Source of the DNA: Pseudomonadales bacterium
GTDB taxonomy: Bacteria; Pseudomonadota; Gammaproteobacteria; Pseudomonadales; Azotimanducaceae
Length of the DNA: 64,000 nucleotides
NCBI GenBank assembly: GCA_028281005.1
Contig: JANQKS010000052.1
Span: forward strand, 1-64,000
Direction: 5' to 3'
Below the pieces are notes generated by a model. That model was not told where the DNA came from. It made no database searches and saw nothing but the letters and a program-made list of their open reading frames with translations. Position 1 is the first letter of the stretch; the number at the start of each line of letters is the position of its first letter. The position numbers were made by a program, and so were the translations under genes. This document shows positions 1-64,000 of the stretch, one piece after another.

Positions 1-17
1 CGCTTGCGGTTGGCGCC

Positions 18-575
18 TTAAGCAGAACCTTGTTTTAACAATTCTTCCAACGGATCACCGTTCTCATAGCGGGCAAGCAGTTTTTCAGGATCAAAGTCTA
101 TGCCGATGGGGTTTTCCGCAAACGCAGCTGAACGCATATAGGCTTGCAATTCCGCCTTGGTGTCGAGGTTTTCAACCTGGAACTCCACGCGGTTGCCATC
201 TGGATCGGCGTAATACATCGAGGTGGTGAGCCCGTGGTTGATCGGCCACACGGGGAGTATGTCTTGTGTCTTGAGGCGTTTGTAGGTGGCCAGCAGTTCT
301 TCCAGCGAGTTTAAGGTGTAGGCGACATGGTCCAGACCCGGCAAGCCAAGCCGGGTGGCTTGGTCCACCGTCTCGTTGGCCGGCACCTGCACCATGGCCA
401 TACGATGGTGTTCGTCGTCGTAGGTGAGAAAACAAATGAAGTCATTGCGATGCACCACTTCCATCCCTAAGACGGCGCCGTACCAGGCCACGGATGCATC
501 CATATCGGACACGCGCAAAACGTAGTGGGCAAATTTGGCGGGGGTCACCTCGCGTGCTTCTACCGTACGGGTCAT
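18..575 (-). CDS. VOC-superfamily (glyoxalase/extradiol dioxygenase fold) protein
   Basis: The protein has 185 residues, with a vicinal-oxygen-chelate domain at about residues 14-135. The three expected metal ligands are visible: H17 (KFAHYVLRV), H83 (GLDHVAYT) and E131 (NRVEFQVE). The motif YADPDGNRVEFQV is typical of the biphenyl-2,3-diol dioxygenase-like branch, so ring cleavage or a lyase/isomerase reaction on a small organic substrate is possible; the actual substrate cannot be read. A C-terminal tail of about 45 residues follows the domain. It is divergent from the cyclase at 715, and the shared 139-base gap probably holds both promoters. The pair may act on one catabolic substrate (inference). 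Confidence 0.85.
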   Translation of the reverse strand: MTRTVEAREVTPAKFAHYVLRVSDMDASVAWYGAVLGMEVVHRNDFICFLTYDDEHHRMAMVQVPANETVDQATRLGLPGLDHVAYTLNSLEELLATYKRLKTQDILPVWPINHGLTTSMYYADPDGNRVEFQVENLDTKAELQAYMRSAAFAENPIGIDFDPEKLLARYENGDPLEELLKQGSA

Positions 576-714
576 GCTGTTCTCCTTTTATGTTGTCCTC
601 CTCTAACGTGCCTTAAATGTGTTGCCAACGCCGCAAGATTGCAACCAACTTTCGAGCAGGCAGCGCCAAGTGGTAGGATCTCCCACTTGCAAATGGAACC
701 CGTAGGGGAAGCAC

Positions 715-1488
715 ATGCCGCAGTTCATCGACCTTTCCGTGGCCATCGATAACAACGAACACACCGACCATCCGGGCGGCAGCCCCAAGGTCAATTACCA
801 GAATCACCAGCAAACGGCTGGCGGCCTGGCGCATTTTTTCCCCGGCCTTAAACCCGATGATTTACCCGACGGCGAAGGCTGGGCGGTGGAAACCATCACC
901 TTGTCCACTCACAACGGCACCCATATGGACGCGCCTTGGCATTTCCACAGCACCACTAACCATGGTCAAGACCCAGCACCAACCATCGATGAAACCCCCT
1001 TGGAGTACTGTTTCAAACCCGGTGTAAAACTGGACTTCCGTCACTTTGAAGACGGCTACTTGGTCAGTGCGGCGGATATCGAAGCGGAACTGGCGCGCAT
1101 TGGCCACGAGTTGCAACCGTTGGATATTGTGTTGGTGAATACCCGCGCCGGCGACGTGTTTGGCGAGCCGGGTTATGTGGACGCCGGCTGCGGCATGGGA
1201 CGCGAAGCCACCTTATATCTCACTGAGCGCGGTGTGCGCGTAGTCGGCACGGATGGCTGGTCTTGGGATGCACCGTTTAACCACACTGCCAAACGCTGGG
1301 CTGAAAACCCCGACCCCAGCATGGTGTGGGAGGGTCACAAAGCAGGCCGCGAAATTCCCTATTGGCAAATGGAAAAACTCGGCAACTTAGCCCAATTGCC
1401 GAGTCACGGTTTTACCGTAGCCTGTTTCCCGGTGAAGATTAAAGGCGCATCCGCAGGCTGGACGCGCTGCGTCGCCATTGTTGACTAG
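715..1488 (+). CDS. Cyclase family protein (kynurenine formamidase-like metal hydrolase)
   Basis: The 257-residue protein carries the family signature HNGTHMDAPWHF at residues 66-77. Its histidines and aspartate bind a divalent metal in kynurenine formamidase and related cyclase-family hydrolases. The length fits the family. The substrate is not determinable: the family includes N-formylkynurenine hydrolysis, isatin hydrolysis and polyketide ring closure. No tryptophan-catabolic genes lie nearby, so a KynB role is not supported. It is divergently transcribed from the VOC-fold protein and is followed convergently, after 8 bases, by a lipoprotein gene. Confidence 0.85.
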   Translation: MPQFIDLSVAIDNNEHTDHPGGSPKVNYQNHQQTAGGLAHFFPGLKPDDLPDGEGWAVETITLSTHNGTHMDAPWHFHSTTNHGQDPAPTIDETPLEYCFKPGVKLDFRHFEDGYLVSAADIEAELARIGHELQPLDIVLVNTRAGDVFGEPGYVDAGCGMGREATLYLTERGVRVVGTDGWSWDAPFNHTAKRWAENPDPSMVWEGHKAGREIPYWQMEKLGNLAQLPSHGFTVACFPVKIKGASAGWTRCVAIVD

Positions 1489-1496
1489 GCACCGGC

Positions 1497-1841
1497 CTAG
1501 TCAGGTTGTACCTTCTGCGCACCGCGCAAGATGACGTGGGAGATTTCTGCTTGAGGCGACTCCAGCCGCAACACCATTAACTCAAAGTCCGTAAAACCAT
1601 CGTAGGTATGGCCTTGGCGGTTGTGAGAGAAATTACACGGCTGATTGGCCGGGCATAGTTTGGTGCTCACTAGGGTGAACGGACCTTTGGGACCAAACGA
1701 CCCCACCACGACCCAGTCTCGCCACTCTTCGGCCATGGCCAAATGATCGATGTCGCGATACTCGTTGCCCACCGGATCCGCACAGGCGGCGGCCAAACAC
1801 AACAGCGCAGCAGCCCAGCCAGTTCGCCTATTCAACGGCAC
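1497..1841 (-). CDS. Putative lipoprotein of unknown function
   Basis: The predicted protein has 114 residues from a GTG start. It has an N-terminal lipoprotein signal (NRRTGWAAALLCLAAAC) with a lipobox ending LAAAC, so it should be lipidated and exported. The GTG begins two bases after the stop of the upstream lipoprotein gene, suggesting translational coupling. An upstream ATG at 1901 in the same frame would add 20 residues before the signal and overlap the neighbour, so GTG is preferred. The mature part has two Cys near the middle (KLCPANQPCNF). I do not recognise the family. Confidence 0.6.
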   Translation of the reverse strand: MPLNRRTGWAAALLCLAAACADPVGNEYRDIDHLAMAEEWRDWVVVGSFGPKGPFTLVSTKLCPANQPCNFSHNRQGHTYDGFTDFELMVLRLESPQAEISHVILRGAQKVQPD

Positions 1842-1842
1842 C

Positions 1843-2103
1843 TTAGAACCAGTCAAACCCCGAATCCGCTTCGTCATCGGTTTCAGCCTCGGTGTTTTCA
1901 CACAGCGAGTTCAGTGCCAACAGCGTGGCCTTGGTTTGGGCAAACTCATCGGCGCTAATGGCGCCTTCGTCTAGTGCCGACTTCAGGTCGATGAGCTGCT
2001 GACCCACAGATACATCACCAAAATTGACATGGGTATTACCGCCGTTCCAGCACCCCGCAGCCGCCATCACTAAACTCACTAATACCGTTGCCTTCAAAAC
2101 CAC
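1843..2103 (-). CDS. Small lipoprotein with SHOCT-like C-terminal segment
   Basis: The start is GTG at 2103, preceded at a 6-base spacing by a GGGAG ribosome binding site (2110-2114); this start gives an 86-residue protein. The signal VLKATVLVSLVMAAAGC ends in a clear lipobox. The segment LIDLKSALDEGAISADEFAQ resembles the short SHOCT helix pair (leading Leu-Leu, Gly-Ile, Glu-Phe pattern) often found at C-termini of exported bacterial proteins. The tail is acidic. The gene is coupled to the lipoprotein gene just downstream. The function is unknown. Confidence 0.6.
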   Translation of the reverse strand: MVLKATVLVSLVMAAAGCWNGGNTHVNFGDVSVGQQLIDLKSALDEGAISADEFAQTKATLLALNSLCENTEAETDDEADSGFDWF

Positions 2104-2191
2104 TGCATTCTCCCGTTCATCTATAACCACTTACACCAGGTGTTAACCAAACGTCCCTCTTGCCGCGTTCACTTAAGCAACCCAGCGGCGC

Positions 2192-2317
2192 TCACCTATT
2201 GCGCTTGGGGGGAAGAGCGACTACCTGGAACTCGTCTTCATAAATAACCGTACCAGGATCGCTGGTGCGCAGCACCTCCACATTGAAGTTGTGTCCAGCG
2301 GCGGACAATCGCGCCAT
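2192..2317 (-). pseudogene. Short coding remnant or tiny ORF of unknown origin
   Basis: On the minus strand a 41-codon frame reads like the end of a soluble protein (NFNVEVLRTSDPGTVIYEDE, then a short basic tail). It is closed upstream by a TGA a few codons before its ATG, and no ribosome binding site is evident. Amino-acid composition and regular strand-like alternation suggest real coding ancestry rather than chance. It is probably the 3' stump of a lost gene at the edge of the accessory region. Confidence 0.35.
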
Positions 2318-2393
2318 TGAGGTTGGAACGTCTCAGTCTGATCACCCGAAACAACCTTTCGACAGCTTCACGACTACAGCTAAGATTGCCTGA

Positions 2394-2852
2394 ATGTATG
2401 TTCTGAAACCTGGAATCAAGCAAGACGCCGTGAAACGTTGGGCGCTGCCTGATCGGATCTTCTTCGGCCACGGCGCGTGCCATATTCTCGCCGGTGTCTA
2501 CCTCGATCGTTTCCCGGATTCCGGATTCTCAGCGATGTGGGTGAAGCCTCGGTCAGGATTTAGCGGAAACCATATCTTCGTAACGGATGGGCGTATCGCT
2601 TTCGATTACCACGGATATTCTGTGCTGGAACGCCTGCTCAAACATCACGAAAGAGTCTGGACATCTCAATTCGACGGTTGGAGTTACGACTTGGTCCCTG
2701 TCGATTTTCGGCTGCTCGACTCCGCTGAACTGAATGCGAGAAACATGCGAGGACCCGACCAATACCAAGGCGACGCGATCAACCGAACCAGGCGTTTTCT
2801 AATGCAAATAGACCACGAGCGCCAGAAGGAAAAGGTCAAGGCGCTACTTTAA
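2394..2852 (+). CDS. Hypothetical protein of unknown function
   Basis: The 152-residue protein has no signal peptide or membrane segment. Features that can be seen are a Gly-His-rich stretch (RIFFGHGACHILAGVYL) near the N-terminus, an aromatic-rich centre, and a basic C-terminus (NRTRRFLMQIDHERQKEKVK). I do not recognise the family. It lies among genes that look recently acquired or decaying and runs convergently toward the membrane-anchored protein at 3013. No associated toxin, immunity or mobilisation gene was identified. Confidence 0.55.
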   Translation: MYVLKPGIKQDAVKRWALPDRIFFGHGACHILAGVYLDRFPDSGFSAMWVKPRSGFSGNHIFVTDGRIAFDYHGYSVLERLLKHHERVWTSQFDGWSYDLVPVDFRLLDSAELNARNMRGPDQYQGDAINRTRRFLMQIDHERQKEKVKALL

Positions 2853-3012
2853 CAACGGCTGGCCCGTTAGTGGGCGTATTCGGCGTAAGGATTGTTTGAA
2901 GTGAGCGGCTGCCTTGGAGACCGAGTTAAAGTGATATCGAGAAACCGTCGAAAGCCGACACTCAAGAATCTGCTCAGAACGACAAAGTCCGACCCACAGC
3001 AGACGGTTGAAG

Positions 3013-3573
3013 TCAGCGGGAATCGAGCCTAAAAAACCAAATGTCTTCCGGATTGGTCTGTACGTCTAATAACTCAAATGCTCCGGCAGCTGCTTCGCTG
3101 ACGTGTTTCCGAAAACCTGATAGAAGCGCCTCATCGGTTACTCGGACAGCGTTAAGTTTGTACAGATTGCCTTTGGTTCTCACAACTACGCGACCATCTT
3201 CTTGCGCCTTCAGGTGCCAATCTTTCGACAACCACATCGTGTGTAGAGCCACTCGAGCCGTCCCGTTTGGAAGCCTGCGCCAGACGTAGCCAAGGTCGCA
3301 AGGAACATACAGGTGTCCGTCGTGAGCGAATGCACCGGTTGTTCGAGATGTGCCCGTACTTTCTAACTGCAGTTCGATTTCAACGACGGGCTTTTCTCCG
3401 AGTACGGACTTCCAATCGACACTGGAAGCTTCGACGTATTCACCCGCTTTCAAGGCTCCACCGGCAATTGGCCCTAGAGGGCCATCGGAGAACCTCGCCC
3501 AGACGAATAACCCTACAACTAATGTGAGAATGAGCGCCAACAATCCACCGGTGATTAAAAGCAGCGTTTTCAT
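3013..3573 (-). CDS. Membrane-anchored protein in TetR-controlled operon
   Basis: The 186-residue protein has one N-terminal membrane segment (about residues 4-25, LLLITGGLLALILTLVVGLF) and a globular extracytoplasmic part. This part contains the stretch SDGPLGPIAGGALKAGEYVE and a central region with strand-forming sequence (GHLYVPCDLGYVWRRLPNG). I cannot assign a family. Its ATG overlaps the stop of the upstream TetR gene by four bases, so the two are translated from one message and its dose is probably set by that repressor. Confidence 0.65.
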   Translation of the reverse strand: MKTLLLITGGLLALILTLVVGLFVWARFSDGPLGPIAGGALKAGEYVEASSVDWKSVLGEKPVVEIELQLESTGTSRTTGAFAHDGHLYVPCDLGYVWRRLPNGTARVALHTMWLSKDWHLKAQEDGRVVVRTKGNLYKLNAVRVTDEALLSGFRKHVSEAAAGAFELLDVQTNPEDIWFFRLDSR

Positions 3574-4220
3574 GCCTCCTCCAAGTGTTTTTCTAAACCA
3601 TCCAGAATCATGTCGAGCACGAATTCGAATTCACCGTCTGGTTCGGGATGGTCTTGATGGTGTTTTATATGCTCAATGAAATACGGGATAGCGTTTGGAT
3701 CAGCTTCAGCTAGGAATGCGCCCGCTGCTGCTTTCATCGACTTGGCATCTCGAGGAAGGTCGAGTGCCTGCATGGCGAAACCTATCGTGTGCATGGTGAC
3801 AGCGTGGTATCCCCTACAGGCGTAGCGCACAGAGAAACCAGCTTCCCGGAGCACTCGCAATATTGACTCTTGATGAGCCATCTTCGCTGCGCCTGCTGTA
3901 GTCGACCACAGCGATAGAACCCAACTGTGTCGATAGAAGGTTCTCATCGCTGATACGGCAATTTCTTCCATCGCTTCCCGCCACGGCGTGGACGAAGCGG
4001 GGACTGTGATTTCTGCCGCTACGCATTCCACCATCATTTCCAGGAGTTCGTCCTTGTTCTGAATGTATGTGTAGAGCGTCATGACAGGTGCGTTGAGTTC
4101 ACTTGCCAACTTCCGCATGTTCAGTTTTCCAAGACCGTAGCGGTCGGCAAACTTAATCGCGGCTTCTAGAACGCGATCTCGATCGACTTTGCTGGCCTGT
4201 GCTTTGCGTGACTTCGGCAT
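3570..4220 (-). CDS. TetR/AcrR family transcriptional repressor
   Basis: The 216-residue protein has a TetR-type helix-turn-helix at about residues 14-62. It includes the recognition-helix region LASELNAPVMTLYTYIQNKD, followed by an all-helical ligand-binding C-terminal domain. The variant Tyr-Thr-Tyr in place of the usual Tyr-Xaa-His/Tyr is within family range. Immediately upstream (4229-4265) lie two almost perfect 15-base palindromes, the expected autoregulatory operator. The gene is coupled by a four-base overlap to the membrane-anchored protein downstream, which is the likely regulated target. The inducer is unknown. Confidence 0.9.
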   Translation of the reverse strand: MPKSRKAQASKVDRDRVLEAAIKFADRYGLGKLNMRKLASELNAPVMTLYTYIQNKDELLEMMVECVAAEITVPASSTPWREAMEEIAVSAMRTFYRHSWVLSLWSTTAGAAKMAHQESILRVLREAGFSVRYACRGYHAVTMHTIGFAMQALDLPRDAKSMKAAAGAFLAEADPNAIPYFIEHIKHHQDHPEPDGEFEFVLDMILDGLEKHLEEA

Positions 4221-4228
4221 AGATTTCT

Positions 4229-4265
4229 CCGTACTTAGTACGAAAAGTATCCGTACTAAGTACGG
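4229..4265. promoter_or_regulatory. Double palindromic operator upstream of tetR
   Basis: Two palindromes are centred 22 bases apart: CCGTACTTAGTACG at 4229-4242 and CCGTACTAAGTACGG at 4251-4265. Each is self-complementary around a central A/T, and the two copies are reverse complements of each other except at one end base. The block begins nine bases upstream of the tetR start codon, where bound repressor would block transcription. Two TetR dimers two helical turns apart is the simplest reading. Confidence 0.8.
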
Positions 4266-4440
4266 ATGTCAACGAATTCTTAATTTGGTATGGCCGTTGT
4301 TGGTTAGCGTTATTGGACACCTGCAGGTGCGGCAGTCCATCGGAGCTGGAGTTGATGAAGCAGGTGTCGAATGGCGAGACACGGAACACCGCCCACGCAC
4401 AGGCATGGAAGGGGCTGTTGTCTATGCCTAGGGAGTGAGT

Positions 4441-4596
4441 TCATGGCGGGGCTCGCATTTTGGGAATGAGCGTTTCAACGATGCGTAGTGGGTGACCACA
4501 AGTTCTGCAGACATAGATGGGTGTGGATTCGGTTTTGGGGTCGCTGACCGGCTCAACGTAGACATCGAGTGCGGCTCTTAAGGATGTCAGCCACCT
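4441..4596 (-). pseudogene. C-terminal remnant of IS91-family transposase
   Basis: On the minus strand, between an in-frame TAG at 4597-4599 and the TGA at 4441, the frame encodes a tail including TPIYVCRTCGHPLRIVETL and ending RAPP. A final CxxC pair followed by a basic hydrophobic stretch and a terminal Ala-Pro-Pro is characteristic of IS91-type (Y2) transposase C-termini. The catalytic part is absent. It sits directly after a tyrosine recombinase gene, the arrangement seen in IS91-like elements that carry an integrase. Confidence 0.6.
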
Positions 4597-4608
4597 CTAA
4601 CGGTGGCT
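4589..4608. repeat. Hairpin at recombinase/transposase junction
   Basis: AGCCACC and GGTGGCT form a perfect 7-base stem around the loop TCTAAC. It lies 9 bases beyond the recombinase stop codon, in what would be the junction between recombinase and transposase. There is no T-run on either side, so an intrinsic terminator is not indicated. It may be a deletion scar or an element-internal structure. Confidence 0.4.
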
Positions 4609-4616
4609 TCACTTAC

Positions 4617-5491
4617 CTACGCAGCGGGTATTGTTAGCCGGTCTAGCGGACTCTCCACACTGGATAGTGTTCGCGTAGCTACATGTACGTAGCGTGCAGT
4701 TGTCGTAAGTTTCTTGTGTCCCAGCAGCACCTGGATGACACGGATGTCCACACCTTGCTCGAGTAGGTCTGTTGCGAAGCTATGACGCAAGGTATGCATG
4801 GAGACCCGTCGATCCAGCCCAGCCGCTTGAGCGGCTTGCTTACACATGCGATTGAGTTGGAGTGGCGATAAGGGGTCAACTGGATCGATACCAGGGAACA
4901 CCCAGCCATTGGGTAACATCTTGCCGAGGCGTTTGCCTTCTACCCACCAGGCACGCAAGAGCTTCAGTAAATCTGGCGACAGCATGGCTTTCGGTCGCGC
5001 AGACCCTTACCTTGCCGGACGTGGATGACCATGCGTTCGCTGTCAATGTCGTTGATGGTGAGATGGCAGACTTCACTGGCACGAAGCCCAGCACCGTAAG
5101 CGACTGACAGGGCCGCTTTAGCCTTGAGATCAGGTGCGGCCTCCAAGAACTGGCGGACATCTTCGACGCTGAGTATGAGCGGCAATTTCTCGGGTACACG
5201 CACGGGTGCCATGCGCTTTTGCGCCTGCGGTCGATCCAAAGTCACCTCGAAGAAGAAGCGTAACCTTCGGATCGTGGCATTGATGATATAGCTGGAGGCG
5301 CCGGTCTCGACCAGATGTTTTTGAAAGTTACACAGATCCTCGGTGGACGCGGTATCGGGCGAGCGACCGAGAAACTGGGTGAGCTTCTTAACAGCACGTA
5401 TATAGCCGAGTTGTGTTTGCGGTTGGAGTTTACGCAAACACAACTCGTCGATCATGCGCTGACGTAGGGGCGAGATGTTAGACTTGGACAT
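4617..5491 (-). pseudogene. Frameshifted tyrosine recombinase (phage-integrase family)
   Basis: The N-terminal part from the ATG at 5491 (ribosome binding site AGGAG) contains a SAM-like core-binding domain and the first catalytic block AYGAGLRASEVCHL with the conserved Arg. The C-terminal part continues in another frame with MHTLRHSFATDLL (His-xx-Arg), LGHKKLTTTARYVHV and the Tyr nucleophile. The break lies near 4985-5000, where GKGLRDRK should run straight into AMLSPDLLKLL; losing one base explains it. All catalytic residues survive, but the protein cannot be made in one piece. The most similar proteins accompany IS91-type transposases, matching the remnant downstream. Confidence 0.8.
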
Positions 5492-5748
5492 GGGTCTATC
5501 TCCTGTCCAGTTAAGTTGTTTTGGTGTGGTAACCACAACCTAACCACAGGGATGGCCCTGCTTGCTAATGGAGGTTAATTGATATCTGGCTTGACCTCGC
5601 TACTGACTACCGCGCGAGCGGTTTCGTCCGTTGGCCGGAACTACGCATTGCCCACAAACGAATCAATGGCTGCTTTGGATTAAGCCGACTTTTTGGCTTG
5701 GGAGTCGACAGATAGCGGGCGCCGGGCTACCAGCCACGCGAATGGCGT

Positions 5749-5967
5749 TCACTCTCTTACGGACTCCAGGTAAGCAAGCAGTTCTTGCTTGCTCTCCTTG
5801 AGGGCTTTGTCGGGACTTTCGTAATGGGCAATCCAGCAGGTTGCCTCGTTCATAGCCCCGGTAAGTTGGAACGCAAAGGCTTCGATTGAGTGAGTTCGAA
5901 TTACTCCATCGGCACTCAGTTCTACAAGAAATGGCAACAACCGATCAACGCCGTATTCGCGATCTAT
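5749..5967 (-). pseudogene. C-terminal remnant of a TetR-family regulator
   Basis: The open frame begins only after an in-frame TAG at 5968-5970, and the helix-turn-helix half is missing. The remaining ~72 codons include AFAFQLTGAMNEATCWIAHY and a final amphipathic helix ending YLESVRE, a pattern typical of the last helices of TetR regulators. The 5' boundary abuts DNA upstream of the SRPBCC pseudogene. A deletion that removed the start of this regulator and the intergenic promoter is the simplest explanation. Confidence 0.5.
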
Positions 5968-6060
5968 CTACTGCCATTTTGCTAGCCCCAAGGCCGAGGG
6001 TCCGTCGACCCGCAAATACGGCGCGTCTGCGTGGCCGAGGAGACCCGAGTGCCTGACCGC

Positions 6061-6464
6061 ATGGTAATCGAAAAACAATATGAGCTGCCTTTTTCTCGAG
6101 ATGTGGTGTACACCGTCTGGGTATCGTCTGACACTGTGATATCACCAGCAACTTCGATGGATGTGCTGCCCGAAATCGGTGGCCACTACCGATTGTTTAT
6201 GGAGACACCAGAATTTGCTAGCAAGAACGAGGGGTATTTTCTCGTGTCGAGTCCGGCCGAAGAGTGACATACAGCTGGGAATGGGATGGAAACGGCGAGA
6301 TCAGTGAAGTCGACGCGAGGTTCGAGTCTGTGGATTCGGGTACAAAATTGTCCCTCACACATTCAGGATTCAGTAAAGCTGAGAGCGTAAGCAACCACGA
6401 TGTCGGTTGGGACAGCTACGTTGAAGGATTGATAGCTCACCTCAAGGCGAAGTTAATTCCGTAG
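6061..6464 (+). pseudogene. Frameshifted SRPBCC/AHSA1-family gene
   Basis: The first frame runs from ATG 6061 (MVIEKQYELPFSRDVVYTVW, then EIGGHYRLFMETPEF) to a TGA at 6265. The second frame carries on with TYSWEWDGNGEISEVDARF and ends GWDSYVEGLIAHLKAKL. Joined, they form a typical START-like AHSA1 domain of about 135 residues. Loss of one C near 6254 explains the break, since the family expects Pro-Gly-Arg-Arg-Val/Leu-Thr-Tyr-Ser-Trp-Glu-Trp at this place. Such genes often pair with ArsR or TetR regulators, as the neighbouring remnant suggests. Confidence 0.7.
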
Positions 6465-6552
6465 TAGGACCTGGCTGAGATGGCCTCTCGTTCGATACAC
6501 CACGCAAGAGCTCACGGGCTGACGCACCGTGTTTCAAACAATGGCAGCCGGG

Positions 6553-7167
6553 TTAGTCCGGCAAATTCTCCCCACCGTCTTCCATCTGCTGCGGACGCTT
6601 CCAATAGGTATATTGCGGCGTCCATTCGGTGTTACCTATACCGGCCAAGGCGAGCAAGTTCCATGCCGAACAGTACAGATCCCCTTCGCCGAACAGGCAA
6701 TCGTTCATGCGCTGGATGCGTTCCCCCACGCGCTCATACACCACCGCGCCGGGCATGTTGCGGAAGTCTGTCGACAATCCCTGCTCCTGCAGGTAATCAC
6801 CGCCACCGTGGGATGCCAGACGGAAGCGCCAACCGCGTTCATTGGCGAAGCGGCGTTGGATATCCGGCGCATCCTTGGATACCAACACCACCGCCATGGC
6901 CGATTCAAGATGCGGTAACAAACCGTTAAACCCATCTGCCCACAAGGTGCAATAGCGGCAAGCCTGGCCCATGTTGTGAATCACCAACAGCTTGTTGTGA
7001 TCACCAAACATTTCTAACAGTGTTGCTGTACCGCCCTGAGTCTTAAACATATAATTTGGCACCGCTGCGCCAGGCACCGCCTTACGTAACTCACTCAGCT
7101 CTGCGGTCAGATCAAATATCTGTTTCTCCAAAGCGCTTATCTGCGTTTTCACATCTGCTTCCGACAT
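6553..7167 (-). CDS. DUF899 family thioredoxin-fold protein
   Basis: The protein has 204 residues from an ATG preceded by GGGGGAG. It begins with a short coiled helix (ISALEKQIFDLTAELSELRK), followed by a thioredoxin-like domain with the DUF899 hallmarks: LLVIHNMGQACRYCTLWADG, DAPDIQRRFANERGW and a closing TPQYTYWKRP. The Cys-Arg-Tyr-Cys pair takes the position of a redox motif. The biochemical role of DUF899 is not established. It is convergent with nothing essential and divergent from the acyltransferase downstream of 7200. Confidence 0.85.
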   Translation of the reverse strand: MSEADVKTQISALEKQIFDLTAELSELRKAVPGAAVPNYMFKTQGGTATLLEMFGDHNKLLVIHNMGQACRYCTLWADGFNGLLPHLESAMAVVLVSKDAPDIQRRFANERGWRFRLASHGGGDYLQEQGLSTDFRNMPGAVVYERVGERIQRMNDCLFGEGDLYCSAWNLLALAGIGNTEWTPQYTYWKRPQQMEDGGENLPD

Positions 7168-7343
7168 CCCACTCCCCCTTGTCAAACACTGAAGTCCAAA
7201 TGTAGGGAATTCCTTGCCCTCTGTCATGCACCCAGGCATGCTGTCGCGCCGCGCAGCCGGACCGTACCGTCATCAACCACTCCGACATTGGCCCCGCCGT
7301 ACCCAGAGGCGGTAACGCCATCACCCGTTGCCTTGGCCGCTGT

Positions 7344-7856
7344 TTGCTGGCCGGCATGGGCTGGCGTATGAGTGGGGAATTTCCCAACCGCCCAAAATTT
7401 ATCATTGCGGTGGCACCGCACAGTTCCAACATTGATTTTGTGCTCACCATGGGGGTCATCATGAGTTTAGGTTTGCGCTGCGCGTTCTTAGCCAAGGCTT
7501 CATTGTTTCGTTTTCCACTGGGTGTGTTGATGCGTCTATTCGGCGGCATACCCGTTGACCGTAGCAGCAGCCATGGTGTGGTTGAGCAGATGGTAGAGCG
7601 TTTTCAGGACTCGGCGCAGCTGGTGTTGGGCATAGCTCCGGAAGGCACTCGCCAGAAAGTACAACGCTGGCGCTCTGGCTTCGCACAGATTGCCCAATCC
7701 GCCAACATTCCAGTGCAACCGGCCATTGTCGACTATCGCCAAAAGCGCGTGGTGTTCAGCGCCTTGATCGAAGATGTCTCCGACGCCGACGCCACTTTAC
7801 GAGCGCTGCAGGCGGCCGCTGCGCAAGGTGCGCCGCGCCGCGGAGGCGGCGCTTGA
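7344..7856 (+). CDS. PlsC-like 1-acylglycerol-3-phosphate acyltransferase family protein
   Basis: The acyltransferase motifs are clear: APHSSNID (HxxxxD catalytic motif), GGIPVDRS and APEGTR, so transfer of an acyl group to a lysophospholipid-like acceptor is likely. The first usable start in this frame is TTG 7344, but the frame is open back to 7206. Its sequence there (DRTVINHSDIGPAVPRGGN, then CLGRCLLAGMGW) looks like the normal N-terminus of the family. No ATG/GTG/TTG lies in that part, whereas ATG 7226 lies in another frame. A one-base indel near 7226-7260 may therefore have separated the start from the body. Confidence 0.8.
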   Translation: MLAGMGWRMSGEFPNRPKFIIAVAPHSSNIDFVLTMGVIMSLGLRCAFLAKASLFRFPLGVLMRLFGGIPVDRSSSHGVVEQMVERFQDSAQLVLGIAPEGTRQKVQRWRSGFAQIAQSANIPVQPAIVDYRQKRVVFSALIEDVSDADATLRALQAAAAQGAPRRGGGA

Positions 7857-7956
7857 CGCCAGGCCGCACCACTGTCTGGACAAGGCATGCCATTTGGCGC
7901 ATGTTGGCGACGTGGGACACACACTTAAGTAAGACGCAGCAAACCTGGTTGTAGCA

Positions 7957-9189
7957 ATGAGCAGCAAGCGACATGCATTGACGTTTGTCACCATCACGGT
8001 GTTTATCGACACCTTAGGGTTTGGCGTCATTATGCCGGTACTGCCCGCCTTCCTGACCGAATTAACCGGCACCAGTCTGTCTGAATCTTCCGCCATCGCA
8101 GGGTATCTGGTGGTGTTTTATGCGTCGCTGCAGTTTTTGTTTGCGCCGATCATCGGCAACTTAAGCGACCGTTACGGCCGCCGTTCGGTGCTGCTCGTAT
8201 CCCTATTTTTCTACGGCGTGAACTACTTAATCGCCGGTTTAGCCACCACCCTTTGGGTGTTGTTCATCGGCCGTATCCTGACCGGCATCACCAGCGCCAC
8301 CTACGCCAGCGCCAACGCCTTAATTGCAGATGTGAGTCCGCCTGAAGAGCGGGCGCAGAATTTTGGCTTGATGGGCATGGCGGTCGGTTTGGGTTTCATC
8401 TTCGGCCCCGCAGTGGGTGGATTGCTCGGCGAATGGGATTTGCGCGCGCCGTTTTTTGCCGCCGCGGGTTTGGCCTTCCTCAACACATTGTATGGACTGT
8501 TCTTCTTAAAAGAGACGCTACCGCCAGAACGACGCCGCGCGTTTGAATGGCGCCGCGCAAATCCGATCGGCATGTTGACCCAGGTGCGCAAGTACCCAGT
8601 ACTAATCGGTTTAATCGCCGCCATGTTCATCTACAACATCGGGCATCATGTGTATCCGTCCAATTGGAATTTCTACACCATCGAGAAATTCACTTGGTCA
8701 CCCTTCGAAGTAGGTTTATCGATGGCCTTGGTGGGTATTCTCATGGCCCTGGTACAGGGCCTGCTCATTCGCAAAGTCATTCCGCTGTGGGGCGCGCCGC
8801 GCGCCGCCTTTATTGGCTTTAGTTGCGCAGCGGTGGCCTACCTTGGCATCGCCTTTGCGCCTAATTCATTGGCTGTCTATGTGTGGTGTTTCGTCTCCGC
8901 GATGGCCGGTTTAGCCGGCCCGGCGGTGACCAGCATCATGAGTAACCAGGTCCCGCAAAATGAGCAAGGTGAATTGCAAGGAATCAATGCCAGCGTTAGC
9001 AGCATCGGCGCCATTATTGGGCCATTGTTGATGACACAGAGTTTCGCCTGGTTTACTGCCCCGGATACGCCCATCTATTTCCCCGGCGTGGCGTTTTTAT
9101 GCGCCGCGGTGTTGACGTTGGTGGCCATTGGTATTTTCGCCCTCAACGTGCGGGTATTGGACCCCAGCGGCAAGGCCACCTCCAGCTGA
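7957..9189 (+). CDS. MFS transporter, TetA-like (DHA1) family
   Basis: The 410-residue protein has about twelve hydrophobic membrane segments. It shows the TetA/DHA1 signature FIDTLGFGVIMPVLPAFL in segment 1 and the loop 2-3 motif GNLSDRYGRRSVLL, so it is a proton-coupled inner-membrane exporter. The substrate is not predictable; similarity in the first helices to tetracycline exporters is a family trait and not evidence of resistance. Its stop overlaps the start of the RidA gene (TGATG), so both proteins come from one transcript. Confidence 0.9.
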   Translation: MSSKRHALTFVTITVFIDTLGFGVIMPVLPAFLTELTGTSLSESSAIAGYLVVFYASLQFLFAPIIGNLSDRYGRRSVLLVSLFFYGVNYLIAGLATTLWVLFIGRILTGITSATYASANALIADVSPPEERAQNFGLMGMAVGLGFIFGPAVGGLLGEWDLRAPFFAAAGLAFLNTLYGLFFLKETLPPERRRAFEWRRANPIGMLTQVRKYPVLIGLIAAMFIYNIGHHVYPSNWNFYTIEKFTWSPFEVGLSMALVGILMALVQGLLIRKVIPLWGAPRAAFIGFSCAAVAYLGIAFAPNSLAVYVWCFVSAMAGLAGPAVTSIMSNQVPQNEQGELQGINASVSSIGAIIGPLLMTQSFAWFTAPDTPIYFPGVAFLCAAVLTLVAIGIFALNVRVLDPSGKATSS

Positions 9190-9572
9190 TGCGCAAACGA
9201 CTATCCAGCGGTTCTGAATTTGAGACAAATATTGGCTATAGCCGCGCCGTGGTCGACGACAACTACGTGTTCATTTCCGGTACCACCGGTTACGACTACA
9301 GCAACATGACCATTTCTAACAACATCGTTGAGCAGACTGAACAGTGTATGCGTAATATCGAAACGGTACTGCAGCAGGCTGGTTGCAGCTGGCCCGACGT
9401 TGTTCGCGTGCGCTACATCATACCCAACCGCGATGAGTTTCCACTCTGCTGGCCGGTGTTAAAAAGCTACTTGGGTGAAGCCGCACCCGCCGCCACCATG
9501 TGGGTGGCTGGTCTGCATGACGAGGCCATGAAAATCGAGGTGGAGGTGACCGCGCGTCTCCCGGCATCCTAA
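9189..9572 (+). CDS. RidA (YjgF/YER057c/UK114) family protein
   Basis: The protein has 127 residues from an ATG overlapping the exporter stop by one base. Family features are visible: SRAVVDDNYVFISGTTGYD, MRNIETVLQQAGCSWPDVVR, the VRVRYIIPNRDEF segment, and AAPAATMWVAGLHDEAMKIE. Canonical RidA deaminates reactive enamines/imines made by PLP enzymes; the substrate-binding Arg of that motif may be represented by the Arg pair in VRVRY, but this was not aligned. Coupling to an exporter is uncommon and suggests a specialised substrate (inference). Confidence 0.85.
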   Translation: MRKRLSSGSEFETNIGYSRAVVDDNYVFISGTTGYDYSNMTISNNIVEQTEQCMRNIETVLQQAGCSWPDVVRVRYIIPNRDEFPLCWPVLKSYLGEAAPAATMWVAGLHDEAMKIEVEVTARLPAS

Positions 9573-9687
9573 ACATTCCGAGCCTATTCGCTTCTATGCA
9601 CTTCTATGCGTGTCACCCGCCCCTTCACCTACACGGCAGAGCTGATCTATAGTGCGCCAACGGGGATGTTAATCGAGAGGTTAAAAC

Positions 9688-10191
9688 ATGTTCGACAAGC
9701 GCAAAGGCAACACTGAGCCTGAGGTCACAAACCCAGCACAGGCCGCCTCACCCGGCGAGTCCTCATCTTTCAACACCAGGAGCACCGCAATGATCGGAAA
9801 AACCATCGTGGTCAAAGGCAACATCACCGGCGACGAGAACCTTGTGGTGGAGGGGTCGGTGGACGGCACCATCGATCTGCCCAACAACGATCTCACCGTA
9901 GGCGAATCTGGGCAAGTGACGGCAGATTTGAAAGCCAAGGTCATCAAAGTGGATGGGCAGGTGACCGGCGACATACAAGGTGCGGAAAAAGTTGTGGTGT
10001 CCAAAAGCGGCCGTGTGCAGGGCAACATCACTTCACCACGGGTCACGTTGGAAGACGGCGCTAAATTTAGAGGCAGCATCGACATGGACCCGGGCGACAG
10101 TCGGGCAACTTCAACACCGACCAAATCTTCTGCCGGTCGCAGCGGCGCCGATGACAGTAAAGCGGCGGCCGCCAAGCAGGAAGCCAGCTAA
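9688..10191 (+). CDS. Bactofilin (polymer-forming cytoskeletal protein)
   Basis: The 167-residue protein consists of a disordered N-terminal ~33 residues, a bactofilin beta-helix domain at about 34-130 and a polar disordered tail. In the core, short repeating strands with Gly and Val are visible (KGNITGDENLVVEGSVDGTI, VTADLKAKVIKVDGQVTGDI). Bactofilins polymerise without nucleotide and scaffold cell-shape or envelope functions. No peptidase or transmembrane partner is encoded next to it, so the role here is open. The following methyltransferase-like gene may be co-transcribed. Confidence 0.9.
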   Translation: MFDKRKGNTEPEVTNPAQAASPGESSSFNTRSTAMIGKTIVVKGNITGDENLVVEGSVDGTIDLPNNDLTVGESGQVTADLKAKVIKVDGQVTGDIQGAEKVVVSKSGRVQGNITSPRVTLEDGAKFRGSIDMDPGDSRATSTPTKSSAGRSGADDSKAAAAKQEAS

Positions 10192-10253
10192 TCGCACGAC
10201 AACGGCGCAGCGCCACTACAACCCCCGTTCCGGGACCGGTTGCCAGCCGCCTG

Positions 10254-10799
10254 TTGCCGGAAGTGTTTGCCGGCTTTGAAGAGGGGGACCGCATCACCGT
10301 ACTTGACCTCGGTCCCGGCAACGCCGAAACGCTGCGGTTCTTATCGCGCTTTCGCGCACGTGTCTATTTCGCTGATCTACTAGACCACCCGGTGTTACGG
10401 GAACCGCCCGAAGACATCGATCCGGGTGACCTTGCCACGGCTTTAAGCCAACAGCTGGGGCTGCCCGGAGACACCAGATTAGATGTCTGTCTGATTTGGG
10501 ACTATCTGCATTATTTGGATTTACCCCTGGTAGAAATTTTATCCAGCGTGTTACGGCCGCTGTTGGCCAAAGGTACGCGGGGTTATGGCTTTGGTACGTT
10601 GCATGGCAAGCCACCACAAGACAGCAATCACTATGGCATCACCGATCTAGAGACCCTGGCGGCACACCCGCTGGACACCCAACCCCGCTATTTTGCCCAC
10701 TCTCAGCAACGCTTAGGTGAACACTTCCCTGCCTTGCAGATTGCGCGAGCGACCTTGCTGCGTGAGGGACGTTTGGAGCTTTTCTTCGAAGGGGTATAA
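10254..10799 (+). CDS. Possible SAM-dependent methyltransferase-like protein
   Basis: The 181-residue protein opens with ITVLDLGPGNAETLRFLSRF, which resembles the glycine-rich SAM-binding motif I, followed by YFADLLD where the acidic residue after strand 2 would sit. The rest is not recognised and no catalytic motif is evident, so methyltransferase activity is tentative. The start is uncertain: TTG 10254 is the first start codon after a stop inside the bactofilin gene, and no clear ribosome binding site is seen. It lies 62 bases after the bactofilin gene. Confidence 0.55.
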   Translation: MPEVFAGFEEGDRITVLDLGPGNAETLRFLSRFRARVYFADLLDHPVLREPPEDIDPGDLATALSQQLGLPGDTRLDVCLIWDYLHYLDLPLVEILSSVLRPLLAKGTRGYGFGTLHGKPPQDSNHYGITDLETLAAHPLDTQPRYFAHSQQRLGEHFPALQIARATLLREGRLELFFEGV

Positions 10800-10832
10800 T
10801 GCAACCTTCAAGTTGCATGGATTACCCTCAGC

Positions 10833-11129
10833 ATGTCTACCGTTGCTGTTGACCTTGTATTCACGGCCCTAGCCGACGCCACTCGCCGACATATTCTGGA
10901 ACAGTTGGCGGCACAGGGCGCCACCAGCGCATCAGCCTTGGCGCAGGACTTACCCATTTCCCGGCAGGCCATCGCCAAGCACCTGCGCATTCTGGAGCAA
11001 GCGGGTCTGGTGGCGCGCGTGCGCAAAGGCAAGCAAGTGTGTTTTGCAGCCCAGGCACATCAACTGGCTGCAACCGGTCGTTGGATGCAACGATTGGCTA
11101 CGCGCTGGGACCCTAGCCTCGCCGTCTAG
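10833..11129 (+). CDS. ArsR-family winged-helix transcriptional regulator
   Basis: The 98-residue protein has an ArsR-type winged helix: VFTALADATRRHILEQLA, then SRQAIAKHLRILEQAGLVAR and the wing VRKGKQVCFAA. It lacks the Cys-Val-Cys metal site of arsenic or zinc sensors, so it belongs to the non-metal branch (SdpR/PagR-like). A common partner of this branch is an SRPBCC protein; none lies next to it here. It ends convergently with the DUF1295 gene, the two stops overlapping by four bases. Confidence 0.88.
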   Translation: MSTVAVDLVFTALADATRRHILEQLAAQGATSASALAQDLPISRQAIAKHLRILEQAGLVARVRKGKQVCFAAQAHQLAATGRWMQRLATRWDPSLAV

Positions 11130-12013
11130 CCGCTCGCCGTCTTTGCGCGCGGGGGCCACAACATCAACACCGGCGTGCTGCGTTTATAAGCCTGATAGGC
11201 CGGATCTTCACCCCAAGCTTTCTCGGCACGGTTTTCCAACATGCGTACACCGCTGATAAAGGTCAGCAATACCACCACAAACAGCGGAGAAATTAAGGTC
11301 AGTAGTTGCCAACCAACCAAAGCCGGATAACTCATGATGGCAATCCCCAACCACAACACAATCTCACCAAAGTAGTTGGGATGCCGGGACCACGCCCACA
11401 AACCGGAAGTGATGAACTTATTGGCGTTGTCCGGGTTAGCGCGGAATGCGGTTTTCTGTTGGTCTGCGGTGACCTCGATGACAAAACCAAACGCCCACAA
11501 AGCCAAACCGAGCCAAAACGGTGTGCCGATCGGCACGCTTTGCGCGGAGGTAATGGCGGCAAGCGCACAGCATGCGGTGATAAACACCCAGGTGCCTTGC
11601 AGCGTCCAGGTCATCAAAAAAATGGGGAACGATTGTTTGATACTGCGAAAACGGCGGTCTTCACCGGCTTTGCGCACGCGCATAAATAAAAACGGCCCTA
11701 AGCGCAGGGCCCACACGACGATGAGGGCCACCAGCAACAAGCTCCGCGGGTCATTGGCCCCCGCCAACAACGCGCCGCTGACCACCATCACAATGTAGGT
11801 GATGCTGCCGGTGAGGTCGTAGTAGTGCTCAGTGCGCTGCACCCAGGCGTGCACAAACATGATCCACTGCACCAGATAGGCAAACAGACCACACAGAACA
11901 AATACCGGCCAACCTGCCGCCACTGCGCTATAGCTGCTGCCAGCCCAGGCAATGAGCACCGCCACCGCGAGGCTCCCGGCGATACCCAGCGTACCTAATG
12001 TCCAATCGTTCAT
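11126..12013 (-). CDS. DUF1295 integral membrane protein (steroid 5-alpha-reductase fold)
   Basis: The protein has 295 residues from the ATG at 12013, with about seven to eight hydrophobic segments. The C-terminal reductase signature is present: DQQKTAFRANPDN, GLWAWSRHPNYFGEIVLW and AYQAYKRSTPVLMLWPP. These resemble NADPH-binding residues of steroid 5-alpha-reductases and isoprenylcysteine methyltransferases. The frame extends upstream over the neighbouring antiporter start, but the reading there is low-complexity antisense. The ATG chosen has a GGAAGG about ten bases away. The substrate is unknown. Confidence 0.82.
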   Translation of the reverse strand: MNDWTLGTLGIAGSLAVAVLIAWAGSSYSAVAAGWPVFVLCGLFAYLVQWIMFVHAWVQRTEHYYDLTGSITYIVMVVSGALLAGANDPRSLLLVALIVVWALRLGPFLFMRVRKAGEDRRFRSIKQSFPIFLMTWTLQGTWVFITACCALAAITSAQSVPIGTPFWLGLALWAFGFVIEVTADQQKTAFRANPDNANKFITSGLWAWSRHPNYFGEIVLWLGIAIMSYPALVGWQLLTLISPLFVVVLLTFISGVRMLENRAEKAWGEDPAYQAYKRSTPVLMLWPPRAKTASG

Positions 12014-12161
12014 GGCTTGCGACGCCTTCCAAATCTCTGCGAGCGGCCATACTAGCAGCTTCTTCAGTGAGACTGACGTGAAGCCCCAAGTCCTTAACTT
12101 GGCGCGGCTGTGGCCTTTCGACATACTGCACGTGTTTATTTGACCTGGCACATGGAGTGCT

Positions 12162-13142
12162 ATGCCGTTTCTGTTGCTCGCAGTTGGAGTCACACTGCTT
12201 CTCATAGGTGGAACCATGTTGGTGAGGGGGGCGTCAGGCATCGCTCGCATTTTCCATGTGCCCACCATGGTCATTGGCCTCACCGTGGTGGCGTTTGGGA
12301 CCAGCACCCCGGAGCTGGTGGTCAACATCACCGGTGCGCTGCGCGGCGAGACGGACTTGGCGTTCGGCAACGCGGTAGGGTCAAACTTGGCGAATTTTGG
12401 CCTGGTACTAGGCATGGCCGCACTGCTTTCGCCCATTTATCTGCAGGGCCAAGTTGTGCGCCGCGAAGTACCGTTTTTATTGCTGGTCACCGCCATCTTG
12501 ATGGTTATGGCATGGGATCAACCACTATCCGGGACCACACCATTGCTCGACCGCGGTGACGCGATCATCTTGTTCCTTCTATTCACCGTCTTTGTGTACT
12601 TCATGGTGCGGGATGTTGTGCGCGATAAGGGGGACCCGGTATTTGTTGAGGCGGAACAATTCCCCGCGGTAGGCAAATCCCTGGGACGCGGCCCTGGCCT
12701 GGCACTCAACTCCGTGCTGGCTTTACTCGGTATGGCTGCGTTGGTGTACGGCGGCACCATGACCATCGAACAAGGCGCGGTGATCGCTGAATTAATGCAA
12801 GTGCCACAGGTAGTAGTGGGCATTTTTGTAGTGGCGGTGGGCACTAGTCTGCCGGAATTGGTGACCTCGGCCATCGCTGCTTACAAAAACGAAACTGACC
12901 TGGCGCTAGGTAACATTGTTGGCTCTAACATCTTCAATTCGCTGGTGGTTTTACCCGCTGCAGGTATCATCCAGCCGATACCTATACCGGAAGGCGGAGA
13001 TTTGGATCTCGCCGTCGGTTTCGCCTTTGTGCTGGTGATGATTCCCTTGTTTGTGTTCAGTAATGCGCGTCTGGGCCGCCGTGCCGGGGCTGCCCTCGTC
13101 TGCACCTATTTCGCCTATATGGCGTACCGCTTCATGGCGTAG
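12162..13142 (+). CDS. Calcium/sodium antiporter, CaCA family (YrbG-like)
   Basis: The 326-residue protein shows two inverted halves, each with an alpha-repeat: VVAFGTSTPELVVNITGAL with GNAVGSNLANF in the first, and VVAVGTSLPELVTSAIAAY with GNIVGSNIFNS in the second. The Glu in each GTSxPE and the Asn in GSN form the ion-binding centre of Na+/Ca2+ exchangers. About ten membrane segments fit the family. The likely job is calcium extrusion across the inner membrane. It is divergent from the DUF1295 gene. Confidence 0.92.
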   Translation: MPFLLLAVGVTLLLIGGTMLVRGASGIARIFHVPTMVIGLTVVAFGTSTPELVVNITGALRGETDLAFGNAVGSNLANFGLVLGMAALLSPIYLQGQVVRREVPFLLLVTAILMVMAWDQPLSGTTPLLDRGDAIILFLLFTVFVYFMVRDVVRDKGDPVFVEAEQFPAVGKSLGRGPGLALNSVLALLGMAALVYGGTMTIEQGAVIAELMQVPQVVVGIFVVAVGTSLPELVTSAIAAYKNETDLALGNIVGSNIFNSLVVLPAAGIIQPIPIPEGGDLDLAVGFAFVLVMIPLFVFSNARLGRRAGAALVCTYFAYMAYRFMA

Positions 13143-13255
13143 CTGGTTTAACAAGACACACACCACCCTGGACGCCGGGGCTGGGGTCTGTATGATTTTG
13201 ACCTTAGCTCGAATCTATGCCTGATCGTTAGACAAATCACTACCTGGGGGAAACC

Positions 13256-13720
13256 ATGTCGAAAACCATTCTTGCCTTGTTGACCGCGCTGCTGTTAACC
13301 ACATCCACCGCAGTACTGGCAGCCAGCGCAGACGAACGCGCACAGACTGCAGCGGAGACTCGCCAAGGCTTGCTAAAAGTTGTGGCGCGCTACTTCGGCC
13401 CCATATTCTTGATGGCGCGCGAGCAAATCCCCTACGACGGTGATGTCGTCAAGGCAAATGCAGAGAAGATTGCGGTGTTATTGCCAATGATTCCCGATTT
13501 GTTTGCCGCTGATACCAGCGCCTTTGACTTGGAAACCGAAGCGCTGAACAACATCTGGGAAGACCTCGACGATTTCAACGCTAAGGCTCAAACCTCCGCT
13601 GAAAAGGCGTCCGCCTTAGCGGCTGCCGCGGCCAACGGCCAAGGTGCCGCCATGCAAGCTTTCGGTGAATTAGGCGGCGCATGTAAGGCGTGCCACGATA
13701 ACTACCGACAACAAAACTAA
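13256..13720 (+). CDS. Cytochrome c' (class II c-type cytochrome)
   Basis: The 154-residue protein has a Sec signal peptide (cleavage near VLAASA, about residue 22) and a four-helix cytochrome c' body. The haem motif CKACH lies near the C-terminus, where class II cytochromes carry it. It is periplasmic; cytochromes c' bind NO/CO or carry electrons. It stands 25 bases before, and probably in one operon with, a cytochrome b561, a frequent pairing that suggests electron transfer between them. Confidence 0.9.
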   Translation: MSKTILALLTALLLTTSTAVLAASADERAQTAAETRQGLLKVVARYFGPIFLMAREQIPYDGDVVKANAEKIAVLLPMIPDLFAADTSAFDLETEALNNIWEDLDDFNAKAQTSAEKASALAAAAANGQGAAMQAFGELGGACKACHDNYRQQN

Positions 13721-13745
13721 GCCGGCCAATCCAACCACCAGCCTG

Positions 13746-14417
13746 GTGTGGGACTTTCCCACCCGGGCTTTCCATTGGTTGCTGGCCTTGTCGCTGTGCG
13801 GCTCCTGGGCTACCGCCGAGGCAGGCTTTGAGTGGATTGATACCCATGATCTACTCGGATACTTCGCCCTCAGTCTGGTGTTGTTCCGCCTTTTGTGGGG
13901 TTTTTTTGGCGCCCGTTATGCACGATTTTCCAACTTCTTAACCGGGCCGCGCAGGGTCTTGGCCACCCTGCCAAAACTGTTTTCCCGACAACCCAGCGAA
14001 GATGTTGGGCACAATCCGATCGGCGGCTGGTCGACGCTGTTGTTTTTGATCCTGGTCACCATCCAAGCCGGTACAGGATTGTTCATCAGCGACGATGTGA
14101 TGCACGTTGGGCCATACAATCACACCATCAGTTCTAGTCTGGCCGGCCAACTGGCGCAGATTCACCATCTGAATTTCACTGCTTTGCAGGTGTTTGTCGC
14201 CATCCATTTGCTGGCCATCGCCTGGTACCGCTTCGGCAAAGGCACCAACCTGGTGGGGCCAATGTTGACCGGAAAAAAACAACTGCAGGATGCCGCTTTG
14301 GGCATCGCGTCGTCACAAACCCTAAAGGCGCTGCTGCTGGCTGCTGTAGCCGCAGCGGCGGTGACCGCATTGATCCAGTTTGCTCCGGAACCGACTTTCG
14401 ACGAATTTATGTTTTAA
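13746..14417 (+). CDS. Cytochrome b561 family membrane haem protein
   Basis: The protein has 223 residues from GTG 13746. It has the family N-terminus WDFPTRAFHWLLALSL, with about four to five membrane segments and histidines for b-haem ligation (AFHW, THDLLGY, IHHLNF, AIHLLAIAWYRFG). The start is doubtful: the frame is open upstream and reads ITTDNKTKPANPTTSLVW, like a normal N-terminal tail beginning at an ATA codon (13698) inside the cytochrome c' gene. It probably passes electrons to or from the cytochrome c'. Confidence 0.85.
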   Translation: MWDFPTRAFHWLLALSLCGSWATAEAGFEWIDTHDLLGYFALSLVLFRLLWGFFGARYARFSNFLTGPRRVLATLPKLFSRQPSEDVGHNPIGGWSTLLFLILVTIQAGTGLFISDDVMHVGPYNHTISSSLAGQLAQIHHLNFTALQVFVAIHLLAIAWYRFGKGTNLVGPMLTGKKQLQDAALGIASSQTLKALLLAAVAAAAVTALIQFAPEPTFDEFMF

Positions 14418-14472
14418 CCCGCTTGCCGATCTGGCGGTGTCAACCAGCAGCCGGGATGCTGTCGAGATTTAC

Positions 14473-15132
14473 TCAGGCGCCTAGCGCGTACTGACTGATC
14501 TGAATGTGTTCGACGCCGTAGTCGGCAAAATTGTCCGTGACCCGACCTTGGATGTATTCCCGCCATGAGAACGGCCGGTACCGCGGCACCTCGCCAGGCT
14601 GCACCCAGGGTTCGACCATGGCATCGAAACGCGGCTGATAAAAAACGGCGTGCTGTACCGGCCAGGTTTGCTGCGCACCGGCACCACACGATGCATACCC
14701 GCCACACAGCGATCGTTGGTCCATACCTGCATCACATCACCAATGTTGACCACAATAGTGTCCGGCTCAGGAGGCACGTCGATCCAGCCGTGTTGTTTGG
14801 AGTGTGCCTGCAAGCCGCCGTGATCGTCCTGGATCAGCAAGGTAATGGCACCCGGATCGGTGTGATGATGTAAGCGCCATGTCGCCCAACTCACTCACAT
14901 TTCTACGCTCCTTTAGAGGCACAGGGTCTTCGGCAGGGCGGCAAAAACCAACCGCATGGTGTCCTCAGCCAAACTAGTGAAGCGTACAAAAAATTCTGTC
15001 AGCACGCGCTGAAACTCCGGATCATGCTGCGGCCAACGCGGTAGCTACCGCCGCGCGCGTTTCGGCAAGCTCAGAGGCGGGCAGGTCACCGCGTAGAGTA
15101 CGGTTCAGGTTGACGTTGGGGATGTGGGTCAT
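14473..15132 (-). pseudogene. Degraded 2OG-Fe(II) oxygenase (isopenicillin N synthase-like family)
   Basis: Pieces in several frames are recognisable in order. The N-terminus is IPNVNLNRTLRGDLPASELA; the catalytic core is HHHTDPGAITLLIQDDHGG, with HRV and the 2OG-binding RYS further on; and the C-terminus is QPRFDAMVEPWVQPGEVPRY. A frameshift follows RYSTPFF, another break lies after about 36 codons, and roughly the first half of the catalytic domain is missing. At 660 bases it is well short of the ~1 kb family length. Its ATG overlaps the stop of the methyltransferase gene (ATGA), so the two once formed an operon. Confidence 0.8.
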
Positions 15133-15749
15133 GATGTATGCTCGTTAGTCTGGCCAGGTTTGCGCACCACAACGCGCGCGAGCGCCGCTGTTTCGAACAG
15201 CCCTTCTTCTGCCACCAGCAGTTCAAGCGCCGGGTCTGCCTGTTGCAGGGTACGCCATAAGCTGCCGGGCGCCACGCGAAAACGCGCGCTGCTGGGGCCG
15301 CTTAAACCCGCGGGGGGCTGCTGCGAACTCTTGCCCAGCTGCAGATGCTGCTCAGCCATCAACACACCCCCCGGGACAAGCCGCGCAGGGAGTTGTGCCA
15401 ACAATTGCGGCGCGATGAAATGACACATCAATATCAGCTGGTAGTTACCGTGGGGTAATTCCGGGTCAGCTAACAAATCCACGCAATGCCAATTTATGTC
15501 TAATGCCTGTTGTTGCGCCAAACGCTCCCCCACCGCCAGGCCAACGCTGGAAATGTCCACAGCGTCCACCGTATATCCCTGTCGCGCCATAAACAGGGCG
15601 TTGCGTCCGGCACCACAGGCCACGTCCAAGGACCGACCGAGCGGTGCTAAGTGAATGTTCTGCTTTAACACACCACAGGGTTGCGCTACGTCGCTGTGGG
15701 CACCGGATGCGTAACGTGCGTCCCACTTTTGCCGATCTGCTTCGCTCAT
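15129..15749 (-). CDS. Class I SAM-dependent methyltransferase (TehB-like)
   Basis: The protein has 206 residues from the ATG at 15749, preceded by GAGGG. SAM motif I is LDVACGAGRNALFMARQGY, followed by VDAVDIS at strand 2 and a conserved MCHFIAP region. The opening SEADRQKWDARYASGAH is typical of the tellurite-resistance TehB/thiopurine-like methyltransferase group. The actual substrate is unknown. Downstream it was coupled to a 2OG-Fe(II) oxygenase gene that is now dead. Confidence 0.85.
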   Translation of the reverse strand: MSEADRQKWDARYASGAHSDVAQPCGVLKQNIHLAPLGRSLDVACGAGRNALFMARQGYTVDAVDISSVGLAVGERLAQQQALDINWHCVDLLADPELPHGNYQLILMCHFIAPQLLAQLPARLVPGGVLMAEQHLQLGKSSQQPPAGLSGPSSARFRVAPGSLWRTLQQADPALELLVAEEGLFETAALARVVVRKPGQTNEHTS

Positions 15750-15856
15750 GTTGCCCTCAACGCCGTGTTGCACCTGGTCCGTTCCCGCGCTAGCTTATGC
15801 GCCCTTTTGCGAAACGCAACGCCATACTAGGAACAAGTCCATGCCGAAGCAAAGCT

Positions 15857-16210
15857 GTGACACTGTCTAAGCTCACTATTGCTAATGCCGGTCTAACCCT
15901 GTTGTGTGGCGTACTAGCCGGTCCCGCGCTGGCGGCAGAGCAGCGCGTCAAAACCAGCCAAGAACAAGCGCTGGCGCACATTGAAGCGACCTTATCCATG
16001 CAAGGTTTGCAGGTGATTGAACAAGCCAGCACTGACCGCTTTGCGCTATTTTATGCGCAGCACGAAGACGGCACACATGTGACCGTGACCTTACGTCAAC
16101 TGCCTGAGCAAAACGACAGCATAGACTTAACCGTCGCTACGGACTCACCCACTAACCCGGCGTTGGAGCGGCGTCTGTTACAAGCCCTAGGAGATATGGA
16201 GGGTAACTAG
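15857..16210 (+). CDS. Small exported protein of unknown function
   Basis: From GTG 15857 the 117-residue product has a signal peptide (IANAGLTLLCGVLAGPALA, cleavage before AEQ) and a mature domain of ~90 residues alternating helix and strand (QALAHIEATLSMQGLQVIEQ, HVTVTLRQL). A TTG at 15797 in the same frame would put 20 extra residues before the signal and is less likely. I do not recognise the family. The gap of about 125 bases to cysK is free of other genes. Confidence 0.6.
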   Translation: MTLSKLTIANAGLTLLCGVLAGPALAAEQRVKTSQEQALAHIEATLSMQGLQVIEQASTDRFALFYAQHEDGTHVTVTLRQLPEQNDSIDLTVATDSPTNPALERRLLQALGDMEGN

Positions 16211-16336
16211 CGGCAAGCCGATTACGAACAACCACACTATTTTTAAGCTTATACGGTCCACCGGTTGTGAATGGCATCCGGGGGCGGTATACGTAAAAAC
16301 CTATCCCTTATAAGAACTGGCCAGGAGGCTTTAAAC

Positions 16337-17290
16337 GTGAAGTACGACAATATACTGCAAACCATCGGCAATACCCCGGTTGTTAAGATTCAGCGCAGTG
16401 CGCCCGACCACGTCGACATGTATGTCAAGGTGGAAGCATTTAACCCACTGGCATCGGTCAAAGACCGGTTGGCTTACGCCATTATCAAAGATGCTCGCGA
16501 CAGCGGTGCGCTCAAGCCAGGTCAGACGGTTATCGAAGCGACCTCAGGCAACACCGGTATTGCCTTGGCCATGGTTTGCGCGGTCATGGGCCACCCGTTT
16601 GTCGCCACCATGGTGGAAACTTTCTCCGTGGAGCGGCGCAAAATCATGCGCGCATTAGGTGCCAAAGTTATCCTGACTCCTGCCGCGGAACGCGGCTCAG
16701 GCATGGTGCGAAGGGCAGCCGAATTGGCTGAGCAACACGGTTGGTTCCTGGCACGCCAATTTGAAAACCCTGCTAACCCCGCTTATCACGCCAGCACCAC
16801 CGGCCCAGAGATTCTGCAAGACTTTGCCGGTGAGCGACTAGATTACTGGGTCACCGGTTGGGGCACCGGTGGTACGCTGAGCGGTGCGGGTAAAGTACTC
16901 AAAACCGCTCGGCCAGAACTGCAGGTGGTGGCCACCGAACCGGAACAAGCGGCTTTGCTGTCGGGAGCTGAGTGGTCGCCGCACAAGATTCAAGGGTGGA
17001 CACCGGACTTTATTCCTGACGTGTTGGATCGTGACGTGGCTGATCAGGTGGTACCGGTCAGCGACGATGACGCCATGGCCAACGCGCTTAAGTTAGCCTC
17101 CCAAGAAGGTATTTTTGTGGGGATTTCCGGCGGCGCTACGTTTACTGCCGCCCTTGCGGTCGCTGAGGAGGCAGAAGCCGGCAGCGTCATTCTTGCCATG
17201 CTGCCCGACACCGCGGAGCGTTACTTGTCGACCCCGCTGTTCGAGAACATCCGCGAAGAATCCGACGACGATTGGTTGGAATCTTTGTAG
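16337..17290 (+). CDS. cysK: Cysteine synthase (O-acetylserine sulfhydrylase)
   Basis: The protein has 317 residues from a GTG with AGGAGG 8 bases upstream. It is a PLP enzyme making cysteine from O-acetylserine and sulfide. The Schiff-base lysine is K42 in LASVKDR, the substrate loop is EATSGNTGIA (68-77), GTGGTL binds the PLP phosphate, and PHKIQGW is typical of CysK. CysK/CysM are hard to separate by eye; the GTGGTL and PHKIQG motifs favour CysK. The tail is acidic (EESDDDW). A hairpin with a T-run follows. Confidence 0.88.
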   Translation: MKYDNILQTIGNTPVVKIQRSAPDHVDMYVKVEAFNPLASVKDRLAYAIIKDARDSGALKPGQTVIEATSGNTGIALAMVCAVMGHPFVATMVETFSVERRKIMRALGAKVILTPAAERGSGMVRRAAELAEQHGWFLARQFENPANPAYHASTTGPEILQDFAGERLDYWVTGWGTGGTLSGAGKVLKTARPELQVVATEPEQAALLSGAEWSPHKIQGWTPDFIPDVLDRDVADQVVPVSDDDAMANALKLASQEGIFVGISGGATFTAALAVAEEAEAGSVILAMLPDTAERYLSTPLFENIREESDDDWLESL

Positions 17291-17293
17291 GTT

Positions 17294-17329
17294 CCGCCGT
17301 GTAATCACGCACAGTTGGCGGCCTTTTTT
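17294..17329 (+). terminator. Possible intrinsic terminator after cysK
   Basis: CCGCC (17294-17298) pairs with GGCGG (17317-17321), and the loop contains a small CGTG/CACG hairpin. A CC then a run of six T residues follows. The stem is short, so this is only a moderate candidate. Confidence 0.45.
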
Positions 17330-17391
17330 GGCCTGGATTAATCCCTAAAGGCTGACAGCCTAACCATGCGCTTCGGTGGATACTGCAGCGC

Positions 17392-17826
17392 ATGCGTTGG
17401 GTGAACTACGGAATTATCTGGCTGGCTGCTGCCCACAGCGGGCTCGGCCACGCGGCCATCTTTGAGTGTGTAGATGCAGCAGGGCATCACACCTACACCG
17501 ACCGGCCGTGCCCTGGACAACAACCTTAAATCCCTCCAGCTTCGCCTTGGCTGTCATTTGCGCCGATTGCTGAGGCAGATCAAAAGCGTTTGCAGCAAGC
17601 CCAGCAACGCGACGTTAAACGGCGCGAAGCCGAGCGTCGCGCACGTGCCGCACGCCACCAATCACAACAGGCTCAGTTGGCCGCAAGCCAAGTGCAATGT
17701 GCCGCAGCCAAAACAGGCTTGCAGAAGCTAAAAGCGTTACGGCGCAAAGGTTATAGCCTGCAATCACAACGCCGCTTAGATGCTGAGGAAAGTGCCCTTA
17801 AGCGCAGCAAAAGGCAGTACTGCTAA
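17392..17826 (+). pseudogene. DUF4124-family exported protein with in-frame stop
   Basis: From ATG 17392 the frame encodes a signal peptide (GIIWLAAAHSGLGHA) and a DUF4124 motif (AAIFECVDAAGHHTYTDRPC). A TAA then falls at codon 46 (17527-17529). The same frame continues without another stop for about 99 codons, giving a Pro-rich link and a long basic/Gln-rich helix (KRREAERRARAARHQSQQAQ), the normal organisation of DUF4124 proteins. A single C-to-T change (CAA to TAA) would produce this. Either the gene is newly inactivated or the stop is a sequencing error. Confidence 0.65.
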
Positions 17827-17864
17827 AAAACCTGGAGCCGTCAGTGCTATCTTCATGGCTTAGA

Positions 17865-18842
17865 TCAAGCTGCATTCGCTTGCACCCTAGCAAGCAACTC
17901 TGCTGCGCTCAGCCGACCGGGACCTTCACCGTTGAGCACCAGCTCGCGCGCCAACGCCACACAGGCATCATTGGCGGGCGTGGGTACGCCGTGCATGCGA
18001 CCCAGCCAGCAGATCTCGCCGTTTAAATATTCTGTTTCGATGTCCCCGGTACCCCGCATCAAGCTTTGCCAGGAAGATCCAGCGGTACGCTCATACCCGG
18101 GTACGCTCGCCATGCGGTAAACACCCTCCTGCCTGGCCTGCACTTCGGCTTTACTGGCGCAATCGATACCCGCGGCGGCGTAACTGGCCAGAGCCTCTTG
18201 CCGCAGCAAACGCCGCACCTCGGCGGCATTTTCCACATCGTGTAATCCCGCCTGCAGAATGTTGTACAGGTTCATCAACAATTTGGCGTACTTCTGGCGC
18301 ATAACCGCCGCAGCGGGTCGCGCGCTGAACCCGGCTTGGCTGAGATCCGTCGTCAACTGTGTGACCGCGTCATCGACGCCGCCGGGAAAACAGCCACTGT
18401 CTAAAATACCGCTGCATCCTTGTGCGTAGGACACCACTTCGCCGGGCTTCAGATACAGCGCCGGTAGATTGACTACAGTGGCGTAGGTCCGTTGGAAGAA
18501 ACGCAGCGCCAAAGCTTCGTTGGCGACACCGTTTTGTACACAGCTCACGCGGATGTCAGGGCTCGCACAACGCGCCAAGTCTTCTAGCGCCCCCAAGGTG
18601 TGCTGCGACTTCATACACAGCAGCACAAAGGTATCCGCATCTAAGCTGACCTGCCGAGGGTGTTCAACCACTGGCATCTGCAGCTGACAATGTTCATCAG
18701 GCGCGATAAAGGTCATTCCCTGGGTTTGCATAACGCGGGCGTGTTCACCGCGCGCAATTAGCGTGACTTCTTGTCCGGCTTGAAACAAGCGTGCGCCGAT
18801 CACGCCACCTACGCCGCCGGCACCGTACACTATGTAGCGCAC
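17865..18842 (-). CDS. 2-dehydropantoate 2-reductase family protein
   Basis: The 325-residue protein begins with the Rossmann motif YGAGGVGGVIGARL, followed by the ketopantoate reductase pattern CVQNGVANE and the C-terminal helical domain with the catalytic lysine region VMRQKYAKLLMNLYNIL. PanE reduces ketopantoate with NADPH in pantothenate synthesis. No other pantothenate gene lies nearby, and paralogues acting on other 2-ketoacids are common, so no symbol is given. It lies 74 bases downstream of the flavoprotein gene on the same strand. Confidence 0.82.
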   Translation of the reverse strand: MRYIVYGAGGVGGVIGARLFQAGQEVTLIARGEHARVMQTQGMTFIAPDEHCQLQMPVVEHPRQVSLDADTFVLLCMKSQHTLGALEDLARCASPDIRVSCVQNGVANEALALRFFQRTYATVVNLPALYLKPGEVVSYAQGCSGILDSGCFPGGVDDAVTQLTTDLSQAGFSARPAAAVMRQKYAKLLMNLYNILQAGLHDVENAAEVRRLLRQEALASYAAAGIDCASKAEVQARQEGVYRMASVPGYERTAGSSWQSLMRGTGDIETEYLNGEICWLGRMHGVPTPANDACVALARELVLNGEGPGRLSAAELLARVQANAA

Positions 18843-18916
18843 TGTTGAGCTCCTTTAAATCGAGTTTTAAATCGAGGTATTTGTTTCTACTTCCAACTGC
18901 TATTTAAGGCGGGGTG

Positions 18917-20062
18917 TTATCGCAACAGCAGAGGGTAGTCCAATTCCACATCCCAATGCACCTGTGCAACGCTGCCGTAGCGAGATTCGTTGGCAAACCC
19001 GTGTTGGCGCAACGTTTCCATGTCTCTGACTATTTTTTCCAGCGGATTTGCCTTATCAAACGTACTGGAGCCGGCTGCGTCGGCAACATGGCGCACCACT
19101 GAACTGCTGGCTTGCATGGCATGCGTACCCGCCAGATACAGATCTGCACGCGCGCGTGCGTCGAACGATACACCTGCTTGAGCTTGCTCCCAGGCCGCTT
19201 GCAGCGCATCCAGGAAATATCCCCGAGCGGCCCGATACTGCGCCAATCCGCGCCCGTAGTGGACCTGGGCCAAGGAGCGGTGTGCCAGCTTTTTGTCCGT
19301 CGCATACGGAACCTTGTTGCGCGCCAGGTCTTCGAGTTCAGTCAGCGCCTGTTGGGCCAAACTTAATGCGGCCGGCACATAGGTAGCGAATACGACCCGG
19401 GAAGGGCACTGGTACAACGTGCCTTGATAGCTGGGGTTAGGTTCGCTGGCTGGGGGACCCGCCAACTCACCGGGTACAAATACATCAGGCACACTAACGT
19501 CGTTACTGCCGGTGGCGCGCATCCCCAAGGTATTCCAGTTGTCTTCGATCACACAGTCTGCTGCCGGGACCGCAACGGTAAACAACTCACCATCCACCTG
19601 CATCGGCGACATGATGAATTGCGCATGATGACAGCCGCTGACAAAACTATTGCGTCCGCTCACGATAAAGCCATCTCGTTGGCGCCGGCCTTGCAGCGGT
19701 GTGTGACCGCTGGCCGCCACTAAGGTGTCCGGGTTTGTCCCCCACAAGGCTTGCACCATCGCAGCCGGCCAGTTGGCCGACATGATGCGCGCGGCGTTAT
19801 ACACCATCACAAACCAGGCCGCGGAGGCATCACCATGAGCCAACTGCTCGGTCACGCGGGCGCAGGTGACCGGGTCAATTTCATATCCGCCTAAGTCTGC
19901 CGGTAGATACAAGCGCGGCACGCCTGCCGCCACTAGGGCGCTCACCACCTCGTCGTGTAAGCGGCCGTGTTGCTCACCCCAGCTGGCGTGCTGTTTGGCC
20001 ACCTCAGCGGCGGCGGCAGCTCGCTCAAGTAGTGTTGCGGCGTGTTCTGTGTGTTGATTCAT
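18917..20062 (-). CDS. Acyl-CoA dehydrogenase-fold flavoprotein (DszC/HpaB-type monooxygenase-like)
   Basis: The protein has 381 residues from ATG 20062; an alternative ATG at 20077 adds five residues, and neither has a strong ribosome binding site. It has the acyl-CoA dehydrogenase three-domain layout: an N-terminal helical domain, a beta domain with NTLGMRATGSNDVSV, and C-terminal helices. The glutamate base of true dehydrogenases is not evident, and SFVSGCHHAQF resembles flavin-dependent monooxygenases of the DszC/HsaA group. It probably uses reduced flavin to oxidise a ring or thioether compound, but the substrate is unknown. Confidence 0.78.
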   Translation of the reverse strand: MNQHTEHAATLLERAAAAAEVAKQHASWGEQHGRLHDEVVSALVAAGVPRLYLPADLGGYEIDPVTCARVTEQLAHGDASAAWFVMVYNAARIMSANWPAAMVQALWGTNPDTLVAASGHTPLQGRRQRDGFIVSGRNSFVSGCHHAQFIMSPMQVDGELFTVAVPAADCVIEDNWNTLGMRATGSNDVSVPDVFVPGELAGPPASEPNPSYQGTLYQCPSRVVFATYVPAALSLAQQALTELEDLARNKVPYATDKKLAHRSLAQVHYGRGLAQYRAARGYFLDALQAAWEQAQAGVSFDARARADLYLAGTHAMQASSSVVRHVADAAGSSTFDKANPLEKIVRDMETLRQHGFANESRYGSVAQVHWDVELDYPLLLR

Positions 20063-20206
20063 GGTTTTTGTTTTCATCCGCTTTGGTGACCGCCTTTTCA
20101 CACAGCCTGGACCCGCAGCGCAAATCGCCAAGTGGGCGCAAGCGCACAATATTAAGCCAGCTTCTCCACTATATTTACGCAAGAGTTTTGCACTCAAGGA
20201 CCAAGG

Positions 20207-20602
20207 ATGCCCTGCGGCTATCATTTGAATCTGGACGATGGCCTGATCACTGTCAGCGGCACCGAAGCCAGGAATTTCAACGAGCTACTGTCAATTGGCC
20301 AAGACCTATTGGCTGATCCGCAATTTGATCCACATCTGCCGCACTTGGTTGACCTGCGCGGTATGCAAGTGCGTCAGGATGAACAATCTTCCGCATCCCT
20401 GCGGCATTTTACGGTGAATTCCTATCGACCACAGGTCCATTCTTCGGTTGCCGTGGTGGTGGATGACAGCATCACCCGGGATCTGCTGGCCTCGATTTAT
20501 CACCTCATCTGTACCCTAGAGCAGACCGAGCTGTTTGATCACTACGATCAAGCACTAAAGTGGCTGATGCGCCGGGAATTTGTGGCGAAGACCAGCCACT
20601 GA
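20207..20602 (+). CDS. STAS/SpoIIAA-like small protein
   Basis: The 131-residue cytoplasmic protein has a pattern of strands and helices (YHLNLDDGLITVSGTEARNF, LPHLVDLRGMQVRQDE, SSVAVVVDDSITRDLLASIY) like small STAS/SpoIIAA-type proteins, where VDLRG marks the central strand. The function of this group is not established. It is divergent from the flavoprotein gene, with about 145 bases between the starts. Confidence 0.55.
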   Translation: MPCGYHLNLDDGLITVSGTEARNFNELLSIGQDLLADPQFDPHLPHLVDLRGMQVRQDEQSSASLRHFTVNSYRPQVHSSVAVVVDDSITRDLLASIYHLICTLEQTELFDHYDQALKWLMRREFVAKTSH

Positions 20603-20647
20603 AAATAGCCGAGACCAACCCCGTGCGTTGACTACGAGCGCGCGAGC

Positions 20648-20845
20648 TTAGGACAAAATCATCAATCCGGCTGCCATCAGCGCTGCCGTACCCCAGAACA
20701 AGTAAGGCCCGGCATAGGCCACAAACCGCGACACCGCTTCGTTTGAATGCAGATGCTCGGACACATCTGCGGAAGGCGGGGCACCTGCCGGCACCTCGAC
20801 GTGACTCTCTTCATAACTGTCCACAATTGTCTCCCAAGCGGACAT
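20648..20845 (-). CDS. Small tail-anchored membrane protein
   Basis: The protein has 65 residues from the ATG at 20845. It has an acidic soluble N-terminus (SAWETIVDSYEESHVEV) and one hydrophobic C-terminal segment (GPYLFWGTAALMAAGLMILS), so it should sit in the inner membrane with the N-terminus in the cytoplasm. No family is recognised. Codon pattern and the clean membrane segment support a real gene; no strong ribosome binding site is seen. Confidence 0.5.
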   Translation of the reverse strand: MSAWETIVDSYEESHVEVPAGAPPSADVSEHLHSNEAVSRFVAYAGPYLFWGTAALMAAGLMILS

Positions 20846-21417
20846 GATTCTATGTGAGCCCACGCCTTGCGGCTTAAAGGTCAGTCCCTGTCACAACATT
20901 GGGTGTGGATTTTTGTGCTTTGGTTTTACACACACCCATGAACTCCATTAACGGCCGTTCTTCAACCGGTGTGCCACCCAGCGACGGCAGCAAACACCCT
21001 TCGAGTGTGAACCAACGCACATTTGTAAGGCAAATATCATGGCCTTAATAAATGTGTGGTGTTTGTAAACTGTTCTGTCGAGCAGACCGGTGCTTGCCAC
21101 GCTTTTCATCCCCAGACACGGCAAAGAAGTGACAAAGAATCGGCAAAGAAACAGCAAAAATGAAGATATTATGGATTGCGATACGCTAACGTCTTGAACT
21201 GGAAAGAGATTTCAAAAGGCAAGCAAAACATCCACCTTGAAGTGGTTTTTTTTCCAATAAATTTCTGTATATTTGCAAGCCTCACTAGCCGGAGCTGTAT
21301 GTCTATACAGTGTTATTCTCCTCGGCAGGGCGATTACACAACATACAGCCCGGCTAGTTGAGGCCAAACCCTTGTCCGTTGTCTCCCACTTGCTCTCCCA
21401 CCCAAGATAAGACGCTT
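20846..21417. other. Gene-free region between cysQ and small membrane protein gene
   Basis: There is no convincing coding sequence over 572 bases. The region is more AT-rich than its neighbours. It contains a weak hairpin with eight T residues (CCAC/GTGG at 21232-21245, T-run 21246-21253) and the large inverted repeat at 21279-21364. An unlisted small RNA would fit here, but nothing in the sequence proves one. Confidence 0.5.
21279..21364. repeat. Long inverted repeat with alternative inner hairpin
   Basis: The arms at 21279-21301 and 21342-21364 are each 23 bases and complementary over their full length except for one bulged base in each arm; they enclose 40 bases. The inner part of the left arm (CTGTAT, 21295-21300) can instead pair with ATACAG at 21305-21310 across a 4-base loop, so two structures exclude each other. 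The right arm ends GTTGAGGC. The function is unknown; no T-run follows on either strand. It lies 54 bases beyond the cysQ stop. Confidence 0.7.
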
Positions 21418-22242
21418 CTACTGCGGCGGTTGCACCGGTAATACCTGCCACCAATCAAACTCAGCATCAGCCACAGCGACAAATTCCGGGTTTAACATTG
21501 ACTCTTTGCTGTTGTAAGGCAACGGCTGTCGATCGAAACGGTATACCTCACCACCGGCAGCCCTTAGCACCGCGTGGGCGGCGGCAATGTCCCATTCGCT
21601 GGTAGGTCCGAGCCGTGGGTAACAGTCTGCTTCTCCGCACGCTAGGGCACACAGCTTTAGCGAACTGCCCACGGGCTGACGCCGCACACTCGGGAAACGG
21701 GTGGCCAATTCATCCAGATAAGACTCCAAACGTTCGCCGCCGTGGCTGCGGCTGGCAACCACCACCACTTCCGCCTGCTGCGCAGACATCTTACGCCCAC
21801 GAATCTCGCGCGCCTCACCTTGTTCGTGCAACCAAGCCTGGCCTTGTTGTGTATCGCCAATGAAAATGCGCGCTTGCACCGGCACTCCAACTATCCCCCA
21901 GACTGCCCGGCCGCCTTCAATCAGCGCAATGTTGACAGTAAATTCGCCGTTGCGGTTAACAAACTCTTTGGTGCCATCGAGCGGGTCTACCAGCCAATAA
22001 CGGGGCCAGTCACGACGCTCGCTGAAGGCCGGCAAGGCAGATTCCTCCGATACCACGGGGACGTCCGGGGTGGCGTCCAGCAGGCCTGCCACAATAATTT
22101 CGTGGGAGGCCAGATCTGCCTGGGTCAGCGGTGACGCATCGTCTTTGTCGGTGACTTCAATGTCTCCCTCGTATACCTCGAGAATGGCAGCAGCGGCGCG
22201 CTCTACGATGTTGATGAGCGCGTCTTGGGGTACCTCAAACAT
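21418..22242 (-). CDS. cysQ: 3'(2'),5'-bisphosphate nucleotidase CysQ
   Basis: The protein has 274 residues from an ATG with AGGA seven bases upstream. It is an inositol-monophosphatase-fold, Mg-dependent phosphatase that hydrolyses 3'-phosphoadenosine 5'-phosphate from sulfate assimilation. Metal-binding motifs are visible: SEES for the first site, WLVDPLDGTKEFVNRNGEFT, and TSEWDIAAAHAVL near the C-terminus. Length matches the family (~250-280). It is divergent from yrfG, as part of the cysQ-yrfG-hslR-hslO-pckA neighbourhood known from Pseudomonas. Confidence 0.92.
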   Translation of the reverse strand: MFEVPQDALINIVERAAAAILEVYEGDIEVTDKDDASPLTQADLASHEIIVAGLLDATPDVPVVSEESALPAFSERRDWPRYWLVDPLDGTKEFVNRNGEFTVNIALIEGGRAVWGIVGVPVQARIFIGDTQQGQAWLHEQGEAREIRGRKMSAQQAEVVVVASRSHGGERLESYLDELATRFPSVRRQPVGSSLKLCALACGEADCYPRLGPTSEWDIAAAHAVLRAAGGEVYRFDRQPLPYNSKESMLNPEFVAVADAEFDWWQVLPVQPPQ

Positions 22243-22328
22243 GGACTGTCCTACCTGGTGGCTAGCTGGTGTTTTTGCAGCGCGCGAGTGTAGCAGATCC
22301 ATGCCCATCGGCTGTTGGATGTAATACC

Positions 22329-23045
22329 ATGGGCCCCATGCAGTCATCACCCAATCAGGCCAGCATTCCGATCGACTGGGACCGCATCGACTGCGTGTTC
22401 CTTGATATGGACGGCACTCTGCTGGATTTAAACTACGACAATCACGTCTGGAATCAGTTGGTCCCCGAAGCTTACGCAGCGCGCCTCAATATCTCTTTTG
22501 CAGCGGCACAGCAGCGGTTGCTGACGCACATGCGCGAAATCCACGGCACCATCAATTTCTACAGCTTCGACTACTGGATAGATTTCACGGGTATCGACCT
22601 CATTAGCACCCACGAAGCCGCCACCCAACTGCTCGCCTACCGGCCAGGGGCCGAAGACTTCCTTAAATGGTTACGGGACTCTCGACATGCCGCGGTGATT
22701 GCCACCAATGCTCATCCTGATTCGATCCGCGTGAAAGACCAACACACAGCCATCAGTACCCAAGTGGATGACGTGGTCTCCAGCCAAAAGTACGCCGCGC
22801 CAAAAGAAGCCGACGTCTACTGGCAGCAACTGTTTCATGAACACCCTCACGATCCGGCACGCTGCCTGTTTATCGACGACAACGAACCGGTGCTGGACGC
22901 GGCCCGGCATTGCGGCATTGGCCACCTACTGGCAGTCGCTACACCCGACTCAAATCGTCCGCGCAGGGACAGTCTCAGTTATCCGAGTTTCGACCACTTC
23001 GCCGAAATCTGCCCCGCCATACAGACGGAGACGATGGGTGTCTGA
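22329..23045 (+). CDS. yrfG: HAD-family GMP/IMP nucleotidase YrfG
   Basis: The 238-residue HAD hydrolase has motif I FLDMDGTLLDLNYDNHVW, which is typical of YrfG, a conserved VIATNAHPDS (motif II) and CLFIDDNEPVLDAAR (motif IV). It dephosphorylates GMP and IMP in E. coli. ATG 22329 and ATG 22338 are both possible starts. Its 3' end overlaps the hslR start by eight bases (GTG within the last codons), indicating coupled translation in the heat-shock operon. Confidence 0.88.
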   Translation: MGPMQSSPNQASIPIDWDRIDCVFLDMDGTLLDLNYDNHVWNQLVPEAYAARLNISFAAAQQRLLTHMREIHGTINFYSFDYWIDFTGIDLISTHEAATQLLAYRPGAEDFLKWLRDSRHAAVIATNAHPDSIRVKDQHTAISTQVDDVVSSQKYAAPKEADVYWQQLFHEHPHDPARCLFIDDNEPVLDAARHCGIGHLLAVATPDSNRPRRDSLSYPSFDHFAEICPAIQTETMGV

Positions 23046-23460
23046 ACCGCACACAGGCGAGAGTTTACAAGGTGTTCGCATCGACCGTTGGTTATGGGCT
23101 GCACGCTTTTTCAAAACCCGCAGCCTCGCCAAACACGCGGTAGAGGGTGGCAAAGTGCACTTGCAAGGACAACGCGCCAAACCCGCCAAAGAAGTACGCG
23201 TTGGCCAAGAGTTGAGCATTCGCCGCGGCGAGACAGTGATGACGGTGGTAATCACTCAGCTGTCTGCACAGCGCGGCCCAGCCAAAGTGGCCCAGCTGTT
23301 GTATGAAGAAACCGCCACCAGCATCGAGCAACGCCAGGCGATATCCGCGCGGCGACGCATGGAACGTGCAGGTCTGCGGGTGCCAAGCGGCAAACCCTCC
23401 AAGAAAGAGCGACGTGACCTACGCCGCTTAAAAACCCTGGACCCAGCGGAGGAGCAGTGA
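23038..23460 (+). CDS. hslR: Hsp15, ribosome-associated heat shock protein HslR
   Basis: The protein has 140 residues from GTG 23038, preceded by GGAG. It has an S4 RNA-binding domain (VRIDRWLWAARFFKTRSLAK, then GGKVHLQGQRAKPAKEV) and a strongly basic C-terminal extension (KPSKKERRDLRRLK). Hsp15 rescues free 50S subunits carrying nascent chains after heat stress. It overlaps yrfG upstream and hslO downstream (GTGA, four bases). Confidence 0.92.
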   Translation: MSEPHTGESLQGVRIDRWLWAARFFKTRSLAKHAVEGGKVHLQGQRAKPAKEVRVGQELSIRRGETVMTVVITQLSAQRGPAKVAQLLYEETATSIEQRQAISARRRMERAGLRVPSGKPSKKERRDLRRLKTLDPAEEQ

Positions 23461-24404
23461 GCGCCACACCATCCGTGCCAAGCATCGGCGGCGGTTATGC
23501 TGACTGCCTGCACCGTTTTACGTTCGAAGACGTACCGGTGCGTGGCCAATGGGTGCGTCTGCGGGACAGCGTGGCCGCCGCGGAGGCGGCCAAACAGTAC
23601 CCTGCGCCGGTTAAAAGTCTGCTGAATCAGATGTTTGCCGCGGTCGCCATGTTTGCCGACAACCTCAAATTCGAGGGCGCGGTGGCGCTACAATCCAAAG
23701 GGGACGGCGCCTTGATACGCTCCTTAGCCGAGTGCAGGGAACAGCAGTATCTACGCGGCATTGCCCATCTTGACCCGGATTTGCCGCTGCCTCAGGCACC
23801 AGACAATCTGGCTGCCTGGCTCAACAATGGTCAACTGGCGTTGTCTCTGATTCCTCCGGCTGATAGCCAACAAGTACCTTACCAGGGGCTGGTGCCCCTG
23901 CAGGGTGCCACGCTCAGTGAAAACTTAGAGACCTATCTTCTGAATTCTGAACAATTGCCTTCGCGCATGTATCTGGCGGAGGCGCAGGACAGTGTCACCG
24001 GTCTTCTGCTGCAGCGCTTACCCAGTGCGGATTTGGCATCCGAGGTCACTCTGGCAGCCGAAGAAGAAGCGTGGCACAGCATTGTGACCTTAGCCGACAC
24101 CGTCACCGCCGAGGAATTGGCCAACTTACCGCCCCAGACCATGCTACGCCGACTGTTCGCCGAATACCCATGCCGCTTGTTCCCGGCACGAGAGTTGTCC
24201 TTCAAATGCAGCTGCTCGCGGGCAAAAAGTGACCGCACCCTGCGGGTGTTGGAACCTGATGATTTGCGATCCCTGCTGGACGAACTCGGCAACATAGAAG
24301 TGGATTGCGAGTTCTGCGGCGCACGCTACAGCTACGACGCCGTGGACGTAGGCCATCTATTGGGTGGACAACCCAGCCGGCCCGACGACAGCACCGTCCA
24401 TTGA
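23457..24404 (+). CDS. hslO: Redox-regulated chaperone Hsp33
   Basis: The protein has 315 residues from a GTG overlapping the hslR stop. The C-terminal zinc switch is present: C251 and C253 (KCSCS) and C284 and C287 (CEFC), which release zinc and form disulfides under oxidative stress to activate the holdase. The N-terminal core begins HRFTFEDVPVRGQWVRL, typical of Hsp33. Cytoplasmic. It is translated in series with yrfG and hslR. Confidence 0.95.
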   Translation: MSATPSVPSIGGGYADCLHRFTFEDVPVRGQWVRLRDSVAAAEAAKQYPAPVKSLLNQMFAAVAMFADNLKFEGAVALQSKGDGALIRSLAECREQQYLRGIAHLDPDLPLPQAPDNLAAWLNNGQLALSLIPPADSQQVPYQGLVPLQGATLSENLETYLLNSEQLPSRMYLAEAQDSVTGLLLQRLPSADLASEVTLAAEEEAWHSIVTLADTVTAEELANLPPQTMLRRLFAEYPCRLFPARELSFKCSCSRAKSDRTLRVLEPDDLRSLLDELGNIEVDCEFCGARYSYDAVDVGHLLGGQPSRPDDSTVH

Positions 24405-24515
24405 CCAGCGCAAGAGCAACACCGCAAGAGCACTTCCGGGCCAACACAAATAATTACATCGCTTCAGTCAGGTCTGGCATAATTCGCGACCCGCTTTATA
24501 GAAACGAATAACAAC

Positions 24516-26075
24516 ATGGCCGTCGACATCGATTCCACTGTCAAACATAACAACTATTCAAACTTGAGCTCCGCCATGCTTGCCGAGCAAGCGGTACTGC
24601 GGGGTGAGGGACGTTTTGCCAACAATGGCGCGATTGTCGTGGAAACCGGCCATCGTACGGGTCGTTCACCGAAAGACCGCTTTATTGTGGATGAGCCCTC
24701 TACATCGGAATCTATTCACTGGGGTCCGATTAATCAGCCCATCGCACCAGAGGTATTCGATCGGCTGTGGGACCGAGTACAACTACATTGCCAGGAGCGC
24801 GAGACTTACACTTCCAACCTCCATGTCGGTGCCGACCCGGAACACTACTTACCTATCGAGGTCACCACCGAATATGCATGGCATGGCCTATTTGGTCGCG
24901 CGCTGTTTATCATTCCCGAGCACTACAACCCGCACAACAAAGAAGTGTGGCAGGTGGTGAACGCACCCACTTTCCAGTGTGACCCGGAACGCGACGGCAC
25001 CAATAGCGACGGCACCGTGATGATCAACTTTGCCCAGCGCAAAGTGTTGATCGCCGGTATGCGCTACGCCGGTGAGATGAAAAAATCTATGTTTTCGGTC
25101 CTCAACTTCTTACTGCCCGAAAAAGACGTATTACCCATGCACTGCTCCGCCAACATGGGCTCCGAAGGTGATGTCACTCTGTTTTTTGGCTTGTCCGGCA
25201 CCGGCAAGACCACGTTGTCCGCTGACCCGGAACGCCTGCTGATCGGCGACGATGAGCACGGCTGGGGTAAGGGTACGGTGTTCAATTTTGAAGGTGGCTG
25301 TTATGCCAAATGTATCGACTTAAGCCGCGAAAACGAGCCGGTGATCTATGACGCCATTCGTTTTGGCGCCATTGTCGAAAATGTCATCATCGATGAGGAA
25401 ACGCGCGCCCCGGACTACACCGATTCCACGCTCACAGAAAACACCCGGGCCTGCTACCCGCGCGCCAATATTGCCGAAAGTGTGCCGGAAAACCGCGGCG
25501 GTGAACCCAACAACATCATTTTCCTCACCTGTGATGTCAGCGGCGTGTTGCCGCCGGTAGCCATCCTCTCCAAGGAAGCGGCTGCGTATCATTTCTTGTC
25601 CGGTTATACCGCCCAGGTTGGATCCACGGAAATTGGCTCTACCGAGGCTTATTCCGCCACGTTCTCAACCTGTTTTGGCGCACCGTTTTTTCCGCGCCCG
25701 GCTGGCGTATATGCCGATCTACTCATCAAACGTATCGAAGAGTTCGGCTCCAAAGTTTATCTGGTGAACACCGGCTGGACCGGCGGCGGCTACGGGGTGG
25801 GTTCGCGCTTCAAGATTCCCGTCACACGGGCCATTATCCACGCCATTCAAAACGGCAGCCTCGACCATGCTGAAACCGTTCGCTTGGATGGCTTCAACCT
25901 CGATATACCCACCAGTATCGACGGGGTTGACGACCAGCTGCTTAATCCACGTGAAGCCTGGGCAGACGCCGCAGCTTATGATGAAGCGGCCAGCAGCCTG
26001 GTGGCCAAATTTGTCGACAACTTCGAGAAGTTTGAAGTAGACCCGGCCATCGTTGCGGCGGGGCCTAGCCAGTAA
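24516..26075 (+). CDS. pckA: Phosphoenolpyruvate carboxykinase (ATP)
   Basis: The 519-residue enzyme converts oxaloacetate and ATP to PEP, CO2 and ADP in gluconeogenesis. Visible motifs are [10 protein letters not shown], the kinase loop GLSGTGKTT (225-233), IGDDEHGW with the metal-binding acids, and [10 protein letters not shown]. The length fits the ATP-dependent bacterial enzyme. Its place after hslO matches the order in E. coli and Pseudomonas. It has its own 111-base upstream gap. Confidence 0.96.
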
Positions 26076-26120
26076 AGGCGGCTAGCGGGGTCTGGATCCG
26101 TATACCGGCAGGTGACAGGG

Positions 26121-27725
26121 ATGGCCGGCAACAATACGCATAACCTAGACGCGCCATACGGCGTTAACCAAACAGCGCTGGATGCCTTACAGGCCGACCC
26201 CGGCGCTTTGCGCGGTCTAATGCGCGGGGTGGAAAAAGAAAGCCTGCGCGTGGCGCCGGATGGTTCCTTGTCGCAGCTCCCACATCCTCAAGCGTTGGGT
26301 TCTCCATTAACACACGGCGCCATCACCACCGATTTTTCCGAAAGCCAGTTGGAGCTTATTACCGGTGTGCACGATTCAGCGGCAGGGTGTCTGACGGAAC
26401 TCACCGATGTGCACCGTTTTGTGTACGCCAACCTTGGTGAGGAGCTGTTATGGCCCAGCAGCATGCCCTGCATCGTCGGGGAAGATGACGATATTCCTGT
26501 AGGCCGTTACGGCAGCTCTAACATTGGACGCACCAAAACCATTTACCGCCTCGGCTTGGGGTTACGCTATGGGCGCCTGATGCAAACCATCTCCGGCATC
26601 CACTACAACTTCTCTTTGCCCGATGCGCTGTGGACAACGCTTGGCATCACCAGTCAGGACGAGCGTACGGACGCTTACTTCGGTTTGATACGCAATTTCC
26701 GCCGGTGGTCTTGGTTGTTGATTTACCTGTTCGGCGCGTCGCCAGCCGTTTGCCGCTCCTTTACGCGCCACTTAGAGCACACGCTGCAACCTTTTGACGA
26801 AGGCTCCCAACACTTACCCTTCGCGACCAGTCTACGGATGGGACCGCTTGGCTATCAAAGCAGCGCGCAGAGCGTGTTGCACATTTCTTATAATTCGCTC
26901 AACGAATACGCCAACTCCATGGTGGAGGCGCTGACCATGCAATATCCGGCGTATGTTGCCCATGGCGTCAAACAGGGTGGGGAGTACGGAGAGTACCATC
27001 AGCTCAATACCGCCGTGCTGCAGATCGAAAACGAATTTTACGGCACCATCCGGCCGAAGCGGCGCACCTACAGCGGTGAACGACCGGTGACCGCACTGCG
27101 CGAGCGCGGCGTGGAATACGTCGAGGTGCGCTGTCTGGATCTGAATCCGTTTTTACCCGTGGGGTTGGACGAACAGCAGATTCACTTTCTCGACACTTTC
27201 CTGTTGCTGTGTTTGCTGGCGAACAGCGACGCTGACAGTCCCGCAGAGTTTGCCCGTATGGCTGAAAATCAGCTGGCAGTGGTGGAACGCGGACGCGACC
27301 CGCAACTGCAAATTGTCAACGAACGCCAGCAAGCCGTGAGTCCGACGCAGTGGGGTGTACAACTGCTGGATCAGTGCGCTGGGATTGCCGCGTTGATGGA
27401 CATTAATGAAGCGGGCACTCCTTATCGCGACGCGGTAGAGGCACAACGCGCCAAACTCGAAGATCCTGAGCTGACCCCATCGGCGCAGATTTTAGCGGCC
27501 ATGCGTGAACGCCATGTACCGTTTTTCCGCTTCAGTATGGATCAGGGGTTTGCCCATCGTCAGCACTTTGAATCCCTCCCGCTGACCGCAGCAGAACAGC
27601 AGCGTTTCGCCCAAGAAGTCGCAGACTCCCACGCCGCGCAGGCTGACATTGAGGCGGCGGATGAGTTGGATTTCGACGGTTTCCTAGAACAGTATCTGGC
27701 CATTCCCGCCGCGCCCGAGGTCTAA
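26121..27725 (+). CDS. gshA: Glutamate-cysteine ligase
   Basis: The 534-residue gamma-glutamylcysteine synthetase of the proteobacterial GshA type catalyses the first, rate-limiting step of glutathione synthesis. Characteristic stretches are RGVEKESLRV, TDFSESQLELIT, ISGIHYNFS and VEVRCLDLNPF. ATG 26121 is preferred to the in-frame GTG 26112 because an AGGTGA lies a few bases before it. It fits with the redox block that includes hslO, dsbB and the quinone oxidoreductase. Confidence 0.95.
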   Translation: MAGNNTHNLDAPYGVNQTALDALQADPGALRGLMRGVEKESLRVAPDGSLSQLPHPQALGSPLTHGAITTDFSESQLELITGVHDSAAGCLTELTDVHRFVYANLGEELLWPSSMPCIVGEDDDIPVGRYGSSNIGRTKTIYRLGLGLRYGRLMQTISGIHYNFSLPDALWTTLGITSQDERTDAYFGLIRNFRRWSWLLIYLFGASPAVCRSFTRHLEHTLQPFDEGSQHLPFATSLRMGPLGYQSSAQSVLHISYNSLNEYANSMVEALTMQYPAYVAHGVKQGGEYGEYHQLNTAVLQIENEFYGTIRPKRRTYSGERPVTALRERGVEYVEVRCLDLNPFLPVGLDEQQIHFLDTFLLLCLLANSDADSPAEFARMAENQLAVVERGRDPQLQIVNERQQAVSPTQWGVQLLDQCAGIAALMDINEAGTPYRDAVEAQRAKLEDPELTPSAQILAAMRERHVPFFRFSMDQGFAHRQHFESLPLTAAEQQRFAQEVADSHAAQADIEAADELDFDGFLEQYLAIPAAPEV

Positions 27726-27806
27726 CCCTCCCGCAGCCCGCCGGCTATTGCACACATTCCTTTGCACTAAGTTGAACCCAATTGGCCTCTTGTTGATCCT
27801 CAAGCC

Positions 27807-28451
27807 ATGAACTTTCTCGCTCATTGCAGCTTGGCGCACGATGCTGCGGTGTATTGGAATTGTGATGCCGAATACAGGCGCGGGCTGCTGGCGGGTGCAG
27901 TGATCGGCGATTTCATCAAAGGGCCGCTGCCCCGCGATTGGCCCCGGGCGTTGCGCGCGGGTGCGCGGTTGCATCGCAGGGTAGACGCCATTTCCAATCA
28001 GCACCCGGGTATTCGCCAGCACTGTGACGATTTTCCCACGCACTTGCGCCGCTTCGCGCCGATCTTTGTGGACATGCTGGCGGACCATTGCCTGGCCACA
28101 AGCTGGCACGAGTACTACGACACGCCACCGGACGCTTTCAGCGCCGAGTGTTACGCCGCGATCAATGGCTACGCCGACTACCTCACCCCTGATGGGCAGC
28201 GATTTGTGAGCTACATGCAAGAGGTGGATCTGCTGGCCAACTATGATCAGTGGCGGCATGTGGCGCGTGGCTTACATTCTGTGCTGCGACGCCTCAAGCG
28301 TGAGGCCTGGGCCGCGGAGGTGGAGCAAACTTCGCGGGACCTGGTGGCGCCAAGCCACGCACACTTTCGTGGTTACTATCCAGAGCTGCGCGATGCCTGG
28401 CAGGCTTGGGACGTGTTTGCCGTCGTGGATGAAAACCCGCGTGACGGTTGA
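27807..28451 (+). CDS. acpH: Acyl carrier protein phosphodiesterase AcpH
   Basis: The 214-residue enzyme removes the phosphopantetheine arm from acyl carrier protein. The N-terminus MNFLAHCSLAHDA and the DHCLA region (DMLADHCLATSWHEY) carry the His/Asp residues of this metal-dependent, HD-related family, and GAVIGDFIKGPLP is conserved. The length is near the usual ~195 residues, with a somewhat longer C-terminus. It has its own 80-base upstream gap. Confidence 0.88.
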   Translation: MNFLAHCSLAHDAAVYWNCDAEYRRGLLAGAVIGDFIKGPLPRDWPRALRAGARLHRRVDAISNQHPGIRQHCDDFPTHLRRFAPIFVDMLADHCLATSWHEYYDTPPDAFSAECYAAINGYADYLTPDGQRFVSYMQEVDLLANYDQWRHVARGLHSVLRRLKREAWAAEVEQTSRDLVAPSHAHFRGYYPELRDAWQAWDVFAVVDENPRDG

Positions 28452-28514
28452 CCGCAGCCCGGGTGCCAGTAATCTTACGCCCTCAATTTTAAGTACTCAG
28501 TCAAAGGACCGCGT

Positions 28515-29492
28515 GTGAAAGCAGTATTGTGTAAATCATTTGGGTCTGTCGAAGATCTGGTCATGGAAGACGTCGCCGCGCCGCAGCTGCAGCCCGGTGG
28601 TGTCATTGTCGACGTCAAAGCCAGCGCTTTGAATTTCCCCGATGTGCTGATGGTGCAGGGTAAGTATCAAAGTTTGCCGGATTTTCCGTTTTCGCCGGGT
28701 GGTGAGTTTGCCGGTGTGATTAGCCAGGTGGCAGACGACGTCAGTGATTGGCACGTCGGCGAAGAAGTATTTGGCGGCACCGGGCACGGCTGTTTTGCTG
28801 AACAAATTGCGGTGCCGGCCAAGAGCTTACGGCGCAAACCCGCCGCCATGAGCTTTGCTCAAGCGTCCGGCATCAGTACCACCTACGGCACCTCGTATTA
28901 CGCGCTGAAACAACGCGCGCAACTGCAACCCGGAGAAACTCTGTTAGTACTGGGGGCTGCCGGGGGTGTGGGTATCGCCGCGGTGGAACTGGGTAAAGCC
29001 ATGGGCGCCCGCGTGATCGCAGCGGCCAGCTCCGAAGAAAAGCTGGCGGTGGCCAAGGCCGCTGGTGCGGATGACCTGATCGATTATTCAGACGGTGAGT
29101 TAAAAGACAAAGTGAAAGCGCTCACCGACGGCAGAGGTGCCGATGTCATCTACGATCCGGTGGGTGGGCCTTTGTTTGATCAGTGTATGCGCTGCATTAA
29201 CTGGTATGGGCGCGTGCTTATCATCGGCTTTGTGGGCGGGGACATCCCGAAAGTACCCACCAACCTGATTTTGTTAAAAAGTTGTCAGGTTGTCGGGGTG
29301 TTTTACGGCGCCTGGTCCGGCCGTTTCCCCACAGAGGCGCAACAGAACTTCGTAGAAGTGATGGACATGTTCGAGGCCGGCAAAATCAACCCACTGGTGG
29401 GGCAGGAATTTGCCTTTACAGACTTCGCCGCGGCGCTCAATTGCCTGGATCAGCGGCAAGCCAAGGGCAAAGTTGTGCTCAACGTGTCATGA
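28515..29492 (+). CDS. NADPH:quinone oxidoreductase (zeta-crystallin-like MDR family)
   Basis: The 325-residue medium-chain dehydrogenase/reductase shows the GroES-like N-terminal domain (ALNFPDVLMVQGKYQ, FSPGGEFAGVI) and a Rossmann domain with GAAGGVGIAAVELGKAMGAR. No catalytic zinc ligands are seen, placing it with quinone oxidoreductases/enoyl reductases. It is expected to reduce quinones or enones with NADPH. Its stop overlaps the dsbB start (ATGA), hinting at a shared redox role. Confidence 0.88.
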   Translation: MKAVLCKSFGSVEDLVMEDVAAPQLQPGGVIVDVKASALNFPDVLMVQGKYQSLPDFPFSPGGEFAGVISQVADDVSDWHVGEEVFGGTGHGCFAEQIAVPAKSLRRKPAAMSFAQASGISTTYGTSYYALKQRAQLQPGETLLVLGAAGGVGIAAVELGKAMGARVIAAASSEEKLAVAKAAGADDLIDYSDGELKDKVKALTDGRGADVIYDPVGGPLFDQCMRCINWYGRVLIIGFVGGDIPKVPTNLILLKSCQVVGVFYGAWSGRFPTEAQQNFVEVMDMFEAGKINPLVGQEFAFTDFAAALNCLDQRQAKGKVVLNVS

Positions 29493-29986
29493 ATCTAGGT
29501 TTTAGCAACGGCCTTTCACAGCAGTGGGCGGTGATCACCTGCATCATCGCCGGCGGCCTGCTGTGCGTGGCTCTGTTTATGGAACACATCATGGGGCTTG
29601 CACCCTGCCCGCTGTGCATGATGCAACGGTTGTGGGTCGCCATGGTGGGTGTCATTGCGTACATCGGCTTGTTACACAACCCGCGATGGGGAATCTACCC
29701 ATTGTTCGGCTGTTTGGCTGCCATCATCGGCGGCGGTTTTTCCATCCGACAGTTGTGGCTGCAAAGCTTACCGGCAGATGAAGTGCCGGCTTGCGGCCCG
29801 GATCTAGAGTACATGCTGGAAGTGTTTCCTCTCAGTGACGTGCTGGTGGCAATGACGTCAGGCACCGGAGATTGCGCTGAAGTCTCCTGGTCACTGCTGG
29901 GTTTATCCATTCCCGCCTGGACGTTAGTAGGGTTTGTGCTTTTGTTTGTCACCAACGCCATTCAACTGCGGCAAGGGACCCGTTAA
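29489..29986 (+). CDS. dsbB: Disulfide bond formation protein DsbB
   Basis: The 165-residue inner-membrane protein with four membrane segments reoxidises DsbA and passes the electrons to quinone. Both cysteine pairs are present: C40-Pro-Leu-C43 in the first periplasmic loop and C102...C129 in the second (PACGPDLEYML, GDCAEVSW). It is translationally coupled to the upstream quinone oxidoreductase gene; such a pairing is unusual, though both deal with the quinone pool. Confidence 0.93.
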   Translation: MNLGFSNGLSQQWAVITCIIAGGLLCVALFMEHIMGLAPCPLCMMQRLWVAMVGVIAYIGLLHNPRWGIYPLFGCLAAIIGGGFSIRQLWLQSLPADEVPACGPDLEYMLEVFPLSDVLVAMTSGTGDCAEVSWSLLGLSIPAWTLVGFVLLFVTNAIQLRQGTR

Positions 29987-30418
29987 GAAGGGAACCGTTA
30001 AGACGCGCAAGAAACCTGCGGTTACAACCTAGACTGACGCTGCAATTTGTCACGTAAGTAGGTAGTGCAATTGGAATTTTCACTGGTATAGTTATCCACA
30101 GGTAGCTGTGGGTGAATTGGCGCATCCTAAAAACTACTCAGCCAACACCACAGTTCCAGTGAAAACTGCGTACACAATAAATTAGGCGCAAGAGACACCC
30201 ACAATAACAACGTCTCTGCAGGTCAGTTTTCACAGCGGGGGAAGCCAGTCGTGTTTACACGGCTCTCTTCTTAGCGGCGCGGGCAACCTCGTCGTATTTT
30301 CGGGGCCAGGCCGAAGACGCATGGCAAAGGGTTAGATCCCAACGTGCTGCAAGCAACGCACATTGCCACATGGATGCTCTTAAGGTCTGGTTGAATTAGG
30401 ACACACCGGTGGGAAGAA
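29987..30418. other. Repeat-rich non-coding region upstream of parA-like gene
   Basis: No coding sequence is supported over 432 bases. Several palindromic elements stand out. TTTTCACTGG (30077-30086) is complementary to CCAGTGAAAA (30156-30165). GTGAAAACTG (30159-30168) recurs inverted as CAGTTTTCAC (30224-30233). CCACAG-GTAG-CTGTGG is at 30096-30111. The spacing suggests multiple protein-binding sites for the ParA operon or a partner protein. Confidence 0.6.
30092..30111. promoter_or_regulatory. DnaA-box-like site within a palindrome
   Basis: TTATCCACA (30092-30100) is a perfect match to the DnaA 9-mer and overlaps the palindrome CCACAGGTAGCTGTGG (30096-30111). Only one copy is seen, so this is not an origin by itself. 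It may be a regulatory DnaA site or an operator whose half-site happens to match. Confidence 0.45.
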
Positions 30419-31189
30419 ATGAATTCACCTATACGCCGCATACTAGTCGTTAATGGCAAGGGGGGCTGCGGCAAAACCACCATCGCTACCAACTTAGCGG
30501 TGGCCTACGCCTGCCAAGGCACTCACGTAGCCCTACTCGACAATGATCCGCAAGCCAGCAGCACACACTGGGCAAGTTTGCGCGACACCAGCCTGCCAAC
30601 AGTAGAGGTGGTCGCCAAACACGAACGCCCCAACATGTACCAAACCCAGACCTTCCATCATCGCCTGCCGCAAGACACCGAGGTGGTGATTGTCGACGGT
30701 CACAGCAACGCACGCGGCCGTGATCTGGAAAGCCTTCTGCGCCAGACGGATGTCATTCTGGTGCCGATGCTGCCTTCTTCGATTGACATACGCGCCGGTG
30801 GGCATTTCATCACCGAACTACTTACCCACCGCATCTACCGCGCAGCACCCCGTCCTGTGGGGGTGATTGCCAATCGTATCCAACCCAACACCGAAACCCA
30901 CGACAAGCTGATGCACTTTCTCGGCTGTTTGGATGTTCCGGTGGTGGCCCAATTCCGCGATTCCCCGGTATACACAGATGCTGCCGAATCCGGTATGGGA
31001 GTGGTCGACATGCGCGAGGTGCGTGCCGCACGCAAGGAAACTGCGCAGTGGAAACGCCTGATCACTTGGATCGATGCGCAGAGCGTCGAGCAAGCCGGTA
31101 CTACAGTGGCCACGTTGCGCATGAAGATGAAGCCCAGAGCAGCCAAGCGCAAACAGGGCGAAAATTCGTCCACCGCCGCGGAGCAATAG
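30419..31189 (+). CDS. ParA-family ATPase (orphan)
   Basis: The 256-residue protein carries the deviant Walker A motif KGGCGKTT (14-21), DNDPQASST (the switch region) and VVIVDGHSN in place of the usual Walker B Asp-Xaa-Pro. It is a partitioning/positioning ATPase that would dimerise on ATP and bind DNA. No ParB partner gene lies next to it and chromosome parAB is not indicated, so it may position another cargo, regulate, or be an old plasmid relic. The C-terminal 25 residues are basic (KMKPRAAKRKQG). Confidence 0.88.
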   Translation: MNSPIRRILVVNGKGGCGKTTIATNLAVAYACQGTHVALLDNDPQASSTHWASLRDTSLPTVEVVAKHERPNMYQTQTFHHRLPQDTEVVIVDGHSNARGRDLESLLRQTDVILVPMLPSSIDIRAGGHFITELLTHRIYRAAPRPVGVIANRIQPNTETHDKLMHFLGCLDVPVVAQFRDSPVYTDAAESGMGVVDMREVRAARKETAQWKRLITWIDAQSVEQAGTTVATLRMKMKPRAAKRKQGENSSTAAEQ

Positions 31190-31266
31190 CCCGCGCCATT
31201 TGTTCACGCCGCGGTGTCATCACCGCGGCCTTGCAGCGAGCGGTTATACCGTTTAAATGACCTGCC

Positions 31267-33159
31267 ATGTTGCGCGTAGAGAACCTCACATTTCGCCGCG
31301 GTCCGGATGTTCTATTTGAACGGCTGAGTTTTGTAGTGCACGCCGGACAACGGGTCGCCATTGCCGGGCGCAACGGCGTGGGTAAATCCACCCTATTTAA
31401 CCTGGTGTTAGGAGCGCTTCACGCCGATACCGGTGAGCTCGACATGCCCGAAGGCTGGCGCGTGGCGCACATGCAGCAAGAGGTGAAAGTCACCCAACGG
31501 CCGGCGCTAGAGTTTGTCGTTGACGGTGATGTGCGCCTGCGTGAAGTGGAAGCGCAAATCGAACGTGGTGGAGAAGCGCATCAACAGGCTGCGCTGCATG
31601 CCCAATTTGACGACCTCGACGGCTACAGCGCGCACGCCAGAGCCGGTGAAATTCTGCACGGCTTAGGATTTGCCGAACCAGACTTCCCTAAACCGTATGC
31701 AGCTTTTTCCGGCGGCTGGCGCATCCGCTTACATTTGGCTCAGGCGCTGATGAACCCCTGTGATTTGCTGTTGCTTGACGAGCCCACCAACCACTTAGAC
31801 CTCGAAGCCATCATGTGGCTAGAAGGCTGGCTGGCTCGTTTCCCGGGGACCGTGCTGGTGATTGCCCACGACCGCGCGTTTCTCGACGCCTGCACCGACC
31901 ACACGCTGTATCTCTCCCAACAATCCGGACGCATGTACACCGGCAACTACTCCAGTTGTGAACGCCAACGCGCCGAATACATGGCGCAGCAACAGGCGTT
32001 GCGTGCCAAACGCGATGCCCAGGCTGCGCACATCCAGAAGTTTGTCGACCGCTTCCGAGCCAAAGCCAGCAAAGCCAAACAGGTGCAAAGCCGCATCAAA
32101 GCGCTGGAGCGTCTACAGGAAGCGGCGATCATCGCTTCGGACTCACCGTACACCGTGCACTTCCAGGATCCGGACAAAGTCTCCAATCCGTTATTCTCCA
32201 TCCGCGATGTTGAGCTGGGTTATGAGGGACAAGCCGTCCTCAAACAAATCAACTTGTCGATCCTGCCCGGCGACCGCATTGGCGTTCTCGGCGCCAACGG
32301 CGCCGGCAAAAGCACTTTGCTGAAATCTCTGGTCGGCGAGTTGACCCCCCTGACCGGTGAGCTCAACAAAGGACAACACTGCGAAGTGGGCTACTTCGCC
32401 CAACACCAGCTGGAGACCCTCAACTCAACGCAGTCACCCTTACCGATGTTGGCAAACGTCAGGCCCGCCTGGCGCGAGCAGCAATGCCGCGACTACCTCG
32501 GCCGTTGGGGGTTTGATGCGGGTATGATCGAACGCCCCATCGCCACCCTGTCCGGCGGTGAAAAGGCGCGCCTGGTGCTGGCCCTGATCGCGCTGGATAA
32601 ACCCGCCATCCTGGTGTTGGACGAACCCACCAATCACCTGGATTTGGACATGCGCGATGCGCTGGCGTTCGCCCTGCAAGACTACGCCGGCGCCGTGGTG
32701 ATCGTCTCCCACGATCGCATCCTGCTGGACAAAACTGTGGATGATTTCTGGGTCATCGAGCACGGTGCGGTGAACGTGTTTCACGGCGACCTGCAGGACT
32801 ACACCACCGCGCGCAAAACCTCGCTGCAGAAAAGCCCATCCACCGACGCGGCCAACGGCACTGCCAACAACCCTTCTCGCAAAGCCGCGCGCCAAGACCG
32901 CGCGCGACAGAGAGAATCGCTGCGGGACCTACGCAACGCGGTCAAAAAATACGAACGCGAGATGGACCAGCAAAGTGAGCAACTCAAAGAACTGGAAGCG
33001 CGCTTGGCGGATACAGACACCTACCAAGCAATGGCGGCGGATGAGTTAGACGAGTTGTTGGCGAAGGCGGGGAAGTTGCGGGGGCGGTTGGAGGAGACCG
33101 AAGAACACTGGCTCTCGGCGGTGGCGGAACTCGAGGCCGCGGATGAAACAGCAAATTGA
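31267..33159 (+). CDS. yheS: ABC-F family ATPase YheS
   Basis: The 630-residue soluble protein has two ABC domains: the first with GRNGVGKST (34-42) and LLLLDEPTNHLDLEAIMWLE, the second with GANGAGKST, TLSGGEKARL and LVLDEPTNHLDLDMRD. Between them is the charged linker (PtIM) of ABC-F proteins, and the C-terminus is a coiled coil of about 80 residues. No transmembrane partner is present. ABC-F proteins act on stalled ribosomes; YheS is the likely orthologue by domain layout. It is followed by the structured repeats at 33180-33568. Confidence 0.92.
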   Translation: MLRVENLTFRRGPDVLFERLSFVVHAGQRVAIAGRNGVGKSTLFNLVLGALHADTGELDMPEGWRVAHMQQEVKVTQRPALEFVVDGDVRLREVEAQIERGGEAHQQAALHAQFDDLDGYSAHARAGEILHGLGFAEPDFPKPYAAFSGGWRIRLHLAQALMNPCDLLLLDEPTNHLDLEAIMWLEGWLARFPGTVLVIAHDRAFLDACTDHTLYLSQQSGRMYTGNYSSCERQRAEYMAQQQALRAKRDAQAAHIQKFVDRFRAKASKAKQVQSRIKALERLQEAAIIASDSPYTVHFQDPDKVSNPLFSIRDVELGYEGQAVLKQINLSILPGDRIGVLGANGAGKSTLLKSLVGELTPLTGELNKGQHCEVGYFAQHQLETLNSTQSPLPMLANVRPAWREQQCRDYLGRWGFDAGMIERPIATLSGGEKARLVLALIALDKPAILVLDEPTNHLDLDMRDALAFALQDYAGAVVIVSHDRILLDKTVDDFWVIEHGAVNVFHGDLQDYTTARKTSLQKSPSTDAANGTANNPSRKAARQDRARQRESLRDLRNAVKKYEREMDQQSEQLKELEARLADTDTYQAMAADELDELLAKAGKLRGRLEETEEHWLSAVAELEAADETAN

Positions 33160-33179
33160 GTTTTTCGATTAGTCCGGCA

Positions 33180-33367
33180 TCAGCTCGTTCTGATTAATCA
33201 TCTTTCAGTCTACCGGAGCGATGTTCGGTTATGGTTTACGGGACCGCCGTGAACCCATCCATGGGGGCTGGCGCTGCGCCGTCCATGGCGCAGAGCCTCC
33301 CGTAAACCATAACCGAACATCGCTCCAAGCTAACCTTACTGACGGTGAAGTCAGCAGAACGAGCTGA
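33180..33367. repeat. Outer inverted repeat enclosing cassette A
   Basis: TCAGCTCGTTCTG (33180-33192) and CAGAACGAGCTGA (33355-33367) are perfectly complementary and surround cassette A at about 22 and 28 bases distance. Together with the inner arms they give a nested hairpin of about 190 bases in the gap between the convergent yheS and PDZ genes. Confidence 0.75.
33215..33326 (-). repeat. Structured cassette A: 29-base perfect arms around a conserved 54-nt core
   Basis: The arms 33215-33243 and 33298-33326 are perfect reverse complements over 29 bases. The 54-base core (33244-33297), read on the minus strand, has two hairpins: GCGCC/GGCGC with loop ATGGAC (33276-33291), and CCC/GGG with loop ATGGAT (33254-33265). 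The core matches that of cassette B at 43 of 54 positions, in opposite orientation. The whole would fold as a three-way-junction-like structure on a long stem. Confidence 0.85.
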
Positions 33368-33474
33368 CGCCTGTAGAACCCATGGATCACGTTGCCGGTC
33401 GTTTCGGCCTCTCCTTCCTGCTGATGAGGCCTGACCGCGAAACCACCGATACTCGGAACAACGCAGGCCTGGAG

Positions 33475-33568
33475 TCCGGTGTGCTGATTCAGGAGGCTCT
33501 GCGACAGGGATGTCGCAGCGCCAGCGTCCATGGATGGACTTGCAGCGGTCCTGAATCAGCACACCGGA
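33475..33568 (+). repeat. Structured cassette B: 20-base perfect arms around the same 54-nt core
   Basis: The arms 33475-33494 and 33549-33568 are perfectly complementary over 20 bases and extend imperfectly ~10 bases further out (GGCCTG pairs again). The sequence of these arms is unrelated to cassette A. The 54-base core (33495-33548) holds hairpins GCGAC/GTCGC with loop AGGGAT (33501-33516) and GTCC/GGAC with loop ATGGAT (33526-33539). Differences from cassette A inside the stems are compensatory. Confidence 0.85.
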
Positions 33569-33599
33569 TTTCAGGCCGGTAGCTACTGATCTCTGTCTG

Positions 33600-34562
33600 T
33601 CAGTCTTTGACCACCTCAACATCCTCACTCACTCGTATTACCCGCTTGACCATCTGTTCGGCAGCGCCGCTCAAATCATCAGGCTGCACGGTCACGGTGC
33701 GTTTGCGGCCATGGCGTTTGATTTGGGCTTCGGTGTCACCTTCAATATTGTCGAGCAGGTGGGCGGCTTGTTCGAGATTGGAGATGGTGTTACCGGCAAT
33801 GTTGAGCAAGACGTCGCCGGGTTGAAGTTCAGAGGAGTCCGCGACGTGGTGCACGATCACACCCTCATCAACATCAAAGTACTTGGCCAGGGGGCCGCTC
33901 ACGGACATCAAAGCGTGTTTGCTGGAGCTGTGCTGAACCCACACTTGGCGTTCGATATGAGGGAGGTCCACAACCGCGGCGGAAAGGTCTGAGCCCAGCT
34001 CTTTTAGGTCTATGGTCAAACTGCCTAAATCCAGCGCTTTTTCACCGAGCTGTTCATCCAATAGGGTAATCATGTGTACTGCGCGAGCCTGGGTAGTCAC
34101 GGTGGTTTCCACCGGTTCCCCGTCACGCAGATAGAACACGGTGACATCATCGCCGGCGGCCACATTTTGCATCACCTTGGCCAATGCTTTGCGCGGATGC
34201 GGATCTTCTTCTACCGAAACGCCGCTAATGGCAACGATACGGTCGCCGGCTTGGAGCCCCGCCGCTGCGGCGCCGCCACCGGGGGTCACGCCAACTATCT
34301 GCAGGCCGCCCTGCTCGTCGTGACCGTCTAACAAGACACCCAACATGGCTTTATTGCTGTTGCTGCCGAGGGCATATTTTTTGGTGTGTAAACTGGCGAG
34401 TTCCCGTGCGGCCGCATCAATTTGCTGGCGCGCGCGCTCAATCTCCACCTCAATTTCTTCGACAATTTCGCGCTGCTCGGCGGCGCTGATCACCTGCTCC
34501 GCCTCGGCAAAGGTATAGAGGTTGATCAGCAACAGCGCTGCCACCACAAGCGTTTTGTACAT
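33600..34562 (-). CDS. Exported double-PDZ-domain protein
   Basis: The 320-residue protein has a signal peptide (cleavage near TFAEA, residue 21), a charged helix at ~24-62 (REIVEEIEVEIERARQQIDA), PDZ1 at ~68-155 (GVTPGGGAAAAGLQAGDRIV) and PDZ2 at ~225-290 (GVIVHHVADSSELQPGDVLL). No protease domain is present, so it is probably a periplasmic binding or adaptor protein. It lies two bases downstream of the anti-sigma-like gene and belongs to the ECF operon, making it the likely envelope-stress effector or sensor partner (inference). Confidence 0.8.
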   Translation of the reverse strand: MYKTLVVAALLLINLYTFAEAEQVISAAEQREIVEEIEVEIERARQQIDAAARELASLHTKKYALGSNSNKAMLGVLLDGHDEQGGLQIVGVTPGGGAAAAGLQAGDRIVAISGVSVEEDPHPRKALAKVMQNVAAGDDVTVFYLRDGEPVETTVTTQARAVHMITLLDEQLGEKALDLGSLTIDLKELGSDLSAAVVDLPHIERQVWVQHSSSKHALMSVSGPLAKYFDVDEGVIVHHVADSSELQPGDVLLNIAGNTISNLEQAAHLLDNIEGDTEAQIKRHGRKRTVTVQPDDLSGAAEQMVKRVIRVSEDVEVVKD

Positions 34563-34564
34563 CT

Positions 34565-35269
34565 CTACATACTCCTCGTATCTTCAAGCAGATCGCCCAC
34601 TTGCCCGCCACACAGGGCGACCAGGCTTTCTAACAAATTGACTCGCTGCGCCCACAGACGTTGCCGTTGTTGCGGGTCATAACTACCACTTTCGAACAGG
34701 GTTGCAATTTGCGCATCAACATCCGCCAGGCGACCCATCAAACGTCGCTCAATGGGACTGACGCCACGGACACCTGGGGCGCTGTCTGCCGCGCCATCAA
34801 CAGCAGGCGTCAGCGTGGATTGCCCGCGTAACCGCATTTCCAATTGCCGCGAGCGGCTCATCAAACTGGCCAGCTGCAAGCCGTCCGCTTGCAGCTGCGG
34901 CGCGCTATGGGTTAACGCGGGCTCAGGTGGGGCAGACGAATCTTGTGCGTTGCCCCCAAACACCACATAGATACCGAGCAGCGAGGCGAAAAATACCACC
35001 GCCGCAGTTGCTGCCGGGTAGCGCAGCCACTCTGGAGGCCGACTGCTCTGCGCATGTTTGCTCGCGGCCACCGTGGCAATGTTCTGCCACGCCGCTGCGC
35101 TCATCGGCACATCAGGCAACGCCTGCAGGTCACCTTGCAGGGCCCGTACACGCGCCAATTGGGCGGCGACTTCGGGATCGTGCGCATCAACGTCCGCGGT
35201 ATGCGGCTCGCCGTCACGAAGCGCAAGGAGATCCGATATCGGTATGGGCTTTTTGTCCATCTGTTTCAT
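34565..35269 (-). CDS. Membrane-bound putative anti-sigma factor
   Basis: The protein has 234 residues from ATG 35269 (ATG 35260 also possible). It has a cytoplasmic N-terminal region of ~80 residues (ISDLLALRDGEPHTADVDAH), one membrane segment at ~84-106 (AATAAVVFFASLLGIYVVF) and a periplasmic part with a coiled region ending near the C-terminus. No zinc anti-sigma His-Cys-Cys motif is seen. The assignment rests on position: it overlaps the sigma gene by ~50 bases and precedes the PDZ gene. Confidence 0.65.
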   Translation of the reverse strand: MKQMDKKPIPISDLLALRDGEPHTADVDAHDPEVAAQLARVRALQGDLQALPDVPMSAAAWQNIATVAASKHAQSSRPPEWLRYPAATAAVVFFASLLGIYVVFGGNAQDSSAPPEPALTHSAPQLQADGLQLASLMSRSRQLEMRLRGQSTLTPAVDGAADSAPGVRGVSPIERRLMGRLADVDAQIATLFESGSYDPQQRQRLWAQRVNLLESLVALCGGQVGDLLEDTRSM

Positions 35270-35915
35270 CTTGCGAAAGTTGTTGTTGGTGCCGCTCACC
35301 ACCGCCTGAGGCAGTGGCTGTTGGCACGGATTTTCTTGGTGGCTGTTCTTGCTGGTCTTGCTGTTCTTGCTGCTGTTGGTGCCAGAGCAACAATCGTTCA
35401 TAAGCCCGCGCCAGTTGAGATTTGGAGTAGCTGGTGGTTTTACCCACCAGCTCGCCTATCTCCTTGTGCGTAAAGCCTTCAACATCGTGTAACCACACCA
35501 CCAGGCGAGCATCGTCTGACAGGCTCGCCAGCGCTTGCTCCAGCGTCGGCACTTGCTCGATCCATTGCATCGAATGGTCCGCCTGGCTATCGTCGACCAC
35601 AAAATGGGCGTCAACATGGGCGCGGCGCGCATGCCAAGGCGAACGTAAGCGCATGAGGCAGTGGTTGACCGCCACTCTGCGGACCCAAGCCACGACGCTG
35701 TCGGTGTTATTGATCTGCGCAGATTTTTCCACCAAATCAATAAACGTATCCTGCAGCACCTCCTCGGCTTGGGCATGGTCCTGCAATATGCGGGCGGCCA
35801 AGTTCATCACCGCCTGGGCAAGCAGGGCATAAGCGTCCGCAAGTGCTGCGCGCTCCCCCTTAATGACTCCCCGAGCTACCGCGTCCGGCAACCGAATATC
35901 CGCAAATCCCGGCAT
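35214..35915 (-). CDS. ECF-type RNA polymerase sigma factor
   Basis: From ATG 35915 the product has 233 residues. Region 2 shows AARILQDHAQAEEVLQDTFI and WVRRVAVNHCLMRLR; region 4 has the sequence LSDDARLVVWLHDVEGFTHK followed by EIGELVGKTTSYSKSQLARA. The last ~50 residues are Gln-rich and low complexity, and the codons for the end overlap the next gene. An in-frame start farther upstream is possible. ECF sigma factors direct transcription of envelope-stress or adaptation genes and are held by membrane anti-sigma factors, as the next gene suggests. Confidence 0.85.
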   Translation of the reverse strand: MPGFADIRLPDAVARGVIKGERAALADAYALLAQAVMNLAARILQDHAQAEEVLQDTFIDLVEKSAQINNTDSVVAWVRRVAVNHCLMRLRSPWHARRAHVDAHFVVDDSQADHSMQWIEQVPTLEQALASLSDDARLVVWLHDVEGFTHKEIGELVGKTTSYSKSQLARAYERLLLWHQQQQEQQDQQEQPPRKSVPTATASGGGERHQQQLSQDETDGQKAHTDIGSPCAS

Positions 35916-36043
35916 ACCAATGAGATGCTTGAAGCGGTGGAAAAGGTCGCAATTTTCATACAAGAAACGCCAAAAAAGCCATTGCGCGTGAGAAAACACC
36001 ACGTAAGGTGTAGGCGTTAACAAATGGTTACCGCGATTTAGAC

Positions 36044-36634
36044 TTGAGCCAATCTTCCGCCAGCAAAGCCGCCTTAATTGACCGCCTTCGGGAGGTGTTT
36101 GTGATGCGCGGCTACGACGGCGCCACCCTCACCAATCTGGCCAGCGCCGCAGGCTTAAGCAAAGCATCGTTGTATCATCACTTCCCGGGTGGGAAACCTG
36201 AGATGGCCGCCGCCCTGGTGCGCCATGCGATTGCGGATTTACAACGCCAGGCGTTTAGTCGTCTTAGCGGACACCAGTCCCCGGGCACCAGATTGCTCAA
36301 ATTTATCGACGGTTTCAGCGCCTATACCCAAACCGGTGAATCCGATTGTCTGCTGGCGGTGTTTAACCACCACAATACAGCCACTGAAGAAACTGCCACC
36401 CAACAACTCCTGATCAACCAACAATTCGACGACTGGCACGCCGCCTTAGCCAGCGTTTACGAACAGGCCGGCTTACGCCCGAAAAAGGCCAAGCGGGCGG
36501 CGCATGATCTAATGGCGGCGCTGTACGGCGCGCTGTTAATCGCTAAGATGCATAACCAGCCGGTGCTCTTCACAGACGCGATCAAACGTCTGAAAAAAGA
36601 CATCACACGGCAATTTGATTTGGAAACGGTTTAA
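36044..36634 (+). CDS. TetR/AcrR family regulator (LmrA/YxaF-like)
   Basis: The protein has 196 residues from TTG 36044. The helix-turn-helix is RGYDGATLTNLASAAGLSKA with SLYHHFPGGKPEMAAALV, where Gly-Gly-Lys replaces the common Ser-Lys and marks the LmrA/YxaF branch. The C-terminal domain resembles that branch (DLMAALYGALLIAKMHNQPV). No operator palindrome stands out and the target is unclear. It is divergent from the ECF operon, so the 128-base gap may serve both. Confidence 0.85.
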   Translation: MSQSSASKAALIDRLREVFVMRGYDGATLTNLASAAGLSKASLYHHFPGGKPEMAAALVRHAIADLQRQAFSRLSGHQSPGTRLLKFIDGFSAYTQTGESDCLLAVFNHHNTATEETATQQLLINQQFDDWHAALASVYEQAGLRPKKAKRAAHDLMAALYGALLIAKMHNQPVLFTDAIKRLKKDITRQFDLETV

Positions 36635-36654
36635 GCCACCTCCAGCCAATATAG

Positions 36655-39254
<2,600 letters not shown>

Positions 39255-39308
39255 ACAGCAGCTTGGTGCTACACTCCGCTGCCCTGACATCCTATGTGGA
39301 GCACGTTC

Positions 39309-39632
39309 ATGAGCGATATTGTTCATACCAGCGACGACGCGTTCGAAGCGGACGTCCTCAATGCAGATAAGCCCGTCTTGGTCGACTACTGGGCCGAATG
39401 GTGTGGACCCTGCAAAATGATTGCACCGATTCTCAATGAGATTGCTGACGAATACGGCGAGAAGCTCAAAATCTGCAAAATGGACATCGATGCCAACCAA
39501 GGCACGCCGCCTAAATACGGCATCCGCGGCATACCCACACTGATGCTATTCAAAAATGGCGAAGTAGAAGCGACCAAGGTAGGCGCCTTGTCGAAATCTC
39601 AGTTGCAGGCCTTTCTGGACAGCAATATCTAA
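39309..39632 (+). CDS. trxA: Thioredoxin 1
   Basis: The 107-residue protein has the active site WCGPC at 31-35 ([12 protein letters not shown]) and the cis-proline loop [11 protein letters not shown]. It is a general cytoplasmic disulfide reductase. The ATG has GGAG upstream; an in-frame GTG at 39294 is less likely. trxA-rho order is conserved, but here a peptidase-like gene is inserted between them. A strong hairpin follows the gene. Confidence 0.96.
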
Positions 39633-39648
39633 TAGGCTGCGATTATGG

Positions 39649-39682
39649 CTAGCTCGGGTGCTGCTAAGGCACCCCGAGCTAG
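39649..39682 (+). terminator. Stem-loop terminator after trxA
   Basis: CTAGCTCGGGTGC (39649-39661) pairs with the complementary 14 bases at 39669-39682 with one bulged C, around the loop TGCTAAG. It starts 17 bases after the trxA stop. It lacks a clear T-run, so termination efficiency is unsure, but the stem is very stable. Confidence 0.6.
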
Positions 39683-39718
39683 AGCCTTGTCCCACCTCTC
39701 TCGAAACCAGCCCAAACA

Positions 39719-40576
39719 TTGCTGCAATCACCGGTGGTCAGTCCCTCCCGGCTGACCTATTTGTGGTTGCTGCTCATGTTGTTCGCCAGTCCAACCCCCG
39801 CCAAGGAATTGGTTCTACACTGGCAAGACGACTTCAATCGCGCTGAGCAAGAAAAGCTAAGCCGTTGGATTCACGCCACGGACAACGCCATTACCCGTTT
39901 GGTGGGTGAGTTACCGTTTACGCGACACATCTTCTTTCACCGCGCGGATTACGCCCGCGAGCCGGTGCCTTGGGCACACACACAGCGAGGGCGCATCCAG
40001 GGTGTTCATTTCTACGTCGACCCCGCCTATCCCTACGAAGATTTTATGTCGGACTGGACCGCGCCACACGAACTAAGCCACTTGCTGATCCCTTACCTGG
40101 GAGAGGCGCATGCCTGGTTTGCCGAAGGATTTGCCAGTTTTATGCAATTCCAGGTGATGGCAGCCATGGGTGTCATCGACCAAACGGAAATGCAAAGGCG
40201 TTACGAGCAACGATTTGCGCGAGCAGCCAGACGCTTCGAAGAGATGCCGGAATTGCACCATTTACCTTTTACACAGGCAGCGCTTGAACTGCGGCTGCGG
40301 CGTCAGTATCCGACTATGTATTGGGGCGGGGCGCTCTATTTCTGGCAGATCAATGGTTGGCTCACCCGGCATACCAAGCGGGATATGATCAGCATATTGA
40401 CCGAATTTATAGAGTGCTGCCGAGCAAACGTGCGCAGCTTACAGGGTTTGGTGGCCAGCTTCGATGACGCCGTGCAACAGCCGATTTTTAGCAGCCAACT
40501 CGACACATTTCGCCAACAACCTGGCTTTCCGGACTACCCAAAGGTGCCAGATTTGCTTCCAGATGCCGTCAATTAA
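39719..40576 (+). CDS. Exported gluzincin-type metallopeptidase-like protein
   Basis: The protein has 285 residues from TTG 39719 (a GTG at 39734 is also possible). It has a signal peptide (TYLWLLLMLFASPTPAKE), then a domain with HELSH (zinc-binding HExxH) and, 19 residues on, AEGFASF, where the Glu would be the third ligand as in M1/M61-like gluzincins. PYLGEAHAWFAEGFASF strongly supports this. Rather small for an aminopeptidase, so it may be a minimal or specialised secreted peptidase. It lies between trxA and rho, an unusual place. Confidence 0.75.
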   Translation: MLQSPVVSPSRLTYLWLLLMLFASPTPAKELVLHWQDDFNRAEQEKLSRWIHATDNAITRLVGELPFTRHIFFHRADYAREPVPWAHTQRGRIQGVHFYVDPAYPYEDFMSDWTAPHELSHLLIPYLGEAHAWFAEGFASFMQFQVMAAMGVIDQTEMQRRYEQRFARAARRFEEMPELHHLPFTQAALELRLRRQYPTMYWGGALYFWQINGWLTRHTKRDMISILTEFIECCRANVRSLQGLVASFDDAVQQPIFSSQLDTFRQQPGFPDYPKVPDLLPDAVN

Positions 40577-40602
40577 AGTGCCCAGGAGCCTGATTTAAAC
40601 CC

Positions 40603-40630
40603 TTGACCCCAACACCCAAACCACTACACT
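40603..40630 (+). promoter_or_regulatory. Predicted sigma-70 promoter of rho
   Basis: TTGACC (40603-40608) and TACACT (40625-40630) are separated by 16 bases. This leaves a ~155-base leader before rho, in line with the long autoregulated rho leaders of other gammaproteobacteria (known for E. coli). Confidence 0.5.
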
Positions 40631-40785
40631 TGTACACAACTGGCGCGTGAGTACGCAGCATAAGCGTGCAGCGCACCGGCTCTTGACCCCCTCTTACCAT
40701 CCGTCCACATCCGTCACCAGACCTACTTGTGTCCGGCCCTGGTTAAGATGTTTTAACTCTCTCGCGAATTAAGTCGAGCAATTAC

Positions 40786-42048
40786 ATGTCAATGAATCTT
40801 TCGGATCTGAAACGTAAACCCGTCGGTGAACTGGTTGAAATGGCTCGGGAAATGGGCCTGGACAACGTCGGCCGCTCCCGCAAGCAAGAAGTGATCGCCG
40901 CCATTGTGCGCAAGCAAGCGAAAAACGGCGAAGACATCTACGGTGAAGGCACGCTTGAGATCCTGCAGGACGGCTTTGGTTTCCTGCGCTCACCTGAAGG
41001 CTCCTATCTGGCCGGCCCCGACGATATCTATGTTTCCCCGAGCCAGGTGCGTCGTTTCAATTTACGCACCGGCGACAGTATTGCCGGCAAGATCCGTCCA
41101 CCCAAAGACGGCGAACGTTACTTTGCCCTGCTGAAAGTTGATCAAATCAACTTCAGCGAGCCCAACAGTAAAAAACACAAGATCTTATTCGAGAACCTCA
41201 CGCCATTGTTCCCCGATGAGCGTCTGTTGCTCGAGCGCGGCAACGGCAGCACTGAAGATCTGACCGCGCGCATCATCGACCTCATCGCCCCCATCGGCAA
41301 AGGCCAGCGCGCGCTGATCGTATCGCCGCCAAAAGCCGGTAAAACCCTGGTGCTGCAGAACATCGCGCAGTCCATCGTGGCCAACAACCCTGAAGTGGTA
41401 CTCATCGTGTTGCTCATCGATGAGCGCCCTGAGGAAGTCACCGAAATGCAGCGTTCTGTGCGCGGTGAAGTGGTCGCCTCGACTTTCGACGAACCGCCCT
41501 CACGGCATGTGCAAGTGGCGGAAATGGTCATTGAGAAAGCCAAACGTTTGGTGGAGCACCAAAAAGACGTTGTCATTCTGCTGGACTCCATCACCCGCCT
41601 GGCTCGCGCCTACAACACCATTGTGCCGTCTTCCGGCAAAGTGCTGACCGGTGGTGTCGACGCGCATGCCCTGGAGCGGCCAAAACGCTTCTTCGGCGCG
41701 GCACGCAACATAGAGGAGGGTGGCAGTTTGACCATCGTCGCCACGGCGTTGATCGACACAGGCTCGAAGATGGACGAAGTCATCTACGAAGAGTTTAAAG
41801 GCACGGGTAACCAGGAATTGCACCTGGAACGCAAAATAGCGGAGAAACGTGTCTACCCCGCCATGAATATCCGCCGCTCCGCTACCCGCCGCGAAGAATT
41901 GCTGATGGCTGAAGAAGAGCTGCAACGGGTTTGGATATTGCGCAAGCTGTTGCATGACATGGACGACATTGCAGCCATCGAATTCCTGCTGGATAAACTC
42001 AAAGAAACCAAAACCAACGAAGAATTCTTTAACAGCATGAAGCGTTAG
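40786..42048 (+). CDS. rho: Transcription termination factor Rho
   Basis: The 420-residue hexameric RNA-dependent ATPase has an N-terminal Rho domain ([20 protein letters not shown]), a cold-shock-like RNA-binding region ([16 protein letters not shown]), Walker A SPPKAGKT and the Q/R-loop segments of the family ([22 protein letters not shown]). The length matches E. coli Rho (419). ATG 40786 and ATG 40792 are both plausible. Its stop overlaps the start of the flavin reductase-like gene by one base. Confidence 0.97.
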
Positions 42049-42713
42049 TGTCCGTTACGGTTGCAGATATTCTGCACCGCAGCGGCCACCCTGTGCAGCG
42101 CATCACGCTGCGCATCCAAGGTGACTACCATTTTAGCGCGGGCCAGTACTTAAGCGTCGTCGGTGGTGACATTGATGTACCGATGTCCATCGCGTCCGCG
42201 CCACACCGACTCCCCGAGCTTGAACTACATTACCGCTCCACGCCCGACGCACCGGAAGCCGCCGCCATGGATGCGCTTCTGCAGGGTAATCAATTACAGC
42301 TATCAGCCGCCCAAGGGACAGTGGATGCCGGCCCAACCGAGCAACCGCTGCTGATCGTCGCCGGTGGCAGCGGTGCCGCCCAGGCGTTCAGCTGTGCGGA
42401 ACATCGCAGCCACGCAGGCGCCGCCCCAACAACTATTTTGTGGTGCGCAGATCACAGCGATGACGTCTATGACGTGGAGCGTTTATCCAAATACGTCGAT
42501 GGCCGTTTGCAGGTGTGTGTGGACAACCAGCGCACGCCACAGAACGAAGGCCTACGCTGGCTACGTGAGCACTGCTCCGAGTATCTACACCACAATGTGG
42601 TTCTCTGCGGTAGCCCAGGCTTTGTGTATACCGTGACCGATTTACTCAGCGCCCATGATTTTGCTGCAGCTCGGCTACGCTCGGACGTTTACGAGTATGC
42701 ACCGCGAACGTAG
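42048..42713 (+). CDS. NAD(P)H-flavin reductase-like (Fre/LuxG family)
   Basis: The protein has 221 residues from a GTG sharing a base with the rho stop. It shows the ferredoxin-reductase fold: FSAGQYLSVVGGDIDVPMSI with SIASAP for flavin, LLIVAGGSGAAQAFSCAEH for the NAD(P) site, and a C-terminal CGSPGFVYTVTDLL. The usual Arg-x-Tyr-Ser is here PMSI, so flavin binding may be weak, as in Fre, which uses flavin as a substrate. The order rho-fre is also seen near ubiD in pseudomonads. Confidence 0.8.
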   Translation: MSVTVADILHRSGHPVQRITLRIQGDYHFSAGQYLSVVGGDIDVPMSIASAPHRLPELELHYRSTPDAPEAAAMDALLQGNQLQLSAAQGTVDAGPTEQPLLIVAGGSGAAQAFSCAEHRSHAGAAPTTILWCADHSDDVYDVERLSKYVDGRLQVCVDNQRTPQNEGLRWLREHCSEYLHHNVVLCGSPGFVYTVTDLLSAHDFAAARLRSDVYEYAPRT

Positions 42714-42769
42714 CCGCGTTCTGTTATTTCCGGAGGAGCGCAAGACCAGCGCCTGAAGAATTTGTGCCG

Positions 42770-43981
42770 CTAAGACACGCTGGCGTTACGAATGGTGGGG
42801 CTTTCCGGCTGCGGCAGCTCCGCCAACTGGCCGAGGGAGCGCAGTAGATACTCTGTGCCTCGGCGTTCATCTCCCATCGCCACACACAACCGACCGAGCT
42901 CACCGTACACCGTATCAGAGGGTTCAAGACGCAAGCTGGTTTCAAAAGCTTCTCTAGCCTGCTCAAACTTTTTGTTGTGCATACACAGGCGTCCAACCGT
43001 CAGCGCAACTTGAGCGTCATTGGGGCGTTCTTTTAACCAACCCTGGGCCACCACCAGCTGACGGGCGATATCAGCGGAGGCAAACTCCCCATACCAACGC
43101 GCTAAATCTTCCTGCCATTGTTGAGCAAGCACCTGTCGTATGGCTACCTCAGCATCATCAAACTGCTCGCGCTCCATTAAATCACGCACCCACTGGCGCA
43201 GCAGCGGTACATCGGTGCGCAGATCACGCGGTAGCTTTTTCCACAACGCGGCGGCATCTGAACCGCTGCACAGATTCGCTTGCCAAACACCACGCTCGAT
43301 CCGTTTCAGTTCCGCCTCCGGCAGGACCTTATGTTTTTTCAGATCCGCAAACAGCTGACCCAAAGCTTGCCAATCGCCTAATGCCTCAAAACACGCCGCC
43401 AACATGCTGAGCACAGCGCGGTGTTTGGGGGCACGTTTGCGCAACTCAAGTAAAGACGCCAACGCCTGCTCATAGCGACCATCCGCGATGTTAAATTCCG
43501 CTTGGGTGAGGGTCACCGCAAACTTTGCTCCGGGTGTGGTCTCGTGCGCTTGCTTGAGGTGGTTATCACGCTCGGCAAGCTCGCCCATTTCGTGAGCGGC
43601 CCGCGCTGCGTTTAAATAGTTGATGAGCGGCGTCTCGACATCTTGGGCCGCACCCACCAGGAGTTTTTTTGCGTCTTCCCACCGGCCTTCGGCCATCACC
43701 AACAACCCACGCACGGTTTGTGCGCGCGCGGCACGCACTTTGCGGCCCGAGCGCCAGCGCAGCATCTGGCTTTGACCTTGGGTGACCTTTCGTAAAAGAT
43801 AGCCGACCGCACGCACCGCGGCATACAGAAGCACCAGACCCGCCAGAGCCACCCACAAACTGGTTTCTAATACAGTGTCGGCGTAGGCCACCATGACATA
43901 ACCCGGGTCGCGCACCAAAAGCGTACCCACCAAGCCACCCAAGGCAATGGCGACAAACAAGGCCAACACAAACACTTTCAT
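42770..43981 (-). CDS. hemY: HemY, membrane protein of the hem operon (TPR-containing)
   Basis: The 403-residue protein has two N-terminal membrane segments (VFVLALFVAIALGGLVGTLL and ETSLWVALAGLVLLYAAVRA) and a helical-repeat cytoplasmic part with TPR-like units (YEQALASLLELRKRAPKHRA, KKFEQAREAFETSLRLEPSD). Proteobacterial HemY is not the protoporphyrinogen oxidase of Bacillus; its role in haem synthesis is unsettled. It overlaps hemX (ATGA). Confidence 0.9.
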   Translation of the reverse strand: MKVFVLALFVAIALGGLVGTLLVRDPGYVMVAYADTVLETSLWVALAGLVLLYAAVRAVGYLLRKVTQGQSQMLRWRSGRKVRAARAQTVRGLLVMAEGRWEDAKKLLVGAAQDVETPLINYLNAARAAHEMGELAERDNHLKQAHETTPGAKFAVTLTQAEFNIADGRYEQALASLLELRKRAPKHRAVLSMLAACFEALGDWQALGQLFADLKKHKVLPEAELKRIERGVWQANLCSGSDAAALWKKLPRDLRTDVPLLRQWVRDLMEREQFDDAEVAIRQVLAQQWQEDLARWYGEFASADIARQLVVAQGWLKERPNDAQVALTVGRLCMHNKKFEQAREAFETSLRLEPSDTVYGELGRLCVAMGDERRGTEYLLRSLGQLAELPQPESPTIRNASVS

Positions 43982-45375
43982 GAGGCACCCCGGCGAATGC
44001 TAAGCAGTTCATTCAGTGAACCCGAGATCTCCGGCATGGGCCGCGCCAACTCCAGCACCATTAATTCATCAATGCTCTCAAGCAAGGCCTGGGTGCGTGC
44101 ATCAGTGGCATCGCTATGCGCCACCAGCCAACGCCGCACATTCAGCAGGCTTTGCTCAAACACTTCTTGCTGACGTTTCAACGTGGCCAATTGCGCCTGT
44201 TCCAGCGCCAACCTTAGGTTCAACTCCAAGTACCGCACTTCGTCAGGCGCGAGCAAAGGTTGCAGCGCTTCGCCGTCATCAAGACTGCGCACGCGGATAA
44301 ACATTTTCATCTCTTCGTACAAGGTCTGCCAGACAGACTGCTCAGCCTGATCCGCGGCGTTGTCGGAGAGGAAGTTAGGCTGCGGCAGGGGCAAGTTGTC
44401 AATTTGGGACTTAATAGATTCAAGGCGCAGATAAATGCCCTGCAGGTCATCACGGGGCACCTGACGTAGCGCAATGATCTCATCAGCCAAACGCGCGCGG
44501 ACTTGATGGAGGGCAAAGTCGTCGAGTTCGGCCATGATCTGATCCGCTGCCTGCAGCAATGCCATCGCACCCACGCTGTCTTGCTCCATCAACACCCGAT
44601 GGTTGGCGATACGCAGGAGATACTCCGCCTCTGCCAGTTTCCACTCCCGTTGAGACGGGGGGGCGGCTTGTAAGGCGTCGTTAAGAGACCGGGTCACCGC
44701 CGCTTCGGTGTCCGCCAACTGCTCAGCCTGTTGCTGCGTGTATCTAGCCAGTGAATCACCCGTGGCCGTCTCCACCGCGGCGATTTGAGATTGCAGGCTT
44801 TGTTCTAGCTCGCTGTAGCGGTTAGTCATGGCGGCATTTTCGACCCTCACCTGCTCCAATGGCTGCAGATACACGAGCAAATAATAGAGATAACCAACCC
44901 CACCGGCGCCGGCCAACGCCAACAAGAGCGCCAAAATCGCGAGACCGCGCCCTTTGGGTTTTGCCGCGGGCGCCGCGGCGGCAGCGGCTTCCTCAGCAGC
45001 AGATGGTGAGTTGGACTCTGATGCAGGGGAGGTGTCTGCCTCTGCTGGCGCATCATCTGTGGAGGGGGACTCAGTTTTGTGCTCACCTTCTACCGCAGGC
45101 TGCTGATCTTGCGGCGAAGTCTCATCGTTGGATACAGCAGTGCCTTGCTTCGGATCCGCGGCTTGTTTGCTCGATGAGCGTTGCTTTTTGCTTCCTGGCG
45201 ATGACTTTTTTGCACCAGCCGCTGAAGGCTCTTTCTGAGACGCTGAAGGCTCTTTGTTTCGCGCTGAAGGCTCTTTCTGAGACGCTGAAGGCTCTGCCCC
45301 CCCCAAACCCTTGTCCGGGTTGGGTTGGTCTTTTGAAGGTGTGTCATCCGCGGGCGGATCTTTCTGCTCAGTCAT
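43978..45375 (-). CDS. hemX: HemX, uroporphyrinogen-III C-methyltransferase-like membrane protein
   Basis: The protein has 465 residues. A long disordered N-terminal region (~135 residues, Ser/Pro/Lys/Glu-rich) contains four KEPSA-type repeats; one membrane segment at ~145-170 (GLAILALLLALAGAGGVGYL) and a periplasmic helical domain follow. The name derives from E. coli operon position; methyltransferase activity is not established and no SAM motif is visible. It lies between hemD and hemY in the same transcript. Confidence 0.9.
   Translation of the reverse strand: MTEQKDPPADDTPSKDQPNPDKGLGGAEPSASQKEPSARNKEPSASQKEPSAAGAKKSSPGSKKQRSSSKQAADPKQGTAVSNDETSPQDQQPAVEGEHKTESPSTDDAPAEADTSPASESNSPSAAEEAAAAAAPAAKPKGRGLAILALLLALAGAGGVGYLYYLLVYLQPLEQVRVENAAMTNRYSELEQSLQSQIAAVETATGDSLARYTQQQAEQLADTEAAVTRSLNDALQAAPPSQREWKLAEAEYLLRIANHRVLMEQDSVGAMALLQAADQIMAELDDFALHQVRARLADEIIALRQVPRDDLQGIYLRLESIKSQIDNLPLPQPNFLSDNAADQAEQSVWQTLYEEMKMFIRVRSLDDGEALQPLLAPDEVRYLELNLRLALEQAQLATLKRQQEVFEQSLLNVRRWLVAHSDATDARTQALLESIDELMVLELARPMPEISGSLNELLSIRRGAS
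45221..45300 (-). repeat. 21-base tandem repeat in hemX
   Basis: Nearly four copies of a 21-base unit start with GCTGAAGGCTCT. Copies 1 and 3 are identical; copy 2 differs over its last part; copy 4 is partial. They encode the repeated EPSASQK/EPSARNK peptide of the disordered HemX tail. Slippage could change the copy number without breaking the frame. Confidence 0.85.
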
Positions 45376-45381
45376 GCTTCG

Positions 45382-46152
45382 TTATGTCCCGATGTCCTGC
45401 AACGCCTCCAGCACGGCTTGAGTGTCAGCGCCGTCAGCGGTATGCACTTCAGTAAATCCCGCCTGTCTTGCGGCCTCAGCCACGCGGGATGACGGCACCA
45501 CCAAGGGCACCGACCGTGCGCCAAGCATCTGTTGCCATAAGCGGCCAAACACGGCCAGACCTTGTTGCGATCCAATCACAACCGCCCCAATGGCGCGTGC
45601 TGGATGCTCGGGTGCTGTGGTCCGTTCCTGGCGCCGATACAGTTCAAATTTTACGACTGTCGCACCACATTCGCGAAACAAATGTTGTGCAATTAGCTCA
45701 CGGCCGCCTTGCCCGGCCAAAACCCACACGACATTTCCGGCGTTTACTTCGGCGATCTCGGGTAGGGCCAATATCCCTTCCGAGGTGGGTGGGGTAGGGG
45801 TCACCACCGCTGATGCAACATCGCCCAACAACGATGCGGTTTGATCACCCACGGCTATAAATTTTGCGGTTGCGGCCGAGGCGAGCAAATCCTGGCTAAG
45901 CGCGCCCCGTACCGCGTGTCCGGACAAAGCAATCACCAGCTGCGGGGATGATTGCACAATCTTTTCAATGCTGTCGTGGTGGTCAATCCGCTGCCCGTTT
46001 TGCACCAGCCCAGGCGGGTCAAGTTCGACAATGTCCAAAACCGGCCACACCAATGGATTAAACCCCCGTTCGCGCAATTGCGCCGCCTGGCGGCTAGCGC
46101 CGGGTTCGGTACGGGTCAGCCAAACCATTTCCATGGGCGCGCTGCTACTCAC
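45382..46152 (-). CDS. hemD: Uroporphyrinogen-III synthase
   Basis: The 256-residue protein has the loosely conserved HemD two-domain fold: WLTRTEPGASRQAAQLRERG at the N-terminus, IALSGHAVRG, and VVIGSQQGLAVF with VPLVVPSSRVAEAARQAGF near the end. It closes hydroxymethylbilane into uroporphyrinogen III. It overlaps hemC by eight bases and is followed by hemX after six bases. Confidence 0.93.
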   Translation of the reverse strand: MSSSAPMEMVWLTRTEPGASRQAAQLRERGFNPLVWPVLDIVELDPPGLVQNGQRIDHHDSIEKIVQSSPQLVIALSGHAVRGALSQDLLASAATAKFIAVGDQTASLLGDVASAVVTPTPPTSEGILALPEIAEVNAGNVVWVLAGQGGRELIAQHLFRECGATVVKFELYRRQERTTAPEHPARAIGAVVIGSQQGLAVFGRLWQQMLGARSVPLVVPSSRVAEAARQAGFTEVHTADGADTQAVLEALQDIGT

Positions 46153-47113
46153 GCAGCTCAGCTAATACCTCTTCAGCGCCTTGCTCGTACAAAGCTTGCA
46201 CGGCGCGCTGCGCTACTTCGTTTGGATCGCTACCCCGCTGCATGGTGCGCAGGATACGTGTGCCATCAGCAGAACCGAGCAACGCATGCAGTTCTATTTC
46301 ACCGTGCTTATCCTCATCAGCCGCGCCGTCGTCAGCCGAGGAGTCTCCCGAAGCGTCGTCCGCAACTGCTTGTGCATACGCAGCTACCGGCAATGAACAA
46401 TCCGCGCCGAGGCCAGCGCTAATACCCCGCTCCGCACTCACACACCGAGCCACCGCCGGGTCTTGCAAGGGTTCCAATAGCGCCATCACAGACGCACCTT
46501 CGCGGCACTCAATACCCAAGGCGCCTTGCCCGGGTGCCGGTAAACACGTGTCAATGCCCAAGGTATGTAAGTCATCACGCTCAATCTGCAGGCGTTTAAG
46601 CCCAGCAGCGGCCAGTACGATGGCATCGTATTCGCCACTATCGAGTTTAGACAAGCGTGTGCCGACATTGCCGCGCACCGGCTCTATCTGTAAATCCGGC
46701 CTTATAGCCAACAACTGTGTTCTGCGGCGCAAAGATGATGACCCCACCTTGGCACCCTCGGGTAGCGCGGCGAGGTCACCCTTAGGGCTCACCAGCACAT
46801 CTTCCACACCCGCACGGAAAGCCAACACCGGCAAGCTAAACCCTTCAGGCATTTGAGCCGGTAAATCTTTCACCGAGTGCACCGCTATGTCGGCGCGACC
46901 TTCCAACATCGCCACTTCCAGCTCTTTGACAAAAAGTCCTTTGCCACCCACTTCCGACAACGGTGCGTTGAGCCAACGATCACCCTTGGTGGTCATCCCC
47001 AACAGCTCAACGTTGAGCCCAGGATGGGCTTGCTGCAACTGATCGCGCACAAAGTACGCCTGCCACAGCGCTAATTTACTTTCGCGGGTGGCGATGGTGA
47101 CGGTGTCGGCCAT
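46145..47113 (-). CDS. hemC: Porphobilinogen deaminase (hydroxymethylbilane synthase)
   Basis: The 322-residue enzyme assembles four porphobilinogens. Motifs seen are IATRESKLALWQA, GGKGLFVKELE, AVHSVKDLP, GSSSLRR and GNVGTRLSKL. The dipyrromethane-cofactor Cys is C239 in GADCSLPVAAYA. Right after it there is an acidic, Asp/Ala/Ser-rich stretch of about 20 residues (~249-269) before the normal sequence resumes; it is longer than in E. coli and looks like a surface insertion. Confidence 0.95.
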   Translation of the reverse strand: MADTVTIATRESKLALWQAYFVRDQLQQAHPGLNVELLGMTTKGDRWLNAPLSEVGGKGLFVKELEVAMLEGRADIAVHSVKDLPAQMPEGFSLPVLAFRAGVEDVLVSPKGDLAALPEGAKVGSSSLRRRTQLLAIRPDLQIEPVRGNVGTRLSKLDSGEYDAIVLAAAGLKRLQIERDDLHTLGIDTCLPAPGQGALGIECREGASVMALLEPLQDPAVARCVSAERGISAGLGADCSLPVAAYAQAVADDASGDSSADDGAADEDKHGEIELHALLGSADGTRILRTMQRGSDPNEVAQRAVQALYEQGAEEVLAELRE

Positions 47114-47139
47114 GGCTTTGTATCCTGACTGCTGATGAA

Positions 47140-47868
47140 TTACAGGGTTTTGATGAGTTTTCTAACGCCGGGCAAGTGACGGCGGCTGATGCTGATGACT
47201 TCGTCCAAGCCTTGCAGACGCACAGCTACCTGGCCTTCCGCGTCTTTCACCAGCGCCTCGATGTGATGTTTGGCGACCAATGCATTGCGGTGAACACGGA
47301 TGAACAAATCGGCAAACTCCTCTTCCAGCTCACGCAGCGTCTCATCCACGATCACCTCGCCGTTGTCGAAGCGTACCGTGACGTATTTCTGATCTGCCTG
47401 GAAATAACGCACGTCGGCGACGGCAATTAACTCGATACCTTTGTGGGTGCGCGCAGAGATGTGAGAACGGCGCGCGTGATCGGCTTCGTTTAACGCTGCC
47501 AGTTGCGCGCGGTTGAGCTTAACGGTTTTATCCAGGGCCGCCAGCAGATTGTCTTTGCGCACCGGTTTAAGCAGGTAACCTACTGCCTGTAAATCAAACG
47601 CCTGAATCGCATGCTCCTCGTAGGCGGTACAGAAAATCACCCCCGGGGGTTCCGACAAACTTAGGAAGTGACGCGCGGTTTCCAAGCCGTCCATACCCGG
47701 CATACGAATATCGAGGAGTACCAACTCTGGCTGTAACTGTTCGCAGAGCTGCAGCGCCTCGGAGCCATTGGCCGCTCCACCGACTACTTCATGGTTATCT
47801 TCACCTTCCAGCATCCGCCGCAGGCGGTCACGGGCTAGATTTTCATCGTCAACGATCAATATCCGCAT
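47140..47868 (-). CDS. algR: AlgR-like LytTR response regulator
   Basis: The protein has 242 residues from an ATG with GGAG upstream. The receiver domain shows DDEN, the phospho-acceptor D53 in VLLDIRMPGMDG, and the switch lysine in YLLKPVRKDN. The LytTR DNA-binding domain spans ~135-240 (VRYFQADQKYVTVRFDNGEV, FIRVHRNALVAKHHIEALV). In Pseudomonas AlgR controls alginate, twitching motility and other traits; targets here are unknown. It is paired with the AlgZ-like gene and is upstream of hemC, as in Pseudomonas. Confidence 0.92.
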   Translation of the reverse strand: MRILIVDDENLARDRLRRMLEGEDNHEVVGGAANGSEALQLCEQLQPELVLLDIRMPGMDGLETARHFLSLSEPPGVIFCTAYEEHAIQAFDLQAVGYLLKPVRKDNLLAALDKTVKLNRAQLAALNEADHARRSHISARTHKGIELIAVADVRYFQADQKYVTVRFDNGEVIVDETLRELEEEFADLFIRVHRNALVAKHHIEALVKDAEGQVAVRLQGLDEVISISRRHLPGVRKLIKTL

Positions 47869-47893
47869 ACTTTGATCTCTCCGGCCGCGCCGC

Positions 47894-48910
47894 CTATACC
47901 GTTTGCGGCATTTTAGGAAAACGCAGTTGTGTAACAAAGGTCTCCGCACCCGCGTCCGTATCCAACGTAGCACGGGTGCCGTACAACACCGAAAGGCGAC
48001 TGCGGATGTTTTGCAGCGCCATGCGGTTACCTTGAGATTCGCTCACCTGGCTCGGCGGGGGCACTGGGTTCAAAATTTTGATTTGCACAAAGTCATCGTC
48101 GTCTTTGACCGAGATCTCAATAGTGCCGCCTTCTGGCAGCGGCTGTATGCCGTGATAAATCGCGTTTTCCAACAGCGGCTGTAAGGTCAGCATGGGGATA
48201 CGCGTAGACGGGCTGAGTTCGTCCACGTCCCACACCATTTGCAGGCGTTCACCCAAACGCAACGACTCGATGCGAATGTAGCGTTCACACAAATCTAGTT
48301 CTTCGCTGATTGGCACCTGATTGCCGGCATCATTGAGGCTGGCGCGGAACAACTCGGAGAGGTCTTCCACCACACTTTCTGCCGTGTCCGGGTCTACCGC
48401 AATCAAGCTGGCAATAATGTTCATACTGTTGAACAGGAAGTGCGGGCGAATGCGCGACTGCAGCGCCTGTATGCGCGATTGCAATTCAGCTTGCTCTTGC
48501 AAACGTAAACGCTGTTGCACATAAAAGTAGCGCAGTACCAAGGCCGTAATAATTCCGGCAATGGTCAACTGACCCAGCACACGTAACCCCATGTCACCGC
48601 CGCTGGGCACCACCGCCTCAGCAGTAAAGCTGACTGCCAGGGTGACACACATCACCACCCCAAACGCCAACGTTGAGCCAAGCGGTAAACTGAGCTTACT
48701 CAAAGGTTGACGCAACAGGCACAGCAGACCCGCGCTGCCCAATGCTATCCACTGCACAAACAACGACATCAGACCAAAGCGCACCCAGGACAATTCGTTG
48801 CCGGCAAACACCAGGATCACCACCAACAGCTGACTAAACAACACCAGCAAAGTGATGGCCGTGGTGTTACACAATTCCGGAATGACGAAATGCTCAGGTC
48901 TCGCGCTCAT
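47894..48910 (-). CDS. algZ: AlgZ/FimS-like LytS-family sensor histidine kinase
   Basis: The 338-residue protein has about four to five membrane segments in the first 130 residues. A LytS-type kinase domain follows, with the phospho-accepting H157 in [20 protein letters not shown] and an N-box [17 protein letters not shown]. As in AlgZ the ATP lid appears shortened. It is the natural partner of the AlgR-like regulator, whose gene follows 25 bases downstream. It is divergent from argH across 52 bases. Confidence 0.92.
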
Positions 48911-48926
48911 GCCGGATACATTCCGC

Positions 48927-48932
48927 TATAAT
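48927..48932 (+). promoter_or_regulatory. Consensus -10 box for argH
   Basis: TATAAT lies 30 bases before the argH ATG in the short gap to the divergent algZ gene. No clean -35 hexamer lies at the proper distance; an activator or the extended upstream sequence may compensate. Confidence 0.5.
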
Positions 48933-48962
48933 CCGCCATCGCTTATTTTCTGTGCAGACATC

Positions 48963-50375
48963 ATGAGCACTAATACTACACCGAAGCCGGAAGAAGCGGG
49001 CTTGTTGAGAGGCCGTTTCTCTGAAGCCACCGACGCGTTCGTGGAAGCCTTTACCGCTTCGGTGACCTTTGACCAAAGGTTATACGCCCAAGACATCGCC
49101 GGCTCGGTTGCGCATGCACGGATGTTGGCCAGCATCGATGTGCTTAGTGATGACGAAGCCGAAGCCATCGTCAACGGCTTGCACCAGATAAAGGCGGAAA
49201 TTGAGGCCAGCCAGTTTAACTGGCAAATTCCGCTTGAAGATGTCCATATGAACATCGAAAGCCGCCTGATTGAGCTGATCGGCGACACCGGCAAAAAATT
49301 GCATACCGGACGTTCGCGCAATGACCAGGTGGCAACCGATATCCGCCTGTACCTGCGTGACGCCATCGACGAGTTAGCGCAGCTGGAAACCGATCTGCTA
49401 GAGGCCATAGTTGAGTTGGCCGCGCAACATACCGGTACGGTAATGCCCGGATTTACGCACCTGCAGGCCGCACAGCCGATTACCTTTGGGCACCATTTGA
49501 TGGCGTGGTTTGAAATGTTACACCGGGATCGCGCCAGGCTGCTCGATTGCCGTATGCGTGTCAACCAATTGCCTTTAGGGGCAGCCGCGCTGGCTGGCAC
49601 CCCTTACCAGCCGGACCGCGAATTTGTCGCCCGCGAGCTGGGGTTTGATGGGGTGTGCGAAAACTCCCTGGATGCCGTGAGCGACCGGGACTTTGCCATA
49701 GAATTCTGCGCCGCCGCGGCTTTAACCCTGACCCACCTGTCCCGTTGGTGCGAAGAGTTGGTGCTCTGGTCTTCCCAACAGTTTAATTTTGTCGAGCTAC
49801 CGGACCGTTTTTGCACCGGCTCTTCGATCATGCCACAGAAAAAGAATCCGGATGTGCCGGAGCTGATACGCGGCAAGACCGGCCGCGTTAACGGCCATCT
49901 CATCGCGCTGCTGACGCTGATGAAAAGCCAGCCGCTGGCTTATAACAAAGACAATCAGGAAGACAAAGAACCCCTGTTCGATGCGGTCGATACATTGCAC
50001 GGTTGCCTGACTGCACTGATTGGCCTGATCCCGAACATTAAGGCCAACGTTAACGCCATGCGCGAAGCCACGCTGCTCGGTTACACCACAGCAACGGATC
50101 TGGCCGATTACTTGGTGCGTAAGCAGGTGCCGTTCCGCGACGCCCATGAATTGGTCGGCCAAGCGGTGCAGCGCGCGGTGGCCAAGGGTGAGCCGTTAGA
50201 AGCCTTGTCCCTCGATGAGTTGAACGGCCCAGGCCAGAATGTCATTGATGAAGATGTATACCAGGTACTGAGCCTCGACGGTTCGGTCGCGGCACGCGAT
50301 CACCAGGGCGGGACCGCGCCAAATCAGGTGGCTGCCGCGATTGAGCGCGCCAAAACCCGCTTGATGCAAGGATAA
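48963..50375 (+). CDS. argH: Argininosuccinate lyase
   Basis: The 470-residue enzyme splits argininosuccinate into arginine and fumarate in the last step of arginine synthesis. The family signature [12 protein letters not shown] is present with its catalytic Ser, as are [12 protein letters not shown] and the [11 protein letters not shown] segment carrying the second active-site His region. The start is ATG 48963; longer in-frame starts would overlap algZ. The head-to-head arrangement of argH and algZ is conserved in Pseudomonas. Confidence 0.96.
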
Positions 50376-50384
50376 GAGGCGGCC

Positions 50385-50537
50385 ATGAACATACGCTGGT
50401 TAATATTGCTCGTCCTGGTGTCCTGGGTGGCCACCTGTGGACAGAAAGGCCCCCTGGAACTGCCACAGGGCATGGCCGCCACAAACACAGAGCTCTCTGC
50501 ACAACTCACTGCACAACTCTCTGCGCCGCACACCTAA
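50385..50537 (+). CDS. lptM: LptM (YifL/LppL)-type small lipoprotein
   Basis: The 50-residue product begins MNIRWLILLVLVSWVATCGQ; Cys18 would be lipidated, and GQKGPLELP right after it is the conserved LptM motif. LptM aids maturation of the LPS translocon LptDE. The lipobox is VATC, with Thr before the Cys. The tail is a short repetitive stretch (LSAQLTAQLSA). It sits before lysA, as in Pseudomonas (lppL-lysA-dapF), with the lysA ATG three bases after its stop. Confidence 0.9.
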   Translation: MNIRWLILLVLVSWVATCGQKGPLELPQGMAATNTELSAQLTAQLSAPHT

Positions 50538-50540
50538 GCC

Positions 50541-51833
50541 ATGGCCGCGCTCGATCCAGACACTTTTAGCTACGTCAATGACGTGCTGCACATTGAAGGT
50601 GTCAGCCTGGCGGATATTGCCGCCGCGGTTGGCACGCCTGCCTACGCCTATTCAAAGGCTGGGATCAGCCGTGCCGTGGCCCGTTTGCAGGACGCCTTTA
50701 CCCACTCACAGCTAGACATCCACTATGCGGTGAAAGCCAATTCCAATCTGGCCATCCTGCGCCTGATGAGTGAATTGGGCACCGGTTTTGACATCGTCTC
50801 TGGCGGCGAGCTCAGCCGAGTATTGGCAGCGGGCGGAGACCCGGCCACGGTGATCTTTTCCGGCGTGGGCAAAAGCGTAGAGGAAATCGACTTTGCGCTG
50901 AAAGTAGGCATCGAATGTTTCAACGTTGAAAGCGCCGGGGAACTGGCCCGCATCAGCGAGCGTGCGGCGATCCTTGGCCAGGAGGCGGCGGTGTCGCTGC
51001 GCGTCAACCCAGATGTTGATGCACAAACCCATCCCTACATTTCCACCGGCTTGAAGCAAAACAAGTTTGGCGTACCGCTTGAACAGGCGTTAGAGCTGTA
51101 CCAACAAGCCGCTGAAGACCCACAATTGCGCATCGTAGGCATCGACTGCCACATTGGCTCACAGATCAATCAGATCGAGCCGCTATTGGAGGCACTATCC
51201 AGCATTTTGCAGGTGGTTGATGAGCTACAGTCCATGGGCATCACGTTGGAACACATAGACCTCGGCGGTGGTATGGGCGTGACCTATGAGGATGAGACAC
51301 CCCTAGACATCGAAGCCTACGGCGCTAGCGTGCATCAAATCATGGCCCACCGGCCCCAGCGTTTGGTCCTGGAACCTGGTCGCTCCTTGGTGGCCAACGC
51401 CGGCGTGCTACTAACACGGGTTGAGTATCTAAAACCCGCGCTTGGTGACGCTCCAAGCTTTGCCGTGGTCGACGCGGCCATGAACGACCTGATCCGGCCG
51501 GCGCTGTACCAAGCCTGGCATGACGTGCACAGCGTTAACAATGAAGCAGACGCGCAAACGCAACGCTGGGACATTGTTGGCCCAGTGTGTGAAACCGGTG
51601 ACTTTCTCGCCAAAGATCGCGAACTCGCGCTGGTGGACGGAAGTTTGTTGGCAGTGGCTTCTGCCGGCGCCTACGGCATGGTGCAAGCCAGCAACTACAA
51701 TACCCGTGGCCGCGCTTGTGAAGTGCTGGTTGACGGCGATAACTTCAGCCTCGTGCGTCGGCGAGAAACGGTACAAGACCAACTCCGCTTGGAGTTGGAT
51801 ACGGCTTGGACACAAGCCGGAGAACACTCATGA
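50541..51833 (+). CDS. lysA: Diaminopimelate decarboxylase
   Basis: The 430-residue fold-type III PLP enzyme produces lysine from meso-diaminopimelate. PLP lysine K65 lies in HYAVKANSNLAIL; other motifs are GIDCHIGSQI, DLGGGMGVTY, LVLEPGRSLVANAG, and CETGDFLAKDREL with the active-site Cys. The start ATG 50541 directly follows lptM. The last bases overlap the dapF start (ATGA). Confidence 0.95.
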   Translation: MAALDPDTFSYVNDVLHIEGVSLADIAAAVGTPAYAYSKAGISRAVARLQDAFTHSQLDIHYAVKANSNLAILRLMSELGTGFDIVSGGELSRVLAAGGDPATVIFSGVGKSVEEIDFALKVGIECFNVESAGELARISERAAILGQEAAVSLRVNPDVDAQTHPYISTGLKQNKFGVPLEQALELYQQAAEDPQLRIVGIDCHIGSQINQIEPLLEALSSILQVVDELQSMGITLEHIDLGGGMGVTYEDETPLDIEAYGASVHQIMAHRPQRLVLEPGRSLVANAGVLLTRVEYLKPALGDAPSFAVVDAAMNDLIRPALYQAWHDVHSVNNEADAQTQRWDIVGPVCETGDFLAKDRELALVDGSLLAVASAGAYGMVQASNYNTRGRACEVLVDGDNFSLVRRRETVQDQLRLELDTAWTQAGEHS

Positions 51834-52702
51834 CACGTGCAAAAGGCAGACGTAAGCCGGTGGTGTTCTACAAAATGCAATCCCTCGGTAATGACTTTAT
51901 GGTGTTTGACGGCGTCACCCAAGCGTTGCAGTTGGATGCACCACAGATTGCGCGCTGGGGGGATCGCCGCACCGGCATTGGGTTTGATCAGTTGCTGGTG
52001 ATAGAACCACCTACGGTGGATGATGCGGACTTCTACTTCCGTATTTACAACGCAGACGGCAGCAGTGCCCAGCAATGTGGCAACGGCACCCGCGCGGTCG
52101 CTTATCTTGCCCGCCACTTACAGCTCAGCAAAAAGCCAACGCTGAGCTGGCAGTCACCGGCAGGCATGTTACAGACCGAATATACCAACCCTCAACAAAT
52201 CGAAACCACTATGACGGTGCCGGTGCTGGAACTCACCGACATACCATTTAATGCCGAAGCCGCAACAGCGGTCGAAGCCAGCGTGCCAACCTTTGATATA
52301 GATGCACAGGACGAGCACTTTGTCATTACACCTGTATCCATGGGTAATCCCCACGGCGTTATGTTTATGGACGATATCTTTGCCACCGACGTGCCCGACA
52401 TTGGCGCACGCTTAACCCGTCACGAAGCCTTTCCAGAGGGCGCCAACATAGGATTTTGTCAAGTAGTAGATCGGCAATTTGTACGCTTAAGGGTGTTTGA
52501 ACGTGGCGTTGGGGAAACCCAAGCTTGCGGCAGCGGCGCGTGTGCTGCGGTGGTGGCCGCACGCCTGCATGAAAAGGTCGACGCGAAGGTGAAAGTTTCG
52601 CTACCAGGCGGCAAGCTGCGAATCTCATGGCCGGCTCCCACCAGCCCCGTTACAATGAGCGGCGCAGCAACCATGGTGTTCAAAGGTGAGCTGCAGCTCT
52701 AG
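51830..52702 (+). CDS. dapF: Diaminopimelate epimerase
   Basis: The 290-residue PLP-independent racemase converts LL- to meso-diaminopimelate. The two catalytic cysteines are C83 (AQQCGNGTRA) and C233 (ETQACGSGACAAVVA). The opening after a basic tail is FYKMQSLGNDFMVFDG. The start ATG overlaps the lysA stop, so the two lysine-pathway enzymes are coupled. The protein is slightly longer than in E. coli (274) because of the tail. Confidence 0.95.
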   Translation: MTRAKGRRKPVVFYKMQSLGNDFMVFDGVTQALQLDAPQIARWGDRRTGIGFDQLLVIEPPTVDDADFYFRIYNADGSSAQQCGNGTRAVAYLARHLQLSKKPTLSWQSPAGMLQTEYTNPQQIETTMTVPVLELTDIPFNAEAATAVEASVPTFDIDAQDEHFVITPVSMGNPHGVMFMDDIFATDVPDIGARLTRHEAFPEGANIGFCQVVDRQFVRLRVFERGVGETQACGSGACAAVVAARLHEKVDAKVKVSLPGGKLRISWPAPTSPVTMSGAATMVFKGELQL

Positions 52703-52799
52703 GGTGCCTCTGGTGCCTCTATAGAAGCCTCAAAAGCGCTTAAGGCAGACTGGGTGGCCGCCGCACGGGGACAGACAGGGATTGAAGCGGAAGACAAAT

Positions 52800-53468
52800 A
52801 TGCAAGCTGATGAACTGGCCGATAACGTTCTGGACGAACAAGCAATCATTGACTATTTGCGGGCTAACCCGGATTTCTTTAACCACCACAAGAATCTACT
52901 GACCGAGCTCAATCTGCCTCATGTTTCAGGGCGCGCGGTTTCCCTCGTCGAGCACCAGGTTGCCATCATGCGTGAGCGCAACGTCGAGATGCGCAGGCGC
53001 ATGAACGAACTGTTAGAGGCGGCACGGCAAAACGACGCTATCTTCGCTAAAACCCGCTCCCTGACCTTGGCGCTGCTCGACGCCAAGTCGTTACACGAAC
53101 TGAATGAGGTGCTGGCCACCCATATGCTGGTGGACTTTGAGGCGGATTTTGTGTGTTGCCACGTGCATGGCTTTGATCACAGTCTTGACCACATTCAGAG
53201 TCACGACGGTGAATTTCCGTTTACACATTTGTTGTCCGGTAGCTCACCGGTATGTACCACCCTGCGCGAAGAAGAGCTGCAGCAGATTTTCCCTACCTCC
53301 CACCACGGTGAAGCCGGCAGCGCTGTGCTTTTACCCATGTATTTATCCAAAGGTGACGGTGCGCTGTGTATCGGCAGCCGCGATCCTCATCACTTCAGCA
53401 ACGACATGGACACCCTGTTTGTGACCTACATCGCCGATGTGTTGAGCAAGGTGTTGCAACACCTTTAA
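52800..53468 (+). CDS. DUF484 family protein (GAF-like)
   Basis: The protein has 222 residues from ATG 52800 (GGAAG upstream). The conserved family opening is IIDYLRANPDFFNHHKNLLT, followed by SLVEHQVAIMRERN, a predicted coiled helix, and a GAF-like domain to the end. The function is unknown, but the gene is constantly found between dapF and xerC (YigA in E. coli). The spacing to xerC (58 bases) suggests co-transcription. Confidence 0.88.
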   Translation: MQADELADNVLDEQAIIDYLRANPDFFNHHKNLLTELNLPHVSGRAVSLVEHQVAIMRERNVEMRRRMNELLEAARQNDAIFAKTRSLTLALLDAKSLHELNEVLATHMLVDFEADFVCCHVHGFDHSLDHIQSHDGEFPFTHLLSGSSPVCTTLREEELQQIFPTSHHGEAGSAVLLPMYLSKGDGALCIGSRDPHHFSNDMDTLFVTYIADVLSKVLQHL

Positions 53469-53526
53469 CACCAACCGTGGCTGACACCGCTGCAGCATCG
53501 ACCAGCCGGAGCTTAGCGAAGACACC

Positions 53527-54456
53527 ATGACAGATCAGCACAGTCAGCCAACCGACCCGCTCATCGAGTCTTTCCTTGCTCACCTGAAGGTTGAGAAACA
53601 GTACTCCCCCCACACCATCAGCGGTTATGAACGTGAGTTACGGCGCTTCCGCGGGCATTACCACGGTGATTTGTGCCAAGCGCAAACTCATGATGTCACT
53701 TTGTTTGCCGCCTGGTTAAGACATCAGGGGCTGCAGGTGCGCAGCGTGCAGCGCGCGCTGTCAGCGATTCGCAGCTTCTATGGGTTCTTGCTGTCGAGGC
53801 GTAAAGTCCAAGCCAATCCCGCGGCGGTTGCGCGGGCCCCCAAAGCCAAACGAAAGCTGCCTAAGGTGTTAGATACCGATCAGGCGGCGAAGTTGTTTGA
53901 CCGCGAGGTGGCCACACCATTGGACATCAGAGACCGGGCCATTCTAGAGCTGTTGTACGGTGCGGGCTTACGACTGTCCGAGTTGGTGGGTCTGAATATC
54001 AGCGATGTTGAGTTGGGCAACGGTTTCGCCAATGTCACCGGCAAAGGCAAAAAAGCTCGGCGCGCACCGCTCGGGCGCCATTGTTTAGCGGCGCTACGTG
54101 CTTGGCTCGAGGTGCATCCTGCGCCTGCACCGGATGCGCCGCTGTTTACGGGGCGCACATCCCCACGCAACGTCACCCGCATTAGTCCACGAACCATTCA
54201 GAGTCGCCTGAAGAAAATTGCGGTACAACAACTTGGCGATAACTCGCTGCATCCCCACATGCTGCGCCACAGCTTTGCCACGCATATGTTGGAGTCCTCG
54301 GGTGACCTGCGCGCCATTCAGGAATTGTTAGGGCATGCGGACATTGCCACTACCCAGGTGTATACACACTTGGATTTCCAGCACTTAGCTAAGGTGTACG
54401 ATGCGGCGCATCCACGTGCCCAAGTTAGTAACGACGACTTGAGCTCTGACTCGTGA
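53527..54456 (+). CDS. xerC: Tyrosine recombinase XerC
   Basis: The 309-residue protein contains all catalytic residues: R149 (GAGLRLSE), K173 (TGKGKK), H244 and R247 (HMLRHSF), H270 (LGHADIA) and the nucleophile Y279 (TQVYTHLD). XerC with XerD resolves chromosome dimers at dif. The syntenic place after dapF and DUF484 identifies it as XerC and not XerD. The GTG of the HAD gene overlaps its stop. Confidence 0.95.
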   Translation: MTDQHSQPTDPLIESFLAHLKVEKQYSPHTISGYERELRRFRGHYHGDLCQAQTHDVTLFAAWLRHQGLQVRSVQRALSAIRSFYGFLLSRRKVQANPAAVARAPKAKRKLPKVLDTDQAAKLFDREVATPLDIRDRAILELLYGAGLRLSELVGLNISDVELGNGFANVTGKGKKARRAPLGRHCLAALRAWLEVHPAPAPDAPLFTGRTSPRNVTRISPRTIQSRLKKIAVQQLGDNSLHPHMLRHSFATHMLESSGDLRAIQELLGHADIATTQVYTHLDFQHLAKVYDAAHPRAQVSNDDLSSDS

Positions 54457-55166
54457 GCCGCCTGCAATTAATCACACTGGATCTGGACAACACGTTGTGG
54501 GACGTCGACAGCATCATCATCAAGGCGGAAGGGGAACTGCTGAAGTGGCTGGGCGAACATGTGCCTGATAGCCTGCAACATTACCAAGGGGAGCGCTTAG
54601 ACGAGATTCGCGCGGCGGTGTTCGCCGAGTTCCACCACCAAGCACATGACCTCAGCTTTATGCGGACCCAGGTGCTGTATGAGGTGATTCGCCGCACCGG
54701 CATGCAGGACCGCGAAGCGCGCCAGCGTGCACAACAGGCGTTTGAGGTGTTTTTTGAAGGGCGCAACCGCGTGGTGTTTTTTCCGGGTGCGCTGGACATG
54801 CTGGAAGATTTAAGCCGTCGCTTCAATATTTACGCGCTGACCAACGGCAACGCAAACATCGAAAAGGCCGGGCTCAGCGGCTACTTAAGCGGCGCCTATA
54901 GTTCCGCCGACGTCGGCGCCAAAAAACCCCACCCGGATATGTTTCATGCACCGCTGACAGAGCTGGACTTACACCCGCAACAAGCGGTGCACATTGGTGA
55001 TCATTTGGTGGACGATATACATGGTGCCAACGCCGTGGGTATGCACAGCATTTGGGTGAATCTGACAGAGCACTACCGCTCAGATAACGACAGTACACCC
55101 ACCCGCGAAGTAGCAGACTTAAGCGCGGTGGCGCAGGCGGTGGAAGACATTCACAGCGGGCTGTGA
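54453..55166 (+). CDS. HAD-family hydrolase (YigB-like)
   Basis: The protein has 237 residues from a GTG overlapping xerC. Motif I ITLDLDNTLWDV, motif II LTNGNA, motif III lysine in GAKKPHPDMF and motif IV VHIGDHLVDDIHGANAVG mark a phosphatase. In E. coli YigB dephosphorylates FMN and other compounds; here the same position after xerC supports orthology, though the substrate is unproven. Confidence 0.88.
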   Translation: MSRLQLITLDLDNTLWDVDSIIIKAEGELLKWLGEHVPDSLQHYQGERLDEIRAAVFAEFHHQAHDLSFMRTQVLYEVIRRTGMQDREARQRAQQAFEVFFEGRNRVVFFPGALDMLEDLSRRFNIYALTNGNANIEKAGLSGYLSGAYSSADVGAKKPHPDMFHAPLTELDLHPQQAVHIGDHLVDDIHGANAVGMHSIWVNLTEHYRSDNDSTPTREVADLSAVAQAVEDIHSGL

Positions 55167-55202
55167 GCGCCGCGCGTTTTCCAATGCAGTCATGCTCATG
55201 AT

Positions 55203-56567
55203 TTATTCTACCCCCGCTTCAATCACCGCTTTCACCGCATCCAAGGTTGGCTCTATCACCTGTTTGCGCGGCGTTAGTCCAGACAGCGCATCCAATGTGG
55301 GATGGCGCGCGTGCACCCCCGGCACGGCGCGCTGCACTGCGTCTGGGAACTTAGCCGGGTGAGCGGTGGCCACACAGACGATGGGCGTGTCAACGCGTTG
55401 TGCAAACAAACCGGCCGCGGCATACCCCACCGCCGAATGTGGATCCAACACATAGTTGTGTTGTTCATAGGCGTGTTTGATCGCCGCCAAGGTTTGCTCG
55501 GTATTGATGCTAACTGCCAGCATCGAGTCTGAGGCGGGCGGCGCGCCGATGCTGGCGCGACCGGTGTTTTGGAATTCAGCCATAAACGCCGCCAGGCGCG
55601 CACTGTCTTGTTCGAAGTAGTAATAGAGGAAACGCTCGAAGTTGCTCGCTACCTGGATGTCCATGGCAGGTGACAAGGTGAAATGCACATCACCACGCGC
55701 GTAAACACCGCATTCAAAGAACCGCGCCAAGATGTCGTTTTCATTGGTCGCCACCAGCAGTCGGCCAATCGGAAAACCCATTTGCCGCGCCAGGTAGGCC
55801 GCAAAGACGTTGCCGAAATTACCGGTGGGAACGCAGAACGAAGGCGCTGTGGGCGCCCTCAAACTGGCATAGCCGTAGTAGACAATTTGCGCCATCACCC
55901 GCGCCCAATTGACCGAGTTCACCGCGCCTAATTGATACTGTGATTTAAACTCCAGATCCGCAAAGATTTCTTTCATCAAACCTTGGCAATCATCGAAGCT
56001 GCCTTCCACCGCCACACAATGCACGTTGTCATCAGCCACCGTGGTCATCTGCAGTTCCTGCAGCGGGCTGACTTTGTGATTGGGGTACAGAATAAATATG
56101 TCGATGTTGGGCTGACCGCGCACACCCGCAATGGCTGCGCTGCCGGTATCGCCGCTGGTAGCGCCGAGAATGTTCAGATGTTCGCCGCGCTGCTCTAAAA
56201 CGTATTCAAACAGGCGCCCTAACAACTGCAGCGCCACATCTTTAAACGCCAAGGTCGGGCCATGGAACAGCTCCAACAGGGCAACGTCACCCAGTTGTTG
56301 CCAGCCCACCACATCCGGATGGGAAAAAGTTGCGTAGGCTTCCGCTATCAGTTGATCGAGGGTGTCGCGTTCTATGTCGTCTGCGTACAGCGCAATAATT
56401 TCCTGCGCCAAAGACACAAAATCCAGCCCACGCAGCTCATCTATTCTGTTGGAAATGTCGGGTATGGTCTCGGGCACAAGCAGCCCGCCATCCGAGGCGA
56501 GGCCCATCAGCAAACTGTCCGTAAACGACAGACCTTCGACACCACCGCGGGTGCTGCAGTACTTCAT
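55203..56567 (-). CDS. thrC: Threonine synthase
   Basis: The 454-residue PLP enzyme makes threonine from O-phosphohomoserine. The start is KYCSTRGGVEGLSFTDSLL, the PLP lysine is K109 in PTLAFKDVA, and the phosphate loop region is GATSGDTGSAAI. Its length and N-terminal domain match the long bacterial ThrC type (E. coli-like). No hom or thrB is adjacent. It is convergent with the xerC operon. Confidence 0.94.
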   Translation of the reverse strand: MKYCSTRGGVEGLSFTDSLLMGLASDGGLLVPETIPDISNRIDELRGLDFVSLAQEIIALYADDIERDTLDQLIAEAYATFSHPDVVGWQQLGDVALLELFHGPTLAFKDVALQLLGRLFEYVLEQRGEHLNILGATSGDTGSAAIAGVRGQPNIDIFILYPNHKVSPLQELQMTTVADDNVHCVAVEGSFDDCQGLMKEIFADLEFKSQYQLGAVNSVNWARVMAQIVYYGYASLRAPTAPSFCVPTGNFGNVFAAYLARQMGFPIGRLLVATNENDILARFFECGVYARGDVHFTLSPAMDIQVASNFERFLYYYFEQDSARLAAFMAEFQNTGRASIGAPPASDSMLAVSINTEQTLAAIKHAYEQHNYVLDPHSAVGYAAAGLFAQRVDTPIVCVATAHPAKFPDAVQRAVPGVHARHPTLDALSGLTPRKQVIEPTLDAVKAVIEAGVE

Positions 56568-56719
56568 GCGGTTTTATCAGTAAAAAAGAGGCGGCTATTC
56601 TACTAAAGGTTAAGGAGAGTACGAGGTCTTTGTCACCATCGGGACCCCGCGTCCCCTGCCTAAGCTAGAGGCTTACGATGTGCCGTAAAACCGGCATTGA
56701 AGCGGCAAGGCCACAAAAT

Positions 56720-56749
56720 ACAAGGCCAGATCCGAAGATCTGGCCTTGT
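56720..56749 (-). terminator. amtB terminator with UUCG tetraloop
   Basis: A perfect 13-base stem (56720-56732 with 56737-56749) closes the loop CGAA on the plus strand, which is UUCG on the amtB transcript with the stabilising C-G closing pair. It is followed on the minus strand by ATTTTGTGG, a modest U-rich stretch. Confidence 0.75.
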
Positions 56750-56758
56750 GGTTGTGCT

Positions 56759-56777
56759 GCCGGCGGGGTCCGCCGGC
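56759..56777 (-). terminator. GC hairpin just after amtB
   Basis: GCCGGCGG pairs with CCGCCGGC around a three-base loop, starting 14 bases after the amtB stop on the minus strand. It precedes the UUCG hairpin; the tandem may act as a 3'-end barrier or assist termination. Confidence 0.6.
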
Positions 56778-56790
56778 GAGGTTTGCGAGC

Positions 56791-58029
56791 TTAACTCTTA
56801 GCGAACTCAGGATAAGCTTCGATACCTGTTTCGGTCAGGTCTGCACCTTCGTATTCCTCTTCTTCGGAGATACGGATGCCCATGACCGCCTTCAGGATCA
56901 TCCAAACCACCAGGCTGGCCGCAAAGGTCCAGACGAAGATGGTCGCAATACCAATCAGCTGCGCGCCGAACGTGGCGTCGGGGTTGGTGATGGTGACCGC
57001 CAACAGACCCCAGATACCGCAGGTACCGTGCACGGAGATTGCACCCACCGGATCGTCAATCTTCAACTTGTCCAGGCCAACAATGGACAACACCACGATG
57101 ATGCCGCCGATGGCGCCGATGAACAGTGAAGTGATGTTGCTGCCGGTCAGCGGTTCAGCGGTAATCGATACCAATCCGGCCAAAGCGCCGTTTAACGCCA
57201 TGGTGAGATCAGCCTTGCCGAACATGATGCGCGCGAGGATCAGTGCGGCGACTAAACCACCCGCAGCTGCGGTGTTGGTGTTCACAAACACTTGGGAGAC
57301 GGCGTTGGCTTCATCCACATTGGACACCATTAACTCGGAACCGCCGTTGAAGCCGAACCAGCCAAACCACAGGATGAACATACCCAACGTGGCCAGCGGC
57401 ATATTGGCCCCCGGGATGGGGTGAATCTCACCGTTAGGGCCGTACTTGCCAGCACGCGGTCCGAGCAGAATTACACCGGCCAAGGCAGCTGCTGCGCCAC
57501 ACATGTGCACAACACCAGAGCCCGCGAAGTCGAGGAAACCAAGTTCGTCCAGTGCACCGCCGCCCCACTTCCAGAAACCCTGGATGGGGTAAATGAAACC
57601 GGTCATAACCACGGCAAAGGCGAGGAAAGCCCACAGCTTCATACGTTCTGCCACGGCACCTGAGACAATCGACATGGCGGTGGCAACAAAGACCACCTGA
57701 AAGAAGAAGTCGGATCGGGCTGAGTAGTAAACATCGCCACCGGAAGCCAATACTTCCTCGGTGGTGTTTTCCGCGCCAATCAGGAAACCAAATCCAGGCA
57801 TCCATCCGGACCCGTCCCCGTACATGATGCTGTAACCGACCAGCAGGTACATGATCGAGGCGATTGAGAACAGGGCGACGTTCTTAAGTAAGATTTCTGA
57901 TGTGTTTTTAGCCCGGACCATGCCAGCTTCAAGCATGGCAAAACCGGGTGCCATGAACATGACAAGCACACCCATGACCAGGAAGTAGAGCGTGTCTACT
58001 GAATAAGCGAGTTGCGTTAGATCTTCCAC
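56791..58029 (-). CDS. amtB: Ammonium transporter AmtB
   Basis: The 412-residue membrane protein has about eleven segments. Characteristic stretches are FMAPGFAMLEAGMVRAKNT, GFWKWGGGALDELGFLDFAG and DPVGAISVHGTCGIWGLLAV, with the paired pore histidines of the family expected in AGSGVVHMCG and SVHGTCG. It moves ammonium into the cell and is blocked by GlnK when nitrogen is plentiful. It follows glnK after 24 bases in one operon. The C-terminus (EEEEYEGADLTETGIEAYPE) fits GlnK docking. Confidence 0.95.
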   Translation of the reverse strand: MEDLTQLAYSVDTLYFLVMGVLVMFMAPGFAMLEAGMVRAKNTSEILLKNVALFSIASIMYLLVGYSIMYGDGSGWMPGFGFLIGAENTTEEVLASGGDVYYSARSDFFFQVVFVATAMSIVSGAVAERMKLWAFLAFAVVMTGFIYPIQGFWKWGGGALDELGFLDFAGSGVVHMCGAAAALAGVILLGPRAGKYGPNGEIHPIPGANMPLATLGMFILWFGWFGFNGGSELMVSNVDEANAVSQVFVNTNTAAAGGLVAALILARIMFGKADLTMALNGALAGLVSITAEPLTGSNITSLFIGAIGGIIVVLSIVGLDKLKIDDPVGAISVHGTCGIWGLLAVTITNPDATFGAQLIGIATIFVWTFAASLVVWMILKAVMGIRISEEEEYEGADLTETGIEAYPEFAKS

Positions 58030-58053
58030 AATATTCTCCGTTATGTCCGCGCG

Positions 58054-58395
<342 letters not shown>

Positions 58396-58491
58396 TTATC
58401 TCCTAATTGGGGACGTGTGATGAACATGCTTTGTGGAAGATCATGACAACGCACACCCCCAGGATTTTCTAATAATCAGGCGCGCTTCGGT

Positions 58492-58508
58492 AGCACCTTT
58501 TTGGTGCA
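58492..58508 (-). promoter_or_regulatory. NtrC-binding site upstream of glnK
   Basis: AGCACCTTTTTGGTGCA matches the NtrC enhancer pattern GCACC-N5-GGTGC exactly in both half-sites. It overlaps a second palindrome TGGTGCATGCACCA (58502-58515). The centre lies ~108 bases from the glnK start codon, a normal enhancer distance. Confidence 0.7.
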
Positions 58509-58540
58509 TGCACCATTAATGCCCGTAAATGCCCGTTTTG

Positions 58541-58670
58541 TTAGAAAGTTATGCCGATGGTGAAAACCAGAGACTCACCTTCGGTGAAAGTCACAGACTC
58601 TGCTGGTCATCGATACGCTCGTGCCTAACGCATCCGCGTCGCCGGCGAGCACTTTCGTTAAAGATTTCAT
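58541..58670 (-). pseudogene. Stump of an outer-membrane porin gene (possibly TorF/TIGR02001-type)
   Basis: On the minus strand an ATG with GGAG begins a signal-like sequence (MKSLTKVLAGDADALG). About 80 bases later, in a different frame, a typical last beta-strand ends the sequence: VTFTEGESLVFTIGITF followed by TAA, with the terminal Phe of outer-membrane barrels. Only 130 bases remain of what should be ~700. Barrel proteins of this group are typically encoded near glnK-amtB, so an internal deletion removed almost the whole gene. Confidence 0.55.
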
Positions 58671-59011
58671 GTGTTCTCCTTCAAGACCCATTAGTTGTAA
58701 TTTCTAACCCCTTTGGTTATCGACACTTACGGCGGCAGGCCATACCGCCCAAGCGCACAAGCATACTGCTGACGGACACAGTGCAGTTACCATGCCATGT
58801 TTTATTTCTTTGAAATTCAATGAGTTAGAGGCGCGTCGAAAAATCCGCCCAAATATGGTGCACATATCAGGTGCGATACTCGCACCAAACTGGGGCGCAA
58901 ACGGGTAGCTCGGCAGTCTAAATTCGCACTGCGGGGCCTTAGCCGGCACCGTACACTACGGAATCCATTAGGAGTCACCCGTGCAACAAGAACAACCGAA
59001 GGAGATAGTTG
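58671..59011. other. Non-coding region between porin stump and ubiK
   Basis: No gene is supported over ~340 bases. A cluster of GGTGC/GCACC half-sites lies at 58857-58887, including TGCACATATCAGGTGCG (58859-58875) and GGTGCG-ATACT-CGCACC (58870-58886). They resemble NtrC half-sites and may be the old enhancer of the lost porin gene; confidence in that is low. Confidence 0.4.
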
Positions 59012-59236
59012 ATGGACCCCATCAAAAACTTACTCGAATACCTACAGTCCAACTTTGCCGACAAATTGCCCCAGGATGCGGTTGCGGCTATCGAAGCCAA
59101 CGCGAGAGAGCTATTTGCCAAGTTTGAGCTTGTACCCAAACACGAATTTGAAGCCCAGGTACAAATTCTCACCTCCCTGCAGCAGCAGGTGACCACTCTG
59201 GAGCAGCGCCTGGCTGAGCTTGAACACACAGCCTGA
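59012..59236 (+). CDS. ubiK: Ubiquinone biosynthesis accessory factor UbiK
   Basis: The 74-residue protein (formerly DUF526/YqiC, membrane-fusogenic) has an N-terminal amphipathic part (PIKNLLEYLQSNFADKLPQD) and a C-terminal coiled coil (QVQILTSLQQQVTTLEQRLA). UbiK assists the soluble Ubi complex under oxygen. ATG 59012 with AAGGAG is chosen over the adjacent TTG. It overlaps the yifB start by 17 bases. Confidence 0.9.
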   Translation: MDPIKNLLEYLQSNFADKLPQDAVAAIEANARELFAKFELVPKHEFEAQVQILTSLQQQVTTLEQRLAELEHTA

Positions 59237-60884
59237 GCAGCCACACGCGGAAAGCTTCGAGCCACCCCCCCGGGTCAACACCCGGGTGCTGGTTGGCCTA
59301 ACTGCGCATGCAGTGACGGTGGAGTGTCATATCGGCAGCGGTTTACCGACAACCACCATCGTTGGGCTCCCGGAGGCTGCCGTGCGGGAATCAAGAGATC
59401 GGGTAGCCAGCGCACTCAAGAACTGCGGCTTTGACGTCCCAGACGGTCGCCTGGTCATTAATCTGGCACCCGGTGGATTAAGCAAAAACAGCTCCGCCTT
59501 AGATTTACCCATCGCGCTGAGCGTGTTGGCCGCCACTCACCAAGTGAGCCGTACGCATCTCAACGCGCTGGAGTTTTTAGGTGAATTGGGTTTGTTCGGA
59601 GAGCTTCGCGCTGTGAATGGTGCGTTGGCCTGCGCATTGGCGTCAAAACAAGCTGGGCGCCAGTTGCTGGTACCCAAAGCCAACCACCGCGAGGTGCAGG
59701 TCGCTCCGGCCAACACAGTGACAGTTGCAGCAAACCTGCGCCAAGTGGCAGCCCTCCTCAACGACACACCTTTGCAGCTGCCAGAGATCTCAGCCACGCC
59801 GGCGCAGTTTACCCAGCCTGTTCGCGGGCAAGGATCCCTACCTCAGCAAGCCGCCAAACAAGCTACCAAACAATCCGTCAATCAAGCCAGCAAACAGGAC
59901 AGCAAACAAGCCCACCAACAAAAACCGGCGCCACCAAACACGTTCGACCAAGTGGTGGGTCAACACGCCGCCAAGCGGGCGCTGATCATCGCCGCCGCGG
60001 GCGGTCACCACCTGCTCATGGTGGGGCCACCGGGCACTGGTAAAACCATGTTGGCCCGGGGGTTTGCACAACTTCTGCCACCCCTCGAAGACGAGGCCCG
60101 CCTTGAAGTAGCGGCGGTTTATTCCGCGGCAGGGATCACCAGAGAGGACTACGCGGCCGTGCCGTTTCGCGACCCACACCATAGCGCTAGCGCGCCCGCC
60201 CTGGTCGGCGGTGGTAACCCGCCCATTCCGGGTGAAATTGCGCTGGCTCACCACGGGGTGTTGTTTCTCGATGAGCTGCCGCATTTCAAACCTTCTGCTC
60301 TTAATCTGCTGCGCGAACCGATTGAAACCGGCCAAGCGATCATTTCGCGTGCCAAATACAAGGTCGCTTTCCCTTGCCGTTTCCAGCTGATTGCGGCGAT
60401 GAACCCCTGTCCCGCGGGGCGCACCTGCAAGGAACAGGCGTGCCGCTGCACACCAAGCCAGGTGCAACGCTACCAAGGCCGCATCTCCGGGCCGTTATTG
60501 GATCGCATCGACATTCAGGTGCGTGTCGCGGCGCTGCCGGAAGCGGTCCTGGTTAAACTACAGCAGCACACGGCGACGCAACACGCGGGGGACATTCAAC
60601 GGGAGATCGAGCAAGCACGGCGGCGACAGTTAGCGCGCCAGGGTCAAGTGAATGCGCTCCTACCCGGAGATGAGCTCAGTCAGCATATGCATCTTGCCGA
60701 GCTAGATCAGGCTTATCTAAGCAACGCCATCTCGCGTTACAACTTGTCCGCACGCAGCTACCACAAGCTGTGGCGCATCGCGCGCACGATCGCCGATTTA
60801 CAGGGTTCGGAGTTGATAAGCCTCGAGCATATGACCGAGGCGATGAGTTACCGGGCGCTGGACTGGGAGGCGGGGGTGACCTGA
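59220..60884 (+). CDS. yifB: YifB/ComM-family Mg-chelatase-like AAA+ ATPase
   Basis: The protein has 554 residues from TTG 59220. It has an N-terminal Lon-like domain (TTTIVGLPEAAVRESRDRV, INLAPGGLSKNSSALDLPIA), Walker A GPPGTGKT (269-276), Walker B VLFLDELPHF, a zinc-like Cys cluster (CPAGRTCKEQACRC) and the C-terminal helical domain. ComM is a helicase promoting branch migration in natural transformation. A Gln/Lys/Ala-rich linker (~200-240, KQATKQSVNQASKQDSKQAH) is unusually long. The first ~20 residues have no family match, so the true start may be further in. Confidence 0.92.
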   Translation: MNTQPEQPHAESFEPPPRVNTRVLVGLTAHAVTVECHIGSGLPTTTIVGLPEAAVRESRDRVASALKNCGFDVPDGRLVINLAPGGLSKNSSALDLPIALSVLAATHQVSRTHLNALEFLGELGLFGELRAVNGALACALASKQAGRQLLVPKANHREVQVAPANTVTVAANLRQVAALLNDTPLQLPEISATPAQFTQPVRGQGSLPQQAAKQATKQSVNQASKQDSKQAHQQKPAPPNTFDQVVGQHAAKRALIIAAAGGHHLLMVGPPGTGKTMLARGFAQLLPPLEDEARLEVAAVYSAAGITREDYAAVPFRDPHHSASAPALVGGGNPPIPGEIALAHHGVLFLDELPHFKPSALNLLREPIETGQAIISRAKYKVAFPCRFQLIAAMNPCPAGRTCKEQACRCTPSQVQRYQGRISGPLLDRIDIQVRVAALPEAVLVKLQQHTATQHAGDIQREIEQARRRQLARQGQVNALLPGDELSQHMHLAELDQAYLSNAISRYNLSARSYHKLWRIARTIADLQGSELISLEHMTEAMSYRALDWEAGVT

Positions 60885-60916
60885 CACTGACGCATACACG
60901 TCAGTTGTTATGGCAA

Positions 60917-61327
60917 CTAGTTAACCTGCTCCAACATGTAGTCGACCGCAGCCTGCAGCTCTTCATCAGAACAATTCATACACGTACCTTTGGCCGGCAT
61001 AGCGTTTAGCCCGTTGATGGTGCTGGCCATCAGCACATCTATGCCTTTGGCAATGCGCGGTTCCCATTGAGCCGCATCACCCAACAGCGGTGCGCCCCCT
61101 ACGCCGGAAAGGTGGCAGGCAAAACAAAACTGATCATAAACTGCCTGGCCGCTGAGCGGTCCGGAAGAGGCCACCTCCGTTGCGCTGCCACAGTCGTCTC
61201 CCACACGACAAACGCTTCCGAAAGGTTTTATCCGTTCAGCGATCTCTTCAGTGGTACCCGGAGGCACGGCGTAAATATATACACCAACGATAACGGCCAC
61301 CAGGGCGGGAAACAGACTACGTTTCAA
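60917..61327 (-). CDS. Cytochrome c5-type monohaem cytochrome
   Basis: The 136-residue protein has an N-terminal signal/anchor (LFPALVAVIVGVYIYAV), a haem site CFACH (FCFACHLSGVGGAPLLGD) and the axial Met in NAMPAKGTCMNCSDEE. The second Cys pair (GTCMNC) is the disulfide typical of cytochrome c5. It is a periplasmic or membrane-tethered electron carrier. It is convergent with yifB. Confidence 0.9.
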   Translation of the reverse strand: MKRSLFPALVAVIVGVYIYAVPPGTTEEIAERIKPFGSVCRVGDDCGSATEVASSGPLSGQAVYDQFCFACHLSGVGGAPLLGDAAQWEPRIAKGIDVLMASTINGLNAMPAKGTCMNCSDEELQAAVDYMLEQVN

Positions 61328-61372
61328 TGGAACCTCCTAACGAGTACTAAAAAACGGCGCGAGATTATAGCC

Positions 61373-62548
61373 TCATGGGGCGGTGGCGTCGAACAGCTCA
61401 CGGCCAATCAACATGCGGCGAATTTCGCTGGTACCCGCACCAATTTCATACAACTTTGCATCACGCAGCAGACGCCCGGTGGGATAGTCATTGATATAAC
61501 CATTGCCGCCAAGCGCTTGTATGGCTTGCAGTGCCATCTGCGTGGCTTTTTCCGCTGCGTATAAGATGCATCCCGCCGCATCAAAGCGGGTCGTACGCCC
61601 GGCGTCACAGGCCTTTGCCACTGCATAGACGTACGCGCGCGAGGCATTCATCTCGGTGTACATATCCGCCACCTTACCTTGCATGAGCTGGAATTGGCCA
61701 ATCGGTGTGTCGAACTGTTGGCGTTCGTGCAGATAAGGCATGACCACGTCTAAACAACTACGCATGATGCCAAGCGGGCCGCCGGCCAACACCACCCGTT
61801 CGTAGTCCAGCCCGCTCATAAGGATTTTTACACCTTGCCCCACCTGACCGAGGATTTGAGTTTTTGGCACTCGGCAATCTTCAAAGATGAGCTCCGCGGT
61901 ATCCGAGCCGCGCATGCCTAATTTGTCCAACTTCACCCCGGTGTTGAAGCCGTGCATGTCCTTTTCGATGAGAAATGCGGTAATACCCTTGGACCCCAGC
62001 TGCGCATCCACTGTGGCATACACCACTAAAACGTCTGCGCCAGGTCCATTGGTGATCCACATTTTGTTGCCGTTGAGCACAAAATCGTCACCGTCTTCCG
62101 ACGCGCGTAACTTCATACTCACCACATCGGATCCTGCCCCGGGTTCACTCATGGCGAGTGCACCAAGAAACTCACCTGACACCAGCTTGGGTAGATAGGT
62201 TTGCTTCTGTTCTTCTGAGCCAAAACGGCGAATCTGATTGGCGCACAAGTTAGAGTGCGCGCCGTATGACAATCCAACAGACGCGGACGCACGGCTGATT
62301 TCCTCCATGACGACGGTGTGGGCTAAATAACCCAGGTTAACCCCGCCGTACTGTTCCTCCACCGTCATACCCAGTACACCAAGGTCGCCCAACGCGGTCC
62401 ATAAGTCGCGAGGAAACTCGTTGTCCTTGTCGATCTGATCCGCGCGCGGGGTAATCTCCGCCGCGGCGAACTGGGCTACGCTGTCCCGCAGCATGTCCAC
62501 AGTTTCGCCAAGCCCAAAATCGAAATCCGGCATACTGCTCACACTCAT
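61373..62548 (-). CDS. Isovaleryl-CoA-type acyl-CoA dehydrogenase
   Basis: The 391-residue flavoenzyme includes [57 protein letters not shown] and the C-terminal [23 protein letters not shown] with [20 protein letters not shown]. This resembles isovaleryl-CoA dehydrogenase (LiuA/Ivd) of leucine breakdown, where the catalytic base lies near GLDYERV. Overlap of its ATG with the upstream stop (ATGA) and the nearby carboxylase alpha gene support a leucine role. Other short branched acyl-CoA substrates remain possible. Confidence 0.88.
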
Positions 62549-63033
62549 TCCTCTTCTCGTTGTGATCCAAGCTTGTGATTGTCCCAACTGACAACTTTGT
62601 AGGGCGTAAATACAATCCAGCGCCTGCTGCGACCGGTGGCGCTCGCCTGGTAGGATTGTGGCTCCCCGTTTTTACCGACCAGTCCATGTTTATTGCCCAG
62701 ATTGGCGCACGCCTGCGGTAAGTCATTGTCCGCCTGCTCCGCGGCGACATCTTCCAACACCTGCGCCTGACCGCGCATCATCACGCCGCGCAGCTCCCGC
62801 CATGCGGAACCGGTATCCACCAAAATAGTCGCGCGCGGGTCGCGGCGCAGGTTGGCAATCTTCTGCCCGCGACCATAGATGTAAGCTTTGCCTGCCGCCC
62901 AGCCGAAGGTCATCGGGGTCAGGTTAATGTCGTTCCCGGGTCCGATCGTAGCAATGGCCAAGCGGCTAACAGTAGCCATCATCGAATCGATCTCCGCCGG
63001 GGAGAGCCTCAGAGACGGATCAATCTTCGCCAC
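62545..63033 (-). CDS. FMN split-barrel (PNPOx-like) family protein
   Basis: The 162-residue protein has a pyridoxamine-phosphate-oxidase-like split barrel: [40 protein letters not shown] and [20 protein letters not shown] are typical of F420/FMN-binding members. The cofactor and substrate are not certain. It is set between a biotin carboxylase subunit and an acyl-CoA dehydrogenase, coupled by overlap to the latter and 15 bases from the former, so it belongs to that operon; its role there is unknown. Confidence 0.8.
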
Positions 63034-63048
63034 GGATGCACTTCCAGA

Positions 63049-64000
63049 CTAAGCCTCAAACTCCACCAACTCCACACCTTCTTCGACCCGGTCACCGGCG
63101 GAAAACAGGACCTGTTTGACTGTCCCGGCTTTGGGTGCGGTAACACTGTGCTCCATTTTCATGGCCTCGACCACCACCAGCACGTCTCCTTGCTTGACCT
63201 TATCGCCCGCTTTTACGTTGACCGCAATGACCTGACCGGGCATTGGAGCAGCCACCCCGCCGCGTGATAGCGCCTGATTTTGATAGCGGCTGATGTCATC
63301 CGTGAGATCGACAAATCGCTCCGTATGCCCATCGCACATGACATAGATGAATTGGCTCTCGCGCAACACTTGTGCCTCTCGCGGTTGTCCGTCGATACGC
63401 ACGTTCACAATACCTTCGGTGTTTGTGTCCACCGGCCCTAGAGACAGCTGCCTATCATTCACTACAGCGGTGTCGGTGTGGACATCCACTTGCAAGGCTT
63501 GTTTGCCATGGCGCAGCAGCACACGTCGGCGGGCCGGTAGATTACTGCGGAAGCCCGAACCGTTCTGCCACCCATCACCGATGTTATGTTCCGCTAGCAC
63601 AAACAAGGCTGCCAACACAGAAAATGCCGCTTGCTGATCCGGCACCACATCGTCATGTACCGCCTCAGCAATTGAAGTCGTGTAATCGCCGCTGGCGAAC
63701 GCTGCGTGTTCGAGCACCCCTATGAGGTAACCGAGATTGTGCTCAACGCCAGCCACCCTTGCGCCGCGCAGGGCGCTCGCCAAGGCAGCTACTGCAGACT
63801 GGCGGTCTTTACCATGGGCAATCAGTTTCGCCAACATCGGATCGTAATGAGGGGTGATCTCATCTCCTGCGCGAACACCGGTATCCACGCGAATGCTGTC
63901 GGGAACGGTGAAGTGGCATAAACGGCCGGTGGAAGGCAAGAATCGATTCGCCGGATTTTCCGCGTACAGGCGTACCTCCACCGCGTGACCGTTTATCTGC
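63049..64000 (-). CDS. Acyl-CoA carboxylase alpha subunit, biotin-carrying (partial, 5' end off window)
   Basis: Only the C-terminal part is present; the frame is open to the window edge and reads INGHAVEVRLYAENPANRF, the end of a biotin carboxylase domain. A linker region follows, then the biotinyl domain with AMKMEHS (Lys biotinylated) and the terminal VELVEF. The enzyme would be methylcrotonyl-, propionyl- or geranyl-CoA carboxylase. With the isovaleryl-CoA-type dehydrogenase downstream, methylcrotonyl-CoA carboxylase (LiuD) is most likely. The 5' part lies beyond base 64000. Confidence 0.88.
   Translation of the reverse strand, partial: QINGHAVEVRLYAENPANRFLPSTGRLCHFTVPDSIRVDTGVRAGDEITPHYDPMLAKLIAHGKDRQSAVAALASALRGARVAGVEHNLGYLIGVLEHAAFASGDYTTSIAEAVHDDVVPDQQAAFSVLAALFVLAEHNIGDGWQNGSGFRSNLPARRRVLLRHGKQALQVDVHTDTAVVNDRQLSLGPVDTNTEGIVNVRIDGQPREAQVLRESQFIYVMCDGHTERFVDLTDDISRYQNQALSRGGVAAPMPGQVIAVNVKAGDKVKQGDVLVVVEAMKMEHSVTAPKAGTVKQVLFSAGDRVEEGVELVEFEA

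What the first reader, a model, noticed from the sequence alone, without database searches (positions are those of the whole stretch)
33215..33568. Two structured cassettes sharing a 54-nt core with compensatory changes but unrelated perfect arms
Cassette A (33215-33326, minus strand) and cassette B (33475-33568, plus strand) have cores of exactly 54 bases that agree at 43 positions in opposite orientation. Each core folds into two hairpins with 6-base loops (ATGGAC or AGGGAT; ATGGAT). In hairpin 1, C-G of A becomes A-T in B at the same paired positions; in hairpin 2, C-G becomes T-A and an unpaired C/T becomes G-C. Such covariation indicates selection on a folded RNA or single-stranded DNA. 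The arms are perfect (29 and 20 bases) but have no sequence in common, so pairing of the arms matters and their sequence does not. Placement between convergent genes suggests a role in 3'-end formation, an RNA element, or a mobile hairpin that copies arms from its target.
Basis: seen in the sequence. Interest (0 to 1): 0.78.

Follow-up and report, generated by a model that had tools for sequence, protein, structure and literature searches.

The report
Dispersed double-hairpin CsrA-type RNA repeats
Two near-copies of a small folded RNA element, each holding up two loops that look like docking sites for the global regulator CsrA, belong to a known but little-studied RNA family that is scattered in tens of copies through this and many other gammaproteobacterial genomes.

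Summary
In detail: two 54-nt cores agree at 43 positions in opposite orientation, with perfect arms of 29 and 20 bp. It is not a two-copy curiosity: the genome has 41 strong copies, and 68 of 370 sampled gammaproteobacterial genomes have the element. Rfam has this family as TwoAYGGAY (RF01731); cassette A scores 42.8 bits against a cut-off of 43, two other copies in this genome pass. CsrA binding was predicted for it in 2014. New here: a high-copy dispersed repeat, mostly in head-to-head pairs (31 of 35), with arms whose two sides change together and G-U over A-C pairs 66:16 on the GGA strand, pointing to selection on RNA of that strand. Binding, transcription, function and mobility are not shown. 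Placement between convergent genes is not general (9 of 30).

The parts
33215..33326 (-). Cassette A: whole element (arms plus core), GGA strand is minus
   Evidence: R1 place C37:33198-33343 minus; RF01731, 42.8 bits
33298..33326 (-). Cassette A, 5' arm of the GGA strand (29 bp, perfect)
33215..33243 (-). Cassette A, 3' arm of the GGA strand (29 bp, perfect)
33244..33297 (-). Cassette A core, 54 nt, two hairpins
33281..33286 (-). Cassette A, loop of hairpin 1 (ATGGAC)
   Evidence: read; loop conservation
33257..33262 (-). Cassette A, loop of hairpin 2 (ATGGAT)
   Evidence: read
33475..33568 (+). Cassette B: whole element, GGA strand is plus
   Evidence: R1 place C37:33449-33594 plus; RF01731, 38.5 bits
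33475..33494 (+). Cassette B, 5' arm (20 bp perfect; 33466-33494 at 93%)
33549..33568 (+). Cassette B, 3' arm (20 bp perfect; 33549-33577 at 93%)
33495..33548 (+). Cassette B core, 54 nt, two hairpins
33506..33511 (+). Cassette B, loop of hairpin 1 (AGGGAT)
   Evidence: read
33530..33535 (+). Cassette B, loop of hairpin 2 (ATGGAT); GGA to GGA distance in B is 24 nt
   Evidence: spacing in relatives
33327..33474 (.). Spacer of the head-to-head pair; the 5' flanks of both GGA strands face each other here
   Evidence: no sigma-70 promoter-like site found in 33100-33650

Best explanation
Each cassette is an RNA element of the TwoAYGGAY kind (Rfam RF01731), read from the strand that carries the GGA loops. 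A long helix of largely free sequence closes a junction that presents two hairpins with A-N-GGA-N loops, 23-24 nt apart. One CsrA/RsmA homodimer most likely bridges the two loops. With tens of copies in intergenic regions, in UTRs or read-through transcripts, the elements would together be a distributed set of CsrA docking sites that titrate CsrA or bring it to particular transcripts. In a head-to-head pair, read-through from either side carries one sense (GGA) copy. Shown: fold, covariation, loop conservation, spacing, strand bias of wobble pairs, copy number, head-to-head pairs, Rfam match. Inferred: transcription, CsrA binding, titration, and how the copies spread (duplication of, and conversion between, copies).
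For: Both loops read C-A-(N)-GGA-N-G in the alignment of 30 copies while stems vary with compensation. Hairpin 1, which was not in the scan pattern, has A[N]GGA in 84 of 92 elements against 0.18 expected; GGA spacing is 23-24 nt in 83 of those 84. SELEX consensus RUACARGGAUGU, GGA in six-base loops, and bridging of sites 10-63 nt apart (best above 18) are the published CsrA features (PMC7652899, passages); 10 of 150 elements hold the exact consensus, 50 hold ACANGGANGU. G-U 66 against A-C 16 in arm pairs on the GGA strand, P 2e-8, not explained by base skew of the flanks. All 26 RF01731 matches in the genome fall on element places. csrA in 9 of 9 element genomes of the near set and 67 of 68 of the class sample.
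Against: No binding, expression or phenotype data. 6 of 30 copies lie between divergent genes and 4 of 15 tandem copies are antisense, so not all can be 3'-UTR elements. The csrA association is confounded: in the near set the genomes without csrA are all 3.4 Mb or less, and csrA is common (324 of 370) in the class sample; G243 has the element and no csrA match. SELEX sites mostly had four or fewer pairs, very stable stems seeming unfavourable, whereas hairpin 1 has ten pairs. R1 contains the loops, so loop counts on R1 matches are not wholly free of bias. Most copies score below Rfam's cut-off.
Confidence: 0.6

Rival explanations
1. A selfish or passively spread palindromic repeat (REP- or MITE-like). 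The fold is kept for its own spread, and the host gets no CsrA-related function from it.
For: Patchy occurrence (9 of 58 near genomes, 68 of 370 in the class), high copy number, head-to-head pairs as in REP dimers (PMC3733652 passages), identical arms and cores at two loci of one genome, losses at orthologous sites. Eight of nine other element genomes have a Y1 transposase match, seven over the cut-off.
Against: No Y1 transposase in the own genome or in G025. No clean empty site or target duplication seen. The strand-specific G-U excess and the fixed CsrA-like loops and spacing ask for an RNA-level reason. Spread and CsrA binding are not exclusive.
Confidence: 0.25
2. An RNA processing or 3'-end element: the long helix is an RNase III substrate, a decay barrier or a terminator, and the GGA loops are incidental.
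For: Intergenic in all 30 copies examined, 9 between convergent genes, 11 sense in tandem; perfect long helices; RNA-strand signature.
Against: No T-run at the arms. Six of 30 copies are between divergent genes. A plain helix would not need two invariant loops at fixed spacing.
Confidence: 0.1
3. A DNA element: cruciform or single-stranded hairpin recognised by a recombinase or replication factor, with arms kept equal by template switching.
For: Arms are nearly always Watson-Crick (1833 of 1950 cells, pairs 6-18). At orthologous sites changes hit both sides more often than one (33 against 12 in 300 pair comparisons, not independent).
Against: G-U exceeds A-C on the GGA strand (66 to 16), which a DNA-level process would not produce. 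Loop sequence fits an RNA-binding protein.
Confidence: 0.05

Closest known systems
TwoAYGGAY RNA (Rfam RF01731, clan CL00106); Weinberg et al. 2010 (PMC2864571), CsrA prediction in PMC4333381
   Same: Outer helix, two hairpins, A-Y-GGA-Y loops; cassette A aligns over the full model at 42.8 bits, two copies of the genome pass the cut-off of 43.
   Different: Most copies stay below the cut-off (24 of 26 matches).
CsrA/RsmA-sequestering sRNAs (CsrB/C, RsmX/Y/Z, RsmU)
   Same: GGA in hairpin loops, meant to bind CsrA dimers (PMC7652899 and PMC7694677, passages). RsmU is cut from a 3'-UTR.
   Different: Those are single genes with several GGA motifs; here one core holds two and there are tens of copies.
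REP elements and BIMEs (GTAG and CGTC super-families)
   Same: Intergenic palindromes in many copies, often as inverted dimers (PMC3733652, abstract and passages).
   Different: REPs are single 20-40 bp hairpins with an unpaired tag; here two hairpins on a 20-29 bp arm of variable sequence.
Ysr224 (RF02770)
   Same: Its model matches the antisense of cassette B at 36.4 bits.
   Different: Cut-off 70 bits, strand opposite to the GGA loops; not followed further than a listing.

Membership tests
TwoAYGGAY (RF01731) | Score at or above Rfam's gathering cut-off | tested here: inconclusive
   Cassette A 42.8 and B 38.5 bits against 43; 2 of the genome's copies at or over it (44.5, 43.0); all 26 matches at E <= 1 fall on element places. 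14 loci of relatives: none at the cut-off. 12 other element genomes: 6 with E <= 0.001, 4 over the cut-off.
TwoAYGGAY (RF01731) | Two terminal loops AYGGAY | tested here: met
   A: ATGGAC and ATGGAT. B: AGGGAT (G at the Y place) and ATGGAT. In relatives A[N]GGA in hairpin 1 of 84 of 92.
TwoAYGGAY (RF01731) | Outer closing helix with covariation | tested here: met
   26 of 29 arm pairs with a change on both sides.
CsrA/RsmA-binding RNA | GGA in hairpin loops, two sites 10-63 nt apart | tested here: met
CsrA/RsmA-binding RNA | Binds CsrA in vitro or in vivo | not testable with these tools
   csrA present in the genome, two genes; binding itself not testable.
CsrA/RsmA-binding RNA | Transcribed from the GGA strand | not testable with these tools
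   Indirect: G-U 66 to A-C 16. No sigma-70-like promoter in 33100-33650.
REP (GTAG or CGTC) | Single 20-40 bp palindrome with an unpaired GTAG or CGTC tag | tested here: not met
   Two hairpins plus arms, no common tag: GGAGGC in this genome, other letters in relatives.
REP (GTAG or CGTC) | Y1 transposase (RAYT) partner in the genome (GTAG type) | tested here: inconclusive
   None in the own genome; 8 of 9 other element genomes have a match, G025 none. Association with elements not examined.
Intrinsic terminator | G+C-rich stem followed by a T-run | tested here: not met
   No such site at the long arms; one weak 6-pair site at 33212-33229.

The most novel reading that the evidence does not exclude
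A dispersed repeat family whose conserved part is a CsrA-dimer docking site: tens of copies per genome, multiplied by duplication and conversion, form a distributed CsrA sponge, so that a mobile or semi-mobile repeat has been wired into a global post-transcriptional regulator across many Gammaproteobacteria.
Probability: 0.35. Interest if true: 0.8.

Novelty: new variant of a known kind. Interest (0 to 1): 0.55.

Why it matters
TwoAYGGAY RNA has had a predicted link to CsrA since 2014; the passages that I read report no test. Finding it as a high-copy, paired, intergenic repeat with a strand-specific RNA signature gives natural copies in genera such as Marinobacter and Microbulbifer where gel shifts or CsrA CLIP would settle the question. 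If true, repeats that look inert would be part of the Csr network and their copy number a way to tune CsrA. The arms are also a clean natural case of helices whose sequence is free while their two sides change together.

Tried and rejected
REP with a GGAG tag: considered because the core begins GGAG; dropped, since there are two hairpins and relatives lack the tag. Spread by a RAYT: no Y1 transposase in the own genome or G025, but matches in 8 of 9 other element genomes, so not excluded elsewhere. Clean empty site and target duplication: four sites compared in three Stenotrophomonas genomes; at sites 1 and 2 the genome without the element keeps a piece of one arm, sites 3 and 4 did not align usefully; the loss in G063 also keeps a piece, and in G066 the locus holds other sequence. 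Arms copied from the target: not supported. Intrinsic terminator and sigma-70 promoter: not found at the elements apart from one weak terminator-like site. Comparison at the window's own locus: in same-genus genomes most matches are to the ABC gene part of the query, none aligns the intergenic stretch apart from copies of the element itself. I first took arms with few wobble pairs as a sign of a DNA element; the counts then showed G-U well over A-C on the GGA strand, so I dropped that. Outer inverted repeats around seven of 30 copies were seen and not explained. Arm length: mean pairing fades between 20 and 29 pairs, but a looser per-element measure spreads from 18 to 40, so 'fixed length' is too strong. 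Literature searches in the held open-access library gave no description of this family as a dispersed repeat; the additional files of the TwoAYGGAY paper and subscription papers were not seen.

Full report
WHAT IS THERE. They hold all perfect inverted repeats of their kind in the window and fold far better than shuffles. They lie between a gene for a protein with two ABC ATPase domains (31267-33159, plus) and one for a PDZ-domain protein (33600-34562, minus), which converge.

COPIES. Cassette B as a DNA query found 30 copies over the core and a few partial ones in the same genome. A covariance model (R1) built from the 30 found 41 strong places in the 5.1-Mb genome (one cut by a contig end) and three weak or partial ones; the other 11 of its 55 matches are opposite-strand shadows. 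Among 58 genomes of the nearest set, the own one included, 9 have it, with 4 to 50 matches, shadows counted. In a class sample 68 of 370 genomes have it at E <= 0.001; there at most 8 candidates per genome were scored, so copy numbers are floors. Twelve Stenotrophomonas genomes gave 36 to 96 blastn matches each to a 1.8-kb stretch that holds a pair; these include both orientations and other repeats in the spacer, so they are not element counts. In three 400-kb stretches of such genomes R1 gave 37 matches, 27 of them elements and 10 shadows.

STRUCTURE. On the alignment of 30 copies 95.0% of cells form standard pairs, against 68.7% when shuffled and 30-41% when slid; 32 of 45 pairs have changes on both sides, in the arm helix 26 of 29. 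For a wider set, 221 aligned matches were cut to 198 by removing duplicates, to 188 by length, to 171 with a clear arm and to 150 on the GGA strand. In these 150 the arm pairs are 88-100% Watson-Crick up to the 20th pair from the core, 79% at the 21st and 35% at the 30th, so the arm is on average about 20-29 bp; a looser per-element measure spreads from 18 to 40.

LOOPS. The loops, not the stems, are the fixed part. In the 30 copies both read C-A-(N)-G-G-A-N-G while the stems around them change. In 92 elements from 64 loci that were fetched with a pattern for hairpin 2 only, hairpin 1 has A[N]GGA in 84, against 0.18 expected from shuffles, and the two GGAs stand 23-24 nt apart in 83 of these 84. 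R1 itself holds the loops, so this set is not wholly free of bias. These are known features of CsrA/RsmA sites: SELEX consensus RUACARGGAUGU, GGA in a six-base hairpin loop, bridging of two sites 10-63 nt apart, best above 18 nt (PMC7652899, passages). Against it: SELEX hairpins mostly had four or fewer pairs, whereas hairpin 1 has ten.

RNA STRAND. In arm pairs 4 to 20, oriented by the loops and scored without favouring wobble pairs, 157 distinct arm pairs hold 66 G-U, 16 A-C and 73 other non-pairs (P = 2e-8 for G-U against A-C). An A-C on this strand is a G-U on the other, so the excess says that the GGA strand is the one that pairs as RNA. Base skews of the flanks run the other way (GC skew -0.10, TA skew -0.05), so a mutational bias of that strand does not explain it. 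A first count with a score that favoured wobble gave 82 to 14. In the core stems of the 30 copies the counts were 10 G-U and 17 A-C, most of the latter at one pair of hairpin 2 that I probably drew wrongly (16 of 29 not paired there).

KNOWN FAMILY. Rfam's TwoAYGGAY (RF01731) aligns to cassette A over its full length at 42.8 bits, 0.2 below the cut-off, and to cassette B at 38.5. All 26 matches of that family in the own genome fall on R1 places, and two reach the cut-off. Fourteen loci of relatives gave none at the cut-off; of 12 other element genomes 6 have a match at E <= 0.001 and 4 one over the cut-off. So Rfam's cut-off misses most of these copies. CsrA binding was proposed for TwoAYGGAY from motif matches (PMC4333381, passages). 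The original list gives it as a probable RNA of human gut, gammaproteobacteria and Clostridiales (PMC2864571, one passage). Other papers only mention it (PMC11701678, PMC11661157, PMC7657543; passages).

CSRA IN THE GENOMES. csrA is present in 32 of 58 near genomes and in all 9 with the element, and in 324 of 370 of the class sample; by my reading of the two lists it is in 67 of the 68 with the element, G243 being the exception (P 0.003 and 0.0006). In the near set the genomes without csrA are all 3.4 Mb or less while element genomes of that genus are 4.4 Mb or more, so size and kinship are confounded with csrA. In the class sample some genomes of 1.3-1.9 Mb have both.

PAIRS AND PLACES. Neighbouring elements with a gap under 600 bp stand head to head, GGA strands reading outward, in 6 of 7, 17 of 20 and 8 of 8 cases in three sets; the last two sets overlap in at least one pair and the third counts orthologous sites more than once. 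Read-through from either side then carries one sense copy. Of 30 copies in the own genome (of 41), none lies in a called gene; 9 are between convergent, 15 between tandem (11 sense, 4 antisense) and 6 between divergent genes, by a simple codon-bias gene finder. Direct triple arrays with a period of about 230-260 nt occur in G026 and G046.

HOW THE ARMS CHANGE. At orthologous sites of three Stenotrophomonas genomes, 300 arm-pair comparisons (15 pairings of elements, not independent) show 33 with both sides changed and 12 with one side changed. At one site the 52-nt core is identical while 6 of 20 arm pairs differ on both sides; at others core and arms differ together, which suggests replacement by another copy; two loci of one genome share the same arms. 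Conversion between copies or fast compensation would both do; my data do not separate them. Two sites that lack the element, and a loss in G063, keep a piece of one arm, so they look like losses. The spacer of one pair holds GTAG-type palindromes (named by eye).

VERDICT. The best reading is an RNA repeat of the TwoAYGGAY kind that offers a CsrA dimer two loops on a stem of free sequence. Kinship with the family is well supported, CsrA binding is likely but untested, function and spread are open.

Noticed in passing
window 33493-33626 minus: Sub-threshold match of Rfam Ysr224 (36.4 bits, cut-off 70) to the strand opposite cassette B's GGA loops; the Yersinia sRNA family may overlap a relative of this element.
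   Followed up: partly
window 33176-33209 and 33338-33371: An outer imperfect inverted repeat (74%) encloses cassette A; seven of 30 copies have outer inverted repeats of 9 bp or more at varied distances.
   Followed up: partly
G000 copies, flanks just outside the arms: Weak asymmetric motifs, about CTTGGnnAACnnnnAGG 5' and CCGAnTCGATCGAAA 3'; in Stenotrophomonas CTGTCGAAGGC and GCCATCCC instead.
   Followed up: partly
L071 (G026:C56) and L068 (G046:C27): Three direct copies in a row with a period of about 258 and 232 nt, unlike the usual head-to-head pairs.
   Followed up: no
L117 2344-2940 and orthologous loci: GTAG-type palindromes (REP-like, named by eye) sit in the spacer between the two elements of a pair.
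   Followed up: no
own GTDB genus, G001-G036: csrA is missing in 26 of the 37 genomes placed in the window's genus, the own one included in the 37, all of them small.
   Followed up: no
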